Assembly (NCBI RefSeq): GCF_023264675.1
Contig: NZ_JAHFVG010000023.1
Coordinates: forward strand, 1 to 64,000
DNA: 64,000 nt
From: Rhodococcus sp. (in: high G+C Gram-positive bacteria)
Lineage (GTDB): Bacteria > Actinomycetota > Actinomycetes > Mycobacteriales > Mycobacteriaceae
Reading direction: 5' to 3'
Position numbers and translations under genes: made by a program
Notes under the pieces: model-generated
What the model saw: the letters and a program-made list of their open reading frames with translations, nothing else
Database searches by the model: none
Told to the model about the DNA's origin: nothing
In this document: positions 1 to 64,000 of the stretch, in pieces
Layout: each line of letters starts with the position of its first letter
Numbering within the stretch: position 1 is the first letter of the stretch

Positions 1-435
1 CACAGTAGCGATAAGGATTCGACCGGCCCCTTGGTCACGGAACTGCTCACCGAAGCCGGATTCTTGGTGGACGGTGTCGTCGCGGTCACCTCGGACGAGG
101 TGGACGTGCGCAACGCGCTCAACACCGCGGTCATCGGTGGTGTCGACCTGGTCGTGTCGATCGGCGGCACCGGCGTCTCACCTCGCGACGTCACCCCGGA
201 TGTCACCGCTGAGGTGCTCGATCGGGAGATCCCGGGCATCAGTGAAGCTCTGCGGTCTTCGGGCCTCGCCGCGGGCTCGTTGGACGCGGGTCTCTCTCGC
301 GGCCTGGTCGGTGTCTCGGGAAGCACGCTGGTGGTCAACCTCGCGTCCTCGCGTGCCGCGATTCGCGACGGCATGGCGACGCTGACGCCGCTGGCGAGTC
401 AGGTCATCTCGGAGTTGTCCGGTTTGGACGCCTGA
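1..435 (+). CDS. moaB: MoaB/MogA-family molybdenum cofactor protein, 5' end missing
   Basis: The reading frame is open from base 1, so the start lies outside the window; 144 residues are visible. The family binds molybdopterin and adenylates it during molybdenum cofactor synthesis in the cytoplasm. The visible part carries the family hallmark SIGGTGVSPRDVTPDVT, with the GGTG loop that contacts pterin, and ends in the helical LVVNLASSRAAIRDGMATL region. It matches moaB2 of mycobacteria in sequence type and in position before mscL. A MoeA homologue (8.8 kb) and a molybdoenzyme (15.7 kb) lie downstream. The family call is firm; the split between MoaB and MogA roles cannot be decided here. Confidence 0.9.
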   Translation, partial: HSSDKDSTGPLVTELLTEAGFLVDGVVAVTSDEVDVRNALNTAVIGGVDLVVSIGGTGVSPRDVTPDVTAEVLDREIPGISEALRSSGLAAGSLDAGLSRGLVGVSGSTLVVNLASSRAAIRDGMATLTPLASQVISELSGLDA

Positions 436-462
436 ACTCCGACGATATCTACGGACGAATTG

Positions 463-660
463 ATGTCTGAGGACGAACAACAGCAGCACGACGACGCGAG
501 CCGGGCCCGAGAACGACGGACCCGGCTCGCTCGTATCTTCGGCGATGTTCTGCCCGAATCGACGGGGGACGACGCCCCTGACGGTGCTGAAGGGCATGGC
601 GGGGTGGGCGGTCGCCCTGACGAGTGGTTCACCAGCGAGCGGCCCCCTCATCACTTCTGA
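463..660 (+). CDS. small acidic hypothetical protein
   Basis: A 65-residue charged protein beginning MSEDEQQQHDDASRARERRT, 27 bases after moaB on the same strand, so probably cotranscribed with it. The ATG at 463 is preferred over the TTG directly before it at 460. The first half is rich in Gln, Asp and Arg and probably helical. The second half is Gly/Pro-rich, without a signal peptide or membrane segment. The position between moaB and the mscL region recalls small uncharacterised genes in related actinobacteria. Function unknown. Confidence 0.6.
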   Translation: MSEDEQQQHDDASRARERRTRLARIFGDVLPESTGDDAPDGAEGHGGVGGRPDEWFTSERPPHHF

Positions 661-696
661 TGTGATCCACAACACATTTATTTAGTGTGAATCACA
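661..696. promoter_or_regulatory. 11-bp inverted repeat right after a stop codon
   Basis: TGTGATCCACA at 661-671 faces TGTGAATCACA at 686-696, with 14 AT-rich bases between them. The arms pair with a single mismatch. It starts directly after the stop of the small gene and is followed by a T-rich stretch. It could be a weak intrinsic terminator or, because of the TGTGA/TCACA half-sites, a Crp/GlxR-type binding region for the porin gene downstream. Confidence 0.45.
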
Positions 697-1213
697 GTTT
701 TGTTAGTCGATCGTTTACCCACCGTTAGCGCACGGGTGCCCGATACGCGGCATTGCCGAGTTCGGATCATCTGGATTTCAAACCTGGCTCGTGCGGTCGG
801 TTCTGGTGCGGGTGTGGCATTGGTTGAACATCGTCGCATTTCAGGGTGCCTTTACGCCTCTGTGAGGTTTGTAACGGATCGGCTACGGTGCGGTTTTGTG
901 TGATCGGGGTTACCGCGCAGTAAGGTGTGAAACCCGTTCACACGCACGAAACACATCACAATTCGGGCACATACGACGACCAATCGTAGGGATTGTCACG
1001 ATCGGGTATCTCCTCTAATGTTCCCCTCAGCTTCCGACACCGAGGGCGTGGATCGACACGCTCCAGCCCGCGTTGATCGGAACTGAACACGAACATGATC
1101 CAAGGATCTAGTTCTGCTCGGGGATCTTCGGCAAAGCTGCCAGAGTGACGCGAGGGTGAAAGCCACAAGCTTCCCGTGCGAACGCGCTGGGACTGAACAT
1201 GATGAGGAAGTAA
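697..1213. other. long non-coding leader upstream of the first porin gene
   Basis: About 520 bases without a convincing gene. The only open frame (from about 700) has poor codon structure and no ribosome binding site. The stretch holds a perfect 7-bp inverted repeat at 925-943. It most likely contains the promoter and a long 5' untranslated leader of the MspA-type porin that begins at 1214. Confidence 0.5.
925..943. promoter_or_regulatory. perfect inverted repeat, candidate operator
   Basis: GTGTGAA at 925-931 and TTCACAC at 937-943 are exact reverse complements separated by ACCCG. The TGTGA...TCACA arms resemble Crp/GlxR sites, but the spacing is one base longer than the standard 16-bp site, so the identity of the regulator is open. 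It lies 270 bases before the porin start. Confidence 0.4.
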
Positions 1214-1924
1214 ATGACGGAGATCCAGAAGCCGCGGCGTAGCCGTGGACTGAAGTCCATGGGCGCTGCAGTTGTAGCCGGCGCTTCGGTTGTCGGCCTG
1301 GTGCTCGGTACGGGTACCGCGTCCGCCGCTGTCGACAGCACCAACACCGTCGTCGATGCCAATGGCAACGTCATCACGGTGTCGCTGTCCGACACCTTCA
1401 TCAACAGCGTTCCGCCGCTCGACGGAAACCCGCTCACCCGTGAGTGGTTCGCCAACGGTGTTGCAGGCTGGACCGTCACCGGTCCTGACGCTGACGACTT
1501 CGAGGGCACCGTAGCCATCGGCTACCAGGTCGGCTACCCGATGAGCCTCGGTGGATCGATCACCTTCGGCTACACCACCCCGAACATCAGCCTCGGTGGT
1601 TCGCAGACCTTCGGCGCCGACTCGGGTGGTTCACTCAACACAGGTTCGGAAAGCACCTACAGCACAAGCGATCTTCTTCCTTCGCTCGGTTTCTCGGCTG
1701 AGATCGCTCCCGGACCCGGCATCGTCGACGCCACCGCTGCCTCGGGCAACGTTCAGGGCACCGAGGGTGACGCTGCAGGCGCTTCGGGCACCATCCAGAT
1801 CGCCAACGCTCACGGCACCGCGACCGGCATCCTCGGCAACGTTCGCGTTCGCCCGTACGTCTCGGTCACCAGCTCCACCGGCGACGTCGCAGTCACCTAC
1901 GGCAACCCCTGGGTCTTCAACTGA
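1214..1924 (+). CDS. MspA-family mycomembrane porin
   Basis: A 236-residue secreted protein. The N-terminus has twin arginines and lysines, a hydrophobic core and an Ala-rich cleavage site (TASA-AVDS) near residue 36, as for Sec export. The mature part follows MspA closely: LTREWF, then a GPDADDFEGT-like block, then GYQVGYPMSLG, SYTTPNISLG-like strands, SNAHGT-like IANAHGT, and the C-terminal TYGNPWVFN that corresponds to the end of MspA. MspA forms an octameric channel that admits small hydrophilic nutrients through the mycolate outer membrane. It has no cysteine, as in MspA, unlike the two paralogues downstream. An AGGAAG ribosome site precedes ATG 1214. A strong hairpin follows the stop. 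Confidence 0.93.
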   Translation: MTEIQKPRRSRGLKSMGAAVVAGASVVGLVLGTGTASAAVDSTNTVVDANGNVITVSLSDTFINSVPPLDGNPLTREWFANGVAGWTVTGPDADDFEGTVAIGYQVGYPMSLGGSITFGYTTPNISLGGSQTFGADSGGSLNTGSESTYSTSDLLPSLGFSAEIAPGPGIVDATAASGNVQGTEGDAAGASGTIQIANAHGTATGILGNVRVRPYVSVTSSTGDVAVTYGNPWVFN

Positions 1925-1972
1925 TCTCGATCAGTTGATCCACGCTTCATCCCAGCGTTAATGCGCTGAAGT

Positions 1973-2012
1973 AGATCGGGCCCGTCCGGAATTCTCCGGG
2001 CGGGCCTGATCT
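1973..2012 (+). terminator. 18-bp hairpin after the porin gene
   Basis: Arms at 1973-1990 and 1995-2012 pair over 18 bp with two G-U pairs and a four-base ATTC loop. No long T run follows, so this is a terminator or RNA-stabilising stem typical of GC-rich actinobacteria. It lies 49 bases after the porin stop. Confidence 0.75.
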
Positions 2013-2086
2013 GCGTCTCCATACCCTTCACGATGCGTGCACTCGCGGCCTTCGAGCCCTGGTTGCGCGAGAAATGGCTGAAACTG

Positions 2087-2515
2087 ATGCGTTCCATAGT
2101 GATTCCGGTTGTCGCGTTCTCTGCGTTGGTGGCCCTGGCTGGCTGTAGCAGCGACTCCGGTGGCGATTCCTCCGGCGCCAACGCGGACGCGTGCACCCAG
2201 TTCGCCGCAATACACAACGAGCTGACCGCGTTGACGGTTGCCGGCCCGAACGGCGCTGCCGATGTGGAAAAGTGGACGTCCGACAAGAATGCCGCCATCG
2301 CCAAGTTGTCGCCCTTGGCCGAGCAGGCCACCGACTCCGTCAAGGAGTCCATTCAGACTGTCGTCACAGCACTTCCGGCGGATTCGCTCGAGCTGACAGA
2401 ACCGGACAGCGAGTCCGGTCAAGCCTTCGTCGACAATTCGTCTGCGGTGGCGTCCTCGTGTGACAGTGATGGAACAACCATCACGTTGGCCGACTTCCCG
2501 CTTCAGGCATTCTGA
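2087..2515 (+). CDS. small lipoprotein of unknown function
   Basis: A 142-residue protein starting MRSIVIPVVAFSALVALAGC. The hydrophobic stretch and lipobox (LAGC, Cys at residue 20) predict export and lipidation. A Ser/Gly/Asp-rich linker follows, then an alpha-helical domain of about 100 residues with one further Cys pair (DACTQF, SSCDSD). ATG 2087 is chosen because it places the signal peptide at the N-terminus; an upstream in-frame ATG at 2033 would bury it. I do not recognise the domain. Its place between porin and mscL genes suggests an envelope role. Confidence 0.75.
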   Translation: MRSIVIPVVAFSALVALAGCSSDSGGDSSGANADACTQFAAIHNELTALTVAGPNGAADVEKWTSDKNAAIAKLSPLAEQATDSVKESIQTVVTALPADSLELTEPDSESGQAFVDNSSAVASSCDSDGTTITLADFPLQAF

Positions 2516-2639
2516 GACCTTCTCCGAAACCGGTCACAATCCGGATACAGCAGTTAAAACCGTCTAATTGACTGTGATCTGCATTACAATAGTTGCCATT
2601 CCGTAGTTCGATCCGGGTTCGGCGACTATTGGGGCAATC

Positions 2640-2960
2640 ATGTTCAGACGCAGTGTGATCGTTGTGGGTTTGGTGTGTGGCGCAGGATTCGGCTTCAGTT
2701 CGACGGCGGCGGCGTCGATACCGTCGGTGCCGCCCTCGTCCACCGTTGGCTTGTCCGAGTCGGCGGCCACGGATGAGTTGTCCGACGGTGGGTACAGTCC
2801 GCGGGTTATCTCACGCAATGGTGGTGGACCGGACTGTGTGGTGTTCAATCAAAGCGCCGTCGCCGACTATGGGCAGTGGGTGGAGGATTCCGAAACGTCG
2901 GGAACCTACACCGACGATGACGAATATTCGGTCTTTTTGTCGGTGAACTGCACGAATTGA
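2640..2960 (+). CDS. small secreted protein, unknown function
   Basis: 106 residues beginning MFRRSVIVVGLVCGAGFGFS, a signal peptide with probable cleavage after AAA-S near residue 25. The mature part is acidic and Ser/Thr-rich and contains two cysteines (GPDCVVF and SVNCTN) that could form one disulfide. No family recognised. It converges on mscL across a long bidirectional terminator. Confidence 0.65.
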   Translation: MFRRSVIVVGLVCGAGFGFSSTAAASIPSVPPSSTVGLSESAATDELSDGGYSPRVISRNGGGPDCVVFNQSAVADYGQWVEDSETSGTYTDDDEYSVFLSVNCTN

Positions 2961-3007
2961 TCGACCTAGCATTACGGGCACTCAACAATTCGGCAGCTAT
3001 TGAGACA

Positions 3008-3056
3008 ACAAAATGCCCGTTACTGCCTGATTTTCAGGCGGTAACGGGCATTTTGT
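3008..3056. terminator. bidirectional terminator between the secreted-protein gene and mscL
   Basis: A 23-bp stem (3008-3030 with 3034-3056) closed by a three-T loop, with a single G-U pair. The stem base has A and T runs on both sides, so it gives a U tract on either strand. It sits exactly between two convergent genes. Confidence 0.92.
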
Positions 3057-3066
3057 CAGTTGACGA

Positions 3067-3546
3067 TCAAGCCTTGGAATGCTGGCCGCCGCTGGAATCG
3101 TCGGAATCTCCGATGGCCTCGCCGCTGCCGCCGGTGTCATCGGCAGGCGTCGAAAGCTTCTGTCCAGGGTCTGTTCCGCCCGCCAGGATGTCGCGAATCT
3201 GCACCAGAACGTCGACGTCGCTCAGCTCCTTGTCGGGCTGACTCACGAAGCGCTTCTTGGCGGTATTGACCGGCAGGATCAGGACGAAATACACGACAGC
3301 CGCGATGATGATGAAGTTGATGATCGCGGTGATCACAGCGCCGACATTGACGAAACTCTCAGCGCTCGAGGTGATTTGGAAGCCGAAGCCGTATTCGTTC
3401 GAGCCGCCGATTGCGGCGACGAGTGGGTTGATGATGTTGGTGGTGAAGGCAGTCACGATCGCTGTGAACGCTGCACCGACGACCACCGCTACAGCGAGAT
3501 CGACCACGTTTCCGCGTAGCAGGAAGTCCTTGAAACCCTTGAGCAT
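3067..3546 (-). CDS. mscL: large-conductance mechanosensitive channel
   Basis: A 159-residue membrane protein that opens under membrane tension to release solutes during hypo-osmotic shock. The N-terminal amphipathic helix MLKGFKDFLLRGNVVDLAVA is the family signature. TM1 follows (VVVGAAFTAIVTAF), then a periplasmic loop, TM2 (ITAIINFIIIAAVVYFVLIL) and a long acidic, Ser/Gly-rich cytoplasmic tail. GAGGAGG lies just before ATG 3546; a longer frame to 3666 lacks support. Same place relative to moaB as in M. tuberculosis. Confidence 0.97.
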   Translation of the reverse strand: MLKGFKDFLLRGNVVDLAVAVVVGAAFTAIVTAFTTNIINPLVAAIGGSNEYGFGFQITSSAESFVNVGAVITAIINFIIIAAVVYFVLILPVNTAKKRFVSQPDKELSDVDVLVQIRDILAGGTDPGQKLSTPADDTGGSGEAIGDSDDSSGGQHSKA

Positions 3547-3785
3547 GAGCCCTCCTCTAGTTTGTTCCGTCCAGCTGAAACCGGCGTCTGGTTCGAGGCT
3601 AGTCGAGATGGCTGCGATCGCCGGGGAGGCGGAATAGTTGAAAATGCGTGTATGTGAGAGGTACATACAAGATTCATTCGACCTTGTTAATGACTACGGA
3701 CCATTCGTCCCGTATCCTTCCCCGAAGAATGAGTCTCGGTGACACCATGTCGAGGCGTCGGATGCATTGCTCCACGAGGGGAACC

Positions 3786-4454
3786 ATGAACAAGTCTCGC
3801 TTTTCCGCGCTGCGTAAGGTCGGGCGGATTGCCGCGCTCGGTGCCGCTGCATCCATGGCGATCGGCCTGATGTCCACCGGTGCCGCGAACGCCGAAACGT
3901 TTGTCCCGCTCCCCAACGGTGAGAAGGTCGCGGGCCCGTACAAGATTGCGCATTTCGACGAGTCCGCCAAGGTGGCTCCGCAGATCGCGTTCAACGGCCT
4001 CAACCGCAATGCCTGGGCAACCGGGACAGCGCTCTCCGAGGTTCCCGAAGGGGCTACCGGAACGCTCAAGACCGGCTACCTCGTTGGTTGCCAGTTGGAC
4101 ATGGATGACCTGAGCTTCGGATTGGACCTCGGCGCCGGGATCGAAGGCGGCAACACCAACATCATCACGTTGTTCCCCAACCTCTTCAACATCGGCGGTG
4201 AAGGCGAGACCACCAACAAGATCGAGGGTGGAGTTTCCTTCGACGTGCCGTTGAAGGACCGTGAAGTTGCTGCTGTCGAGATCGCGTCCAAGGACGTGGC
4301 AGGACCGATCACCGCTGTGCAGTACCAGGATGTTGCAATTTCGGTGACGAACTGCGGTGGCTATGCGCAGGCACGCTCGTACACGACGCTCGAACTCACC
4401 GGCAATTACCGCTACAAGGGCACGCTGTACGGCGCGCCGTTCAGCATCGGCTGA
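3786..4454 (+). CDS. MspA-family porin, cysteine-containing type, copy 1
   Basis: 222 residues with a signal peptide (twin-basic start MNKSRFSALRKVGR, hydrophobic core, cleavage GAANA-ETF). The mature protein has FVPLPNGEK, NRNAWATG, GTLKTGYLVGCQ and a C-terminal YGAPFSIG, a pattern found in rhodococcal and nocardial members of the MspA porin family. Two cysteines (LVGCQ, VTNCGG) probably form a disulfide and distinguish it from the classical MspA at 1214. GAGGGG precedes ATG 3786. Its neighbour 52 bases downstream is a paralogue with the same ending. Classical MspA similarity is weaker here, so pore formation is inferred from family. Confidence 0.82.
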   Translation: MNKSRFSALRKVGRIAALGAAASMAIGLMSTGAANAETFVPLPNGEKVAGPYKIAHFDESAKVAPQIAFNGLNRNAWATGTALSEVPEGATGTLKTGYLVGCQLDMDDLSFGLDLGAGIEGGNTNIITLFPNLFNIGGEGETTNKIEGGVSFDVPLKDREVAAVEIASKDVAGPITAVQYQDVAISVTNCGGYAQARSYTTLELTGNYRYKGTLYGAPFSIG

Positions 4455-4506
4455 CGTCATGCCGTCCAACACGACTTTGCAGGACCTTACGAGGGGAACA
4501 AGTAAG

Positions 4507-5229
4507 TTGAAGAGCAACAAGACTGCCGCGGCCCGTATCGCCGCGCTCGGTGCCGTAGGAGCGATCGCGCTGGGCTTCTGGTCGGCAGGCGCGGCCAGCG
4601 CCGATACGTTCGTGCCGCTGCCGGACAACGAGATCAGCAAGACTCTCATCGACGGAACTGTGGTGACGGTCAAGGGCTTCGGTCAGAGTGGCCTCATCTC
4701 GCCGTCGATGGGTGCGACACCCACGCAGCGCAACGTCTGGGTCACCGGCAATTACACGGTCGAGACGTCCAATCCCGGTGGGGGATCCATCGAACCCGGC
4801 TTCCTTGTCGGCTGCCAGGTCGATTTCGCGGCCGGCGTCACCGGCGGCCTCGAAGGCTCGTTCGGCCAGGGCAACACCGTCGAACTCGAGCCCGGCACCA
4901 CAAATCTGAAGATCAATCGCACGCAGCCCAACACCTACGACATCGGTGCGGGCGTCAATCTGGATCTCGCGCCCGGTCAGCTCAACGACATCAAGCTCGT
5001 GTCCGACGAGACCGACGCCAAGATCGACGGCGTCACGGTGGCAACGGACACGTCCAACAGCTTCGACTTCTCGGGTAACGGCGGCGGATACACCTACGCC
5101 GACGAGACACTGAGCGTGTCCGGCTGCGCAGGGTTCGCCGAAGCGCGCTCCTACGTCAACGTGACCATCGAGAACGACGCGGTGACATCCACTGTCACGC
5201 TGTGGGGAAACCCTTTCAGCATCGGCTGA
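4507..5229 (+). CDS. MspA-family porin, cysteine-containing type, copy 2
   Basis: 240 residues, paralogous to the preceding gene: shared AARIAALGA signal core, DTFVPLPDNE, RNVWVTGNY, GGSIEPGFLVGCQ, SGCAGFAEARSYV and the ending WGNPFSIG. It keeps the same two cysteines. The TTG start at 4507 is chosen because it lies after a GAGGGG motif placed as in copy 1 and yields a normal signal peptide. ATG 4459 would add 16 residues and is the alternative. Tandem duplication with divergence in the central loop region suggests two channel variants for different solutes. Confidence 0.82.
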   Translation: MKSNKTAAARIAALGAVGAIALGFWSAGAASADTFVPLPDNEISKTLIDGTVVTVKGFGQSGLISPSMGATPTQRNVWVTGNYTVETSNPGGGSIEPGFLVGCQVDFAAGVTGGLEGSFGQGNTVELEPGTTNLKINRTQPNTYDIGAGVNLDLAPGQLNDIKLVSDETDAKIDGVTVATDTSNSFDFSGNGGGYTYADETLSVSGCAGFAEARSYVNVTIENDAVTSTVTLWGNPFSIG

Positions 5230-5357
5230 TTCGGATCATTCGGGCACTATCGGCGGTGGCGCATGCTCAATGCGTCATCGCCGATTGTTATTGTTTGACT
5301 CTTTAAGTACATTGTGAATCGTCACATGGTTAGTTCAAATCAGCCTGGCGCGATACC

Positions 5358-5885
5358 ATGATCGTTATGGGCCGTCACAGGGTGGGAGATGCAGCGCCGT
5401 CGAGCGACTGGATCGAATCGGTATTGGGTGCGCGGCACCGGCTGTCGCTTTACCACGATCCAGCAGCGGCCCTTGCAGACCGTTCGGCGTTGCTGTGGAT
5501 GTTCCCCACGCAGGCGTCCGTCGAGGACTACGCCCACCGATTCGAGGCCTACCGGAACCTCGGGACGTCGGCAGCGCTCCACGTAGTGCGGGATGTGTTC
5601 GCGGACTTCGACTCCTACGTACTGCGGTTGTCGGATCAGCGCGTGGTCGAGCATCGCCCGATGCGGACGGACGACACTCTGCACAGCGACGTGTTCATCG
5701 AAACCCACGAATCTGCCGACGACACAGATGTCTTCGGCATCCGAATCGTGTTCACCGACACCATCGGCGCGCTCGTGTTCACCAACTTCGCGACCTTCGT
5801 CGGGCATCTCGAGGTGCCCGAAATCGAGGTCGTCGTGGAAGAACCGGTGGAGACCAACGGAACCGGGTTCGCCGCCAGCAGTTAA
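5358..5885 (+). CDS. hypothetical protein
   Basis: 175 residues, soluble, no signal peptide or membrane span. The middle (residues 45-150) alternates predicted helices and strands, and the tail is acidic. I do not recognise a family. A second in-frame ATG at 5367 is possible. Its stop overlaps that of the convergent SAF gene by four bases. Confidence 0.6.
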   Translation: MIVMGRHRVGDAAPSSDWIESVLGARHRLSLYHDPAAALADRSALLWMFPTQASVEDYAHRFEAYRNLGTSAALHVVRDVFADFDSYVLRLSDQRVVEHRPMRTDDTLHSDVFIETHESADDTDVFGIRIVFTDTIGALVFTNFATFVGHLEVPEIEVVVEEPVETNGTGFAASS

Positions 5886-6538
5886 TGCAGCGTCACCGTC
5901 AGCGAATCGATCAGCGAGGACGCCGCCACCTCCGTCGCATCCTCCGGTGACATCGCGACCAGCACCACCCGATCTCTTCGAGCACCCCGCGCTTCTTCGG
6001 GAGAGACCAACACCACGACGGCCTTCGCTGCCAGCATCCTGGCGCTGCGATCCTCCTCGCCTGCGCCCACCGTCAGGACGTCGACGGTGTCCCCGGCACG
6101 CAGCAGGTCCGTCATGCCGGCGTCGGTCAACCTGATGGGCACTATGCGGGCATCCTGACCGTCCATCGCGGCCTCGGCGAGGCGCGACGACAGTAGGCGC
6201 AGATCGGTCAGCGGCTCCCCGGCACGTATCGGTCCCGCGACGGTGTGGGCGAGAACCTCGTCCACATCGAGGACAGCGCCGTCGGGAACGAGGGCGGGGG
6301 AGTACTCGGCGATACGCACATCCGCTGCATCCAGCTTGATTCCCGGCGTCAGATCTCGGGCGGCGACGACCACCCGAACATGGTCGGTGGCCGCGGCGTC
6401 GTGGGCGAAGAGCGCGACACCGGCCAGCGCGAGCAGTCCGGCTCCGACCCGCCGAAGCAGAACCATCCTGTTCCGGTTGGGGCGGACGGCTATTCGGTCG
6501 AGCAGCGTGGAGTCGAGTCGAGTGGGTCTGCGTGGCAT
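5882..6538 (-). CDS. SAF-domain protein, CpaB/RcpC-like
   Basis: 218 residues: a basic N-terminus, one membrane segment (residues 26-46, LLRRVGAGLLALAGVALFAH), then a SAF domain (VVVAARDLTPGIKLDAADVR to AGPIRAGEPLT) and a second beta domain with DAGMTDLLRAGDTVDVLTVG. This architecture is that of Flp pilus assembly protein CpaB, a periplasmic partner of the secretin, but no pilus genes are nearby. It precedes the FmdB gene as in mycobacteria, where the orthologue is also uncharacterised. Confidence 0.8.
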   Translation of the reverse strand: MPRRPTRLDSTLLDRIAVRPNRNRMVLLRRVGAGLLALAGVALFAHDAAATDHVRVVVAARDLTPGIKLDAADVRIAEYSPALVPDGAVLDVDEVLAHTVAGPIRAGEPLTDLRLLSSRLAEAAMDGQDARIVPIRLTDAGMTDLLRAGDTVDVLTVGAGEEDRSARMLAAKAVVVLVSPEEARGARRDRVVLVAMSPEDATEVAASSLIDSLTVTLH

Positions 6539-6580
6539 GAGAGCACGCTAGCGCCGACGACACCTGCCGCAGACGCAGAA

Positions 6581-6612
6581 CAAGCCCCGGCTGTGGATAA
6601 CGCCGGGGCTTG
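6581..6612 (-). terminator. hairpin after the FmdB-type gene
   Basis: CAAGCCCCGGC at 6581-6591 pairs perfectly with GCCGGGGCTTG at 6602-6612 around a 10-base loop. It lies just after the stop of the minus-strand FmdB-type gene and before the SAF gene. Confidence 0.75.
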
Positions 6613-6627
6613 TGGACAACTGTGAAA

Positions 6628-6972
6628 TCAGGAGCTTGCAGCGGCCTTCGACGGCGTGGAACTGGAGCTGGACGAGTTGGTGCTCGATGTCGAAGAACTG
6701 CTGGTCGAGCTGCTCGAATCGGTCTTGGCCGGCTTCGAGTCGGTCTTGGTCTCGCTCTTGGATTCGCTCGCGCTTTCGCTGACGGTGCTCGAGCCGCCGC
6801 GGCTGTCGGTTCGGTAGAATCCACTGCCCTTGAACACGATGCCGACGGAGTTGAACAGCTTGCGCAGTTTGCCGCTGCACTGAGGGCACACAGTCAGCGA
6901 GTCCTCGCTGAACGACTGCACGATGTCGAACTTGTTGTCGCATTCGGTACAGGCATACGAATAGGTGGGCAT
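6628..6972 (-). CDS. FmdB-family zinc-ribbon protein with Ser-rich tail
   Basis: 114 residues. The N-terminal zinc ribbon MPTYSYACTECDNKFDIVQ has two CxxC pairs (CTEC and CPQC) for one Zn, followed by LRKLFNSVGIVFKGSGFYRTD, typical of the FmdB family. The C-terminal 45 residues are low-complexity Ser/Thr/Lys. GGAGGAA precedes ATG 6972. The mycobacterial orthologue (Rv0991c) has been linked to redox-sensitive protein homeostasis; whether that applies here is inference. Confidence 0.85.
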   Translation of the reverse strand: MPTYSYACTECDNKFDIVQSFSEDSLTVCPQCSGKLRKLFNSVGIVFKGSGFYRTDSRGGSSTVSESASESKSETKTDSKPAKTDSSSSTSSSSTSSTNSSSSSSTPSKAAASS

Positions 6973-7136
6973 CGATGTTCCTCCGCGCTGGTTCACTGGT
7001 CACCAAGGAAGATTTCGCCGCGGGGTACTACTCGGGTCGAGATCGCTGGTGCCAAACAAATCTGTACAAAACTTCACTGATAAGAGAGAGCATTAGCACT
7101 CTACAGTCATGACTGCCAACGTAGCCATTCGGACAG

Positions 7137-7733
7137 CTATTCCCGACGAAGCTCAACCAGACCGCGTTCCGGCGTCAGGGCATGCGAAGCACGACGATCG
7201 TGCGGCTCCTCGGGAAGTTTCTCCACCAGTTCCCCGTCCCGCACGATCGCGACGATCGGAATATCGGGTTCCACGAGATCGAGCGTCCTGTCGTAGAAAC
7301 CAGCACCCCGTCCCAACCTCACACCCCGAAAATCGACCGCGAGAGCGGGGACGAACACAACGGAACACTGGCTGAGAGTCTCCGGGTCCAGTACCGCTCC
7401 GGTCGGCTCCGACAATCCATAGGGAGCTGCCCGAAGACTGTCCCGGCCTGTGTACTCTGCCCAGTGCAACGGGCCTGGTTCGCGCGCTACGGGCACAAGC
7501 ACCAGGGGGGTCTCCAGTCGAAGCGCGTCGAGCAGATCGAGTGATCCCGGCTCGCTTCCGACAGGGATGTACGCCGCGACAGCGCGAGTTCCCCGAGCCG
7601 ATTTCGCTGCGGCATGACACAGTTTCAGGGATTCCTCGGCGCGCTCGGGCGCACCGACGGAGCGACGCTCGGCAAGGATGCGGCGCCGCCACTCCGGTTT
7701 GGAGAACGGCGCCGACGAATCACCGGGTGTCAT
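7137..7733 (-). CDS. 5-formyltetrahydrofolate cyclo-ligase
   Basis: 198 residues. The enzyme uses ATP to convert 5-formyl-THF to 5,10-methenyl-THF in folate salvage. The motif LGRGAGFYDRTLD corresponds to the family GxGxGYYDR substrate loop. The N-terminal KPEWRRRILAERRS helix and the YIPVGSEP strand are also typical. ATG 7733 is chosen; a GTG at 7754 would add seven residues. It diverges from galU across 78 bases, the same arrangement as Rv0992c and Rv0993. Confidence 0.9.
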   Translation of the reverse strand: MTPGDSSAPFSKPEWRRRILAERRSVGAPERAEESLKLCHAAAKSARGTRAVAAYIPVGSEPGSLDLLDALRLETPLVLVPVAREPGPLHWAEYTGRDSLRAAPYGLSEPTGAVLDPETLSQCSVVFVPALAVDFRGVRLGRGAGFYDRTLDLVEPDIPIVAIVRDGELVEKLPEEPHDRRASHALTPERGLVELRRE

Positions 7734-7811
7734 GGTTTCGAGCTTAAGCACCACAGGGAACAGTCACCACACGCGGAGAGGATCCGCAGCGAGCATGGAT
7801 AGGGTGGGCAC

Positions 7812-8741
7812 ATGACAGAAGCCGTACGGCAATTTCGCACCGCGATCGTTCCGGCAGCGGGTATGGGAACCCGTTTCCTGCCGGCGACCAAGACGGTTCC
7901 GAAGGAATTGCTGCCGGTCGTCGACACACCGGGGATCGAGCTCGTGGCAGGCGAAGCCGCCGATTCGGGTGCTCAGCGACTGGTCATCGTCACCTCGCCA
8001 GGAAAAGACGGCGTCGTCGCACACTTCGTCGAGGATTTGGTGCTCGAGACCAAGCTCGAGAAGAGCGGCAAGCTGAAGATGCTCGAGAAGGTCAGAGTTG
8101 CTCCGGCTCTCCTCGACGTCCAGTCCGTGGTGCAGGCCGAACCACTCGGACTCGGCCATGCCGTCGCGTGCGCCGAGGAAGTGCTCGACGACGACGAGAG
8201 CGCCGTCGCCGTTCTTCTCCCCGACGATCTGGTGCTTCCGCGCGGAGTGCTCGACGTGATGTCCCGGGTTCGGGCAAAGCGCGGCGGATCGGTGCTGTGC
8301 GCATTCGAGGTGCCCGAGGAAAATGTTTCGGCCTACGGAGTCTTCGAAGTCGAGACGGTCCCCGATGCGGTGAACCCGAACGTATTGAAAGTCACCGGCA
8401 TGGTGGAGAAGCCGAAGCGCGAAGACGCCCCGTCGCTCTTCGCTGCTGCAGGCCGCTACCTGCTGGACCGGGCGATATTCGATGCTCTTCGCAAGATCGA
8501 GCCCGGCGCGGGCGGCGAGCTGCAACTGACCGACGCCATCGCACTTCTCATCGAAGAAGGCCACCCCGTCCACGTCGTCGTTCATCGCGGACCCCGACAC
8601 GACCTCGGAAATCCCGGGGGATACCTGCGCGCTGCGGTTGACTTTGCACTCGAACGTGATGATTACGGTCCGTCGCTGCGTGAGTGGCTGACCGAACGTC
8701 TCAGTGACGATTGGGCGCCGCAACTGACCAAGTACGAATAG
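7812..8741 (+). CDS. galU: UTP-glucose-1-phosphate uridylyltransferase
   Basis: 309 residues, cytoplasmic. It makes UDP-glucose from UTP and glucose-1-phosphate for cell-wall polysaccharide and trehalose synthesis. The N-terminal nucleotide loop GMGTRFLPATKTVPKELLP (residues 17-35), the LPDDLV metal region, VEKPKRED and GRYLL follow the GalU pattern. First gene of the galU-glp-rimJ-glpR group. Confidence 0.96.
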   Translation: MTEAVRQFRTAIVPAAGMGTRFLPATKTVPKELLPVVDTPGIELVAGEAADSGAQRLVIVTSPGKDGVVAHFVEDLVLETKLEKSGKLKMLEKVRVAPALLDVQSVVQAEPLGLGHAVACAEEVLDDDESAVAVLLPDDLVLPRGVLDVMSRVRAKRGGSVLCAFEVPEENVSAYGVFEVETVPDAVNPNVLKVTGMVEKPKREDAPSLFAAAGRYLLDRAIFDALRKIEPGAGGELQLTDAIALLIEEGHPVHVVVHRGPRHDLGNPGGYLRAAVDFALERDDYGPSLREWLTERLSDDWAPQLTKYE

Positions 8742-8774
8742 GCCCGACGTGTGAAGAGTTAGAGGAAGGGCCAG

Positions 8775-10034
8775 ATGCGCTCGGTTGAGGATCAGCAGAC
8801 CAGGGTGACTGCTGCCGCAGTTGCACCACGGCCTGTCCGGGTCGCGATCTCGGAAGCACAGGGATTGCTCTGCGCGGAAGAGGTCGTCACCGAGCGACCG
8901 CTGCCGGGGTTCGACCAGGCCGCCATCGACGGCTACGCCGTGCGCAGCGTCGATGTGGCCGCCGCGGGTACCGACCTGCGCAACGAGGACGACGAGCGCA
9001 TCGAGCTCACCTTGCCGGTCGTCGGCGAGGTCACTGCCGGATCACGGCAGCCCATCCGGCTGCAGCCACGTCAAGCCGTGCGCGTCGATACCGGTGCTCC
9101 GCTGCCGACCCTCGCCGACGCCGTCCTTCCGCTGGATCGCACCGACGGCGGACGTGCTCGCGTCAAGGTCTATCGGCCGGTGCGCTCGGGCGACTACGTA
9201 CGCAAGATCGGTGACGACGTTCAGCCAGGCGACGTCGCCGTCCGCTCCGGAACGATCATCGGCGCCGCTCAGGTCGGTCTGCTTGCCGCGGTGGGACGCG
9301 ACAAGGTGCTGGTGCATCCGCGTCCACGGTTGTCGGTGATTTCCGTCGGCGGGGAACTCGTCGACACCGATCGCACCCCCGGTCCTGGGCAGGTCTACGA
9401 CGTCAATTCCTATTCCCTCGCTGCTGCCGCACGCGATGCGGGCGCCGACGTGAACCGCGTCGGAATCGTCAGCACCGATCCGAAGCGACTACGAGAAGTG
9501 GTCGAGGGGCAGCTCATTCGCTCCGAGATCGTCGTCATCGCGGGAGCTGTCGGCGGCGGCGCGTCCGACGGAGTCCGTGAAGCACTGTCGGATCTCGGTG
9601 ACCTCGAAGTCGAGCGGGTTGCCATGCACCCCGGGTCGGTACAGGGTTTCGGTCAACTCGGTCGTGACGAGGTACCGACGTTCCTGCTCCCGGCCAATCC
9701 CGTCAGCGCGTTGGTGGTGTTCGAGGTCATGGTCCGCCCGCTGATCCGTATCGCCCTCGGCAGGCGCCAGCCGATGCGTCGTACCGTCACCGCGCGGACC
9801 GTCGCACCCATCACCTCCATCGAGGATCGCAAGGGATACCTGCGCGGCCAACTGATGCGCGACGAGGAAACCGGTGAATACCTGGTGCAGGCCCTCGGCG
9901 GTGCTCCCGGTGCGTCGTCCCACCTGCTCGCGACGCTGGCCGAAGCCAACTGCCTCGTCGTCGTCGATCCCGATGTGACCGAGATCAGGACGGGCGAGGA
10001 AGTGGACGTGTCGTTCCTCGCGCAGCGCGGATAG
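8775..10034 (+). CDS. glp: gephyrin/MoeA-like protein (Glp)
   Basis: 419 residues with MoeA architecture: N-terminal domain with the LPGFDQAAIDGYAVRS block, the VRKIGDDVQPGDV domain, the MPT-binding-like domain with GGELVDTD, the GGGASDG loop, and a C-terminal beta-barrel (FLAQRG end). It could insert molybdenum into molybdopterin. Its fixed neighbourhood with rimJ and a GlpR-like membrane protein matches Glp of Corynebacterium glutamicum, a repurposed MoeA that binds FtsZ and acts in early division. Most likely this is the division gene. Whether it keeps Mo-transferase activity cannot be seen from sequence alone. Confidence 0.87.
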   Translation: MRSVEDQQTRVTAAAVAPRPVRVAISEAQGLLCAEEVVTERPLPGFDQAAIDGYAVRSVDVAAAGTDLRNEDDERIELTLPVVGEVTAGSRQPIRLQPRQAVRVDTGAPLPTLADAVLPLDRTDGGRARVKVYRPVRSGDYVRKIGDDVQPGDVAVRSGTIIGAAQVGLLAAVGRDKVLVHPRPRLSVISVGGELVDTDRTPGPGQVYDVNSYSLAAAARDAGADVNRVGIVSTDPKRLREVVEGQLIRSEIVVIAGAVGGGASDGVREALSDLGDLEVERVAMHPGSVQGFGQLGRDEVPTFLLPANPVSALVVFEVMVRPLIRIALGRRQPMRRTVTARTVAPITSIEDRKGYLRGQLMRDEETGEYLVQALGGAPGASSHLLATLAEANCLVVVDPDVTEIRTGEEVDVSFLAQRG

Positions 10035-10101
10035 TGGCCCACTCGAACTTCCTGTGGGGCGCTTTGTCGTTCCACCGCACCGCAGACGCTAATCTCGTCT
10101 G

Positions 10102-10749
10102 ATGTCGCGAACGTGGTCGAGCCACCCTGGGTGGCCGGCGAAGTTGGGCCCGCTGACCGTTGCAGGCGGCAACGTCACCGTTCGGCCCGTGCGTCTTCGC
10201 GACGGTGCTGCGTGGAGTCGGATTCGTCTGGCGGATCAGCTGCATCTGGAACCGTGGGAGCCCACCGGCGAAGGTTCCTGGTCTGCGCGCCACCACATTT
10301 CCTCCTGGCCGGGCCTGCTGTCGGGTCTCAAGTCCGAGGCGCGTAAGGGCCACATGCTGCCGATGGCGATCGAGGTCGACGGCGAGTTCTGCGGGCAGAT
10401 CACCGTCGGAAACATCGTTCGTGGTGCTCTCCGGTCGGCGTGGATCGGATACTGGGTGGCCAAAGAGGTCAACGGCCGCGGTGTTGCGACGGCCGCGCTC
10501 GCGCTCGGACTCGACCACTGCTTCGGCGGAGTCGGCCTGCACCGAGTGGAGGCAACGGTCCGTCCGGAGAACCTGGCGAGCCAGGCCGTACTGCGCAACG
10601 TCGGGTTCCGCGAAGAAGGCCTGCTCAAGAACTACCTCGACGTCGACGGTCGGTGGCGAGATCACCTCCTCGTCGCGATGACCACGAACGACGTACAGGG
10701 CACCGTCGCCGACCGACTGGTGCGTACCGGTCGCGCTGCCTGGGCTTAG
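10102..10749 (+). CDS. rimJ: GNAT acetyltransferase, RimJ type
   Basis: 215 residues. The GNAT fold is visible from VRPVRLRDGAAWSRIR to the acetyl-CoA loop region WVAKEVNGRGVATAALALGL, followed by HRVEATVRPENLASQAVLRN and GFREEGLL. RimJ-type enzymes acetylate protein N-termini (ribosomal S5 in E. coli); the substrate here is unknown. It lies between glp and glpR, a conserved order in this group. Confidence 0.88.
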   Translation: MSRTWSSHPGWPAKLGPLTVAGGNVTVRPVRLRDGAAWSRIRLADQLHLEPWEPTGEGSWSARHHISSWPGLLSGLKSEARKGHMLPMAIEVDGEFCGQITVGNIVRGALRSAWIGYWVAKEVNGRGVATAALALGLDHCFGGVGLHRVEATVRPENLASQAVLRNVGFREEGLLKNYLDVDGRWRDHLLVAMTTNDVQGTVADRLVRTGRAAWA

Positions 10750-10901
10750 CTCGTCTCCCTCGCCCTCATCCTCGAGACGCATGTGACTAAAGTGACGTGT
10801 GTGTAATTCGGGTCGGCGCGTCTACGCGGTTCGGCAGCACCTTCCGCATAGCCTGATCACGTCACCGATGTACGCAGCCCATTCGGAAGGAGAGCCCCGA
10901 G

Positions 10902-11765
10902 ATGCCCAACTCGATCATCTGGATCGGTCTGGTCGCAGTCTGGGTGTTCGTCCTGCTCCCGATGATGATGAGCAAGCGTCCACGGATCATGCAGACATCC
11001 GATATCGCCCTCGCTACCCGCGTACTTCATCGCGGCGGCACGAAGAAACCCGTGCGTGGACCGGCGTCCGGGCATGCGAGCGATCCTGATTGGCGACCCG
11101 AGTACGACGAAAGGGTGTCGGCGCCTGCCAGCGTCGTCTTCGGACGTACAGAGCCGAGCACCGATCGTGCCGGGCGCGAAGCGTCGAACATTGACGAGGC
11201 TTCGAAATTCAACGCGGAGGACCCGATGGACACTCACGCAGAGACCGACACCGAAACGGCCGATCGGGACGAAAAATTTCAGCGGGACGAGGCCCAGCGG
11301 GACTACGTGCCCAACCGTCGTGGACGCGGAGGATTCGACCCCGAAGCCGATGCCATCGCACGGGCGGCTCGGTACTCCTTCCGGCAGCGTGCGGTGCTGG
11401 CGCTGGTGTTCGCGGCCATCACTTCCGCTGCCCTGGCTGTCATCCTGACCCCGATGCTCTGGTGGGTGTGCGGACTGTCCGTCGCCGCCCTCGCGGGATA
11501 CATGTACTACCTGCGGCGGCAGGTTCAGATCGAGCAGGAAATTCGCCGCAGGCGCATGACCCGCATGGGACGCTCGCGCCTCGGCGTCGAGTCGCGCACC
11601 GACGACGAGCTCGAACTCGTACCGCAGCGGCTTCGGCGTCCGGGTGCCGTCGTGCTCGAGATCGACGACGAGGACCCCGAATTCGATCACCTCGACCACT
11701 ACGAGGAGCCGTTCCAGGCATCGGTCCCGACCGACAACGACGTCCGTCGCGCATCGGGGGCCTGA
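10902..11765 (+). CDS. glpR: GlpR-like membrane protein, Glp receptor of the divisome
   Basis: 287 residues. One N-terminal membrane segment (residues 4-22, SIIWIGLVAVWVFVLLP), a 130-residue polar, acidic and probably disordered region, then two adjacent membrane helices (about 162-205) and an arginine-rich, then acidic, cytoplasmic tail. The topology and the glp-rimJ neighbourhood match GlpR of corynebacteria, which recruits Glp to the septal membrane and helps position the divisome. AAGGAGAG precedes ATG 10902. Assignment rests on topology and context. Confidence 0.78.
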   Translation: MPNSIIWIGLVAVWVFVLLPMMMSKRPRIMQTSDIALATRVLHRGGTKKPVRGPASGHASDPDWRPEYDERVSAPASVVFGRTEPSTDRAGREASNIDEASKFNAEDPMDTHAETDTETADRDEKFQRDEAQRDYVPNRRGRGGFDPEADAIARAARYSFRQRAVLALVFAAITSAALAVILTPMLWWVCGLSVAALAGYMYYLRRQVQIEQEIRRRRMTRMGRSRLGVESRTDDELELVPQRLRRPGAVVLEIDDEDPEFDHLDHYEEPFQASVPTDNDVRRASGA

Positions 11766-11837
11766 GGTTCGGAGAGCGCCTGACCCTTTGATAGGGTTTG
11801 CGCAGCGGTTCGAAGGCATCTGCTCGAACAATCGCTA

Positions 11838-11913
11838 GGGGCTGTGGCGCAGTTGGTAGCGCGTCTCGTTCGCATCGAGAAGGTCAGGGGTTCGATTCCC
11901 CTCAGCTCCACCA
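11838..11913 (+). tRNA. tRNA-Ala (anticodon CGC)
   Basis: The sequence folds into a complete cloverleaf: acceptor GGGGCTG/CAGCTCC, anticodon stem TCTCG/CGAGA around TTCGCAT with anticodon CGC, T arm AGGGG-TTCGATT-CCCCT. The third acceptor pair is G3-U70, the alanine identity element. CCA is encoded (11911-11913). It reads GCG codons. Confidence 0.97.
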
Positions 11914-11918
11914 CCGAA

Positions 11919-11949
11919 AAGGCCCGGCCGACAATGTCGACCGGGCCTT
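11919..11949. terminator. hairpin terminator after tRNA-Ala and after the 35-codon minigene
   Basis: AAGGCCCGG-C-CGAC at 11919-11932 pairs with GTCG-A-CCGGGCCTT at 11936-11949 with one mismatch and an AAT loop. It serves the tRNA on the plus strand and the converging minigene on the minus strand. Nineteen bases (11921-11939) are identical to the hairpin at 12262-12280. Confidence 0.85.
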
Positions 11950-11972
11950 ACTGTGCCCCTGGGGCCAGCTGA

Positions 11973-12080
11973 TCAAGCGGAGAGCGATCCCAGCAGCTCG
12001 AGGATCGGGAAGTCGGTGACCGAGCTTCCGGTGGTGCTTCCGGTGGAGAGAAGGCTGGAGATGAAGGCTGCGAGATCCAT
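11973..12080 (-). CDS. 35-residue peptide, copy 1 of a tandem pair
   Basis: Translation is MDLAAFISSLLSTG (residues 1-14), then STTGSSVTDF, then PILELLGSLSA. AAGGAG lies eight bases before the ATG. It has no charged signal sequence. Residues 1-11 and 25-33 would form short amphipathic or hydrophobic helices around a Ser/Thr/Gly-rich centre. It aligns with the minigene at 12309: MD[LI]xA[FW]IxS[LI][LI]xTGSxxGSS[VL]xD. Size, lack of signal peptide and the Ser-rich centre recall the PorA/PorH channel peptides of corynebacteria, but no sequence identity is claimed. Too short for standard gene callers. Confidence 0.75.
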   Translation of the reverse strand: MDLAAFISSLLSTGSTTGSSVTDFPILELLGSLSA

Positions 12081-12254
12081 TGGGGAAACTCCTTGTTTCA
12101 AGGGGGTGGCCTGGTTTCGGTGGCTGCGTAGCGGAGTGCTGCTCAACCGAAAGTATTTTTACCGGACGAAAGCCAACTCCGTTGGAGTTTCGAACAAAAT
12201 TTTCCGGCAATCGTCCAAGGGCATCCCCGGACCCGCTCGACCGCCCTCTCGCGA

Positions 12255-12295
12255 CGAATGAGGCCCGGCCGACAATGTCGGACGGGCCTCATTCG
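12255..12295 (-). terminator. hairpin terminator after the 29-codon minigene
   Basis: A 19-bp stem (12255-12273 with 12277-12295) with one mismatch and an AAT loop. It ends 13 bases after the stop of the minus-strand minigene. The core GGCCCGGCCGACAATGTCG is shared exactly with the hairpin near 11930, indicating that gene and terminator duplicated together. Confidence 0.85.
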
Positions 12296-12308
12296 TACGC
12301 TGTCAGGG

Positions 12309-12398
12309 TCAGAGACGCCCGAAGATGCTGTCGATCAGCGAGCTGCCTGCGGAGCTACCGGTGGTGATGATGCTGTCGATCCAGGCGAAGATGTCCAT
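12309..12398 (-). CDS. 29-residue peptide, copy 2 of a tandem pair
   Basis: Translation is MDIFAWIDSIITTG (1-14), then SSAGSSLIDSIFGRL. AAGGAG lies ten bases before the ATG. It is paralogous to the 35-residue peptide, with the invariant TGSxxGSS centre and the same hydrophobic spacing before it. It ends in a basic FGRL. A perfect 14-bp palindrome lies 31 bases upstream of the start. Conservation of coding pattern between the two copies, including conservative changes (L/I, F/W, V/L), argues that both are translated. Confidence 0.75.
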   Translation of the reverse strand: MDIFAWIDSIITTGSSAGSSLIDSIFGRL

Positions 12399-12934
12399 TG
12401 CGGAGAAGCTCCTTGATGCGTCGGCGAAGTCTTGTACAAGACAGGTGGCACCGCTGATTGCCGAACCACCGTATGTATTGATACTGCATCGAACCAAGCT
12501 TCGCCACCGGTCCGTTCGGCGCAAAGCGAGACTCCGACGGTATTCGACGAGAGATTTCAGCAATTCGGTAAGAATTCGTGCCGTCGAATCCTCGATTCCA
12601 CCGAGAAGATCGCCGATAACTGGGTGCGGTCCGCGGGCTCCGCAGTATCCGACCGCGGATTGGGTATTGCATCCCGAATTTCGTCCGCGGAATTGTTTCG
12701 TCGAGCCCGCAATGCCGGTGGAGCATCGATCATCGGGACGCCTCGTCGAACGTGCCGCGGGCCTCCGGCAGACGGATCGGCGACGATCCGACACGGGTAT
12801 GTGAGCCGAGGCCGTCCCTGACCGGTAGTCTTGCCATCTAGTTGGTCATCTGGTCGTAGGTCGGCGTCTACTGGGGAAGCGTCACCCCGGCTGCGGAGAA
12901 CATCGCTGCAGCCCCGAAATTTGTGGAGTGGTGA
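12399..12934. other. non-coding stretch upstream of the peptide gene
   Basis: About 540 bases. It holds the ribosome binding site of the 29-residue peptide (AAGGAG at 12409-12414, minus), the palindrome at 12429-12442 and presumably divergent promoters for the peptide gene and the GyrI-like gene at 12935. Open frames here (for example 12432-12821) look random in composition. Confidence 0.5.
12429..12442. promoter_or_regulatory. perfect 14-bp palindrome, candidate operator
   Basis: GTCTTGTACAAGAC reads the same on both strands. It lies 15 bases before the Shine-Dalgarno sequence of the 29-residue peptide gene, where a repressor could block transcription. Confidence 0.5.
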
Positions 12935-13381
12935 ATGTCGTTCGAGATTGTCGACCTCGAAGAAACGTGGGTCGCGGGTCTTCCCGTTCGTAGCCCCAAG
13001 CGCGCGCTCGGTCGGCTCAACGACCCGGCGCTGGACCAAGCATGGTCTTCGGTTCTGAAACAGGACATCGGCGGCCCACTGGCCTCGGTGTACACCGATT
13101 TCGCGCCCGGTATCGGGTCCTACAACACCCAGATCGTCGGGTACCAATGCTCGGCGTTGAACCAGGTCACCCGGGGTCACCTCGTCGCGAAAGTGCCTCG
13201 CGCGCGCTACGCCAAATTCTCCGCCGTCGGCTACTTCCCCGACGTCATGACGCGGTTGTGGCAGCAGATCGACCACGCTGAAGAGCAGCATGAGATCACG
13301 CGAACGTTCACCGCTGACTACGAGTGTTACCCGCATGCCTACAAGATCGATCTCTACCTCTCGGTCGAGCAGTCCGCGTGA
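12935..13381 (+). CDS. GyrI-like effector-binding protein, copy 1
   Basis: 148 residues forming a single ligand-binding domain of the GyrI/AraC-effector type: EIVDLEETWVAGLPVR start, VYTDFAPGIG-YNTQIVGYQ, a helix around FPDVMTRLWQQI and the closing strand YKIDLYLSVE. Such stand-alone domains bind small hydrophobic ligands or shield targets from them. There is no DNA-binding part. It overlaps the next gene, a paralogue, by four bases. Confidence 0.78.
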   Translation: MSFEIVDLEETWVAGLPVRSPKRALGRLNDPALDQAWSSVLKQDIGGPLASVYTDFAPGIGSYNTQIVGYQCSALNQVTRGHLVAKVPRARYAKFSAVGYFPDVMTRLWQQIDHAEEQHEITRTFTADYECYPHAYKIDLYLSVEQSA

Positions 13382-13812
13382 CACACAGGGTGACGGCGCG
13401 AAGCGCTGAGCTGTTCGGTGGTCTCGTGGCTCCGCGGATCGAACCGGGTGCCGAGACGAGCACCAGCGAGCTCTTCCGGTTCCTACGCGAACGTATCCGC
13501 GACCATTTCGCCGACACCGTCGAGGTGAGCACCGTGTTCGTCCCGGACGAGCACGGCATCTACAACGCCTTGGTGGCTACTCCGTACGCATCGCCGGCCG
13601 ATGTTCCTGTCGGCCAGGTATTCGTATCGGTGCCGAGCGGGGTGTACGCGGTGTTCGTCCCCGACGGCAGTCTGCGAGACCCCATCGAGGACGTCTGGAC
13701 GCAGGTCGAGGAAGCCACGGCAAACGGTGAGTTATTTCGGGCTTATAAAGAAGACATCGAAGTCGTTACAATATCCGGCGAAGTGGAACTTTATATTTCG
13801 ATAGTTATCTGA
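13378..13812 (+). CDS. GyrI-like effector-binding protein, copy 2
   Basis: 144 residues. GTG 13378 overlaps the upstream TGA (GTGA), so translation is coupled. The domain pattern repeats that of copy 1: VTARSAELFGGLVAPR, STVFVPDEHGIYNALVA, GVYAVFVPDGS, EDVWTQVEEA and the final strand EVELYISIVI. The last 80 bases are notably AT-richer than the surroundings. The closely following TetR regulator of gamma-butyrolactone-receptor type suggests a ligand-sensing set. Confidence 0.75.
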   Translation: MTHRVTARSAELFGGLVAPRIEPGAETSTSELFRFLRERIRDHFADTVEVSTVFVPDEHGIYNALVATPYASPADVPVGQVFVSVPSGVYAVFVPDGSLRDPIEDVWTQVEEATANGELFRAYKEDIEVVTISGEVELYISIVI

Positions 13813-14001
13813 TCCGACTGAATGCGTCACGCATTTGTCACTCGAAGATCACAATACAGACAAACATAAGGTTAGTATTATCCTGCGCAACCGGACCGAC
13901 GGCGGGTTACAGGGAATTCGAGACGACGGATTTACCCGTTCGAGTTGGTCGTACACGGCGGCGTCGGTGTCAGGTAGGCAACTGAGCAGGGGTGATCATT
14001 C

Positions 14002-14679
14002 ATGGTTAGGCAACTGAGGGCGGAAGCCACGCGCGCCGCAGCATTGCGTGCAGCGGCGGATCTTTTTCTCGATGTCGGGCACGCAAATGCAACATTGAGC
14101 CAGGTGTCAGCACAGTCCGGAGTCACGAAGGGCGCGCTGTACTTCCATTTCGCATCGAAGGAAGAGCTCGCGCGCGCCATCGTCGACGAAGGTCACGAAC
14201 GCGTCTCCACCGCATGTGCCGGACTGGTGGACAGTAGGTCGCCCGCCCTCGAATCGGTCATCGGGATCTCGTATTCGGTGCTCGAGCTCGCTGCCTCCGA
14301 TCCTCTGGTGCGCGTGATGTACCGCCTCCAGATGGAAATCGACGGGTCCGAGACAGCTCGCGGCAGCGTGTTCGGTACCTGGGGGAACATCTTCGAGCAC
14401 CTGTTCGACCGTGCCATCGAGCACGGCGATGTGGCCGACCACCTCGACTCCGGCAACGCCGCGCTTCTGGTCTGCGAGATGCTCGCAGGGGTCCTGATGG
14501 TGTCCGAAGCACAGTCGACCCTCGAAAGCGCGCCGTCGCGCATGGAGAAGGTCTGGCACACCGTCCTGCCGTCTCTCGTGCCGCCGAACAAGCTCGGATA
14601 CTTCCGGGAATTCGCCGCGCGCAGCCTGTCGAGTTTCGTGCCCTCCTCGGAACTGACCGCGGAGTCCGTGCACGTCTAG
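14002..14679 (+). CDS. TetR regulator, gamma-butyrolactone receptor type
   Basis: 225 residues. The N-terminal HTH carries the ArpA/ScbR hallmark VTKGALYFHFASKEELARAIV (residues 46-66). The C-terminal ligand domain ends in the typical ...MEKVWHTVLPSLVPPNKLGYFREFA region. Members repress target genes until a gamma-butyrolactone-like signal binds. No AfsA-type synthase is present in the window. A paralogue lies at 62228. The gene begins with ATG 14002; the 189 bases upstream are AT-rich and may hold its autoregulatory operator. Confidence 0.86.
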   Translation: MVRQLRAEATRAAALRAAADLFLDVGHANATLSQVSAQSGVTKGALYFHFASKEELARAIVDEGHERVSTACAGLVDSRSPALESVIGISYSVLELAASDPLVRVMYRLQMEIDGSETARGSVFGTWGNIFEHLFDRAIEHGDVADHLDSGNAALLVCEMLAGVLMVSEAQSTLESAPSRMEKVWHTVLPSLVPPNKLGYFREFAARSLSSFVPSSELTAESVHV

Positions 14680-14736
14680 ACACTTCGCCGATGACGCCGC
14701 TTGCGGAGGTCCGGTGCCGCGTGGACACTGTGTGAT

Positions 14737-14907
14737 ATGAACCACACAATCACGCATCACCGTATGTCCGACACCGAACTTCGCAAGGCCATCGGAACAC
14801 TGCAGAGCCGGGCCGACGACGCGCGCCGACGCGGAGCTGAAGACGATGCAACGCGCATCGAGCGGACCGTCGCCGACTACCGCGACGAGATGACGCAGCG
14901 GCACTGA
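14737..14907 (+). CDS. small hypothetical protein
   Basis: 56 residues, starting MNHTITHHRMSDTELRKAIG, highly charged and probably one long helix pair. A second ATG at 14764 would give 47 residues. No family recognised. It converges on the flavin reductase gene. Confidence 0.5.
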   Translation: MNHTITHHRMSDTELRKAIGTLQSRADDARRRGAEDDATRIERTVADYRDEMTQRH

Positions 14908-14926
14908 CGTCTCGGCAACTCCGATC

Positions 14927-15640
14927 TCAGCCTGCCGGGCCGAATCGCTCGGTTTTGATGCGAGGCGGCAGGTGACCCTCGGAGACGAGGATGTTGGCGA
15001 CCGCCTCGACGAAGCCCGTCGGTCCGCAGACGAAGCAACTCGGCGCGAAGTCGGGTGGCCAGCCGCCTTCGACGAGGTCTCGTGTGTTCAACCTGCCCAC
15101 ACGGCCTCGGTAACCGTCCGGGGCTTCCCGTGTGTAGTGAACAGCCACATCGACCCCTCCGGGCAGCCGCCGGAGTTCGGACGCGTACATCACCTCGTCG
15201 GGAGTGCGCACCGAATAGACGAGCCGGAACGGTGTTCGACGATCCCCGTCGACCCGGGCGCGCAACATCGACATCACCGGAACGATTCCGGAGCCGCCGG
15301 CCACCAGTAGGACCGGAGCCGGGTCGGCACTGTCCCAGACGAACCATCCGCCGATGGGGCCACGCAGTTCTACCTGCTCGCCGACCTCGATCACTCCGGT
15401 GAGATAGGGCGATACCTCGCCGTCGTCGACGGTTTGAATCGTCAGGACCACTCTGGAGCCGTTCTGCGGCGTTGCCATCGAATAGCTGCGTTGGGCGCTG
15501 TAGCCGTCCTCCGCCGTCAACCGGACGTCGATGTGCTGCCCTGGCTTGTGCCCGGGCCATCCGTCGACGTCGAAGACCAGCGTGGTTGCCGTCGGCGTCT
15601 CGGTCCGCTTCTCGACGAGCGTGGCGACACGCCACCTCAT
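14927..15640 (-). CDS. FAD/NAD(P)-binding ferredoxin-reductase-type oxidoreductase
   Basis: 237 residues. The FAD domain has PGQHIDVRL and the RSYSMA motif, the nucleotide domain has GGSGIVPVMSMLR, and the C-terminal motif is CGPTGFVEAVA. There is no 2Fe-2S domain, so it must pass electrons to a partner. That partner is probably the sulfite-oxidase-like enzyme encoded 41 bases upstream on the same strand; such pairs are common in actinobacteria. The start region has been tandemly duplicated (see repeat). Confidence 0.9.
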   Translation of the reverse strand: MRWRVATLVEKRTETPTATTLVFDVDGWPGHKPGQHIDVRLTAEDGYSAQRSYSMATPQNGSRVVLTIQTVDDGEVSPYLTGVIEVGEQVELRGPIGGWFVWDSADPAPVLLVAGGSGIVPVMSMLRARVDGDRRTPFRLVYSVRTPDEVMYASELRRLPGGVDVAVHYTREAPDGYRGRVGRLNTRDLVEGGWPPDFAPSCFVCGPTGFVEAVANILVSEGHLPPRIKTERFGPAG

Positions 15641-15672
15641 GGTCGTTCACTCGAGCATGGTCGTTCACTCGG
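15638..15672. repeat. 18-bp tandem duplication across a start codon
   Basis: CATGGTCGTTCACTCGAG (15638-15655) is repeated as CATGGTCGTTCACTCGG (15656-15672). On the minus strand this duplicates the reductase start codon and its upstream bases. The extra ATG at 15658 opens a three-codon frame (ATG CTC GAG TGA) six bases before the real start. Confidence 0.85.
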
Positions 15673-15681
15673 CATGCTCGA

Positions 15682-16281
15682 TCAGTCTCCCTGGTATCGC
15701 TGTTCCTGCCACGGGTCGCCGTAGTCGTGATACCCGTTGCGCTCCCAGAATCCGGGCTCGTCGCGCATCAGCAAGGTCAGCGAGGTCACCCATTTCGCGG
15801 ACTTCCAGAAATACAGGTTCGGCACGAGAAGTCTGGCAGGCCCACCGTGCTCGGGGTGTAGCGGCTTCCCGTCGTATTCGTAGGCAAGCCAGGCTTTCCC
15901 GTGTCGAAGCTCGTCGAGGGGGAGGTTGGTGGTGTAACCGTCGTAGCCGTGGGCCATGACATGTGTTGCGGCCGTGTCGATGCCGTCGAGCAGCGTGTCG
16001 AGCGCGACGCCCCGCCAGCGGGTGTCGAGTTTGGACCACGTTGTGACGCAATGGATGTCGACCGTCGGCTTCTCGGCCGGCAGAGCGCGCATCTGCTGCC
16101 ACGACCAGTGGTGCTTCTCGCCCATCTCGGTGACGATGCTGAACTGCCAGCGATCGGTGTCCACGCGCGGCGTCGGTCCCGCGGACAGTACCGGGAAGTC
16201 CTGTGTCAGGTACTGGCCCGGCGGGGTCCGCGACTCGTTCCCGCGGCGTTTGCCGGTGAAACCTCTCGACACGATGGCCAT
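15682..16281 (-). CDS. sulfite-oxidase-type molybdopterin oxidoreductase
   Basis: 199 residues, one SUOX-fold domain. The Mo-ligand cysteine lies in VDIHCVTTWSKLDTRWRG, followed by the ARLLVPNLYFWKSAKWV signature. There is no heme domain, dimerisation domain or signal peptide, so a cytoplasmic enzyme of the YedY/MsrP-like group with unknown substrate is expected. GAGGAGG precedes ATG 16281. The flavin reductase downstream is the likely electron partner; molybdenum cofactor genes are in the same window. Confidence 0.88.
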   Translation of the reverse strand: MAIVSRGFTGKRRGNESRTPPGQYLTQDFPVLSAGPTPRVDTDRWQFSIVTEMGEKHHWSWQQMRALPAEKPTVDIHCVTTWSKLDTRWRGVALDTLLDGIDTAATHVMAHGYDGYTTNLPLDELRHGKAWLAYEYDGKPLHPEHGGPARLLVPNLYFWKSAKWVTSLTLLMRDEPGFWERNGYHDYGDPWQEQRYQGD

Positions 16282-16396
16282 CGGACCTCCTCGTTGCTCC
16301 GCTGCACAGTCTCTCGCGTAACTCCGGCTTGGACAACTCGGTGTCCGCGTAGGGTGCGAGGAAGACCTTTTCGAGACCTGGGGGACGAGAACTTCG

Positions 16397-17233
16397 ATGG
16401 CGATCAAGGATCTACGCGGGAAAAAGACGTTCATCACCGGTGCGGGCAGCGGGATCGGCCGTGCCACGGCGCTCGCCGCAGCGGCGGCAGGGGCAGAGCT
16501 CTACCTGACCGACATCAACGAGGCAGGACTCGCCGAGACCGTCGCGGCGGCGGGCTCGGCGGTGGCTCGATCGGCGGCGTTCGACGTCTCCGACTACGAC
16601 GCGGTGACGGCCTTCGCGAACGAGGTGCACGAGGCCGTCGGCAGCCTCGACATCGTGATGAACGTGGCGGGCATCGCCGCCTGGGGAACCGTCGAGAATC
16701 TGGAGCATCGGCACTGGAAGTCGATGGTCGACGTCAACCTGATGGGCCCGATTCACGTCATCGAGAATTTTCTGCCGCCGATGGTCAAGGCAGGCAAGGG
16801 TGGGCACCTGGTCAACGTTTCGTCTGCGGCCGGCCTCATTCCGCTGCCGTGGCACGCTGCCTACAGCGCCAGCAAGTACGGCCTGCGGGGCGCGTCGGAA
16901 GTACTGCGCTACGACCTCAAGCGTCACGGCATCGGTGTATCCCTCGTGGTTCCAGGCGGGGTGAAGACGGGGCTGGTGAACACCGTCGAGATCGCGGGCG
17001 TCGACCGTGAGGACCCGCGAGTGCAGAAGTTGCAGCACCGTTTCGAGGAGCGAGCCGTCGAGCCGGAGAAGGTCGCCGACGCCATCCTCACCGGCATTCT
17101 CAAGAACCGGTACCTCGTCTACTCCTCCAACGACATTCGGTTCGGGTATTGGTGGGCGCGGAAGTTCGCTCCGCCGTACGAGTTCGTGCTTCAGAAGGCC
17201 AACGATCAGTTCAGCAAGTTGCTGCCTCGCTAG
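16397..17233 (+). CDS. short-chain dehydrogenase/reductase
   Basis: 278 residues, classical SDR: cofactor loop TGAGSGIGRA (residues 15-24), NVAGIAAWG, the catalytic Ser in VNVSSAAGLIP and YSASKYG (Tyr/Lys), and PGGVKTGLV. A C-terminal extension of about 40 residues (NRYLVYSSNDIRFGYWWARK) is typical of actinobacterial lipid or steroid SDRs that touch membranes. Substrate not predictable. Confidence 0.9.
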   Translation: MAIKDLRGKKTFITGAGSGIGRATALAAAAAGAELYLTDINEAGLAETVAAAGSAVARSAAFDVSDYDAVTAFANEVHEAVGSLDIVMNVAGIAAWGTVENLEHRHWKSMVDVNLMGPIHVIENFLPPMVKAGKGGHLVNVSSAAGLIPLPWHAAYSASKYGLRGASEVLRYDLKRHGIGVSLVVPGGVKTGLVNTVEIAGVDREDPRVQKLQHRFEERAVEPEKVADAILTGILKNRYLVYSSNDIRFGYWWARKFAPPYEFVLQKANDQFSKLLPR

Positions 17234-17249
17234 TCGTGTCTTCGGCCCG

Positions 17250-17285
17250 TCAATTCTGTAGATCGACTCAATTCTGTAGATCGAC
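17250..17285. repeat. perfect 18-bp tandem duplication at the soxR stop
   Basis: TCAATTCTGTAGATCGAC occurs twice head to tail. On the minus strand each copy encodes VDLQN followed by TGA, so the last five codons and the stop of soxR are duplicated downstream. Confidence 0.95.
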
Positions 17286-17732
17286 ATCGAGCCTGCGGGC
17301 GCCGGGGCCTGCGCCCGCAAGCTCGTCGCCCGGATTCACCAGCGCGCAACTCGACATCGACAGGCATCCGCAGCCGATGCAACCGGTCAGATCGTCGCGG
17401 AGTTTGACGAGCTGAGCGATCCTGTCGTCGAGATCGGAATGCCAATGCTGCGAGAGCTTGGCCCAGTCTCGTTTGGTCGGCGTCCGCTCCTCCGGCAGGT
17501 CCGCGAGAGCGTCCCTGATCCGAGCCAGCGGGATACCGACCTTCTGGGATATCCGGATGAACGCGACCCTGCGCAGAGTGTCGCGGTGATAGCGACGCTG
17601 GTTGCCCGACGTGCGCCTGCTGGTGATCAGCCCCTGCTTCTCGTAGAAGTGCAGTGCCGAGACGGCAACTCCGCTGCGCTCGGAGAGCTGCGCCGGAGTG
17701 AGTTCGCGGACTTTCCAGTCGGGCATCGGCAT
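17268..17732 (-). CDS. soxR: redox-sensitive MerR-family regulator SoxR
   Basis: 154 residues. MerR-type HTH ([26 protein letters not shown]), dimer helix, then the [2Fe-2S] cysteine motif C-x2-C-x-C-x5-C in [12 protein letters not shown] near residue 123. The cluster is oxidised by redox-cycling compounds, which activates target promoters. The last residues VDLQN and the stop lie in an 18-bp tandem duplication. ATG 17732 is used; ATG 17726 is equally possible. Confidence 0.93.
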
Positions 17733-17756
17733 GAGGTCGACGGTAGTGCGCCTGCG

Positions 17757-17818
17757 GCGCCCGTGTGCGCGTAGTAGGGCCCGGAACCTACTACCCACAC
17801 ACGGGCGCGTCAGCGCAT
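17757..17818. repeat. dispersed hairpin repeat, copy A
   Basis: The element has an imperfect hairpin with arms GTGTGCGCGTAGTAGG and CCTACTACCCACACAC, then a tail GGGCGCGTCAGCGC. It lies between divergent soxR and arcA. The tail and the arm pattern recur at 19057, 22709 and 48095. Confidence 0.75.
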
Positions 17819-17829
17819 ACCGTTGAGCG

Positions 17830-19074
17830 ATGACCCCACAACTCGGCGCAGATTCCGAGGTCGGGACGCTGCGGACCGTCATACTGCATCGCCCCGGAGA
17901 CGAGCTACGCCGGCTCACCCCGCGCAACAACGACCAACTGCTGTTCGACGGTGTCCCGTGGGTCGACCGAGCGCAGGAGGAACACGACGCGTTCGCGGAA
18001 CTCCTGCGCAGCCGCGGCGTCGAAGTGCTGTTGCTCGGCGATCTGCTCACCGAGGCGATGACCGCCAGCGGCGCTGCTCGCATGCAGGGGATCTCGGCTG
18101 CGGTGAACGAACGACGGCTCGGCCGGGCGCTGGCCGGTGATCTCGCGGCACATCTTCGCGGGGTACCGGCGCCGGAACTGACGTCGATTCTCATGGCCGG
18201 AATGACCTTCGACGAACTGTTGGCGGCCGAGCAGGTCGAGCCGGAGGCGAGCGGAGCATCGCTCGTGCGACGCATGCATCACGGCGCGGACTTCGTCATC
18301 GATCCGCTGCCGAACCTGCTGTTCACCCGCGACTCCTCGTTCTGGATCGGCAACAGGGTCGCGATCACCTCGCTCGCGCTCCCGGCGCGGCTACGGGAAA
18401 CTACCCTCACCGACCTGATCTACGCGTTCCACCCGCGGTTCCGCGGCATCCGGCGGGCGTACGAATCACGCACTGCACCAGTGGAAGGCGGCGACGTACT
18501 GCTGCTCTCGCCAGGAGTCGTGGCCGTCGGCGTCGGGGAGCGAACGACGCCTGCCGGTGCGGAAGCATTGGCGCGCAGCCTGTTCGACGACGACCTCGCC
18601 CACACCGTCCTCGTGGTACCCATCGCGCAGGAGCGGGCGTCGATGCACCTGGACACGGTGTGCACGATGGTCGACGTCGATGCCGTCGTGATGTATCCGG
18701 CGATACAGCATTCGTTGTCCGCGTTCACCATTCGCCGAGAGAACGGCACCGTGACCATTCGAGGCGCCGACCCGTTCCTCGACGCAGCCGCGGACGCGAT
18801 GGGCATCGGAAAGCTACGGGTCATCGACACCGGACTCGATCACGTCACGGCCGAGCGTGAGCAATGGGACGACGGCAACAACACGCTCGCCCTCGCGCCG
18901 GGCGTCGTCGTCGCCTACGAGCGCAACGTCGAGACCAACGCGCGGCTCGAGGCGTCGGGCATCGAGGTGCTGCGGATCAGCGGTTCCGAGCTCGGCTCGG
19001 GCCGTGGTGGTCCGCGATGTATGTCGTGCCCGGTGGCGCGGGACAGTGCGGCTTCGCCGCCCGTGCGTGCGTAG
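17830..19074 (+). CDS. arcA: arginine deiminase
   Basis: 414 residues. It hydrolyses arginine to citrulline and ammonia, the first step of the deiminase pathway. Typical blocks are [47 protein letters not shown] (catalytic His) and the nucleophile Cys397 in GGPRCMSCP. The last residues PPVRA and the stop come from hairpin repeat copy B. No arcB, arcC or transporter gene is adjacent, so it may serve arginine catabolism or acid tolerance alone. Same location before pmt as Rv1001. Confidence 0.96.
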
Positions 19075-19118
19075 TAGGGGCCGAGGGCGACTACGCGCAC
19101 ACGGGCGCGTCAGCGCAA
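19057..19118. repeat. dispersed hairpin repeat, copy B
   Basis: Same layout as copy A: CCGTGCGTGCGTAGTAGGGG, loop, GACTACGCGCACACGG, then GCGCGTCAGCGC. It provides the arcA stop codon and overlaps the stop of the convergent arsC gene, so it probably acts as a transcription terminator for both. Confidence 0.75.
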
Positions 19119-19460
19119 GATTTCCAGCACCTTCTCCGCCGGGCGAGCAAGGACAGTTCCCTTGTCCGTCACCACGATCGGGCGTTCGATGAGGATCGGG
19201 TTGTTCACCATCGCCGCGATCAGCTCGTCCTCGGACGCATCCTTCAGCCCCAGTTCCTTGTAGACGGCCTCTTTCTTGCGAATCGCCTGGGAGGCGCGCA
19301 GGCCTGCGTCGTCGAGGAGTTTGCGCAGACCGTCCTTGGTCGGCGGCGTCTCCAGGTACTTCACGACGGTCGGCTCGATGCCTGCTTCCTGGATCAACTT
19401 CAGCGCTGTGCGGGAGGTGTTGCACCGAGGATTGTGATAGATCGTGGCAGTGGCGGTCAT
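19110..19460 (-). CDS. arsC: ArsC-family arsenate reductase (glutaredoxin type)
   Basis: 116 residues with the thioredoxin-fold start TIYHNPRCNTSRTALKLIQ, where the single Cys is the catalytic residue, and the downstream ETPPTKDGLRKLL and VNNPILIERPIVV blocks. It reduces arsenate with glutathione- or mycothiol-type help, or is an Spx/ArsC-like oxidoreductase. No ars transport genes are adjacent. It diverges from the SDR-like gene at 19496. Confidence 0.88.
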   Translation of the reverse strand: MTATATIYHNPRCNTSRTALKLIQEAGIEPTVVKYLETPPTKDGLRKLLDDAGLRASQAIRKKEAVYKELGLKDASEDELIAAMVNNPILIERPIVVTDKGTVLARPAEKVLEILR

Positions 19461-19495
19461 GTTTGTAGATTCTGCCAGTCGGGTAGCCGCCAGCA

Positions 19496-20155
19496 ATGAC
19501 TGATCGTCGAGTAGTTATTGCCGGAGGACACGGAAAGATCGCCCAGCACCTCATCGAGGTGCTCACGGCCCAGGGCGATCGCGCGGTCGCGTTGATCCGA
19601 AATCCCGACCACGTCAACGCCGTCACGGCGCTGGGCGCGCTTCCCGAGGTGATCGATCTGGAATCCGCGTCCGTCGACGAGGTCGCCGCACTGCTGCACG
19701 ACGCCGATGCCGCGGTCTTCGCCGCCGGTGCCGGTGGGTCGGGAGGCGTCGAGCGCAAAGACAGCATCGACCGCGCCGGGTCCGTTCTGCTGGCCGATGC
19801 TGCCGAGAAGGCCGGCGTGAAGCGATTCCTTCAGATCAGCTCGTTCGGGGCAGGGGAGCCGGTGGCGGACGACGCCGAAGAGTCCTGGAAGGCGTACATC
19901 GCGGCAAAGACCGCAGCCGAAGAGGACTTGAAGGGCCGCACCGACCTCGACTGGACCATTCTGCGTCCCGGCGGTTTGACCGACGACGACGGAACCGGAC
20001 ACATCACGCTGTCCGAGCCTCCGCTCGAGCGTGGCACGGTGCCGCGGGCCGACGTCGCCGTCGTGATCGCTGCCCTATTGGAGTCTCCCTCCGCCGTCGG
20101 AAAGACGCTGATGCTGACCTCGGGGGATACGCCGATCAGCGATGCCGTGACGTAG
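19496..20155 (+). CDS. NAD(P)-binding atypical SDR
   Basis: 219 residues. Rossmann start RVVIAGGHGKIAQHLIEVL, FAAGAGGSGGVERKDSID, ISSFGAG, YIAAKTAAEEDL and DWTILRPGGLTDD define the atypical SDR/NmrA-like group (YwnB type). It may be a redox sensor or flavin/quinone reductase; the substrate is unknown. A GntR regulator follows 9 bases after its stop. Confidence 0.85.
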   Translation: MTDRRVVIAGGHGKIAQHLIEVLTAQGDRAVALIRNPDHVNAVTALGALPEVIDLESASVDEVAALLHDADAAVFAAGAGGSGGVERKDSIDRAGSVLLADAAEKAGVKRFLQISSFGAGEPVADDAEESWKAYIAAKTAAEEDLKGRTDLDWTILRPGGLTDDDGTGHITLSEPPLERGTVPRADVAVVIAALLESPSAVGKTLMLTSGDTPISDAVT

Positions 20156-20164
20156 TTTGCTTGC

Positions 20165-20518
20165 ATGCGTATCGAAGTCGACTCCGCGTCCAAGACGCCA
20201 CTGTTCGAGCAGGTACGTGCGGCAATTCTGGAGCAGGTTCGCAGCGGTGAGTTGATCGCGGAAACTAAGATCCCCACGGTCCGCGGTCTGGCCGAGGAAC
20301 TCTCCGTTGCGCCGCATACCGTCGCGAAGGCCTACAAGGAGCTCGAAGCCCAAGGGGTCATCGAAGCGCGCGGCAGGCTCGGCACGTTCATCGCCTCCGG
20401 CGGCGATCCGACGGAGGACAACGCTGCGCGTGCCGCGGTCGCGTACGTCCACGAGCTCCGCGCTCTCGGGTTGTCGGACGATCGCATTCGCGGTTTCGTG
20501 GAGACTGCGCTGGGCTGA
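20165..20518 (+). CDS. GntR-family regulator, YtrA type
   Basis: 117 residues: winged HTH (LFEQVRAAILEQVRSGEL, TVRGLAEELSVAPHTVAKAY, GRLGTFIASGG) and a short helical tail, as in YtrA-type regulators that lack a large effector domain. Such genes usually control an adjacent transporter. Here the nearest candidates are the SDR upstream and the DoxX gene downstream. Confidence 0.88.
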   Translation: MRIEVDSASKTPLFEQVRAAILEQVRSGELIAETKIPTVRGLAEELSVAPHTVAKAYKELEAQGVIEARGRLGTFIASGGDPTEDNAARAAVAYVHELRALGLSDDRIRGFVETALG

Positions 20519-20593
20519 TGCGGTAAGTTGACGCTTCAACTTAGATATGTCAGGGTTGTCGCGTCCCATTGCCGTGCCCCGAAGGATCCTCAC

Positions 20594-21025
20594 ATGAACT
20601 CGCCCATCTTCCGTGACATTGCAACACTGATCGCTCGCGTCGGCCTCGGCATCGTCTTCATCGCCCACGGCTGGCAGAAGCTCAACACCAACGGTCTCGA
20701 CGCCACCAAGGCGTTCTTCGAGAGCGTGAGCGTGCCGCTTCCCGGCATCTCCGCATACTTCGCGACCTTCGTCGAGCTCGTCGGCGGCATCGCCCTCGTC
20801 GTGGGCATCTTCACCCCGATCATCGGGATCCTGCTCTTCCTCGACATGCTCGGCGCATTCATCTTCGTGCACTCCGACTTCGGTGTTTTCGTGAGCGAGA
20901 ACGGCTACGAGCTCGTCCTCGCGCTCGGCGTCGCATCCCTGCTGCTCGCCGCCGTCGGTGCAGGCCGCTTCAGCCTCGACGGAGTGTTCGGCAGCAAGAC
21001 CAGCTTCGCCAAAAGTCGCGCATAA
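20594..21025 (+). CDS. DoxX-family membrane protein
   Basis: 143 residues with four membrane helices. The start RDIATLIARVGLGIVFIAHGWQK is the DoxX signature. Family members are linked to redox balance at the membrane, and in mycobacteria to a complex with superoxide dismutase and a thiosulfate sulfurtransferase. AAGGA precedes ATG 20594. Confidence 0.88.
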   Translation: MNSPIFRDIATLIARVGLGIVFIAHGWQKLNTNGLDATKAFFESVSVPLPGISAYFATFVELVGGIALVVGIFTPIIGILLFLDMLGAFIFVHSDFGVFVSENGYELVLALGVASLLLAAVGAGRFSLDGVFGSKTSFAKSRA

Positions 21026-21123
21026 CGTTTCCGCAGGTGAACCCTGGGGTTCTCGCGTTTCGCAGTCGTAAATTACTCGGCCATTACCGGGCGAAGGGTT
21101 ACCGGTAAGTGCTTTAGTGATTC

Positions 21124-22725
21124 ATGGCAACGAATACCGAGCGACCCCAGGGTTCGACCGGTTCCACGGGTCCGGCACCAACCGACAACTTTCTGCCCGT
21201 CGACGGCAAGCCGCGCACGGACTTCCTCGTCTTCGGCGTCTCGGCCGCGATCACCGCAGCGATTCTCGTCTGGGGGTTGCTGGCCGCGGACTCGCTCGAA
21301 TCGACCACATCGTCGGTGCTCAGCTGGCTCGTGACGAACATCGGCTGGCTGTTCATCATCGCCGCGTCGGCGTTCGTGGTGTTCTCGATCTACTTGGCCG
21401 TCAGCAAGTTCGGCAAGATTCCACTCGGAAAAGACGGCGAGAAGCCCGAGTTCAACACCGTCAGCTGGATCGCGATGATGTTCAGCGCAGGCATGGGCAT
21501 CGGACTGATGTTCTTCGGTGTATCGGAGCCGTTGTCCCACTTCGTCACCCCGCCTCCGGGATCCGACGGCACCGTCGGCGCTGCGATGGCGACGACGATG
21601 TTCCACTGGAGTCTTCACCCCTGGTCCATCTATGCCGTCGTCGGTCTTGCCGTGGCATACGGCACCTACCGCCGGGGCCGCAAGCAGCTGATCAGCTCCG
21701 CATTCATTCCACTCCTCGGCCGCCGGGCGGAAGGCCCGATCGGCAAGGTCATCGACATTCTGGCGATCTTCGCGACGATGTTCGGTACCGCTGCCTCGCT
21801 CGGCCTCGGCGCGCTGCAGATCGGCTCGGGCTTCGAGGTACTCGGCTGGCTGGGCGAATCCGGCACGCTGCTTCTCGTCGCGATCGTCGCACTGCTGACC
21901 CTCGCCTTCGTCGCCTCGGCCGTCTCGGGCGTCGCGAAGGGCATCCAGTGGCTCTCGAACATCAACATGGTTCTCGCACTCGTGCTGGCCGTCTTCGTCT
22001 TCGTGCTCGGCCCGACAGTGTTGATTCTCAACCTGATTCCCACCACCGTGGGCGACTACGCCAGCCAGCTCGTGCACATGTCGGCGCGCTCGGCGGCGTC
22101 GGGCGACGACGGTGAGACCGCCAGCTGGCTCTCGTCGTGGACGATCTTCTACTGGGCCTGGTGGGTGTCGTGGACGCCGTTCGTCGGCATGTTCCTCGCG
22201 CGCATCAGTCGTGGTCGCACCATCCGCGAATTCGTCGTCGGCGTCATTCTGGTTCCCAGCACGGTGAGCCTCGTGTGGTTCTCCATCTTCGGTGGTGCCG
22301 GAATTGCCGAGCAGGAGAACGGGATAGACCTCGCGGGCCGCGACAGCACCGAATCGCAACTCTTCGGCATGCTCGACAACCTGCCTCTCGCGGGCATTTC
22401 CAGCGTGCTGGTGATGATTCTCGTCGCTATCTTCTTCGTCTCGGGAGCCGATGCGGCATCGATGGTGATGGGCACGCTGAGTCAGCGCGGAACGCAGGAA
22501 CCGAGTCGATGGGTCGTCATCTTCTGGGGCGTTCTGACGGGCGGGATCGCAGCGCTCATGCTGTGGACCGGCGGCGAGGATGCGCTCAACGGGTTGCAGA
22601 CGATGACCATCATCGCCGCGGCGCCGTTCGTGATCGTGATGATCGGCTTGTGCGTCGGGCTGTACAAGGATTTGTCGAGAGATCCGCTGGTGAGGCCCAC
22701 TACCCAGGTGAGTGCGAATACATAG
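21124..22725 (+). CDS. BCCT-family transporter (glycine betaine/choline/carnitine)
   Basis: 533 residues, about 12 membrane helices. The family signature region is WTIFYWAWWVSWTPFVGMFLARISRGRTIREF, followed by FVSGADAASMVMG. The FNTVSWIAMMFSAGMGIGLMFFG helix forms the substrate path. Sodium- or proton-driven uptake of compatible solutes is expected; with MscL in the window this covers both sides of osmotic response. Its last residues VSANT and the TAG stop come from hairpin repeat copy C. Confidence 0.94.
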   Translation: MATNTERPQGSTGSTGPAPTDNFLPVDGKPRTDFLVFGVSAAITAAILVWGLLAADSLESTTSSVLSWLVTNIGWLFIIAASAFVVFSIYLAVSKFGKIPLGKDGEKPEFNTVSWIAMMFSAGMGIGLMFFGVSEPLSHFVTPPPGSDGTVGAAMATTMFHWSLHPWSIYAVVGLAVAYGTYRRGRKQLISSAFIPLLGRRAEGPIGKVIDILAIFATMFGTAASLGLGALQIGSGFEVLGWLGESGTLLLVAIVALLTLAFVASAVSGVAKGIQWLSNINMVLALVLAVFVFVLGPTVLILNLIPTTVGDYASQLVHMSARSAASGDDGETASWLSSWTIFYWAWWVSWTPFVGMFLARISRGRTIREFVVGVILVPSTVSLVWFSIFGGAGIAEQENGIDLAGRDSTESQLFGMLDNLPLAGISSVLVMILVAIFFVSGADAASMVMGTLSQRGTQEPSRWVVIFWGVLTGGIAALMLWTGGEDALNGLQTMTIIAAAPFVIVMIGLCVGLYKDLSRDPLVRPTTQVSANT

Positions 22726-22765
22726 TGGGTTATGTATTCGCGCGCACATGGCGCGTCAGCGCCAC
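22709..22765. repeat. dispersed hairpin repeat, copy C
   Basis: GTGAGTGCGAATACATA and TATGTATTCGCGCGCAC form the arms around GTGGGT, then follows ATGGCGCGTCAGCGCC. It supplies the stop of the BCCT gene and overlaps the 3' end of the convergent pmt gene. Confidence 0.8.
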
Positions 22766-24291
22766 GATGGCAACCACAACTGCTCCTGCCACAACTCGGG
22801 TGTGATCGGCATGGCCGTCAGGATCGGCCACAGCCAGATGAAGTTCGCGACGACCAGGGCGAGGTAGAGGCACACCAGCAACAGTCCGGTGCCTCTACGC
22901 TCGGCCGACGCCCGCGCCTTCCCGATGATCTGCCCGAGCACCAGCGCGAAGCCCATCACCATGAACGGTGCGAGCGCCACGGCGTAGAAGTAGTACATCT
23001 GACGGTCGAGGGTGGTGAACCACGGCAGGAACCCCGCGGCGTATCCCGTGATCACCACGGCGAAACGCCAGTCCCGCCGGACGAACATCATCCACAGGCA
23101 CCACAGCAACATCGGTACCGCGAGCCACCACATCGCGGGCGTGCCGATGAGCATGATCGCTTTGACACACGACGTCGCCGAGCACCCTTTGACGTTGTCG
23201 CCGTCCGCGAAGTAGTACAGCATCGGCCGCAGCCCCATCGGCCACGTCCACGGCTTCGACTCCCACGGATGACGGTTGCCTGCCGAGTTGGTCAGCCCCT
23301 CGTGGAACGAGAGCACGTTGCCGCTGTAGTACCAGAGCGAGCGCAGCGCACCCGGCACGAACGAGAACGTGCCGCCCGTGCCGATCTGATTCCCGACGGC
23401 ATGGCGGTCGACGCTGTTCTCGCCGGCGAACCACCCCGCGTAGCTGCAGAGATAGACGAACAGGGGGATGACGACGAGCGCGTAGAGCGCCGGACCGACG
23501 TCGCGAAGCGCCGTACCGAACCACGGCCGCTCGACGCCGTTGGCCCGACGAGCAGCGACGTCGAAGGCAACGGACAGCAGGCCGAAGAACGCGATGAAGT
23601 ACACGCCCGACCACTTGGTGCCGCAGGCGAGTCCGAGCATGATGCCTGCTCCGAAACGCCACCAGCGCACCCCGAGGCGCGGACCGAAACTGGTTGCCGC
23701 GATACGGCCTTCGGAACGAACGACCGCCATGCGCTTGCGGACGTCGTCGCGGTCGACGACCAGGCACCCCATCGCTGCGGTGACGAAGAACGCCAGGAAG
23801 ATATCGAGCATCCCGATGCGGGACGAGACGAAGGTGACACCGTCGACGATCAGCAGGATCCCCGCGATCGCGCCGATCAGAGTCGACCGCGCCATGCGGC
23901 GAACGATGCGAATCACGATCAGCACCAACAAGGTTCCGGCCAACGCCGACGAGAACCGCCAACCCCAGCCGTTGTAGCCGAAGAGTGCCTCGCCGACCGC
24001 GATGAGTTGCTTGCCGACCGGCGGGTGCACCACCAGCCCGTACGCCGGGTTGTCCTCGATGCCGCCGCCGGTGAGCACCTGCCAGCCCTGCGGCGCATAG
24101 TGCTTCTCGTCGAACACCGGAGTGCCAGCATCTGTGGGATAGCGGAGCATCGCGAACCGGGTGATCGCCGCGATCGCCGTGATCACGAGAGTGACGATCC
24201 AGCCGCGTCGGCGATCGTCGTCTCGGTAGTAATCCGCCGCGGGAGCTGTCGGCCCGGGACTGACTACGTACCGCTCGGTCGTCAAGGCCAC
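22756..24291 (-). CDS. pmt: protein O-mannosyltransferase (GT39)
   Basis: About 511 residues, multi-pass membrane protein. It transfers mannose from polyprenyl-phosphate-mannose to Ser/Thr of exported proteins. The first external loop has the catalytic-type Asp-Glu in GTPVFDEKHYAPQGW, followed by HPPVGKQLIA. The C-terminal membrane block contains FLPWFTTLDRQMYYFYAV. The start is uncertain: GTG 24291 is used because the frame upstream runs into the divergent rsmI gene. Same position as Rv1002c. Confidence 0.93.
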   Translation of the reverse strand: MALTTERYVVSPGPTAPAADYYRDDDRRRGWIVTLVITAIAAITRFAMLRYPTDAGTPVFDEKHYAPQGWQVLTGGGIEDNPAYGLVVHPPVGKQLIAVGEALFGYNGWGWRFSSALAGTLLVLIVIRIVRRMARSTLIGAIAGILLIVDGVTFVSSRIGMLDIFLAFFVTAAMGCLVVDRDDVRKRMAVVRSEGRIAATSFGPRLGVRWWRFGAGIMLGLACGTKWSGVYFIAFFGLLSVAFDVAARRANGVERPWFGTALRDVGPALYALVVIPLFVYLCSYAGWFAGENSVDRHAVGNQIGTGGTFSFVPGALRSLWYYSGNVLSFHEGLTNSAGNRHPWESKPWTWPMGLRPMLYYFADGDNVKGCSATSCVKAIMLIGTPAMWWLAVPMLLWCLWMMFVRRDWRFAVVITGYAAGFLPWFTTLDRQMYYFYAVALAPFMVMGFALVLGQIIGKARASAERRGTGLLLVCLYLALVVANFIWLWPILTAMPITPELWQEQLWLPSWR

Positions 24292-24335
24292 GTACCGATC
24301 GTAGGCGGCGGCGCGCAGTGCGAGAGCATGGGAGC

Positions 24336-25163
24336 ATGCTGATCCTTGCCGCCACACCCATGGGCGATGTGGGTGATGCGTCGCAGAGACTGCGCGACGC
24401 ACTGGCCACAGCCGACGTCGTCGCAGCTGAAGACACCCGAAGGACCAAGCAGTTGGCGTCGGGACTCGGGGTGACCATCACCGGCAAAGTCGTCAGTTTC
24501 TACGACCAGGTCGAGACGGCGCGCCTGCCAGGACTGGTCGAGGCCGTCCGCGACGGCAAATCCGTCCTGCTGGTCACGGACGCGGGCATGCCGTCGGTGA
24601 GCGACCCCGGGTACCGACTCGTGGCGGCGTGCGTCGAGGCCGATCTGCCGGTCACGTGCCTGCCGGGACCGTCGGCGGTGACGACGGCACTCGCGCTCTC
24701 CGGTCTGCCGGTCGAGCGATTCTGTTTCGACGGGTTCGCGCCGCGCAAGCAGGGCCAACGACGCCGGTTCTTCGAAACACTGAAGTCCGAGCCTCGGGCC
24801 TGCGTCTTCTTCGAAGCCCCTCATCGCGTCGCTGACTGCCTCGCCGACGCCGTCCATGTACTCGGCCCGGATCGGCGGGCTGCAGTGTGCAGGGAGCTCA
24901 CCAAGACCTACGAGGAGATCAAGCGGGGGACGCTCGGCGAGCTCGCCGCGTGGGCCGCCGAAGGGGTGCGCGGCGAGATCACCGTCGTGCTCGCCGGTGC
25001 GATCGCCGTCGCCTCCGATCCGGAGGACTTGATCGACGACGTCGAGGAGCTGGTGGCGTCGGGCATGCGGTTGAAGGATGCCTGCGCGCAACTGGCCGTC
25101 GGAGGTGTCAGCAAGCGCGAGCTGTACGAGGCCGTGCTCGCCGCCAGACCTTCGGTCGACTAA
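24336..25163 (+). CDS. rsmI: 16S rRNA 2'-O-ribose C1402 methyltransferase
   Basis: 275 residues. It methylates ribose of C1402 in the decoding centre of 16S rRNA. The tetrapyrrole-methylase fold is visible: ILAATPMGDVGDASQRL, AAEDTRRTKQL, VTDAGMPSVSDPG, CLPGPSAVTTALALSGL, PHRV. ATG 24336 fits the family start; GTG 24318 is an alternative. Its stop overlaps the stop of the SRPBCC gene. Confidence 0.95.
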   Translation: MLILAATPMGDVGDASQRLRDALATADVVAAEDTRRTKQLASGLGVTITGKVVSFYDQVETARLPGLVEAVRDGKSVLLVTDAGMPSVSDPGYRLVAACVEADLPVTCLPGPSAVTTALALSGLPVERFCFDGFAPRKQGQRRRFFETLKSEPRACVFFEAPHRVADCLADAVHVLGPDRRAAVCRELTKTYEEIKRGTLGELAAWAAEGVRGEITVVLAGAIAVASDPEDLIDDVEELVASGMRLKDACAQLAVGGVSKRELYEAVLAARPSVD

Positions 25164-25588
25164 CCCACAACCTGCTGGCGTAGTCCCTCGGTGGCGGCTT
25201 CGAGGACCGTCTTGGTTCCCTTTTTGACGAGGAAGCCGGGGATCGGGATCTTCGGATCGACGGTGAGCGAGAACTTCACATGGGTGCCCTTGTCCGTGGG
25301 AGTCAGGGTGTATTCGCCGTGCTGGGACTTCTGCTGCGATCCCTCGATGAGATCCCACGCCACCGTGTTTTCGGACCACGTGTATTCGACGGTCTGATCG
25401 TCGTTGATACCGAGGATCGAGACGGCCATCTTCACGTGATGCGGACGGCCGTCGTCGAACCTGTCCAGCACCTCGATCTTCTTGTGCACGGGCGACCACG
25501 AGGGGAGCCCTTCGACATCGGCGAGCACGTCGAGAATTGCAGCCGGTTCGGCTTCGATGTCGACTTCTTTGTTTCCGGTGACAGCCAT
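25160..25588 (-). CDS. SRPBCC (START-like) protein
   Basis: 142 residues forming one helix-grip domain: DIEAEPAAILDVLADVEGLPSWSPVHKKIEVL and a C-terminal long helix KKGTKTVLEAATEGLRQQV. Such proteins bind hydrophobic ligands in a cavity; polyketide-cyclase-like and lipid-carrier roles are known. Ligand unknown. Confidence 0.83.
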   Translation of the reverse strand: MAVTGNKEVDIEAEPAAILDVLADVEGLPSWSPVHKKIEVLDRFDDGRPHHVKMAVSILGINDDQTVEYTWSENTVAWDLIEGSQQKSQHGEYTLTPTDKGTHVKFSLTVDPKIPIPGFLVKKGTKTVLEAATEGLRQQVVG

Positions 25589-25603
25589 GCCACAGAACGT
25601 AAC

Positions 25604-26626
25604 TCAGGCAGTGCCGGAGGCGACGGACATTGCCGTATGTGTCCGAACGAAAGCGCCGATCTTACGGAGAGCGCGGTGGGCCTCGGGGAGGAAGTCGGCG
25701 GCCTGGAACACGTGCACCTGGTCGTCCCATACCTGAAGTTCGCAGTCGACACCGGCGGCGTCGAGACGGTCGGCCATGAGTTCGGCGTCGGCGAGCACCA
25801 TTTCGGTGGAGCCCGCCTGAATCAGCACGGGCGGCAAGCCCGTCAGATCTGCGTCGACGGGGGATACCCGAGGACCGCGAGTGCCCTCGACGACGATGCG
25901 AGCATCGACCCTGTCGGCCAGCACCGTCAGGGCAGGTACGGCATCGGCGGGGAAGACGGCACAGCGCGAGGCGTTCTCGTGGGCGAGTTTGCCGCTCGGA
26001 TCCATGTCGGTCAGCGGTGACATCGTGACGACGCATGCCGGTGTCGGCAGTCCCAGATCACGCAGCATGAGGGCGACCATGAACGCCAGGTAACCGCCGG
26101 CGGAATCTCCCGCGATGACGATCTGATCGGGCCGGTAACCGGAATCGAGGAGGAAGCGGTATCCGTCGACACCGTCCTCGACAGCGTGCGAGATGGGGTT
26201 GCGCGGCATCATGCGGTAGTCCACCGACAACACCGGGCCGTCGACGCTCTTGGACACACGTGAGGTGAGCCGTCGGTGGGTGTTGAGACCGCAGCAGACG
26301 AACGCGCCGCCGTGCAGGTAGAGCACCACCCGATCGTTGCCGACACCATCGGCGCGTATCCATTCGGCCCCGCACTCGGCCAGCATCACGGTGCTGCGCG
26401 TGGTCCCCTTGAGCGGTGGCACGAGCAGCCCCGCGTAGTCGACGACACCCATCGGCCACGGGAGGTTCGGCGCTTTGGCCCAGACCGACAGAAAGGGACG
26501 GACGGTGAGTTGCAGATACGCGGACAGTGCCCTCGACCCGAGACTTCCACCGGGCATCTCGAGCCTGGTGGACGTGCCGGTGGGCAGTGATTCTGGTTGC
26601 TTGACCACGGTGAGCACCCGGTTCAT
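25604..26626 (-). CDS. alpha/beta hydrolase of the HSL/LipW type
   Basis: 340 residues. The oxyanion motif LHGGAFVCCG, the nucleophile motif GDSAGGYLA and a C-terminal Asp/His pair (WDDQVHVFQ) are all present, as in hormone-sensitive-lipase-like esterases. It probably hydrolyses acyl esters. It diverges from a WS/DGAT gene, so the two flank a shared 143-bp promoter region and may act on opposite sides of storage-lipid turnover (inference). Confidence 0.9.
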   Translation of the reverse strand: MNRVLTVVKQPESLPTGTSTRLEMPGGSLGSRALSAYLQLTVRPFLSVWAKAPNLPWPMGVVDYAGLLVPPLKGTTRSTVMLAECGAEWIRADGVGNDRVVLYLHGGAFVCCGLNTHRRLTSRVSKSVDGPVLSVDYRMMPRNPISHAVEDGVDGYRFLLDSGYRPDQIVIAGDSAGGYLAFMVALMLRDLGLPTPACVVTMSPLTDMDPSGKLAHENASRCAVFPADAVPALTVLADRVDARIVVEGTRGPRVSPVDADLTGLPPVLIQAGSTEMVLADAELMADRLDAAGVDCELQVWDDQVHVFQAADFLPEAHRALRKIGAFVRTHTAMSVASGTA

Positions 26627-26769
26627 GGCCCTCGCCTCCGTTCGCGTACGTACTTGGAACTCCTAGTAACTCCTGTTAACGGACAATAACCCGTGACTGG
26701 GGTCTCTTAAACGTAAGGTCGTGTTCGATGTCACACCGTGATCGAATCCAGACAGAAAGGTAATCGCTC

Positions 26770-28167
26770 ATGGCCCTCATGCCCGTTACAGAATCAATGT
26801 TCCTGATCGCGGAGTCCAGAGAGCATCCGATGCATGTCGGTGGGCTGCAGCTGTTCGTTCCACCGGGCGATTCTCACGAACTTGCCCAGCAGATTCACGA
26901 AAAGTTCACCACCGGAGAGGTACACGAGCTGTTCCGGAAACGCCCCGGACGGCCCGTCAACGTGATGGGCGCTCTCACGTGGTCGCGTGAGGACGATATC
27001 GACTTCGAGTACCACGTCAGACGCGTCGTGCTGCCCTCACCCGGGCGGATTCGCGAGCTGTTCCAATTCCTCTCGCTCAATCACAGCACTCCACTCGATC
27101 GCTACCGGCCGATGTGGGAGCTGCACATCATCGAAGGCCTCGCCGACGGCCGCATCGCGCTCTACACCAAGGTCCACCACTCGTTGGTCGACGGCGTCTC
27201 GGCTCTCAAGCTGATGATGAACACCCTGACCACCGATCCCGAGGACCGAAACGGCGTCGCCACGTGGGATCCGTCGCTCTTCCGCGCAAAGAAGAAGCCC
27301 GCTGCCGAGGCTCCTTCCACGCTGGATCGCATCAAAGGCGGCGCGACGCTCGGCCTCGGTCTCGCCGGAGATCTGGTGGACTTCGTGCCTGCCGCCGCGC
27401 GAATCGGTGTGCGCGCCATGCGAAGCGAGGGCGCTCAGCTCCCGCTGCGCGCGCCGCGCACGATGTTCAACGTGCCGATCGGCGGAGCCAGACGGTTCGC
27501 TGCCGAAAGTTGGTCCATCGCGCGAATGACCAAGGTCGCCAAGGAATTGAACGTCACGCTCAACGACATCATCTGCGCGATGTGTGCGGGAGCCCTCCGC
27601 GGATACCTGATAGATCAGGACGCGCTTCCCGAAACTCCGCTGATCGCCATGGTTCCGGTGTCGTTGCGCAAACCGGGAGAAGACAGCGGCCCCGGCAACT
27701 CGGTCTCGACCATCCTGTGCAATCTCGGTACCCATGAATCGGATCCGCTGACCAGACTGGCGTGCATCACCGATTCGACCGCCAAGGGCAAGGACATGAT
27801 GCGAGAGCTCAACACTCTCGAATCGTTGGCCTTCGGCGCCGCCACGATGCTGCCACTGCTCTTCGGGCCGGTCCCCGGGTTCGTCAACAACACACCGCCG
27901 CCGTTCAACGTCATCATCTCCAACGTGCCAGGCACGAAAGAGGACATGTACTGGAACGGCGCGAAACTCGACGGCATCTACCCGGCGTCCATCGTGTGCG
28001 ACGGCATGGCGCTGAACATCACCGTCGCCAGCAACGGGGATTCGATGAACTTCGGGCTCATCGGGTGCCGCCGGAGCGTCCCGCATCTGCAGCGGATGCT
28101 GACGCACCTCGAGAATTCGCTGGAGGAGTTGGAGAAGGCAGTGTCGGCTGCTGCTCCGTCGGCCTGA
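26770..28167 (+). CDS. wax ester synthase/diacylglycerol acyltransferase
   Basis: 465 residues. The catalytic motif HHSLVDG (about residue 136) is intact. The N-terminal TESMFLIAESREHPMHVGGLQLF and the C-terminal NVIISNVPGTKEDMYWNGAKL are family blocks. It makes triacylglycerol or wax esters from acyl-CoA at the inner membrane. Rhodococci carry many such genes; this one is at the metG border. Confidence 0.95.
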   Translation: MALMPVTESMFLIAESREHPMHVGGLQLFVPPGDSHELAQQIHEKFTTGEVHELFRKRPGRPVNVMGALTWSREDDIDFEYHVRRVVLPSPGRIRELFQFLSLNHSTPLDRYRPMWELHIIEGLADGRIALYTKVHHSLVDGVSALKLMMNTLTTDPEDRNGVATWDPSLFRAKKKPAAEAPSTLDRIKGGATLGLGLAGDLVDFVPAAARIGVRAMRSEGAQLPLRAPRTMFNVPIGGARRFAAESWSIARMTKVAKELNVTLNDIICAMCAGALRGYLIDQDALPETPLIAMVPVSLRKPGEDSGPGNSVSTILCNLGTHESDPLTRLACITDSTAKGKDMMRELNTLESLAFGAATMLPLLFGPVPGFVNNTPPPFNVIISNVPGTKEDMYWNGAKLDGIYPASIVCDGMALNITVASNGDSMNFGLIGCRRSVPHLQRMLTHLENSLEELEKAVSAAAPSA

Positions 28168-28169
28168 AG

Positions 28170-28307
28170 CAGCACTCCTGCAGCATGAATGGACCCTTGT
28201 AGCCGTCTAACCGTTGCCGTGGTCCATTGATGCTGGCTGGAACCAGCACTCCTGCAGCATGAATGGACCATCGCAACCGTCTAACCGTTGTGATGGTCCA
28301 TTCATGC
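28170..28307. repeat. 74-bp tandem repeat with hairpins, GCATGAATGGACC family
   Basis: Two copies (28170-28243, 28244-28307) begin CAGCACTCCTGCAGCATGAA. Copy 2 folds into a 21-bp stem (28257-28277 with 28287-28307) with one G-U pair and a nine-base loop. Copy 1 has a shorter stem (28183-28195 with 28221-28233). The element separates two convergent genes and contains the metG stop codon, so it is a strong bidirectional terminator candidate. Confidence 0.85.
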
Positions 28308-29861
28308 GGTCGTCTTGACCTCGTACTTCGGGAACACCGGAGACGGCGCCGGCAGATCCGTACCGGGCGTCAGACGCGTTGTGATGTCCGCGAACTCGTG
28401 CGCCGGGCTGCCGAGGAGTTCCAGGATCCGTGCGGCCGAACCAGGCATGATGGGCTGCACCAGGATTCCCACGACGCGCAGGACCTCCATCGTCACGTAC
28501 AGCACGGTGGCCATCCGATCCGGATCGGTCTTGCGCAGCACCCACGGCTCCTGCTGCGAGAAGTAGCGGTTGGTCTCACCGAGCACCGACCAGATGGCGT
28601 CGACAGCGGAATGCAGTGCCTGCACGTCGAATTCGCGTCGGCAGATGTCGAGCAACAGGTCCGCCCGCGCCAACAAGGCGACGTCCTCGGCCGAGAACTC
28701 GCCGGGTGTCGGAATCTTGCCCTCGAGGTTCTTGGCGACCATCGTCAACGAACGCTGAGCGAGGTTGCCCAGCTCGTTGGACAGGTCGGCGTTCATGCGT
28801 GTGACGATGGCCTCGGCGCTGTAGCTGCCGTCCTGTCCGAACGAGACCTCACGCAGCAGGAAGAACCGCAGCGGATCCAAACCGAACTCGTCGACCAGAG
28901 CGAAGGGGTCGACGACGTTGCCGACCGACTTGGACATCTTCTCGCCCTTGTTGTTGAGGAACCCGTGCACGAAGACGCGCTTCGGCAGTTCGATCGCGGC
29001 CGACATCAGGAACGCAGGCCAGTAGACGGTATGGAAGCGCGTGATGTCCTTGCCGATGATGTGCAGATCGGCAGGCCAATACTTCTGAAACTTCTCCGAA
29101 TCCGTGTCCGGGTAGCCGACGCCGGTGATGTAGTTGGTCAGGGCGTCGACCCAGACGTACATGACGTGCTTGGGGTCTTCGGGAACCTTGACGCCCCAGT
29201 CGAAGGTGGTCCGCGAGATCGACAGGTCCCGCAGTCCGCTCTTGACGAAGCTGACGATCTCGTTGCGGCGCGTGTTCGGCGCGATGAAATCGGGATTGGC
29301 GTCGTACAGCTCGAGCAGTTTGTCCTGGTACGCCGACAGGCGGAAGAAGTAAGTCGACTCCTCGGTCCATTCCACCGGCGTCTTCGTCTCGGTGGCGACT
29401 CGCGAACCGTCCTCGACGACCGTCGTCTCACCCTCGGTGTAGAACGCCTCGTCGCGGACGGAATACCAGCCCGAATAGGTGTCGAGATAGATGTCGCCCC
29501 GCTCGACCATCTTGGCCCAGATGGCTTTGCTGGACTCGTGATGATCGGCGTCCGTCGTTCGGATGAACCGGTCGTAGGAGATGTCGAGGGTCTTGTCGAG
29601 CTGCTTGAAGACGTCCGAGTTACGCGTCGCGAGATCCTGCACCTCGACGCCTTCCTTGACGGCCGTCTGCTGCATCTTCAGCCCGTGCTCGTCCGTTCCC
29701 GTCAGGAACATGACATCGAAGCCGTCGAGTCGCTTGAAGCGGGCGATCACGTCCGTCGCGATGTACTCGTACGCGTGCCCGATGTGGGGGACGCCGTTCG
29801 GGTAGGCGATAGCGGTCGTGACGTAGAAGGAGGGCCGTGAGGCATCAGCTGGCGCAGTCAT
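28302..29861 (-). CDS. metG: methionyl-tRNA synthetase
   Basis: 519 residues. Class I signatures: [13 protein letters not shown] (HIGH-like, residues 20-32) and KMSKSVGN. The catalytic domain continues with [13 protein letters not shown] and [13 protein letters not shown]. The anticodon-binding helical domain forms the C-terminus; no tRNA-binding EMAP domain is appended. ATG 29861 is chosen; the frame upstream is antisense to tatD. Same order metG-tatD-rpfB-rsmA-ispE as in M. tuberculosis. Confidence 0.97.
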
Positions 29862-29882
29862 GGTGGCGCCTACTCTATCGGC

Positions 29883-30713
29883 GTGAGTAGAGAACGTCCC
29901 GCGCCGCCATTGCCCGAGCCCCTCCGCAGCCTCGTCGACGCCCACACCCACCTCGACGCCTGCGGTGCCGTCGACGCCGCGAGCGTGGCCACGATCCTCG
30001 ATCGAGCCGAGTCCGTCGGCGTCGGACGGGTGGTCACCGTGGCCGACGACCTCGATGCTGCGCGCTTCGCCGTCGACGCAGCCCACTGGGACCCGCGCGT
30101 CTGGGCGGCCACCGCGATTCACCCGACGCGCGCCAACGTGCTCGACGATGCCGTGAAGGCCGAGATCGAGCGGTTGTCCGCCGATCCGCGCGTGGTGGCC
30201 ATCGGCGAGACGGGTCTCGACTACTACTGGCCCGGCAAACTCGAGGGCTGCGCGACGGCCCGCGAGCAGCACGACGGATTTCGTTGGCACATCGACCTGG
30301 CGAAACGGCTCGGAAAGCCGCTGATGATCCACAACCGCGAGGCCGACGACGATTTGTTGGCGGTTTTGAAGGCGGAGGGTGCGCCGGAGACGGTCATCTT
30401 CCATTGCTTCTCCTCGGGGCCGGAGATGGCGAGGGCCTGCATCGACGCCGGCTACGTGCTGAGCCTGTCGGGAACGGTCAGCTTCAAGAACGCCCATGCG
30501 CTGCGCGAGGCCGCGGTGTTGATTCCCTCCGATCAGTTGCTGGTGGAGACCGACGCACCGTTCCTGACGCCGCATCCCTTCCGTGGGGCGCCCAACGAGT
30601 CGTATTGCCTGCCGTACACCGCGCGGGCCCTCGCCGAGATTCGCGGTGAGGATCCCGTCGAGTTGGCCGGACATGTCACCGCCAATGCCGAGCGGGTGTA
30701 CTCGCTGGTCTGA
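29883..30713 (+). CDS. tatD: TatD-family metal-dependent DNase
   Basis: 276 residues. The TIM-barrel metal site is shown by [11 protein letters not shown], the GETGLDYYW Glu, [17 protein letters not shown] and [12 protein letters not shown]. TatD proteins are 3'-5' exonucleases in repair and DNA degradation. GTG start 29883, 21 bases from the divergent metG start. Confidence 0.94.
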
Positions 30714-30741
30714 GCGCGAGGTTGCGGGATGTCCACCGATT

Positions 30742-30790
30742 CGTTACCGTACCGTGATCCGACCGACGGGCGTTTCTCGAAACGGTAACG
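30742..30790. promoter_or_regulatory. inverted repeat in the rpfB leader
   Basis: CGTTACCGT (30742-30750) and ACGGTAACG (30782-30790) are exact reverse complements separated by 31 bases, ending 22 bases before the rpfB start. They could be two operator half-sites or the base of an mRNA hairpin. Confidence 0.45.
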
Positions 30791-30797
30791 CCATTAA

Positions 30798-32842
<2,045 letters not shown>

Positions 32843-32864
32843 ATGGTTCGGGACCCGACTTTCG

Positions 32865-32915
32865 GCATGAATGGACCATGGCAGCGCCCCACCGGCATGA
32901 ATGTGACATTCATGC
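32865..32915. repeat. hairpin element of the GCATGAATGGACC family
   Basis: GCATGAATGGACCA (32865-32878) is followed by a perfect 10-bp palindrome GCATGAATGT-G-ACATTCATGC (32895-32915). It lies between the convergent rsmA and secreted-protein genes. The word GCATGAATGGACCA also opens both copies at 28.2 kb. Confidence 0.75.
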
Positions 32916-32918
32916 GGG

Positions 32919-33422
32919 TCAGTAGGGCTGGTCCAGCGAGATCTCCAACGCTCCGCCGAAGGTGATCACCTGCGGATTGATCCAATTGAAGATTGCTCCG
33001 GTCGAGACCACGACGTCGTACTCGACCCAGCCGAGACCGGTGTCGATGGTCGCGCCTCCCCACGGGTAGTACATCGCCTGGTCCGACGTGGCCGTTCCCG
33101 ACGCGCCCGTTGTGGTGTTACGCCAGTGAATGTCGGTGTGCGTCGCGTAATTGAGCAATCGCAACTGCTGGCTGTAGAGCGGATCGGTGGTCGGCGGCTG
33201 AAAGTTGATGCCGAGACGGGCGACGTACGGCCCCTGGTAATACGAGATGAGCGAGTTGCCTGCGTCTACGTGCAGCGCGATCGGAGCTTCCCACGGGTAG
33301 GGGCTCGGGGTGGTGATGTCCAGCGAATTGTACTGGGGTGCAGCTGAAGCCGTTCCACTGCCGAGCGTGGCGGCCAGTATCACGCTCACGGAAGCCACGA
33401 GCAGAATCAGTCGCTTACGCAT
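32919..33422 (-). CDS. secreted protein of unknown function
   Basis: 167 residues with signal peptide MRKRLILLVASVSVILAATL and cleavage at ASA-APQ. The mature part is rich in Tyr, Trp, Thr and Asn and appears all-beta. There are no cysteines. ATG 33422 gives the usual signal peptide; a TTG at 33434 would add four residues. No family recognised. Confidence 0.7.
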   Translation of the reverse strand: MRKRLILLVASVSVILAATLGSGTASAAPQYNSLDITTPSPYPWEAPIALHVDAGNSLISYYQGPYVARLGINFQPPTTDPLYSQQLRLLNYATHTDIHWRNTTTGASGTATSDQAMYYPWGGATIDTGLGWVEYDVVVSTGAIFNWINPQVITFGGALEISLDQPY

Positions 33423-33500
33423 ACGAATCCCCAATCGTCGGTGTCGGGAAATGCTAACGCGACATATTCATAGCACGCGTAACGATCGAGTATCGGTGCA

Positions 33501-34466
33501 TCAGCACGCCCGATAGCGCGCGCTGAGCATCGTGTGGCGCTCGGCCATCCGGAGGCACTCGTCGCGCAGTTCGGGTGGACCCAGCACCGTGAAGTCGGTG
33601 TCGAACGCCGCCAACCACTGCGCGATCGACGGCAACGAGTCGCCGCCGAGCACGATCACGCAACTCCCGCCGTCCTCGGATTCGAGAGTTCCCCACTGCT
33701 CGTCGACCATCGGTGCGATCGTGTCGATCGACGCATGTAGCCGCACCCGAACCTGGACTTGATTGAACGCCCGGTTGATTCCCTTCGCCACGAATACCGC
33801 CGCGCCCCCTGCCGGTAGCTCACGTGGGGTGAACCGCGGACCGAAAGGAATCTTCGGCTCCAACCGGTCCACCCGGAACGAACGCCAGTCCTCGCGCATC
33901 AGATCCCAGCCGAGCAGATACCACCGCGCACCCGAGCGGACGAGGCTGTACGGCTCCACTTCGCGGCGTGCCTCCGAGCCGTCGTGCGTGCGGTAGTCGA
34001 ACCTGAGCCGCTCATGGGTGTGACAGACGCCGGCGACGGTCGACAGGATCGCAGCATCCACTGCCGACGCCGCGGTCCGTTCGACAACGTCGATCCGTAA
34101 AGCGTCGAGGCGATGACGGATGCGCGACGGCATCACCTGCCGCAGCTTCGTCAGCGCGCGCAACGAGGCCTCACCGATTCCGGCAACCGACCCTCCCGCC
34201 GCGGACTGCAGTCCGAAGGCCACCGCGAGGGCCTCGTCGTCGTCCAGCAGCAGCGGAGGCATCTCGGCACCGGCGCCGAGCTGGTAGCCGCCACCGACCC
34301 CTGCCGTCGCATTGACCGGATAACCGATTTCGCGCAGCTTGTCGACGTCACGCCGAACGGTCCTCGGTGTGACGTTCAATCTGTCCGCCAAATCGGAGCC
34401 CGCCCAGTCGCGGCGCGTCTGGAGCAGAGACAGCAACTTGAGGAGGCGTGCCGATGTTTCCCGCAT
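33501..34466 (-). CDS. WYL-domain transcriptional regulator
   Basis: 321 residues. N-terminal winged HTH (TSARLLKLLSLLQTRRDWAGSDLADRLNVTPRTVRRDVDKL), the PPLLLDDDEALA linker, and a WYL domain with GARWYLLGWDLMREDWRSFRVDR. WYL proteins sense nucleotides or other ligands and often respond to DNA damage. ATG 34466. It diverges from ispE. Confidence 0.9.
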   Translation of the reverse strand: MRETSARLLKLLSLLQTRRDWAGSDLADRLNVTPRTVRRDVDKLREIGYPVNATAGVGGGYQLGAGAEMPPLLLDDDEALAVAFGLQSAAGGSVAGIGEASLRALTKLRQVMPSRIRHRLDALRIDVVERTAASAVDAAILSTVAGVCHTHERLRFDYRTHDGSEARREVEPYSLVRSGARWYLLGWDLMREDWRSFRVDRLEPKIPFGPRFTPRELPAGGAAVFVAKGINRAFNQVQVRVRLHASIDTIAPMVDEQWGTLESEDGGSCVIVLGGDSLPSIAQWLAAFDTDFTVLGPPELRDECLRMAERHTMLSARYRAC

Positions 34467-34641
34467 GGTGTGATTCTGGCAGCAATTGCGGACGGTTATT
34501 GTCCTGAATTCGGCTGGCGGTTTCTGACCGAATGCCCCCCCTCGGTCACTCAGAGTGACCGAGCGACGCATTCGGTCCGGACCAGGGGGAACACCATCGC
34601 CGATTCAGCCCCCGACGACTTCTCCACTACTGTTGACTATC

Positions 34642-35577
34642 GTGCTCTCAGTCGTCCATAGCCCCGTAGTCGTTCGGGCACCGTCGAAGGTCAATCTGCA
34701 CCTGTCGGTCGGTGACCTCCGCGAGGACGGCTATCACGAACTCACGACGGTGTTCCAGGCCCTCTCGCTGTCCGACGAGGTGTCGGTGGTGCCTGCTCAG
34801 GCGTTGAAGGTGATCGTCAAGGGGTCCGACGCCAAGTCCGTGCCCACCGACGAGCGCAATCTCGTGTGGAAAGCAGCGGTACTTCTCGCCGACGCCGTGG
34901 GACGTGAACCGCTCGTCGAGATCACCATCGACAAGGGCATTCCGGTGGCGGGCGGCATGGCGGGCGGTAGTTCCGATGCTGCGGCAACACTCGTGGCGCT
35001 CGATGCGCTGTGGAAGCTGGAGTTGTCGCGCAACGAACTGTCCGATCTCGCGGCCAAGCTCGGTAGCGATGTCCCGTTCGTGTTGCACGGCGGCACTGCG
35101 GTGGGGACCGGACGCGGCGAGAAGCTGCTTTCGGTTCTCTCGCGCAACACTTTTCATTGGGTATTGGCATTGGCGAAGGGCGGATTGCAGACGCCTGCGG
35201 TGTTCGGTGAACTCGACGAGTTGCGGGCCAAGGGCAGCCCTCCTCGTCTCGGTGAGCCCGATGCGCTGATGCAGGCACTGGCCAGCGGTGATGCGCATGC
35301 TCTGGCACCGTTGCTCGGCAATGATCTTCAGGCTGCTTCGGTGTCGTTGCTCCCTCAGTTGCGACGAACACTGCGGGCGGGCGTCGCCGCCGGTGCCCTC
35401 GCCGGGATCGTGTCCGGTTCCGGTCCGACGTGTGCTTTTCTGTGCGCCGATTCCGATGCTGCGGTGTCGGTCGGTGCCGAGTTGTCCGGTGCGGGCGTCT
35501 GCCGCACCGTGCGTGTTGCGAGCGGTCCGGTTCCCGGTGCTCGCGTGGTTACTAGTGAATCGATTGGTTTCTCCTGA
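34642..35577 (+). CDS. ispE: 4-diphosphocytidyl-2-C-methyl-D-erythritol kinase
   Basis: 311 residues. GHMP kinase of the MEP isoprenoid pathway: [27 protein letters not shown], the ATP loop [15 protein letters not shown] and the C-terminal [16 protein letters not shown] 34642 is the best start; TTG 34633 is possible. The stop overlaps the ABC-F start (TGATG), so ispE, ABC-F and the GNAT gene form an operon. Confidence 0.95.
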
Positions 35578-37376
35578 TGGTCAATCTCGTCAATCTCGAA
35601 AACGTCTCCAAGTCTTTCGGTGTCAAGCCGCTTCTCGACGGTGTGTCCCTCGGTGTGCAGGAGGGGCAGCGCATCGGCATGGTCGGCCTCAACGGCGGCG
35701 GTAAGACCACCACCCTCGAGGTGCTCGCCGGTATCGAGCCTCCCGATTCGGGTCGTGTGTCCCGCGTCGGCGGACTGCGCATGGCAGTGGTGACGCAGCG
35801 CGGTGTGCTGCCGCCGGGATCGACCGTCGGGCAGGTGGTTCTGGATCCACTCGGGATGGCCGAGCACGAGTGGGCCGGTGACTCCCGGGTTCGAAACATC
35901 CTCACGGGCATCGGGATTGCCGATCTCGGACCCATCGGAAGCTCGGGGCTCGACGCGCCCATCGACAACCTGTCCGGTGGCGAGCGACGCCGCGTCGCGC
36001 TGGCTGCTGCGCTGGTTCAGGACCTCGATCTCCTCGTGCTCGACGAGCCGACCAACCACCTCGATGTCGAAGGCGTGCAATGGCTTGCCGCGCATCTGGT
36101 GTCGCGTCGAAGCGCGCTCGTCGTCGTCACCCACGATCGCTGGTTCCTCGACACCGTCGCGAATCAGACGTGGGAAGTTGTCGGCGGCCGCGTCGAAACC
36201 TACGAGGGTGGCTACAACGACTGGGTCTTCGCCCGCGCCGAGCGCTCGCGCCAGGCGGATGCATCGGAGGAGCGTCGACGCAACCTCGCCCGCAAGGAGT
36301 TGGCATGGCTGCGCCGCGGTGCGCCCGCGCGAACGTCCAAGCCCAAGTACCGAATCGAGGCCGCCGAGGCCCTGATCGCCGACGTGCCTGCGCCGCGTGA
36401 CTCCGCGCAGCTTGCCTCGTTCGCTCAGCGCAGGCTCGGCAAGGTCGTCATCGAACTCGAAGATGCCCGCCTCGAAACTCCTGACGGCCGTGAGCTGGTC
36501 AAGGACTTCACCTGGCGGCTCGCGCCCGGTGAGCGCGTCGGTCTCGTCGGCGTCAACGGTTCGGGAAAGACCACGCTACTGCGCACCCTCGCCGGTGAGC
36601 TCGAGCCCGCCGCAGGAAAGCGAATTCAGGGTCAGACCGTGAAGATCGGTTGGCTCAAGCAGGAATTGGACGATCTGCCGAAGAAGCTCCGCGTGCTCGA
36701 CGCCGTCAAGGAAGTTGCCGAGCGAATCACGCTCGGCGACAAGGAAGTATCGGCGGGACAGCTCGCCGAGCGGCTCGGGTTCACGCCCGCGCGTCAGCGC
36801 ACCCCCGTCGGCGACCTCTCCGGTGGCGAGCGTCGACGTCTCCAGTTGACGCGCGTTCTGATGGCCGAGCCGAACGTGCTGTTGCTCGACGAGCCCACCA
36901 ACGATCTGGATATCGACACCCTCCAGCAGTTGGAAGATCTGCTCGACGGCTGGGCGGGCACGATGGTCGTGATCAGCCACGATCGATACTTGATCGAGCG
37001 CATCTGTGACTCGACCTGGGCGTTGTTCGGTGACGGCAAGCTCACCAATCTGCCCGGCGGCATCGAGGAGTACCTCCGTCGGCGTGCCGTGATCGCGGCC
37101 GAAGCGACTCCGGACGCCTTGACCACCGGTGGCCCGGTGCGGAAGACCGTCAGGGACGCGGGATCCGAGCGAGCGGCACGCAAGGAACTGAGCAAGCTGG
37201 AGAAGCTCGTAGTCCGCCTGTCGGATCGGGAGATCGCCCTGCACGCCGAATTGGCCCAGGCGGCAACCGATCCGAGCAAGCTGACCGAGCTCGACACCGA
37301 ACTCAAGAAGGTTCTCGCGGACAAGGACGTCGCCGAGGAGCGGTGGATGGAGCTCGCAGCGGAACTCGACGGATGA
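35577..37376 (+). CDS. ABC-F ATPase (Uup/EttA type)
   Basis: 599 residues, two ABC domains and no membrane part. Domain 1: Walker A GLNGGGKTT, signature LSGGERRRVAL, Walker B LVLDEPTNHLD. Domain 2: GVNGSGKTT, LSGGERRRLQL, LLDEPTNDLD. A charged linker sits between, and a C-terminal coiled coil is predicted (RAARKELSKLEKLVVRLSDR onward). ABC-F proteins act on ribosomes. The first Walker A has three glycines before Lys, which is unusual but keeps GKT. Confidence 0.93.
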   Translation: MVNLVNLENVSKSFGVKPLLDGVSLGVQEGQRIGMVGLNGGGKTTTLEVLAGIEPPDSGRVSRVGGLRMAVVTQRGVLPPGSTVGQVVLDPLGMAEHEWAGDSRVRNILTGIGIADLGPIGSSGLDAPIDNLSGGERRRVALAAALVQDLDLLVLDEPTNHLDVEGVQWLAAHLVSRRSALVVVTHDRWFLDTVANQTWEVVGGRVETYEGGYNDWVFARAERSRQADASEERRRNLARKELAWLRRGAPARTSKPKYRIEAAEALIADVPAPRDSAQLASFAQRRLGKVVIELEDARLETPDGRELVKDFTWRLAPGERVGLVGVNGSGKTTLLRTLAGELEPAAGKRIQGQTVKIGWLKQELDDLPKKLRVLDAVKEVAERITLGDKEVSAGQLAERLGFTPARQRTPVGDLSGGERRRLQLTRVLMAEPNVLLLDEPTNDLDIDTLQQLEDLLDGWAGTMVVISHDRYLIERICDSTWALFGDGKLTNLPGGIEEYLRRRAVIAAEATPDALTTGGPVRKTVRDAGSERAARKELSKLEKLVVRLSDREIALHAELAQAATDPSKLTELDTELKKVLADKDVAEERWMELAAELDG

Positions 37377-37846
37377 CCCCGCTCGCCCCGAACCTCGTGC
37401 CGATGGAGACGGGGCGTCTCGCACGGTGGTTGGCGGCAGGGCGCGAGCAGTACGTCGTCGATCGCATCGATGCCGGGGAGAGCCGCACCGAGGCCGAAGC
37501 CAATGCCGAGGCGTCCTACGAAAGTACGTTCCCCGGTGGTCGCCCGACGCCGTCGCAGCGGATCTTCGATGTCGTCGACCGCGGCGTCGTGGTGGGAGTC
37601 CTCTGGATCGCGCCGCGCAACGACGCCGAGCCGACGCACTGGTGGATCTGGGACATCGAGATCGACGACGAGTTTCGTGGGCGCGGTCTCGGCCGCGCCA
37701 CGATGCTCCTCGCCGAGGATCAGGCGAAGGTCGAAGGCGCCGTTACGTTGGGGCTCAATGTATTCGGCGGCAACAGCGTCGCTCGAGCGCTGTATGCCTC
37801 GATGGACTACCGCGAAACGGCTGTCCAGATGCGTAAAGTTCTGTGA
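37373..37846 (+). CDS. GNAT-family acetyltransferase
   Basis: 157 residues. Acetyl-CoA-binding motif IEIDDEFRGRGLGRATMLLAE and the C-terminal LGLNVFGGNSVARALYASMDY region. ATG 37373 overlaps the ABC-F stop (ATGA). Substrate unknown. Confidence 0.88.
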   Translation: MTPLAPNLVPMETGRLARWLAAGREQYVVDRIDAGESRTEAEANAEASYESTFPGGRPTPSQRIFDVVDRGVVVGVLWIAPRNDAEPTHWWIWDIEIDDEFRGRGLGRATMLLAEDQAKVEGAVTLGLNVFGGNSVARALYASMDYRETAVQMRKVL

Positions 37847-37886
37847 ACCGGCAACGGTGAAAGCCCAGGCACGCTAACTTTCGACG

Positions 37887-38339
37887 ATGGACTCCGTCAC
37901 CGAGATTCAGCGGCTGAAGTACCGGTATGCACGTGCACTCGACACGAAATCGTGGGCCGAGTTCGCCGACACCCTGATTCCGGAGGCCACGGCGACCTAC
38001 GGAGAGCATCTCGCGTTCGAGTCGAGGGACGCGCTCATCGAGTTCGTGCGGACGACGCTCGGTCCGACGGTCATCACCGAGCATCAGTGTGGGCATCCGG
38101 AGATCGAGGTCGACGGGAACACCGCGACCGGAATCTGGTACCTCTCGGACACAGTCATCATCCCCGAGCACAGCGTTATTCTGCGAGGCGCAGCGTTCTA
38201 TCGTGATCGATACGTACGGTGTAGTGATGGGACCTGGCGCATTGCACACACGGGGTACGAGCGAACCTACGAGTACGTCGTGTCCACCAACGATCTTGCG
38301 AGTTTCAATTTGACCGCGAACATGTGGTCCGCGCAATGA
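37887..38339 (+). CDS. SnoaL/NTF2-like protein
   Basis: 150 residues with the NTF2-like cone fold start EIQRLKYRYARALDTKSWAEFADTL, then HPEIEVDGNTATGIWYL and YRDRYVRCSDGTWRIAHTGYERTYE. Such proteins are ketosteroid-isomerase-like enzymes or ligand carriers. Its stop overlaps the start of the DUF4166 gene. Confidence 0.82.
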   Translation: MDSVTEIQRLKYRYARALDTKSWAEFADTLIPEATATYGEHLAFESRDALIEFVRTTLGPTVITEHQCGHPEIEVDGNTATGIWYLSDTVIIPEHSVILRGAAFYRDRYVRCSDGTWRIAHTGYERTYEYVVSTNDLASFNLTANMWSAQ

Positions 38340-39013
38340 GTTCGGTGGTCCAGGCGACATTGGGCGATGCGTTCGCGGGCTTGCACCCCAAGGTCCGCTG
38401 GCGCTTCGGGCTGTCCTCCGGCGACGGTGTGGCTCAGCTGGGCGTCGGGGTCATGGATGAGATGACCCACTCGGCGCTCGTTCCTCCGCCGGTGCTCTGG
38501 CTCGGCGGTAGGCGCGGTCTCTTTCCTGCAGGCAAGGCCGTGGATGTGCCGTTCACCATCGCCAACTACGCCTACGTCGATGCGATCGGCCGGGAAACTC
38601 TCGCGTTCGTACGCCGATTCGCATTCGTCGGGAAGCCGCAGGGCATGAACTCGGTCATGGTGACACCGGCACGGACGCCGAACCCCGATTTCGCGCTCGA
38701 CTATTTGGGGTACCGCTCGGACATGATCGTGCACACTCGGTGCAGCGTCGACGCCGACGGCGGTCTGGTGCTGGAGAGCGACGCGCCGCGGGTACTGGGC
38801 GTGAAGATTCCGCAGCTTGCATCGGCCCTGACCACGGCACGGGAGTGGTGGGACGAGGACGAAGAACGACATCGGATCCAGATCGACGTCACCAGCCCTG
38901 TGCTCGGCACATTGTTCCACTACCACGGGTGGTTCACCGCTGAAGAACATCCATGCGCCGTCGCCGACATCCCCGAATATGCAGTGCCGTCGAAACTGGT
39001 CGAACGCGAGTGA
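38336..39013 (+). CDS. DUF4166-like protein
   Basis: 225 residues. The start GLHPKVRWRFGLSSGDGVAQLGVGVMDEM and the beta-rich remainder resemble DUF4166 proteins. ATG 38336 overlaps the previous stop as ATGA, so it is coupled to the NTF2-like protein. Function unknown; joint action on a lipid-like substrate is speculation. Confidence 0.7.
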   Translation: MSSVVQATLGDAFAGLHPKVRWRFGLSSGDGVAQLGVGVMDEMTHSALVPPPVLWLGGRRGLFPAGKAVDVPFTIANYAYVDAIGRETLAFVRRFAFVGKPQGMNSVMVTPARTPNPDFALDYLGYRSDMIVHTRCSVDADGGLVLESDAPRVLGVKIPQLASALTTAREWWDEDEERHRIQIDVTSPVLGTLFHYHGWFTAEEHPCAVADIPEYAVPSKLVERE

Positions 39014-39099
39014 ATGAGCCTGCGGTGACGGCGTTCGCACAGTAGGTTGAGCACAATTCGGTCAGCTTCGTATCGGTCGGCTTCTGGGAAGGGGCGTAC

Positions 39100-40092
39100 G
39101 TGGGCGTCGTGAAATCGAGTGTGGCAGCGGGCGTCGGGCATCTGGTGCTCGATCGACCGGAGACACTGAACTCGTTGAACGGCGAAATGATTCGCCTCAT
39201 GGCGGACGCCCTCGAATCGTGGCGCGACGACGACGAAGTCCAGTTGGTGCTCGTCACCAGCGCGGTGAACGGAGCCTTCTGCGCGGGCGCCGACGTCAGA
39301 GTCGTGTACGAGTTCGTGCAGCAAGGCGACACCGACGCGGGACTGCGATTCTTCGCGGAAGAACACGCGTTGAACAAGCTCGTCGCCGAATATCCGAAGC
39401 CGTACGTATCGGTGCTCGACGCCGCGGCACTGGGCGGCGGTTTGGGGATTTCGGTCAACGGATCCGTGTGCATCGTGACAGAAAACGCTGTTCTCTCGGT
39501 GCCGGAGACCGCGATCGGTGTGGTCCCGGGCGTCGGATCCAGCTATTTTCTCTCGCGACTGCCCGGTTCGATCGGAAAGTTCATCGGACTGACCGGCGCG
39601 CGAGTGAGCGGGCCCGACGCGGTCTCGCTCGGCCTGGCGACGCACGGCATCGAAGCATCCGATGCGCAGGCACTGGTCGATGCGATCACCCGCGGCGAGT
39701 CTCTGGAGGCGGTATTGGACAAGTACACCCAACCCGTCCCCGAGTCGACCCTGAACACCACGGACATCGACGCAGCGTTCAGCGCGCCATCTGTCATCGA
39801 GATCGTGGATCGGCTCGACCGCGGTTCACCGTGGTCGCGTTTGGCGATGTCTCAGCTGCTGACGCTGTCGCCGATGAGCCTCGTTGCGACGGATGCGCTG
39901 ATCGAGCTGGGATCGGACAGCACCCTCGACGAGTGCTTTTCCCGAGAACTCCGACTCTGCGAGTGGATGATCGGGCAACCGGACTTCGCGGAGGGTGTGC
40001 GCGCACTGCTGATCGACAAGGACCGCACTCCGCAGTGGAACCCTCTGGTGCTGGAAATGGTCCAGCCAGAGGTGTTCCAGCACTTGCTCTAG
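39100..40092 (+). CDS. enoyl-CoA hydratase/isomerase family protein, hydroxyisobutyryl-CoA hydrolase type
   Basis: 330 residues. Crotonase fold: LVLDRPETLNSLNGEMIRLM, the oxyanion block GAFCAGADVR, ALGGGLGIS and PETAIGVVPGVGSSYFLSRLPG. Length and the C-terminal region match 3-hydroxyisobutyryl-CoA hydrolase of valine breakdown better than short hydratases. GTG start 39100. Confidence 0.88.
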   Translation: MGVVKSSVAAGVGHLVLDRPETLNSLNGEMIRLMADALESWRDDDEVQLVLVTSAVNGAFCAGADVRVVYEFVQQGDTDAGLRFFAEEHALNKLVAEYPKPYVSVLDAAALGGGLGISVNGSVCIVTENAVLSVPETAIGVVPGVGSSYFLSRLPGSIGKFIGLTGARVSGPDAVSLGLATHGIEASDAQALVDAITRGESLEAVLDKYTQPVPESTLNTTDIDAAFSAPSVIEIVDRLDRGSPWSRLAMSQLLTLSPMSLVATDALIELGSDSTLDECFSRELRLCEWMIGQPDFAEGVRALLIDKDRTPQWNPLVLEMVQPEVFQHLL

Positions 40093-40096
40093 AGGA

Positions 40097-40831
40097 TCAG
40101 CGGTAACCCTTGGCCGGGTTCAGCAGGTCGAGGACGATGGTCTGGCCGTTGGACCGGACGTGAACCTCGGGGTTCTGCAATCCACCTGAAACGAGGTACT
40201 CACCGAGGAGCTGAAGGAGCTCGTCGGGGCCGACGGAGGTGTCGGGTGTGCGGATGTCGCCGGTGCGGCTGCCCAGCTCGTTCTGCGTGAGGCGGCCGGC
40301 GATACGTACCGACGCGACGCCCATGGCGGTGCGGCGGTCCGGTGCTCCACTGCGGCCGGTGCCAGTGGCAGCAGCGCCGGTGGCGGACGCATGAGTGGAA
40401 CGGCCGTTTGTCGGCAAGCCGTGCTCGGAGATCTGATCGCTTGTAGTCACTTCAACCTCGTTCGAATCCTGGGATGGCTGCTCTGGCGTCGTGCTTTCGG
40501 GGTCATGCTTCGTTTCTGCCTTCGATGCACCCTGTTCGGATGCGGCAGAACGTGCCTCGGCCGTGTTCACGGACTCGGCAGTGACGGACTTGGATTCCTC
40601 TGCCGAAACAGCGGAATCCGGCTTCGAAACGTCGGGCTTCGAAATATCGGGCTTGGACGTTTCCGACTTCGCCACCTCTGACTTCGATGCGGCTGGCTTC
40701 GACACGTCCGACTTGGACACGTCGGACTTGGACACTCCGGGGGCCAGTTTCGGCGTCGGGGTGCTCAGACGATGAGCAGGGGCCTGGCCGATCTTGATGC
40801 CCGCCAGCGGATAGCTGGAGCCCTGTGTCAT
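40097..40831 (-). CDS. Ser/Lys-repeat protein of unknown function
   Basis: 244 residues. Residues 34-72 consist of eight five-residue repeats SK[SP][DEA]x. Residues 73-160 are low-complexity Ser/Glu/Thr/Ala. The last 85 residues look folded (AMGVASVRIAGRLTQNEL, DELLQLLGEYLVSGG, VHVRSNGQTIVLDLL). No signal peptide or membrane span. Its start region is a triplicated 17-bp unit that creates two short coupled upstream frames. Not assigned to a family. Confidence 0.68.
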   Translation of the reverse strand: MTQGSSYPLAGIKIGQAPAHRLSTPTPKLAPGVSKSDVSKSDVSKPAASKSEVAKSETSKPDISKPDVSKPDSAVSAEESKSVTAESVNTAEARSAASEQGASKAETKHDPESTTPEQPSQDSNEVEVTTSDQISEHGLPTNGRSTHASATGAAATGTGRSGAPDRRTAMGVASVRIAGRLTQNELGSRTGDIRTPDTSVGPDELLQLLGEYLVSGGLQNPEVHVRSNGQTIVLDLLNPAKGYR

Positions 40832-40876
40832 ATCGACCCCGTTGTCATAACGACCCCTGTGTCATAGCCAAACCCC
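40826..40876. repeat. three 17-bp tandem repeats creating chained start codons
   Basis: Units start at 40826, 40843 and 40860. On the minus strand each contains ATGACA after a GGGG-like motif. The two upstream ATGs (40865, 40848) open six-codon frames MTQGSL and MTTGSI, and each ends in TGA that overlaps the next ATG as ATGA. The last ATG (40831) starts the 244-residue protein. Confidence 0.85.
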
Positions 40877-40961
40877 ACGTCAGATGCAGTGAACTCGTCG
40901 GCTCCGAGCCAAAACCTACTCGAAGTCCGTTCGGACCACCGAAGAATAACACTTCGCCCGT

Positions 40962-41615
40962 TTACGCGGCTATTTTACGGTCGTCTTTCCTGTTCTGAAC
41001 ATGAGTCCAGACGACGAAACCCCAGATCACGAAGGCTGCGTACACGAGATAAAGAAAAGCGGACGGATAGAAGCCTGCTCGGAACAACAAGGGGACGCCC
41101 ACGATGTCGACACCGATCCAGATGAGCCAGAACTCGGTGATTCCGCGAGCCATCCCGAACGTCGCGAGCAGTGATCCGGTGAAGATCCACGCATCGGCCC
41201 ACTTGCCGTACGACCCGAGATAGCCGAACAGCTGCGCGAACGCCAGTGTCCCGACGAGCATCACCGCTGCCATCGCGATCCGCTCCCGGTGCGTGGCCCA
41301 TCGTGGCGCGACGGCGGCCGTGTGCCGACGGGACGTGCGCAGCCAGCGTGACCAGCCGTAGACGCTGACCGCGATGAACAGCAGTTGACGTCCGGCTTGC
41401 CCGTACAGATCGAGCGCCTGAGGGGTGTGGAAGACACCGCCGAGAAATACGGTGAACAGCAATGCATTGCCGACGATGCCCACCGGCCATGCCCAGACGA
41501 CTCGTCGCATTCCACCGATCGCCGACGCCAGGCCGAAACCGTTGCCGACGATTTCGCGCCACAGAACCGGGTGGCCGGCGATGGAGAGTTCGGCGTCGAG
41601 AAGGTGGACCAGCAC
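40962..41615 (-). CDS. pnuC: nicotinamide riboside/NMN transporter PnuC
   Basis: 217 residues, about seven membrane helices. PnuC signatures are LWREIVGNGFGLASA near the N-terminus, DLYGQAGRQLLFIAVSVYGW and FWLIWIGVDIVGVPLLF. It imports NAD precursors that cytoplasmic kinases trap. It starts with GTG six bases after prfC, so both are on one transcript. No NadR-type gene is seen. Confidence 0.93.
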   Translation of the reverse strand: MLVHLLDAELSIAGHPVLWREIVGNGFGLASAIGGMRRVVWAWPVGIVGNALLFTVFLGGVFHTPQALDLYGQAGRQLLFIAVSVYGWSRWLRTSRRHTAAVAPRWATHRERIAMAAVMLVGTLAFAQLFGYLGSYGKWADAWIFTGSLLATFGMARGITEFWLIWIGVDIVGVPLLFRAGFYPSAFLYLVYAAFVIWGFVVWTHVQNRKDDRKIAA

Positions 41616-41621
41616 GCCTGC

Positions 41622-43304
41622 CTACTCGCCTGCGGCGACGAGCGGTTCGAGCGTCAGATCGGGCATTTCCTTCTCGATGTACTGCAGGCGCCACTTGTCG
41701 CTCACCAAGGCGAGGAGGGCGCCATCCGTCCGAGTGAAGACCTCGACTCCACGCTGACGGCCCAGTTCGACCGCCGAATCGGCATCGGTGCGGCGTGCCA
41801 CCGAGTAACCGAGTGGCTCCAACCGGGCGTCGACGCCGAACTCGGTCTTCATCCGGGCGGTGACCACCTCGAACTGCATGGGACCGACAGCCGCGAGCAC
41901 CGGTGAGGCGTCGCCGCGAACGTCGTTGCGCAACACCTGAACAACGCCTTCGGAATCCAACTGCTCGACGGCGCGTCGGAACTTCTTGTACTTGTCGGCG
42001 CTGTCGACGCGCAACGCGGCGAAGTGCTCCGGTGCGAAGGACGGGATCGGCGGGTACTCGACCTTCTTGTCGCTGTAGAGAGTGTGGCCCGGTGCAAGCG
42101 CGGTCGCGTTGACGAGACCGACGACGTCGCCGGGGTAGGCGTTCTCCACGGTCGTACGTTCGCGTCCGAAGACGGTGAGTGCATATTTCGTCGTGAACGG
42201 CTTGCCGGTCTGCGCGTGCGTGACGACCATGCCGCGCTCGAACACCCCCGACACGACGCGCATGAAGGCCAACCGGTCGCGGTGCGCGGTGTCCATTCCG
42301 GCTTGAACCTTGAACACCACGGCGCTGAACGGATCGGTGATCTCGCGGACGCCGCCCTTGACGTCCTCGCGTGGGCCAGGGGCAGGCGCCAGGGCGACGA
42401 GGGTGTCCAGAATCTGGCGGACACCGAAGTTGAGCATGGCGGAGCCGAAGATGACCGGGGATGTCTGACCGGCGAGGAACAGCTCCTGGTCGTGTCCTTG
42501 CCCGCTGGAGACGAGCAGTTCGCTCTCCTCGAGCGCGGTCTCCCATTCGGAACCTTCGCGTGCGGCTGCGGCGTCGGCATCCATCAGTTCCTCGGGGGCG
42601 ATGGTCGCTCCGCCCGCAGTTCGAGTGAAGCGAATGTAGTTGCCCTCGCGGACGTCGAGCAGACCGCGGAAGTCGCCCGCGATTCCGACGGGCCAGTACA
42701 GCGGAGTCGGAGTCAGGCCGATGCGCTGCTCGATCTCGTCGAGCAGTTCCAGCGGCGACTGACCCGGGCGGTCCCACTTGTTGATGACGGTGATGACCGG
42801 GATGCCGAACTGGCGACACACCTGGAACAGCTTGAGGGTCTGCGGCTCCAGGCCCTTGGCCGCGTCGATGAGCATCACCGCAGCGTCGACCGCCGTCAGC
42901 ACGCGGTAGGTGTCCTCGGAGAAGTCGGCGTGCCCGGGGGTGTCGACGAGGTTGATGACGTTGATCTCGTCGGCGGTCGCGTCTACCTGGTAATTGAACT
43001 GCAGGGCGGTCGAACTCACCGAGATCCCGCGAGCCTTCTCCATCTCCATCCAGTCGGAGACCGTGGAGCGTCGGCCTGCCTTGCCGTGGATCGCGCCCGC
43101 CTCCGAGATGACACGGGCGTGCAAGGCGAGTGCCTCGGTCAGCGTGGACTTACCGGCGTCGGGGTGCGAGATGACGGCGAACGTACGTCGACGGGCCACC
43201 TCGGATGCAAGTTCCTTGTGCGCGTTCTTGGTCCCACCGGAAGGCACATCGGACAGAGCCGGGCTCGTGTCGATCGCAGCGTCTACCGAATCGGGCGTGC
43301 TCAA
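41622..43304 (-). CDS. prfC: peptide chain release factor 3
   Basis: About 560 residues. GTPase motifs: G1 SHPDAGKSTLTE, G3 DTPGHADFSEDTYR, G4 NKWDR. Domain 2/3 regions FKVQAGMDTAHRDRLAFMRV and LAAVGPMQFEVV are typical. RF3 recycles RF1/RF2 after termination. A TTG at 43304 after AGAGG is taken as start, giving a 35-residue extension before the GTPase core compared with E. coli. Confidence 0.94.
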   Translation of the reverse strand: MSTPDSVDAAIDTSPALSDVPSGGTKNAHKELASEVARRRTFAVISHPDAGKSTLTEALALHARVISEAGAIHGKAGRRSTVSDWMEMEKARGISVSSTALQFNYQVDATADEINVINLVDTPGHADFSEDTYRVLTAVDAAVMLIDAAKGLEPQTLKLFQVCRQFGIPVITVINKWDRPGQSPLELLDEIEQRIGLTPTPLYWPVGIAGDFRGLLDVREGNYIRFTRTAGGATIAPEELMDADAAAAREGSEWETALEESELLVSSGQGHDQELFLAGQTSPVIFGSAMLNFGVRQILDTLVALAPAPGPREDVKGGVREITDPFSAVVFKVQAGMDTAHRDRLAFMRVVSGVFERGMVVTHAQTGKPFTTKYALTVFGRERTTVENAYPGDVVGLVNATALAPGHTLYSDKKVEYPPIPSFAPEHFAALRVDSADKYKKFRRAVEQLDSEGVVQVLRNDVRGDASPVLAAVGPMQFEVVTARMKTEFGVDARLEPLGYSVARRTDADSAVELGRQRGVEVFTRTDGALLALVSDKWRLQYIEKEMPDLTLEPLVAAGE

Positions 43305-43437
43305 GGGAACCTCTTCTACGTAACAGGAGTGTTGTGGCCGGTACCAGGGTACTCGGACGTATTCCGCGGTAACGGTTACCGTCCGGCTGTGGATTGAATA
43401 GCGTGACGGGAGTGACTCGACTTCACAGGAGAAAGCC

Positions 43438-45072
43438 TTGAGCAAGTTCACCGAAGAAATGTTCGCCACGGCAAGCGAGAGCACCCGGGGATTGGTGACC
43501 GGCGAGCCCGACCAGCCGTTGCGTCAGTCGTGGGGCGAGATCCACCAGGTGGCTCGATCGATGGCGGGCGCCCTCGCCGAGGCCGGAATATCGCGTGGTG
43601 ACGCCATCGGAATCCTCGCCGGGCAGCCCGTCGACATCGCACCGGCATGTCAGGCGACGTGGATGCGCGGCGGCTCGGTCACCATGCTGCATCAGCCGAC
43701 TCCGCGTACCGACCTCGCGGTGTGGGGTACGGACACCGAGACCGTGGTGAAGATGATCGAGGCGAAAGCAGTGATTCTGGGTGCGCCCTTCGATATCGCT
43801 GCGCCGATCCTCGAAGAACGCGGCATCACCGTGCTGAAGATCGAGGACATGCGGGCGGGCAAGGACATCGATCCTGTTCCGACCGAGGAGTCCGATATCG
43901 CACTGCAGCAATTGACCTCGGGCTCGACGGGATCGCCGAAGGCCGTGCGGATCACCCACGAGAACTTCTACGTCAACGCATACGCGATGATCGATCGCAT
44001 CAAGTTCGATGTCGACTCCGATGTCATGGTCAGCTGGCTTCCGCTGTTCCACGACATGGGCATGGTCGGCTTCCTCACGGTGCCGATGCAGGTGGGCGCC
44101 GACGTCGTCAGCATCACCCCGCTCGACTTCCTGCGCTCACCGTTGCTCTGGGCCAAGCTGATTCACAAATACAAGGGAACGGTCACGGCCGCACCGAATT
44201 TCGCGTATTCACTGCTTGCCCGACGCCTGTCTCAAGCCGAGGACGATCTGGATCTCGACCTCAGCACGCTGCGCTACGCCTGGAACGGCGCCGAGCCCGT
44301 CGACCCCGACACGATGGCCACCCTCGCCGAGGCGGGGCGTCCGTACAAGCTCGACCCCCTTGCTTTGGCGCCGGTCTACGGAATGGCGGAAACGACTCTC
44401 GCAGTGTCCATTCCGGACCCGGGTCAGGGGCAGGTACTCGACATCGTCGACGCCGACCTGCTCGAGGCGATGGGCCGCGCTGTGCCCGCGACGAAGGGCA
44501 ACGTTCGCAAACTCGCGACCCTCGGCAAAATGGTGCCCAACCTCGAAGGTCGGGTCGTCGACAAGGAAGGCCAGGTGCTGACCGCGCGCGGCGTCGGGAT
44601 CATCGAGGTGCGAGGCAAAGCGGTCACGCCCGGTTACATCACCGTCGACGGACCGGTGCAGACCCAGGACGCCGACGGCTGGCTCGACACCGGCGACGTC
44701 GGCTACTTCACCGAGGAAGGCCTCGTCGTCGTCTGTGGCCGCATCAAAGACGTCATCATCATGGGCGGGCGCAACATCTACCCGACGGACATCGAACGCG
44801 CCGCCGGTTCGGTGCGCGGCGTGCGTCCGGGCAATGCCGTCGCGATCCGTCTCGACGCCGGTGACAAGCGGGAGAGCTTCGCCGTTGCCGTGGAGACCAA
44901 CGACTTTCAGGATCCGGAGGAGGTCAAACGCATCGAGCACGATGTAGTGCATGCGGTGCATTCCGAAGTCGGGGTACGGCCACGGACCGTCGCGGTGCTC
45001 GGGCCAGGATCGATCCCGAAGACGTCGTCGGGCAAGCTTCGTCGGGCGAATTCGGCGTCGTTGTTGGGATAG
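43438..45072 (+). CDS. FadD-type acyl-CoA/acyl-AMP ligase, Pks16 orthologue
   Basis: 544 residues, ANL superfamily: P-loop [36 protein letters not shown] and the catalytic Lys in [10 protein letters not shown]. The LFHDMGM block is of the fatty-acyl-AMP/long-chain ligase kind. In M. tuberculosis the equivalent gene (Rv1013, pks16) has the same place before pth. TTG start 43438 after AGGAG. It ends at a triple terminator. Confidence 0.92.
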
Positions 45073-45089
45073 TGCTGGGCGCCTGATTC

Positions 45090-45178
45090 CGGTGTTTCAG
45101 CCTTCCGGGGAACCCGGTTTTTCAGCCCCCCCCGGGGAACCCGGTTTTTCAACCCCCCCGGGGAACCCGGTTTTTCAA
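45090..45178 (+). terminator. three tandem intrinsic terminators in a 26-27-bp repeat
   Basis: CCGGG-GAA-CCCGG followed by TTTTT occurs at 45105-45122, 45132-45149 and 45158-45175; periods are 27 and 26 bp. A degenerate fourth unit precedes them. All U tracts serve the plus strand, downstream of the acyl ligase. The pth stop codon lies at the edge. Confidence 0.92.
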
Positions 45179-45762
45179 CGCGGATGGACCTGGTTCTGCG
45201 CCGCTTCGAGGCCGACGCGCAGGACCAACTCCGCGGCATCGGCGGCCTCTTCGCAGATCACCCCGAGGTCCTTGCGTTCGGCAGCCGAGAACGGTTTGAG
45301 GACGTAGGCGGCCGCGTCCATACGGCCGGGCGGGCGCCCGACGCCGACGCGGACCCGCAGGTAGTCCTTGGTGGACAAGTGCTGGGAGATGGACCGAAGG
45401 CCATTGTGTCCGCCTTCGCCGCCGCCCAGTTTGAGCCTGATGGAGCCGAAGTCGATGTCCAGTTCGTCGTGCACCACAACAACATTGGCGGGTTCGACGG
45501 AAAAGAAACGGGCGAGCGCAGCGACGGGCTGACCGGACAGGTTCATGAATGTTCGCGGTTTCGCGACGATGACGGATCGGTCGGCGAGGCGCGCTTGAAC
45601 GATGTCCGAGTTCGACTTCTTGTGCGAGGAGAACTTGGCACCGATCCGGCCGGCCAGCACGTCGGCGACCATGAAGCCGACGTTGTGGCGAGTCGTCTCG
45701 TACTGCGATCCGGGGTTACCGAGACCGACGATCAGCGCAGTGTCCGCATTCACGGTGTTCAT
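45175..45762 (-). CDS. pth: peptidyl-tRNA hydrolase
   Basis: 195 residues. [21 protein letters not shown] carries the conserved Asn and catalytic His. FMNLSGQPV and [11 protein letters not shown] contain the further substrate-binding Asn and Asp. It releases tRNA from stalled peptides. Pairing with rplY is conserved in actinobacteria. Confidence 0.97.
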
Positions 45763-45786
45763 GCTCCCATTCGAGTGGCAAACGAC

Positions 45787-45819
45787 AACGCGCCGCTCCC
45801 GAAGTGGAAGCGGCGCGTT
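45787..45819 (-). terminator. hairpin between rplY and pth
   Basis: An 11-bp perfect stem AACGCGCCGCT/AGCGGCGCGTT (45787-45797, 45809-45819) with an 11-base loop. It lies between the two minus-strand genes and may give partial termination after rplY. Confidence 0.7.
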
Positions 45820-45838
45820 GCGGATGAAAGAAGTGAGA

Positions 45839-46495
45839 CTAGCTCTCGTCGGAGCTTTCCTCGGATGCTGCCTCTTCCTGAGTCTCGGCTTCGCCGGTCT
45901 CGGAAACAGGCTCGGTGCCCTCGCCCTCGGCCTCGAGGTCTTCCTCGGACGGAGCCTCGACGACGTTGACGAGCAGCAGCTCGGCGTCGGACACCAGTGT
46001 CACGTTCTCGGGCAGTGCCACGGTGCCTGCCAGGATCTGGCTGCCGGCTTCGAGGCCCTCGACCGAGACGGTGATGGACTCGGGGATCTCCAGCGCGTCG
46101 GCGTCGATCTCGATGACGGTCGAGTCGGTGTAGACGAGGGTGCCTGCGGCGGCGTCGCCCTCGACGATGACGTTGATCTCGACGTTGACGCGCTCGCCCT
46201 TCTTCAGGACGAGGAGATCGGCGTGCTCGATGCTGCGCTTGATCGGGTGAACGACGACCGACTTGGTGAGCGCGACCTGCTCGTTGCCCGCGATGTCGAG
46301 GGTCAGAACGGCGTTGGTGCCGTGGTTACGCAGCACTGCAGCGAATGCGCGGGCATCGAGTGCGAGGTGCTGGGGATCGCTTCCGTGTCCGTACAGAACG
46401 GCGGGGACCTGGCCGTCGCGACGTGCGCGGCGAGCTGCGCCCTTGCCGAACTCGGTGCGGACCTGTGCGATGAGATTGTTGACTTCGTTAGCCAT
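45839..46495 (-). CDS. rplY: 50S ribosomal protein L25/Ctc
   Basis: 218 residues. The L25 domain begins [33 protein letters not shown], and the TL5/Ctc beta domain follows ([17 protein letters not shown]...). A 40-residue Glu-rich tail closes the protein. L25 binds 5S rRNA. ATG 46495 is the family start; the long upstream frame is spurious. Confidence 0.97.
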
Positions 46496-46629
46496 AAGAA
46501 TTGAGCTCCTGGATCTTGGTGGACAAGGCTCGTCGGGGCTGACACGTACGAGCAAGGCCAGGGGCCGAGCCGCGTCGATCACGGTAAGTCCTTCGTGGAC
46601 CTACCCTCGCCGAGACAACCCGGAAGACT

Positions 46630-47202
46630 TTACACCATCTCCCGACGCCCCCGAACCATCAGCGATCGCGCGATCGACCTCGCCACGTCGATGGCGTCGT
46701 CGCGCCCACCGGCGGTCCTCATGATGACCGCACCTTCGTGGACGAGGGACAGTTCGCCGCCCAGTTCTTCGAAGTTCTCGAAGCCCGCGTCGCCCAGGAG
46801 CCCGATGAACAGGTCCCTGGTCCAACCCTTCTCCTCGGCGATCACCTGGAGTGCCGGGTGTCCGGTGCCCCCGAACTCGGCGAACGCATTGACGAACCCG
46901 CAGCCGCGGTCGTTGTCGTGCATCCAGGCCTCCAGCGCGTCGTAGACGGCGAGGGGACGGTCCGGGATCGCATAGGTCTCGATGTAGGCCAGCACGAACA
47001 CGCACCATCGTTCGTATCGTCGCTCCAGATACCGAAGGACCAGGCCGTCCTTGGATCCGAATCGGTCGTACAACGTCTTCTTGGTGGTTCCGGCTTCCTC
47101 GGCGATGAGATCCACTCCGACGGCGCGGATGCCGCGTTCGTAGAAGAGGGCGCTGGCGACGGTCAGAATCCGTTCGCCGGCGGGGGTCAACGGCTTGGTC
47201 AT
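46630..47202 (-). CDS. TetR-family regulator
   Basis: 190 residues. HTH: RILTVASALFYERGIRAVGVDLIAEEAGTTKKTLYDRFGSKDGLV. The ligand domain contains FVNAFAEFGGTGHPA. It diverges from the EamA exporter 60 bases away and is its most likely regulator. Confidence 0.9.
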   Translation of the reverse strand: MTKPLTPAGERILTVASALFYERGIRAVGVDLIAEEAGTTKKTLYDRFGSKDGLVLRYLERRYERWCVFVLAYIETYAIPDRPLAVYDALEAWMHDNDRGCGFVNAFAEFGGTGHPALQVIAEEKGWTRDLFIGLLGDAGFENFEELGGELSLVHEGAVIMRTAGGRDDAIDVARSIARSLMVRGRREMV

Positions 47203-47261
47203 GTGTGCCTCCGATCACAGGTTCACTGCAAGTATACAGACCGGTGTGGTTACCTGTCGGC

Positions 47262-48206
47262 ATGGCGAAAATCGACAGCATCGCAGCGGTCTCACTGGTC
47301 GTTCTGTGGAGTTCGGGATTCATCGGTGCCGAGCTCGGCACCGCGCACGCGTCGGCGCACACGTTGTTGGCGTGGCGGTACGTGATCGCGGCTGTGATTC
47401 TCGCGGGCTGGTGTTGGTACCGGGGGTTGCGGCCGACATGGCAGGGGGTCCGGCGCCAGGTCGTACTCGGATTCTTCTGCCAGTTCGCATACCTCGGCTG
47501 TATCGTCACCGGCGTCGGGATGGGGGTGCCTGCCGGCACAGCGGCGTTGATCGCGGCAATGCAGCCCCTCGTCGTAGCGGCGGCCTCGTCCCCGGTGTTG
47601 GGTGAATCGCTCGGTACCGGCCGCACGGTGTCGTTGTTCGTCGGCTTCGCCGGCGTCGTCCTCGTCGTCGCGGGAGATCTGGGCGGTGCGAGCATCGCGT
47701 GGTCGGTCTACCTCCTACCGGTCGTCGGCACGCTCGCTCTGTCGACCGGAACCGTGCTCGAGCGCAAGCTGGCGACGACGGAACCCATCCCGCTCGCGAT
47801 GTGCATTCAGGCCGTCACCAGCGCAGTTCTGTTCTCGACCTGGAGTGTGCTCGCGGGCGATCCGGTTCCGCAGATGACCGTCGGCTTCTGGGCCGCTGTC
47901 GCCTGGGTGATCGTGTTCGCGACGTTCGGTGCGTACGGGTCCTACCTCTTCGTGCTGCGTCGAAGCGGTGCGACGAGGGCGAGTGCCCTGCTCTACCTGA
48001 CTCCCGCGATGACCATGGTGTGGGCATTCGTGATGTTCGGGGATCCGATCACCTGGACGGCGCTGGTCGGTCTGGCGGTGACGTTGGCCGCCGCATGTGA
48101 GTGGAAATCCATAACCCACTATGTATTCGCGCTCACATGGCGCGGAGCGCCGACACCATCTCGTCCAGCTGAGCCAGCGTCACGAAGTAGTGCGGCGACG
48201 CTCTGA
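47262..48206 (+). CDS. EamA/DMT-family exporter
   Basis: 314 residues, ten membrane helices in two EamA repeats (VVLWSSGFIGAELG start, AGTAALIAAMQPLVVA, YLLPVVGTLALSTGTVLERK, LLYLTPAMTMVWAFVMFGD). It probably exports amino acids or metabolites. The last 35 residues, after ACEWKS, are encoded by hairpin repeat copy D and by the antisense of the egtE end, so the natural C-terminus was probably shorter. Confidence 0.9.
   Translation: MAKIDSIAAVSLVVLWSSGFIGAELGTAHASAHTLLAWRYVIAAVILAGWCWYRGLRPTWQGVRRQVVLGFFCQFAYLGCIVTGVGMGVPAGTAALIAAMQPLVVAAASSPVLGESLGTGRTVSLFVGFAGVVLVVAGDLGGASIAWSVYLLPVVGTLALSTGTVLERKLATTEPIPLAMCIQAVTSAVLFSTWSVLAGDPVPQMTVGFWAAVAWVIVFATFGAYGSYLFVLRRSGATRASALLYLTPAMTMVWAFVMFGDPITWTALVGLAVTLAAACEWKSITHYVFALTWRGAPTPSRPAEPASRSSAATL
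48095..48153. repeat. dispersed hairpin repeat, copy D
   Basis: GTGAGTGGAAATCCATA, ACCCAC, TATGTATTCGCGCTCAC, then ATGGCGCGGAGCGCC. The right arm and tail match copy C closely. It sits inside the 3' end of the EamA frame and overlaps the egtE stop. Confidence 0.75.
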
Positions 48207-49302
48207 CGACGGCGTCCAGCCCGCGCTCGGTCATGTCGACGAGCGTCGAACGACGATGGCTGACGGTGACGGTGATGCCGTTGCCGGCGAGGAAGTCGCG
48301 TACGTCGGTCGGAGTGTGGCCGTCGACGGTGAACGACACGATCCCGCTCTTGTGATCGCCGAGGTCGTGGACGGTCACGCCGTCGACCGTCCGCAGGGAT
48401 GCGCGCAGGTACTCGGCCCTCTCGCCGACGGCTTCGGCGACGTTGTCGATGCCGATCTCGAGGAGATAGTCGACGGCCGCGCCCAACGCGAGCCTCGCGG
48501 CGACGTCGCACTCCCAGAATTCGAAACGGGTGACGTCGGCGGCCAGTTGAAAGTTGGACCGATCGACCCACTGCGCGCTGTGCAAGTCGAGGGCGGGAGG
48601 TTCGAGAGAGCTAGCCAACTCGGGGCGCAGGTACAGAAATCCCGTACCGCGCGGTCCGCGCAACCACTTTCGTCCGGTAGCACTGAGTGCGTCGACCCCG
48701 AGTTCGCTCACATCGACTCGAATCTGTCCGATGGATTGGCATGCGTCGAGCAGTACCAAGGCGCCGTAGCGGTGCGCGAGTTCGGCGACCTCGCGCGCCG
48801 GGTTGATCAGTCCACCGTTGGTGGGCGCGTGGACAAGTGAGACTATTCGGACATTTTCGTCGAGCATCGATTCCAGCGCTGCCAGATCGATCTGCCCGGT
48901 GGGATCGCTCGGTACGAATTCGACGATGGCGCCGACAGCCGCTGCGCGCTGCAACGCCGCGATCGCGTTCGACGCGTACTCGACCTCGGACATCAAGATC
49001 CGATCGCCCTTTTTCAGAGGGATCGAATAGAAGAAGTCACTCCAGGCTCGGGTTGCGCTGTCGCTCAATGCAATGTCCGACGCCTGTGCTCCGATCAAGG
49101 TCGCGATCGAGGTCTTGACGGCAGCGAGATCGGCCATTCTCTCGTTCGCTGCGCGGTAACCGCCGACAACCGCTTCCCGACGCAAATGCTCGATCGCGGT
49201 GTCGACGACGGGCGCGGGTGGCAACGACGAACCGGCGCTGTCGAGGAACACGGTGGACACTGAAGCGGGCGTATCGTGGCGGATTCGGTCGATGTCGATC
49301 AT
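48133..49302 (-). CDS. egtE: PLP-dependent lyase, likely EgtE of ergothioneine synthesis
   Basis: 389 residues, aminotransferase class V fold: FLDSAGSSLPP, SDSATRAWSDFFY, VHAPTNGGLINP, LLDACQSIGQIRVDV and the PLP lysine in ATGRKWLRGPRGTGFLY. EgtE cleaves hercynylcysteine sulfoxide to ergothioneine. The role is inferred from divergence next to egtABCD; cysteine desulfurases share the fold. Confidence 0.86.
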   Translation of the reverse strand: MIDIDRIRHDTPASVSTVFLDSAGSSLPPAPVVDTAIEHLRREAVVGGYRAANERMADLAAVKTSIATLIGAQASDIALSDSATRAWSDFFYSIPLKKGDRILMSEVEYASNAIAALQRAAAVGAIVEFVPSDPTGQIDLAALESMLDENVRIVSLVHAPTNGGLINPAREVAELAHRYGALVLLDACQSIGQIRVDVSELGVDALSATGRKWLRGPRGTGFLYLRPELASSLEPPALDLHSAQWVDRSNFQLAADVTRFEFWECDVAARLALGAAVDYLLEIGIDNVAEAVGERAEYLRASLRTVDGVTVHDLGDHKSGIVSFTVDGHTPTDVRDFLAGNGITVTVSHRRSTLVDMTERGLDAVVRASPHYFVTLAQLDEMVSALRAM

Positions 49303-49334
49303 GGCGGCGCCTTCCCTCGAAATAAATTGTCGGT

Positions 49335-49397
49335 GCCCTGTGGTTCTCTTGGCTGCCCTGTGGTTCTCTTTGGCTGCACGGTGGTTCTCTCGTAGCT
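49335..49397. repeat. three imperfect 20-22-bp tandem repeats in the egtA-egtE intergenic region
   Basis: Units GCCCTGTGGTTCTCTT-GGCT, GCCCTGTGGTTCTCTTTGGC and GCACGGTGGTTCTCTCGTAG start at 49335, 49355 and 49376. The GTGGTTCTCT core is constant and spaced by about two helical turns, compatible with tandem binding sites for a regulator of both directions. Confidence 0.8.
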
Positions 49398-49501
49398 ACT
49401 CTCGATGCAAGGTTGTCACGAGGTCAGCGTTTCGGTCCGAATACCCCGGGGTAGTTGGGGGCAGCAGCTCTGCGGTGCGGGGCAACAACAAGGAGGCGCA
49501 T

Positions 49502-50733
49502 ATGTCGTCCAACGAGAAGTCCCTCGAACTGAGTTCGCGCCCCGCTGCCGAGACTTATGTCGCAAGTGTCTGTTTCAAGCTGGGGCCACCGCAACTCATC
49601 GGTGCCGAACTGGAGTGGTTGACCCACACCGTCGACGGAGAGAGACCGTCACTGAACAGTATTGCCGCTGCGCTGGGGGAGTACGCACCGCGCAGCATCG
49701 CTCCCGATTCACCCGCCCTGTCGTTGCCGGGCGGAAGCGCCGTCACGATCGAACCGGGCGGCCAAATAGAACTTTCCAGCGCGCCTCACGCATCGGTTGC
49801 GGAGCTGCAGAACGCCGTGGACACCGACGCCCGCGTTCTCACCACGCTGATGAACGCAGCACATCTCGGCATGGACGCAGTGCCGGCCGATGTCGATCGC
49901 GAACCCCTCAGGCTGCTGCGGTTGCCGCGCTATTGCGCGATGGAGAATCGTTTCACCACCATCGGGCCCTACGGCAAGTTGATGATGTGCAACACCGCCG
50001 CCACCCAGGTCAGTGTCGACGCCGGAGCCGACCCCGCTCAGATCGCGCTGCGTTGGGAGATGCTCGAGGCCGTCGGTCCTGCATTGGTTGCGGCGTTCGC
50101 GTGCTCACCGGCTCTTCGGGGCGCTCCTGACGGCGAATGGGCGTCGCAGCGGATGCGTACATGGCTCGAGCTGGACGGCAGCCGGACCGACGTCCCGAGC
50201 ACCGGTGACCCGATCTCCGACTACGCCCGGTGGGCGCTCGATGTTCCCCTGCTGTGCATCCGCAGCGACGGTGACAACTGGGAAGCGCCCCTGGGGACGT
50301 CGTTCGCGCAGTGGATCGAAGACAACACGCTCATTGGGCGCGTACCGACGATCGCTGATCTCGACTACCACCTCACAACGCTGTTTCCCCATGTCAGAGC
50401 ATGTGGTCACCTCGAAATTCGGTACCTCGACGCGCAACCGGAAGAGCAGTGGGTGGTACCCGCCGCTGCATTCGACGCGCTGCTCGGAACGGATGCCGTC
50501 ACCGCCGAAGCGACAGCGCTGACGGCCGACACCCGGGGCCGGTGGATTGATGCCGCGCGTGACGGCTTGGCCGACCCGGCCATGCGCAGCGCCGCCGAAC
50601 AACTTCTCCGACTGGCCGCCGACCACTCTCCGGACCACAGCGAAATCCTGATCGACGCAGCCGACCGATGTCGCCGCGGCGATCCACCCGCAGCCGCCAC
50701 CATCAACTCGTCCCGAGCAGACAAGGAAACGGT

Positions 50734-50737
<4 letters not shown>
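49502..50737 (+). CDS. egtA: glutamate-cysteine ligase EgtA
   Basis: 411 residues, GCS2 family: FKLGPPQLIGAELEWLTHTVDG, then LLRLPRYCAMENRFTTIGPYG, MMCNTAATQVSVDAG. It makes gamma-glutamylcysteine, the sulfur donor used by EgtB. ATG 49502; the frame upstream through the repeats is not coding. egtB overlaps its stop. Confidence 0.93.
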
Positions 50738-52024
<1,287 letters not shown>

Positions 52025-52032
<8 letters not shown>

Positions 52033-52759
52033 ACATCTGGGCTATCTCGGCCCCGCGCGCAGCGTCGGTGCGGTTCTGACCGAGGGATCGAATTCGCTGC
52101 GTACCCAGTCGTGGGCGCCGAAGGACATGCGCGGCGGCGGCACCATCAACGCCGACGGGTTCGGCGCCGCATGGTGGCGCGAGGACACGACCGTCGACTA
52201 CCGCAATCCGATGCCCATCTGGTCGGATCCGGCAGTCGACGGTGTTCTCGCCGGTGTCGAGTCGACGGCCGTGATCGCGGCGGTGCGCTCGGCAACCGTC
52301 GGGATGCCGGTAGAGCGTGGTGCCTGTGCGCCGTTCACCGACGGCAGGTGGGCGTTCAGCCACAACGGCGTCGTGTTCGGCTGGCCCGGCGTGCTCGTCG
52401 ATCTCGCATCCGAAGTGCCGGTCGCGGACCTTCTGACGCTGCCGGCGCCGACGGATTCGGCGGCGCTCTGGATCGTGCTGCGGCACCTGATGACTCAGCA
52501 CGAGCCGGAGAAGGCTCTACGGATGCTGGTCTCCCGCGTCGAAGCCACCTCGCCCGGGCCACGTCTCAATCTTCTACTGAGCGACGGCCGGTCCCTCTAC
52601 GCCACAACGCTGTATCACTCACTGGCGGTGTTGCGCACCGAAGATTCCGTCACCCTCGCCTCCGAACCGCTCGACGACAATCCTGGCTGGACGGCGATCG
52701 ACGACCGAAAGTTCATCGTCGCCGTTCCCGGCCACGTCGACATCACCGACCTCGATTGA
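52025..52759 (+). CDS. egtC: gamma-glutamyl-hercynylcysteine sulfoxide hydrolase EgtC
   Basis: 244 residues. Class II glutamine amidotransferase-like Ntn hydrolase; Cys2 in MCRHLGYLGP is the nucleophile, and FSHNGVV and NADGFGAAWW form the site. It removes the glutamyl group after EgtB. It starts eight bases inside egtB. Confidence 0.96.
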
Positions 52760-52768
52760 AGGAGCACC

Positions 52769-53743
52769 GTGTCCGACATTGCCCTCGATGTGCACATTTC
52801 GCCCGAGAAACTCCTCGACGATCTGCGCTCCGATGTTCGTCAAGGACTGACGGCGTCACCGAAGTGGCTCTCGCCCAAATGGTTCTACGACGCAGCCGGT
52901 AGTGAATTGTTCGAGCAGATCACCGAACTGCCCGAGTACTACCCGACACGGACCGAGCGCGCACTCATCGAAGAACACGCCTACGACATCGCCGAGAAGA
53001 CGGACGGCTCCATTCTCGTCGAGCTCGGCTCGGGCTCGTCGGAGAAGACGCGCCTTCTGCTCGAGGCGGGAATCAAGCACGGGTCGCTGCGAAAGTACGT
53101 GCCGCAGGATGTGTCGCCGTCGGCGCTCGAAGGTGCTATCGCCCAGATTTCGCAGGAGTTTCCCTCGCTCGACGTGCAGGGCATCGTCAGCGATTTCACC
53201 GATACGCTGCACAACCTTCCGGCCGACGGCAGCCGCACCATCGCCTTCCTCGGTGGCACTCTCGGCAACCTGATACCCGAGGAGCGAGACGTATTCCTGG
53301 CCGATATCGCCAGTGCCCTCGTCGACGGGGAATTCCTGCTGCTCGGCGTCGGATTGGTCATCGACGAGGACGTCATGGTCCCGGCGTACGACGACGCGGC
53401 CGGTGTCACGGCGCTGTTCAACGGCAATGTCTTGTCGGTGCTCAACGCCAGGCTCGGTGCGAATTTCGATCCTGAGCTGTTCGAGCATGTGGCTCTGTGG
53501 AATTCGGACGACGAGTGGATCGAGATGCGACTGCGCGCCACGCAGGATCAGCAGGTCCACATCGAGGACCTCGATCTCGACGTTGCTTTCGAGAGGGGCG
53601 AAGAGCTGCGGACCGAGATTTCCGCGAAGTTCCGCCGCGGCGGCATCGAACGAGAACTCGTCGATGCGGGATTCCGTATCGACGAGTTCTGGACTGATCC
53701 GGACACCCGGTTCGCGCTCGTTCTGGCCCGGCGAACCATCTAG
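52769..53743 (+). CDS. egtD: L-histidine N-alpha-methyltransferase EgtD
   Basis: 324 residues. SAM motif LVELGSGSSEKTRLLLEA, then FLGGTLGNL and LLLGVGLVIDEDV. It trimethylates histidine to hercynine, the first step of the pathway. GTG start 52769 after AAGGAG. Last gene of egtABCD; its stop overlaps that of the convergent permease gene. Confidence 0.96.
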   Translation: MSDIALDVHISPEKLLDDLRSDVRQGLTASPKWLSPKWFYDAAGSELFEQITELPEYYPTRTERALIEEHAYDIAEKTDGSILVELGSGSSEKTRLLLEAGIKHGSLRKYVPQDVSPSALEGAIAQISQEFPSLDVQGIVSDFTDTLHNLPADGSRTIAFLGGTLGNLIPEERDVFLADIASALVDGEFLLLGVGLVIDEDVMVPAYDDAAGVTALFNGNVLSVLNARLGANFDPELFEHVALWNSDDEWIEMRLRATQDQQVHIEDLDLDVAFERGEELRTEISAKFRRGGIERELVDAGFRIDEFWTDPDTRFALVLARRTI

Positions 53744-55098
53744 GCCGCGGCGGGAGACAACCTGCCTGCCCGACGAGCCGGTGTCAGCGATGCGACGAGG
53801 GCGAGGACTCCCGCGGCGAGCACCGTTCCAGCGACGAGGCCCCAGGGCAGCGTCGGGGCGGTGAGCCCGGTGTTGCCGATGGATCCGAGCAGTGACTGCG
53901 CGGCGGCCCAGCCGTAGATCACACCGAGGACGACTCCGAGGCCGACAGAGGCGAGCACCATCTGTGCACTTTCGTAGAAGATCGTCGCGCGCAGCTGCTT
54001 TCGGGTGAATCCGAGTGCACGCAGCAGCACCAGTTCGCGGGTCCGCTGCAGCACGCTGAGCGTCATGTTGCTGACCATGCCGACCGCGGCGATGATGCCG
54101 GAGAACCCGACGAGTCCGCCGAGCACCGCGGTGGTGACGGCCAAGGCCTGTTCCACCTCCTCGCTTCCCGGCTGGCTGCGCATGATGGCCGAGTACGACG
54201 CCGCGGCGACTGCCAGGGTCACCACGAGTGTCACGCCGATGACGAGGCCGATGGTGGTGCGGGTGCTGCGTTCCGGATAGCGGACGGCGTTGGCCGCGGC
54301 GAGGCGAGCAGAGGCGCTGGAGCCGAACATTCTTCCGACCAACGACAACGCGGCGGGCATGATCGAGACTGCGCCGAGCACGATGCCGGTGAACGAGATC
54401 AGACCTCCGAAGAACGCGACGATCACTCCGGTCGGCGTCACCAGACCGAGCAGAACTCCGAGTCCGAGGACGACGAAGCCTCCGCCGACCGCCACGATCG
54501 ACAGCGCTGTCCTTACCGGGCGCCGTGAAGCGATATCCGGGGTCTCGACGATCTGGCCGGTCGCCTGGATCGGCGTCACCGCGAGCACGCGTCGTGAACC
54601 GACGCGAGCGGCGATCCACGTGGTCAGTACGACGATCACGGCAGGCAGGAGTACGAGCGGATGCACCGTCGTGTAGTCGATGTCCGGCATGCTGCCTCGC
54701 GAGACCGCGATGGTGCGCGCGAGAGTGCTGGCACCGATTCCGATGACCAGACCCGATGCCGCTCCGACGAGACCGACGAGCAGTCCCTCGCGTGCAACCG
54801 AATTGCGGAGGGCACCGGCACTCGCGCCGATCAGACGCAGCAGGGCGATCGTGGCGGTGCGGCCGGCGACGACGGTGGCGAACGTGTTGGCGGTGACGAT
54901 GGACGCGACATACATGGACAGTCCGATGAACACGGCCGCCACCGAGAACAACGCGGTGCCGATTGCGCCCTCGGATTCGGAGCCTATGACGTCGTTCAGC
55001 ATGGCCGTCGCCTGGATGAGTGCGACGCCGAAGGCCGCGGCGAGAGAGGACACCAGCAGGCTCGTCGCGTGATCGCGACTGTTGGCGAGTGCTCTCAT
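53740..55098 (-). CDS. FtsX-like ABC transporter permease
   Basis: 452 residues, about eight membrane helices with two FtsX domains (SIVTANTFATVVAGRTATIALLRLIGAS near the N-terminus, and MTLSVLQRTRELVLLRALGFTRKQ near the C-terminus). MacB-type permeases move no substrate through the membrane themselves but work mechanically on envelope or lipophilic compounds. ATG overlaps the stop of the ATPase gene. Confidence 0.92.
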   Translation of the reverse strand: MRALANSRDHATSLLVSSLAAAFGVALIQATAMLNDVIGSESEGAIGTALFSVAAVFIGLSMYVASIVTANTFATVVAGRTATIALLRLIGASAGALRNSVAREGLLVGLVGAASGLVIGIGASTLARTIAVSRGSMPDIDYTTVHPLVLLPAVIVVLTTWIAARVGSRRVLAVTPIQATGQIVETPDIASRRPVRTALSIVAVGGGFVVLGLGVLLGLVTPTGVIVAFFGGLISFTGIVLGAVSIMPAALSLVGRMFGSSASARLAAANAVRYPERSTRTTIGLVIGVTLVVTLAVAAASYSAIMRSQPGSEEVEQALAVTTAVLGGLVGFSGIIAAVGMVSNMTLSVLQRTRELVLLRALGFTRKQLRATIFYESAQMVLASVGLGVVLGVIYGWAAAQSLLGSIGNTGLTAPTLPWGLVAGTVLAAGVLALVASLTPARRAGRLSPAAA

Positions 55099-55850
55099 GC
55101 TGCACGCTCCGCGGCGAGCATGTACGCGCTGATGTCCTCGGCGGACGAACGCGGGAGTTGATCCACGACGCGGCCGTCGGCGATGAACACGATGCGATCG
55201 GCGAAGCTGGCGGCCACCGGATCGTGGGTCACCATGACGATGCTCTGCTGGTACTCGCGGGCAGCGGTGGCGAGCAGCGTGAGAACTTCGCGGCCCGTGC
55301 GTGAGTCGAGATTGCCGGTCGGCTCGTCGGCGAACACGGTGTGTGGCCTGCGGGCCAACGCTCGAACGATGGCTACCCGCTGCTGCTGACCGCCGGACAG
55401 CTGGTGAGGTTTGTGGCCGAGGCGATCGGCGAGTCCGAGCGTCACGAGGAGATGGTCGATCCAGTGTCGTTCGTCGGCGTTCGGTTTACGTCCGTCGAGT
55501 TCGAACGGGAGCAGGATGTTGCCGAGGACGTCGAGCGTCGGGACCAGGTTGAAGGCCTGGAACACGAAGCCGACCTTGCGGCGACGCAGGGTGGTGAGGG
55601 AGTCGTCGTCGAGGGTGCTGATCTCGGTGTCGCCGAGCCACACTCGGCCCGACGTCGGAGAGTCGAGACCGGCCATGACGTGCATGAGCGTCGACTTCCC
55701 AGATCCCGACGGCCCCATCACGGCGGTGAATTCGCCGCGATGGATCGTCAGGGAGGTGTGGTCGAGAGCGAACACGGGGGTGTCGTCGCCGTAGCGCTTG
55801 GTGACGTCGTCGACTCGGGCGATGACGGGTTGTGCGGGTGCGTAGGTCAT
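55095..55850 (-). CDS. ABC transporter ATPase (MacB/LolD type)
   Basis: 251 residues. Walker A MGPSGSGKSTLMHVMAGLD, Q-loop, signature HQLSGGQQQRVAIVRAL, Walker B FADEPTGNLDSRTG. Partner of the FtsX-like permease, with which it overlaps by four bases. Typically such pairs give resistance to cell-wall-active peptides and are controlled by the adjacent two-component system. Confidence 0.95.
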   Translation of the reverse strand: MTYAPAQPVIARVDDVTKRYGDDTPVFALDHTSLTIHRGEFTAVMGPSGSGKSTLMHVMAGLDSPTSGRVWLGDTEISTLDDDSLTTLRRRKVGFVFQAFNLVPTLDVLGNILLPFELDGRKPNADERHWIDHLLVTLGLADRLGHKPHQLSGGQQQRVAIVRALARRPHTVFADEPTGNLDSRTGREVLTLLATAAREYQQSIVMVTHDPVAASFADRIVFIADGRVVDQLPRSSAEDISAYMLAAERAA

Positions 55851-55926
55851 GACAGAAACGCTATGAGTCGGCAGGCCCCGGCGAATCAGGCGGAAGTCTC
55901 GTGCTCGTACATCCCGAGGATGATGT

Positions 55927-56577
55927 TCACGTAAGACCGTGCTCGAAGGCGTAGACCACCAATTGCACTCGATCGCGCAGTTCGAGCTTGGTGAAGATGC
56001 GGCTGATGTGGGTCTTCACGGTTGCTTCGCTGAGGTATTCGGCGGCCGCGATCTCGCCGTTGCTCAGGCCTTTCGCAGCCAGCCGGAAGATTTCTTGCTC
56101 CCTCGCGGTCAACCGAGTGAACGGCTCCGGTATCTCGGGGGCTGCGGGGGCGTCGGTGAAGTGCTGCAGGAGCGCCGTCGTCGCCGATGCGGCGATCACC
56201 GAGTTGCCGGCGTGGACGGTGCGGATCGCGGCAAGCAGGAATTCGGGGTCGGCGTCCTTGAGCACGAAGCCACTGGCGCCCGCTTTGATTGCGCGTGCCG
56301 CGCTTTCGTCGAGGTCGAAGGTGGTCAACACCAGGATCTTCGCCGGCTCGGCCGATGCGCCGACGATTGCGCGGGTGGCGGCGATGCCGTCGAGTACCGG
56401 CATCCGGATGTCCATGAGGATCACGTCGGGGTTTGCGTGTGCCGCCAACTCGACGCCCTCGGCGCCGTTACCTGCTTCGCCGACGAATTCGAGGTCGGGC
56501 TGGGACGAGATCAGCATGCGGATTCCGGCGCGGAAGAGTTGTTGATCGTCGACGAGGGCGACGCGGATCGGGCTCAC
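55927..56577 (-). CDS. NarL/LuxR-type response regulator
   Basis: 216 residues. Receiver domain VALVDDQQLFRAGIRML with the phospho-Asp in VILMDIRMPVLDG, LTTFDLDE and the Lys in FVLKDADPE. C-terminal HTH LTAREQEIFRLAAKGLSNGEIAAA. GTG 56577 overlaps the kinase stop. Likely activates the ABC transporter downstream. Confidence 0.94.
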   Translation of the reverse strand: MSPIRVALVDDQQLFRAGIRMLISSQPDLEFVGEAGNGAEGVELAAHANPDVILMDIRMPVLDGIAATRAIVGASAEPAKILVLTTFDLDESAARAIKAGASGFVLKDADPEFLLAAIRTVHAGNSVIAASATTALLQHFTDAPAAPEIPEPFTRLTAREQEIFRLAAKGLSNGEIAAAEYLSEATVKTHISRIFTKLELRDRVQLVVYAFEHGLT

Positions 56578-57776
56578 TCGGGTGTCCCCGGGATTGTCGC
56601 CATCAGCGTCCACTCTCCTTCGGTTCGATCGGTGATCAACGTTCCGCCCGACAGCACTGCTCGCTCTCTCATCCCGATGAGCCCGTGGCCACCGGGATTG
56701 GCGACGTCGTCGGACCGTACCCGGTTTCGAACTCGCAGCACCGATTCGTGAGGTTCGGATGTGAGGTGGACCGCGACCGGGTGACGCGAATCCCCGTGGC
56801 GTAGTGCGTTGGTCAGCGCCTCCTGCGCAATGCGGTACAGCGTCAACTCACCGCCGACGCCGAGCGAGGAAGCGCTGCCCTCGGTGGTCAGCTCGATGCG
56901 AAGGCCCGCGGTACGCATGCGTTCGATGAGGGTATCGAGATCCCGCGACTCGGATACGGGGACGTCGTCGGCGCTGTGGCGCAATTGAGCGAGGACGCCC
57001 CGGACGTCCCGCAGGGCATCTCGCGCGGTGGACGCGATCGTGCCGAGTGCAACGTCGACGGCCTCCGGATCGGCGGCACGGGCGTAGCGGGCGCCGTCCG
57101 CCTGGGCGATGACGACGGCGAGCGAGTGCGCGACGATGTCGTGCATGTCCCGGGCGATGCGGTTGCGCTCGTGTTCGACGGCAACTTCCTGGAGCGCCTG
57201 GGCTTGCTCCATCTCGGCGAGCTCTCGTTGATGCTTCGACTCGACGGACGCTCGGTTGGCGAAGGCTATCCGTCCCAGCGCCCACGACAACCCGAGCACG
57301 GCCCAGGATACGACCAGGACGATGGCGATCTGCGTTGCGGCATCGCCCGTGGTGCGTTCGAAGTCGTCCGGAACGAACGGCTCTCCCGCCACGAACGTCA
57401 AGAACAGAGAAGCGATGATTCCGCCGACGACCACCGACGCCAGCCCGAGCTTGCGCACCAGGGATGAGCCGTATGCCGCCGTCCCGAACAGCACGAAGAG
57501 TATCGCGAGGTTACCGGCCAGCAACGGCAGCGACGCCGACATCTGGCCGATCGCGCAGACCCAGGACAAGCCGAGTGCCAGTGCGGGAGAAAGCCGTCGC
57601 AGACCGAGCGCGACGCCGAATCCGAACAGGAGGACGACCGCGACAGGCCCGTCCTGCTCGGTCGTCGAGGCGTACATCAGAGCCGTGAACGCGACGGCGA
57701 AGACCGCGTCGATGGCGATCTGATATCGCGAGAGCTTCCGGAACACGCCCTTCAGCGTACGGTCGACCCGCGACAA
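56574..57776 (-). CDS. histidine kinase, HisKA_3 type
   Basis: 400 residues. Five or so N-terminal membrane helices without a large external domain, dimerisation helix with the phospho-His in ERNRIARDMHDIVAHSLAVV, and HATPase motifs EALTNALRH and GGHGLIGMRER. It senses membrane stress, as is usual for kinases beside MacB-type pumps. The TTG start at 57776 is uncertain. Confidence 0.92.
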   Translation of the reverse strand: MSRVDRTLKGVFRKLSRYQIAIDAVFAVAFTALMYASTTEQDGPVAVVLLFGFGVALGLRRLSPALALGLSWVCAIGQMSASLPLLAGNLAILFVLFGTAAYGSSLVRKLGLASVVVGGIIASLFLTFVAGEPFVPDDFERTTGDAATQIAIVLVVSWAVLGLSWALGRIAFANRASVESKHQRELAEMEQAQALQEVAVEHERNRIARDMHDIVAHSLAVVIAQADGARYARAADPEAVDVALGTIASTARDALRDVRGVLAQLRHSADDVPVSESRDLDTLIERMRTAGLRIELTTEGSASSLGVGGELTLYRIAQEALTNALRHGDSRHPVAVHLTSEPHESVLRVRNRVRSDDVANPGGHGLIGMRERAVLSGGTLITDRTEGEWTLMATIPGTPE

Positions 57777-57786
57777 GACCGAAGAA

Positions 57787-58416
57787 TCAACTGGTGCGGC
57801 GACGTGCCTTTTCCAGCGCTGCCAGCGTCGTGAGCACCGTTGTGCGCTGCTTCTCCAGGTCTTTCATCCGCGCGCGAGCGGGGAGACCCTGGGCGCCGTC
57901 GAGCGCGCTGATCTGTTCGTCGACGCTCGTGAGCTGCGCGAGCAGCTTCTGCACCCGGGCTTCGAGCTCGATCACGTCGATGCCGCTGACGCCTGCCTGT
58001 GACTTCTTGGTGGCAGCGGACTTGGCGGGCGCGGCCGTCGAGGTCGACGAAGCGGAACTGGTGCGCGGCGCTGCGACTGCAGCAGCAGCCCTGGGGCGCA
58101 ACGCTTTGCGGACGGCTGCCGGATCGGGCAGTTTTTCGAGGCGAATGCGGTTGAGCACCTCGCGGGCGTCACGGGCGGTGACGCGGAACTCGCGCTCCTC
58201 CTCGTCGTCGGAGGCGAGAGTGCCGCCGAGGGGCCGTAGGCCGTACATCCCGATGAAGTGCTTCGCTTCGTCGATGATGGCTTCCTGCTCACGGCAGAGG
58301 CCGCAGCGTGGCTCGTTGCGATAATCCTCGATCGAGTCGGTGCTGCCGCACCAGACGCACCCACCCGGGGTCCAGCGAGCGATTCGGACGGTAGAAGTAG
58401 CAGCCGGGCTGGACAT
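57787..58416 (-). CDS. zinc-ribbon and coiled-coil hypothetical protein
   Basis: 209 residues. Two CxxC pairs (GGCVWCGS and PRCGLCREQ) near the N-terminus form a zinc ribbon. An Ala/Ser/Thr-rich linker and a C-terminal coiled coil (VIELEARVQKLLAQLTSVDEQ onward) follow. ATG 58416 is preferred to GTG 58434. No known function. Confidence 0.72.
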   Translation of the reverse strand: MSSPAATSTVRIARWTPGGCVWCGSTDSIEDYRNEPRCGLCREQEAIIDEAKHFIGMYGLRPLGGTLASDDEEEREFRVTARDAREVLNRIRLEKLPDPAAVRKALRPRAAAAVAAPRTSSASSTSTAAPAKSAATKKSQAGVSGIDVIELEARVQKLLAQLTSVDEQISALDGAQGLPARARMKDLEKQRTTVLTTLAALEKARRRTS

Positions 58417-58617
58417 AGTTTGTGCGTCGATCACGACGAGTCATCTTAGGCTACAACGAAACCCGCCCCGCACACCCCCTCCCGTCGTCCTGCAGAAATC
58501 GGTCCAAGTAGTGACCAAGTTCATTGACGTGGGGAAGAAGTGGCGGGGCGGGGTAAAGAAACCGAACGGACCGGTAAGGGTTATGCAGAGCCGTCGGGAG
58601 TGGAGCCTGCGGAACGA

Positions 58618-59601
58618 CTAAGCAGAGCCGTTGAACAGGCTTGTCACGGAACCGTTTTCGAAGACCTCGCGGATGGTACGCGCGAGCAGCGGTGCGATGG
58701 AGAGTTCGGTGAGGGTGTCGAAGCGCTTCTCGTCGGTGATCGGGAGGGTGTTGGTGACCACCACTTCCTTGGCTCCGCAGTTGGAGAGACGCTCGGCGGC
58801 CGGGTCGCTGAGCACGCCGTGGGTGGCGGCGATGACGACGTCGCCTGCGCCTGCTTCCTTGAGGACCTTGACGGCGCCGGCGATGGTGCCGCCGGTGTCG
58901 ATCATGTCGTCGATGAGGATGCAGGTACGGCCTTCGACGTCACCGACGACGCGGTTGGACTTGACCTGGTTGGGCACCAGCGGGTCGCGTGTCTTGTGGA
59001 TGAAGGCCAGCGGTGCGCCGTCGAAGCTGTCGGCCCACTTCTCGGCGACGCGGACGCGGCCGGAGTCGGGGGAGACGACCGTGATGTGCTCGAGGCTGTA
59101 CTTGCCGCGGATGTGCTCGGCGAGCTGGCTGTGGGCGTGCATGTGGTCGACGGGGCCGTCGAAGAAGCCCTGGATCTGGTCGGTGTGGAGGTCGACGGTG
59201 ATGATGCGGTCGGCGCCTGCGGTCTTGAGCAGGTCGGCGACGAGACGTGCCGAGATCGGCTCGCGTCCGCGGTGCTTCTTGTCCTGGCGGGCGTACGGGT
59301 AGAACGGCAGGATCGCGGTGATCCGCTTGGCCGATCCACGCTTGAGAGCGTCGATCATGATGAGCTGTTCCATCAACCAGGTGTTCAGTGGGAACGGGTG
59401 GCTCTGCAGAACGAACGCGTCGGATCCGCGAACCGACTCCTCGAACCGAACGAAGATCTCACCGTTCGCGAAATCACGCGCGGTCTGCGGGGTGATCTCG
59501 ATTCCCAGTTCCTTCGCCACCTGCGTGGCGAGCTCGGGGTGAGCTCGACCGGAGAAGAGCATGAGGTTCTTCTGGTTGTCGATCCAGTTCGGGGTGGTCA
59601 C
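58618..59601 (-). CDS. prs: ribose-phosphate pyrophosphokinase
   Basis: 327 residues. It makes PRPP for nucleotides, His, Trp and, in this group, decaprenyl-phosphoribose for arabinan. [43 protein letters not shown] and the PRPP loop [13 protein letters not shown] are intact. GTG overlaps the glmU TGA. Confidence 0.97.
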
Positions 59602-61082
59602 TGCTTTTCGCCGTCCTTTGATTCGTGCGCGTTTGTCGACTCGGCGGCCAGAGCGCGAGCGGCAGCTTCCGCTGCCGCCGTGCCTGGACGCTTCTTCTCG
59701 ACCCAGCCCTCGATGTTGCGCTGGGAACCGGCGGAGACGGCGAGCGTCCCCGGCGGTACATCGTTGCGGAGCACTGTTCCTGCTCCGGTGTACGCGCCGT
59801 CGCCCACCGAGACGGGCGCGACGAACATGTTGTCCGACCCCGTCCGTACGTGGGAACCGACGACGGTCCGTGACTTGTTCACTCCGTCGTAGTTGACGAA
59901 GACGCTGGAGGCCCCGATGTTGGAGTGCTCGCCGATGGTCGCATCTCCGACGTAGGTCAGGTGCGGGACCTTGGAGTGATTGCCGATGGTGGAGTTCTTC
60001 GTTTCGACGAACGTACCGACCTTGGCGCTCGTGCCGATTTCCGAACCCGGCCGCAGATATGCGAAAGGCCCGACGGTAGCGCCGGGCCCGATGGTCGACT
60101 TCTCTGCCTGAGTACGCACGATCGACGCACGCTCACCGGCGACGACGTCGCGAAGAGTGGAGTCGGGGCCGACGACGGCATCGTCGCCGATATGGGTGTT
60201 GCCGAGGAGCTGCACGCCTGGTTCGAGGCGGACGTCCGCACCGACCGTCACATCGATGTCGATCCACGTGGTTGCCGGATCGACGACGGTGACGCCTGCC
60301 TGCATGTGCTTTTCGACGATGTGGCGGTTGAGCACTCGGGTCACGTGCGAGAGCTGGACGCGGTCGTTGACGCCCATCACCAGATCGGGGTCCGCCAGCT
60401 GTGTGCCGTAGACGTGAAGTCCGCTGCGCTTGCTGATCGAGACGACGTCGGTGAGATACAGCTCGTGTTGCGCGTTCTGCGTGCTCAGCCTGCTGAGGGC
60501 CGACCGGAGGGCTGCGGCATCGAAGGCGTAGACGCCGGAGTTGACCTCGGGGATCAGCACCTGCTCGGGGGTGGCGTCGGCGTGCTCGACGATCGCGGCC
60601 ACCTCACCGTCGTCGGTTCGGACGATTCTTCCGTAGCCGTTCGCGTCGTCGGGGACGAAGGTCAAGACGGTGGCGGCGGCGGGCGACGGTGCGCTGAGGT
60701 GCTCGTCGAGCAGCGCTTTGAGGGTGTGCCCGTCCAACAGAGGCACATCGGCCGCGGTGACGAGGATGGTCCCCTCGAAGTCGTCGGGCAATGCTTTCAG
60801 GCCGCACTGCACGGCGTGCCCGGTGCCGAGTTGCTGATCCTGCACGGAGGTGGAGATGGTGCGGCCGAGTTCGGCGGCCAGTTCCGTCACGGATTCGGTG
60901 ACGCGTTCGCGATCGTGCCCGACGACGGTGACGAGGTGGTCGGGACCGAGATCGGCTGCTGCATGCAATGCGTGGGCCAACATGGTTCGGCCGGCCAGAG
61001 GATGCAGAACCTTCGGGGTCTTCGATCGCATTCGGGTGCCTGCACCTGCTGCGAGAACGACCACGGCGGTGTGCAACGGCAA
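59598..61082 (-). CDS. glmU: bifunctional GlmU (UDP-GlcNAc synthesis)
   Basis: 494 residues. N-terminal uridylyltransferase [22 protein letters not shown], middle EVNSGVYAF, and a C-terminal left-handed beta-helix with hexapeptide repeats ([39 protein letters not shown]). It makes UDP-GlcNAc for peptidoglycan and arabinogalactan. TTG start after GAGGAG. Confidence 0.97.
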
Positions 61083-61129
61083 CGGGGCTCCTCGGCGAAA
61101 TCACGGACTTACCGGACAGATGTTTCTCG

Positions 61130-61200
61130 CTCCGCCGCCAGGACTCGAACCTGAACTATCTGAACCAAAATCAGAGGTGCTGCCATTACACCACGGCGGA
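61130..61200 (-). tRNA. tRNA-Gln (anticodon TTG)
   Basis: Minus-strand cloverleaf: acceptor TCCGCCG/CGGCGGA with discriminator G, anticodon stem TCTGA/TCAGA around TTTTGGT (anticodon TTG), T arm with GTTCGAGTC. CCA is not encoded. Same place upstream of glmU as in mycobacteria. Confidence 0.95.
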
Positions 61201-61410
61201 TCGTCGACCAGCGGTTTGTTCGCTGCCGACGTCCGAACAATCAATAGACTACGGCCGCGGCGCTCCCGCCGAGCGCAACGAGTCTCGCATGAGAGGTAGC
61301 CGTAGGTCGAACCGCTCCGCCGTTTCGATGACGTACGTCCCATTAGGCTCGTCCGCGATGCCCCATTTCGGTTGCGGGGTGACACAGCAGTGACGTGGGA
61401 GGGACCCGAC

Positions 61411-62037
61411 ATGACCGAGCCCGAGCGAGTGCCGCGCGTACGAATGACCGGCACTCAGCGCCGTGAGCAGTTGATCGAGATCGGTCGGTCGTTGTTCGCC
61501 GAGCGCGGCTACGAGGCGACGTCGGTCGAGGAGATCGCCGTCCGCGCGCACGTCTCCAAGCCTGTCGTCTACGAGCACTTCGGTGGCAAGGAAGGCCTCT
61601 ATGCGGTGATCGTCGATCGCGAGATGTCGACGCTGCTGCAGATGATCACGTCGTCGCTCTCGCAGAACCGCTCCCGGATACGGGTCGAGCGTGTCGCCCT
61701 CGCGCTGCTCACCTATGTGGAGGAACGCACCGATGGATTCCGCATCCTCGTTCGTGATTCCCCGGTCGCTGCCGCCGACGGGAAGTACTCGTCGTTGCTC
61801 AACGACGCGGTCGGTCAGGTCGGGCACATCCTTGCCGGCGACTTCACCCGTCGGGGGTTCGATGCAGGCTTCGCCCCGCTGTACGCGCAGGCGCTGGTCG
61901 GCATGGTGTCGATGACGGCTCAGTGGTGGCTCGACGTGAGGGAACCGTCCAAGGAGGTCGTGGCCGCCCACGTGGTCAACCTCTGCTGGAACGGGCTGAC
62001 CAATCTGGAGGCAGCGCCCCGATTGGGTGACGAATGA
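61411..62037 (+). CDS. TetR-family regulator, Rv1019-like
   Basis: 208 residues. HTH RREQLIEIGRSLFAERGYEATSVEEIAVRAHVSKPVVYEHFGGKEGLYAV. The C-terminus has WWLDVREPSKEVVAAHVVNLCWNGL. It precedes mfd as Rv1019 does; target genes unknown. GGGAGGG precedes ATG 61411. Confidence 0.92.
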   Translation: MTEPERVPRVRMTGTQRREQLIEIGRSLFAERGYEATSVEEIAVRAHVSKPVVYEHFGGKEGLYAVIVDREMSTLLQMITSSLSQNRSRIRVERVALALLTYVEERTDGFRILVRDSPVAAADGKYSSLLNDAVGQVGHILAGDFTRRGFDAGFAPLYAQALVGMVSMTAQWWLDVREPSKEVVAAHVVNLCWNGLTNLEAAPRLGDE

Positions 62038-62227
62038 GCGGTCGATTTCCCCACCTGGCAGAAAACTGGCGGGTATGGTTTGATTTGAAGCTGTGAGACC
62101 TACATCACACGGCCTGGACATATTAGTTCAGACCGAAAGCAAGTCGACCAAGGTGTGAATGCCACTGGGTGGTACCGTTCGCTCGTAATTTGCGCAGTGG
62201 CAGTCCAGTATTGCGAAGGCGGATCCA

Positions 62228-62872
62228 ATGGTCAGACAGGCCCGCGCTGAAATCACGCGCGACACCGTGCTGTCGGGTGCCGCGAACGTGTTCCTGCGCC
62301 TCGGCTACGCGAACGCGAGCCTCAGCGAGATCATCTCCCAGTCCCAGGTCACCAAGGGCGCGCTCTACTTCCATTTCGGTTCCAAGGAAGAATTGGCGCG
62401 CGCGGTCATCGACGAGGGAAATTCGCGTCTCACCGCGGCGTGCCAGCAATTCAACGACGGACGCATTCCCGCGTTGGAAGCAGCCATCGGCATCTCCTAC
62501 ATCGTCGTCGACATGTCGGTCAGTGATCCGATGGTGTCGGCCATGCTGCGGTTGAGCCATCAGATCGGCGACTACCGGGGCACGCAGGGCAACGTGATGG
62601 CCGGATGGAGCGATTCTTTCGACGCTCTGGCCGCGAAAGCGATCAGCCAGGGAGACCTGGACGCCGACGCCGATCCCAAGACGATCGGGTCGCTCGTCCT
62701 CGAGGTGCTCACCGGCGTCCACATGGTGGCCGTCGCGACGAGCACCACCGACGAACTGCCGTCACGCATGGAGCGGCTCTGGTACTACCTGCTGCCGTCC
62801 CTCGTCACCTCCGGCAAGGTGGAGTACTTCCGCGAGTTCGCAGCGCGGCGCGTCATTCGCTTCGGTTCCTGA
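62228..62872 (+). CDS. TetR regulator, gamma-butyrolactone receptor type, paralogue
   Basis: 214 residues, close in pattern to the protein at 14002: MVRQARAEITRDTVLSGAANVF, VTKGALYFHFGSKEELARAV, and the C-terminal SRMERLWYYLLPSLVTSGKVEYFREFAARR. Ligand pocket residues differ more than the HTH. Inserted between the Rv1019-like gene and mfd. Confidence 0.87.
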   Translation: MVRQARAEITRDTVLSGAANVFLRLGYANASLSEIISQSQVTKGALYFHFGSKEELARAVIDEGNSRLTAACQQFNDGRIPALEAAIGISYIVVDMSVSDPMVSAMLRLSHQIGDYRGTQGNVMAGWSDSFDALAAKAISQGDLDADADPKTIGSLVLEVLTGVHMVAVATSTTDELPSRMERLWYYLLPSLVTSGKVEYFREFAARRVIRFGS

Positions 62873-63026
62873 TCCTTCGGGGGTAGGTGCTGCGCCCAGC
62901 GGCGGCGTTGTCGGTGTTCTCCCATAGAATCGACCGCGACTGCCGGTTACTCCTGTCTGCGTTGATCCCAGCGCTGCGGGATCCAGCCGGCAACCGTCGT
63001 GCCGATTTCGCTCAGGAGCCTCGCTG

Positions 63027-64000
63027 TTGTCTTCCGATTCCTCGCTCCACCTGTCGGGCCTCGCACGCGTAGCCCTCTCGGACTCTGCGCTGGTCTCTGT
63101 CTCCGACGCGGTGGGTGCCGCGGAGCGCACACTCGTCGGTCCGAACTCGGTTCGGCCGTTCGTCGCTGCGGCCATCGCGCAGAGCACTCAGGTTCTCGTG
63201 GTCACCGCGACCGGCCGCGAGGCCGACGACCTCACCACCGAGCTCGGCCAGATCTTCGGCGACGCCGTTGCTCAGTTCCCGTCGTGGGAGACGCTGCCGC
63301 ACGAGCGTTTGTCTCCCAGCGCGGACACCGTCGGTCGTCGCCTCGAGGTGTTGAGGCGCCTGGCCCGTCCCGACGACAAGGACTACGGCGTACCGCTGCA
63401 GGTCATCGTCACGACGGTGCGTTCGCTGGTGCAGCCGATGGCCCCCGGGCTCGGTGAGATCGAGCCCATCGGGTTGAAGGTCGGCGTCGAGATCGATTTC
63501 GACGGCTTGCTGCATCGTCTGGTCGAATTGGCATACACGCGGGTCGACATGGTCGGAAAACGCGGCGAGTTCGCGGTCCGCGGCGGCATCCTCGATATCT
63601 TCTCTCCGACGGCCGATCATCCGGTTCGCGTCGAGTTCTGGGGTGACGAGGTCACCGAACTTCGTGCGTTCTCGGTCGCCGATCAGCGTTCGCTTCCCGA
63701 CGTGGACATCGAGTCCGTCATCGCGCCGCCGTGCCGCGAGTTGATTCTCACGCAGGATGTGCGCGATCGAGCAGCCATCCTCGCCGCCGACAACCAGGCG
63801 GACGCCGCGCTGGTGGAAATGCTCGACAAGCTCTCGGCGGGCGTGCCGGTCGAAGGTATGGAGGCGTTGCTGCCGCTGCTGCAGCCCGGTGAACTCGAAC
63901 TGCTCGCCGATGTGCTGCCTGCGGGCGCGCACGTGCTTCTGTGCGATCCGGAACGAATTCGAACGCGTGCAACCGATCTGGTGCGTACCGGTCAGGAATT
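63027..64000 (+). CDS. mfd: transcription-repair coupling factor Mfd, 3' end missing
   Basis: The first 324 residues are visible. TTG 63027 after AGGAG opens [20 protein letters not shown]. Then [47 protein letters not shown] and [15 protein letters not shown] are the UvrB-like N-terminal domain of Mfd. The helicase part is beyond the window. Mfd removes RNA polymerase stalled at DNA damage and recruits UvrA. Confidence 0.96.

Follow-up and report, generated by a model that had tools for sequence, protein, structure and literature searches.

The closest described systems are the PorA and PorH proteins of Corynebacterium. PorACur (37 aa) and PorACj (40 aa), which bear the PorA name in the literature, form cell-wall channels, and the translocation of PorACur is ascribed in the same report to an unidentified mechanism (PMC5944148). 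In C. glutamicum, PorH (57 residues) and PorA (45 residues) are encoded in an operon and assemble together, and at least one of the two partners must be mycoloylated; the modified sites are Ser15 of PorA and Ser56 of PorH (PMC12632848). According to another account, O-mycoloylation in this species occurs on Ser, less often on Thr, in flexible stretches rich in Ser, Gly and Ala, with several sites often close together and no strict consensus (PMC11066868). The porA/porH locus lies in most species between groEL2 and the polyphosphate kinase gene (PMC5944148). The channels described for Rhodococcus, in two species, are of the MspA type (PMC9233653).

Our analysis started from a 64,000-nucleotide stretch of Rhodococcus DNA, hereafter the window, in which the first-pass annotation had pointed out two minigenes, here called A and B, as a tandem pair encoding signal-less, Ser/Thr-rich peptides. 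The positions, the strand and the AAGGAG ribosome sites were confirmed exactly (Table 1), and sequence comparison supported the kinship of the two peptides. Searches of the whole genome of the strain (6.38 Mb, 109 contigs) retrieved B with A as the query at E 0.072, and A with B as the query at E 0.047. Despite these modest values, a chance similarity is very unlikely given that the two genes are only 228 bases apart. No further copy of either was found in the 6.38 Mb at the sensitivity used. The window contains ten ATG ORFs of 20–60 codons with a strong ribosome site, and only A and B passed a composition filter (either free of K/R/H, or containing TGS with one K/R at most), a filter drawn to the make-up of A and B themselves. 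Judged from the sequence, A and B are real protein-coding genes, with transcription and translation predicted, and are paralogues that arose by duplication, each forming a self-contained unit of promoter-like box, ribosome site, 29–35 codons and hairpin.

Table 1. Features of the peptide locus and of the porin genes in the window
Feature	Position	Strand	Remarks
Peptide A gene	11973-12080	minus	35 codons + stop; translation MDLAAFISSLLSTGSTTGSSVTDFPILELLGSLSA
AAGGAG ribosome site of A	12089-12094	minus	8 bases ahead of ATG
Promoter-like box of A	12153-12162	minus	GTAAAAATAC; 82 bases ahead of ATG
Hairpin behind A	11919-11949	minus	stem of 14 pairs; in the gap separating A from the end of the convergent tRNA-Ala
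Peptide B gene	12309-12398	minus	29 codons + stop; translation MDIFAWIDSIITTGSSAGSSLIDSIFGRL
AAGGAG ribosome site of B	12409-12414	minus	10 bases ahead of ATG
Promoter-like box of B	12475-12484	minus	GTATCAATAC; 86 bases ahead of ATG
Hairpin behind B	12254-12296	minus	from folding against shuffles
tRNA-Ala(CGC)	11838-11913	plus	convergent neighbour; marks the home site, outside the peptide system
MspA-family porin ORFs (PF09203)	1214-1924, 3648-4454, 4357-5229	plus	from Pfam

The comparison of gene copies from sister genomes points to a genuine family under purifying selection. Across the 13 distinct A and B sequences, M1, D2, T13, G14, S15, G18 and S19 are invariant, and the frames are intact in all 14 fully sequenced copies. 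For the ten intact copies of A, pS is 0.41 against a pN of 0.125 over the first 30 codons (45 pairs, which are not independent), a roughly 3.2-fold per-site excess of synonymous over amino-acid-changing differences; the variable columns are distributed over the codon positions as 16/3/22 of 29. A synonymous bias among sister genomes, the lack of which had been set beforehand as a refuting test, is therefore present for A. The conservative character of the substitutions, also part of the earlier description, holds for A; for B, few copies were available and the bias they show is weak (four copies, six pairs, pS 0.27, pN 0.20; variable columns 13, 11 and 13 of 27). In view of this weak contrast, the coding case for B rests on the intact frames, the ribosome sites and the invariant residues shared with A. 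The opposite reading, that the ORFs are fortuitous or that the locus produces a regulatory RNA with a hairpin, could draw on the strong hairpins behind both genes, but it is scarcely credible when set against the codon-position pattern of A, the 14 intact frames and the ribosome sites.

The family was traced in 37 genomes of one genus, taken to be Rhodococcoides on the basis of four named carriers, which are Rhodococcus/Rhodococcoides strains and include Rhodococcoides kyotonense KB10. A profile of the 13 distinct A and B sequences matched 16 of these genomes at E 0.1 or better, 11 of them strongly (E 2e-19 to 3e-13). With G004, whose copy of A is interrupted by ten N (E 0.02), the genomes with A, B or both number 12 of 37. 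The other weak matches are exported proteins in G002 and G016, a long frame in G005 and a sequence broken by stops in G001. Intact A is present in ten genomes (G000, G003, G010, G013, G019, G025, G028, G032, G033 and G035) and B in four (G000, G003, G025 and G030). Since A and B occur together in just three of the 12 carriers (G000, G003 and G025), the idea of an obligate two-component system is not supported.

Outside the genus, searches of 397 order-level genomes from 85 genera and 401 family-level genomes from 31 genera, two sets which overlap and contain members of the genus, gave no strong match; the best weak matches reached E 8e-4 (order) and 0.008 (family). The order search gave 27 weak matches at new loci (L054–L080), 16 of which were translated, together with five from the genus search and three from the family search. 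In none of these translations except the N-broken copy of G004 (L046) is the core preceded by a correctly spaced MD. L054–L056 (E 8e-4 to 2e-3) share LLSTGSSAGSS without such an MD; L054, the one of the three followed further, is antisense to a longer exported-type ORF. The other weak matches are partial (E 0.02–0.1). In viral contigs, none of 15 pattern matches was confirmed, and a plasmid collection gave no match. Thus the relatives anticipated in Rhodococcus and Nocardia exist in sister genomes of one genus, but no strong match was seen elsewhere. The open-access papers searched yielded no description of the family, and Pfam and NCBIfam no model, which bears out the earlier impression of novelty. 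The family is apparently undescribed and, at this sensitivity, apparently restricted to the genus.

The chromosomal setting is largely constant. The conserved locus comprises a nucleotidyl transferase, MoeA, a GNAT acetyltransferase, an ORF of 287 aa (10902-11765), tRNA-Ala and the peptides, beyond which lie two Cass2-domain ORFs and then a TetR ORF. The 287-aa ORF, which has no match in Pfam and which we take to be SepX/GlpR-like, is found in 37 of 37 genomes of the genus, and the tRNA-Ala was matched in 29 of the 30 loci read, with or without a peptide. Among the four Pfam-scanned flanking ORFs in the window (10902-14679), none is a porin, mycoloyltransferase or secretion gene. The peptide stands beside the tRNA-Ala in eight of the 30 loci and 2–4 kb further along in G032 and G025; altogether, ten of the 12 carriers keep the peptide no more than about 4 kb from this site. 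In G013 and G033 it lies elsewhere, at a second site of A (L177 and L178) with a GGDEF/EAL protein and two ORFs without a Pfam match; an ABC-transporter ATPase and an ABC-2 type membrane ORF are about 2–4 kb from the peptide there. In G003 (L181), a B-like gene is located between the 287-aa ORF and the tRNA-Ala, with A behind the tRNA, so that the tRNA splits the pair.

The DNA just behind the tRNA-Ala (window 11914-12935; L103–L116) is a variable spot. When a branch of 14 genomes was aligned, this DNA proved very different in most species and similar within a few small groups. On a locus tree built from about 1.9 kb of the 287-aa ORF and upstream sequence in 30 of the 37 genomes (the other seven being without a strong match), the pattern of presence requires seven changes, six of them forced by well-supported branches, and 30 of 500 shuffles need as few. 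The gene is accessory on this pattern. An ancestral site with repeated loss seems the simplest history, simpler than a mobile unit, with gain also possible.

The earlier claim that each gene has its own hairpin terminator stands as far as the hairpins themselves are concerned, the folding z against shuffles being -3.8 for the A stretch and -6.4 for the B stretch; yet both U-tracts are short, a consensus terminator scan returned no terminator at either hairpin, and the hairpin of A, because of its position between the gene and the convergent tRNA-Ala, may serve both. A leader peptide or attenuator was considered and discarded, as there is no co-transcribed gene: A runs into its hairpin and the convergent tRNA, and B into its hairpin and A's own box.

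Each of the 15 gene copies, that of G004 among them, has a promoter-like box fitting [GA]TANNNATA[CG] 62–86 bases ahead of the ATG, a count that is a description because the pattern was drawn from those same 15 sequences. In eight of the 15, the box reads GTATCAATAC or GTAACAATAC, and further conserved bases lie about 8 and about 25 bases upstream of it. At the home site, scanned up to about 1.4 kb behind the tRNA-Ala, the box occurs in all eight peptide-bearing stretches and in none of the 22 peptide-less ones; its presence with the peptide follows by construction, and its absence from the peptide-less stretches is the informative part. The 22 include G001, scanned from a fixed point as it has no exact tRNA match, and G032 and G025, whose peptide is too far along to fall in the scanned stretch and which therefore count as peptide-less here. 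In its long form, the box has a single exact site in the genome of the strain, that of B itself, and five sites at three mismatches, against none for a backward control. A sigma-70 model, which covers that class only, detected no site on either strand of 11800-12950, and the Rfam search returned nothing except the two tRNAs. Two repeats were recorded elsewhere in the window. At 28166-28307, two near-identical tandem units of 74 bases (1.9 copies, 86% match) have ends that look inverted (CAGCATGAATGGACCAT ... ATGGTCCATTCATGCTG) and may form strong hairpins; at 45105-45179, a 26-base repeat, CCGGGGAACCCGGTTTTTCAACCCCC (2.8 copies, 95% match), has in each unit a short inverted repeat leading into a T run.

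The composition of the peptides limits what they might do. They are 28–39 aa long across the copies; K, R and H are absent from each of the ten A copies, and one such residue occurs in three of the four B copies. The N-terminal 12 residues are amphipathic (moment 0.32 for A and 0.40 for B), the maximum 19-residue Kyte-Doolittle mean is 0.99, with no hydrophobic stretch of transmembrane length, and the N-terminus is acidic and devoid of basic residues, so that no signal peptide is recognised in it. The modulin or toxin pair that had been suggested is weakened, since basic residues and hydrophobic stretches of transmembrane length are both nearly absent. Type I toxins have a single transmembrane helix with a basic tail. 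A and B are tiny, hydrophobic, tandem and accessory and lie in a variable chromosomal spot, as a toxin of a type I toxin-antitoxin pair might, but with neither that helix nor that tail, and with no antisense promoter on either strand of 11800-12950 under the sigma-70 model, such a role is very improbable. A secreted signal, a leaderless bacteriocin or a modulin-like membrane-active peptide would also be small, leaderless, partly amphipathic and patchily distributed in a variable spot, and the ABC-transporter ATPase and ABC-2 type ORF some 2–4 kb away in G013 and G033 could be read in its favour; we nevertheless consider it improbable, given that the peptides are anionic and nearly free of K and R, and that the four Pfam-scanned flanking ORFs of the window's home site include no transporter or immunity-type gene.

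Many bacterial micro-proteins are intracellular or plasma-membrane regulators, and A and B might likewise bind a membrane protein or an enzyme inside the cell. The lack of a signal peptide agrees with this, and the separate promoter-like box suggests regulated expression. No partner gene was seen to co-vary with the peptides, however, as the 287-aa ORF (37/37) and the tRNA-Ala (29/30) are there regardless of them, and the Ser/Thr/Gly core was judged unusual for a binder of membrane proteins. We therefore rate a regulatory role as rather unlikely.

The presence of three mycomembrane porins nearby was another element of the first-pass annotation. The three ORFs do belong to the MspA family, but they are 6.7–10 kb from A, with other genes between. 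MspA genes recur at the corresponding distance in L051 and L052, but none was found there in L053, from the B carrier G030, whose stretch is long enough to include the position; the L050 stretch is too short to do so. As the MspA genes are kilobases off and missing at the matching distance in G030, the porin neighbourhood is not evidence of function. An MscL-type channel ORF (3067-3666, minus) is grouped with the three MspA ORFs in 1214-5229 of the window.

We then compared the peptides with PorA and PorH. NCBIfam searches with A, B and one orthologue gave no family even at E values as high as 10, and neither the cut-off of the PorA model (NF033925, 50 bits) nor that of the PorH model (NF033938, 30 bits) was reached by the peptides. 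In the order search, PorA/PorH matches over or near the cut-off came from genus g27, taken as Corynebacterium, with the named C. glutamicum control matched; two other order genomes gave weak partial matches, and the five genomes of the peptides' genus in the order sample (G000, G005, G010, G030 and G034) gave none. Even among the 151 genomes of g27, PorA was matched at E 0.001 or better in 28 and over the cut-off in only five. From g27 we assembled a PorA-like set of 29 sequences (27 loci plus L142 and L144), mostly below the PorA cut-off and with script-assigned start codons. In this set, 17 of 29 begin with M[D/E], and in 21 an [LFA]S[STNDAGE] motif places its first Ser at residue 11–18, comparable to S12 in MD..FISSLLSTGS. 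The N-terminal layout of the peptides, with an acidic residue after the M, some ten hydrophobic or Ser residues and then STG, is thus similar to that of many of the 29. An HMM of the 29 sequences scored the peptides at -2.4 to 2.8 bits, with 32–415 of 500 shuffles as high, and an HMM of four PorH sequences at -0.7 to 1.6 bits, with 32–352 of 500 shuffles as high. In the reverse direction, scoring the 29 PorA-like sequences with the peptide profile put five above at least 94% of their own shuffles, the best of them above 295 of 300, and the rest stayed within the shuffles. In profile-profile alignment with hhalign, column-shuffled controls scored as high in 23 of 100 cases for PorA and in 13 of 100 for PorH. 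Membership of A and B in either family is not supported by NCBIfam, by the HMM scores against shuffles or by the profile-profile comparison. What survives of the proposed PorA/PorH likeness is an analogy of size, missing signal peptide and Ser/Gly core, with no homology at the profile level. From this resemblance without homology we infer a way of working like that of PorA and PorH, outside their membership by the tests made.

A second resemblance concerns exported proteins. The weak matches in G002 (E 0.003) and G016 (E 0.01) are exported proteins with the mature N-termini GSSTGSSLIDDPIGTL and GSSTGSGLIDDPIGTI, respectively. Relatives occur in 23 of the 37 genomes at E 0.001 or better (partial or doubtful in G023 and G024), including one in the genome of the strain (G000:C69:115739-116299; family L117–L137), and no Pfam family exceeded its cut-off for L117–L137. 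Most of the 20 aligned relatives have variable, GS-rich repeats such as GSAILDSGSSILDG at the mature N-terminus instead. The short similarity to peptide B may be convergent and, being weak with 37 genomes counted, could be due to chance; it would fit a common envelope-anchoring chemistry.

Weighing these observations, we propose, with a probability of roughly 40%, that A and B are signal-less micro-proteins of the mycomembrane which work like PorA and PorH and are probably O-acylated in the core. Like PorA and PorH of Corynebacterium, the peptides would be exported with no signal peptide and would take up a place in the mycolic-acid outer membrane, where a mycoloyltransferase would O-acylate the invariant TGSxxGS core, a candidate site which fits the Ser/Thr among Ser/Gly/Ala described for C. 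glutamicum. The amphipathic N-terminal and hydrophobic C-terminal segments would pack in the lipid, and oligomers might form a small anionic channel or an envelope-packing element. Given that only 12 of 37 species carry the peptides and that MspA-type porins are also present, the role would be accessory and not that of the main porin: an environment-dependent addition to envelope permeability. The same anatomy would serve an exported, perhaps acylated envelope micro-protein that forms no channel and acts as a lipid-packing, surface-property or scaffold element. With 28–39 residues and a Gly/Ser hinge, the peptides are at or below the size of the smallest channel peptides (37–40 aa), and their patchy presence fits a surface trait; we hold this possible, if unlikely. 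Returning to the PorA/PorH-like reading, a broader version would be that Rhodococcoides evolved its own signal-less mycomembrane micro-proteins independently of PorA and PorH, mycoloylated at TGSxxGS and acting as an accessory channel or envelope module beside MspA, with the same Ser/Gly-type sequence anchoring larger exported proteins; we offer this whole picture tentatively and regard it as doubtful.

If the peptides do reside in the mycomembrane, signal-less lipid-modified micro-proteins are no peculiarity of Corynebacterium, and A and B would serve as a second set of substrates, unrelated to the first, from which the features read by the export route and by the protein mycoloyltransferase could be worked out. 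Regardless of location, they represent a clear and compact micro-protein family under selection for which no family model or paper was found.

To conclude, A and B can be placed beside four known groups. With PorA (NF033925), they share the tiny size (34–69 aa in the 29-sequence set, 37–45 aa in the proteins characterised in the reports cited), the absence of a signal peptide, the frequent M-acidic start and a hydrophobic N-terminal segment running into a Ser motif; they differ in lacking the C-terminal stretch that mostly ends in LIGL or LLGL in the 29-sequence set, in their locus and in the absence of a significant profile match. PorH (NF033938), likewise without a significant profile match, resembles them in the MD start of the four sequences compared, the lack of a signal peptide and, for the upstream peptide, the position in a tandem pair. 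PorH and PorA form an operon, whereas A and B each have their own box and hairpin, and the groEL2/polyphosphate kinase locus of the former stands against the tRNA-Ala/Cass2 home site of the latter. Among the GS-rich exported proteins, the N-terminus GSSTGSSLIDDPIGTL resembles TGSSAGSSLIDSIFGRL of B, but these proteins run to about 175–185 aa and have, besides a signal peptide, a C-terminal domain that is conserved. The MspA porins (PF09203) occur in the same window and represent the channel type of two Rhodococcus species; they are large exported proteins, with no sequence kinship to the peptides.
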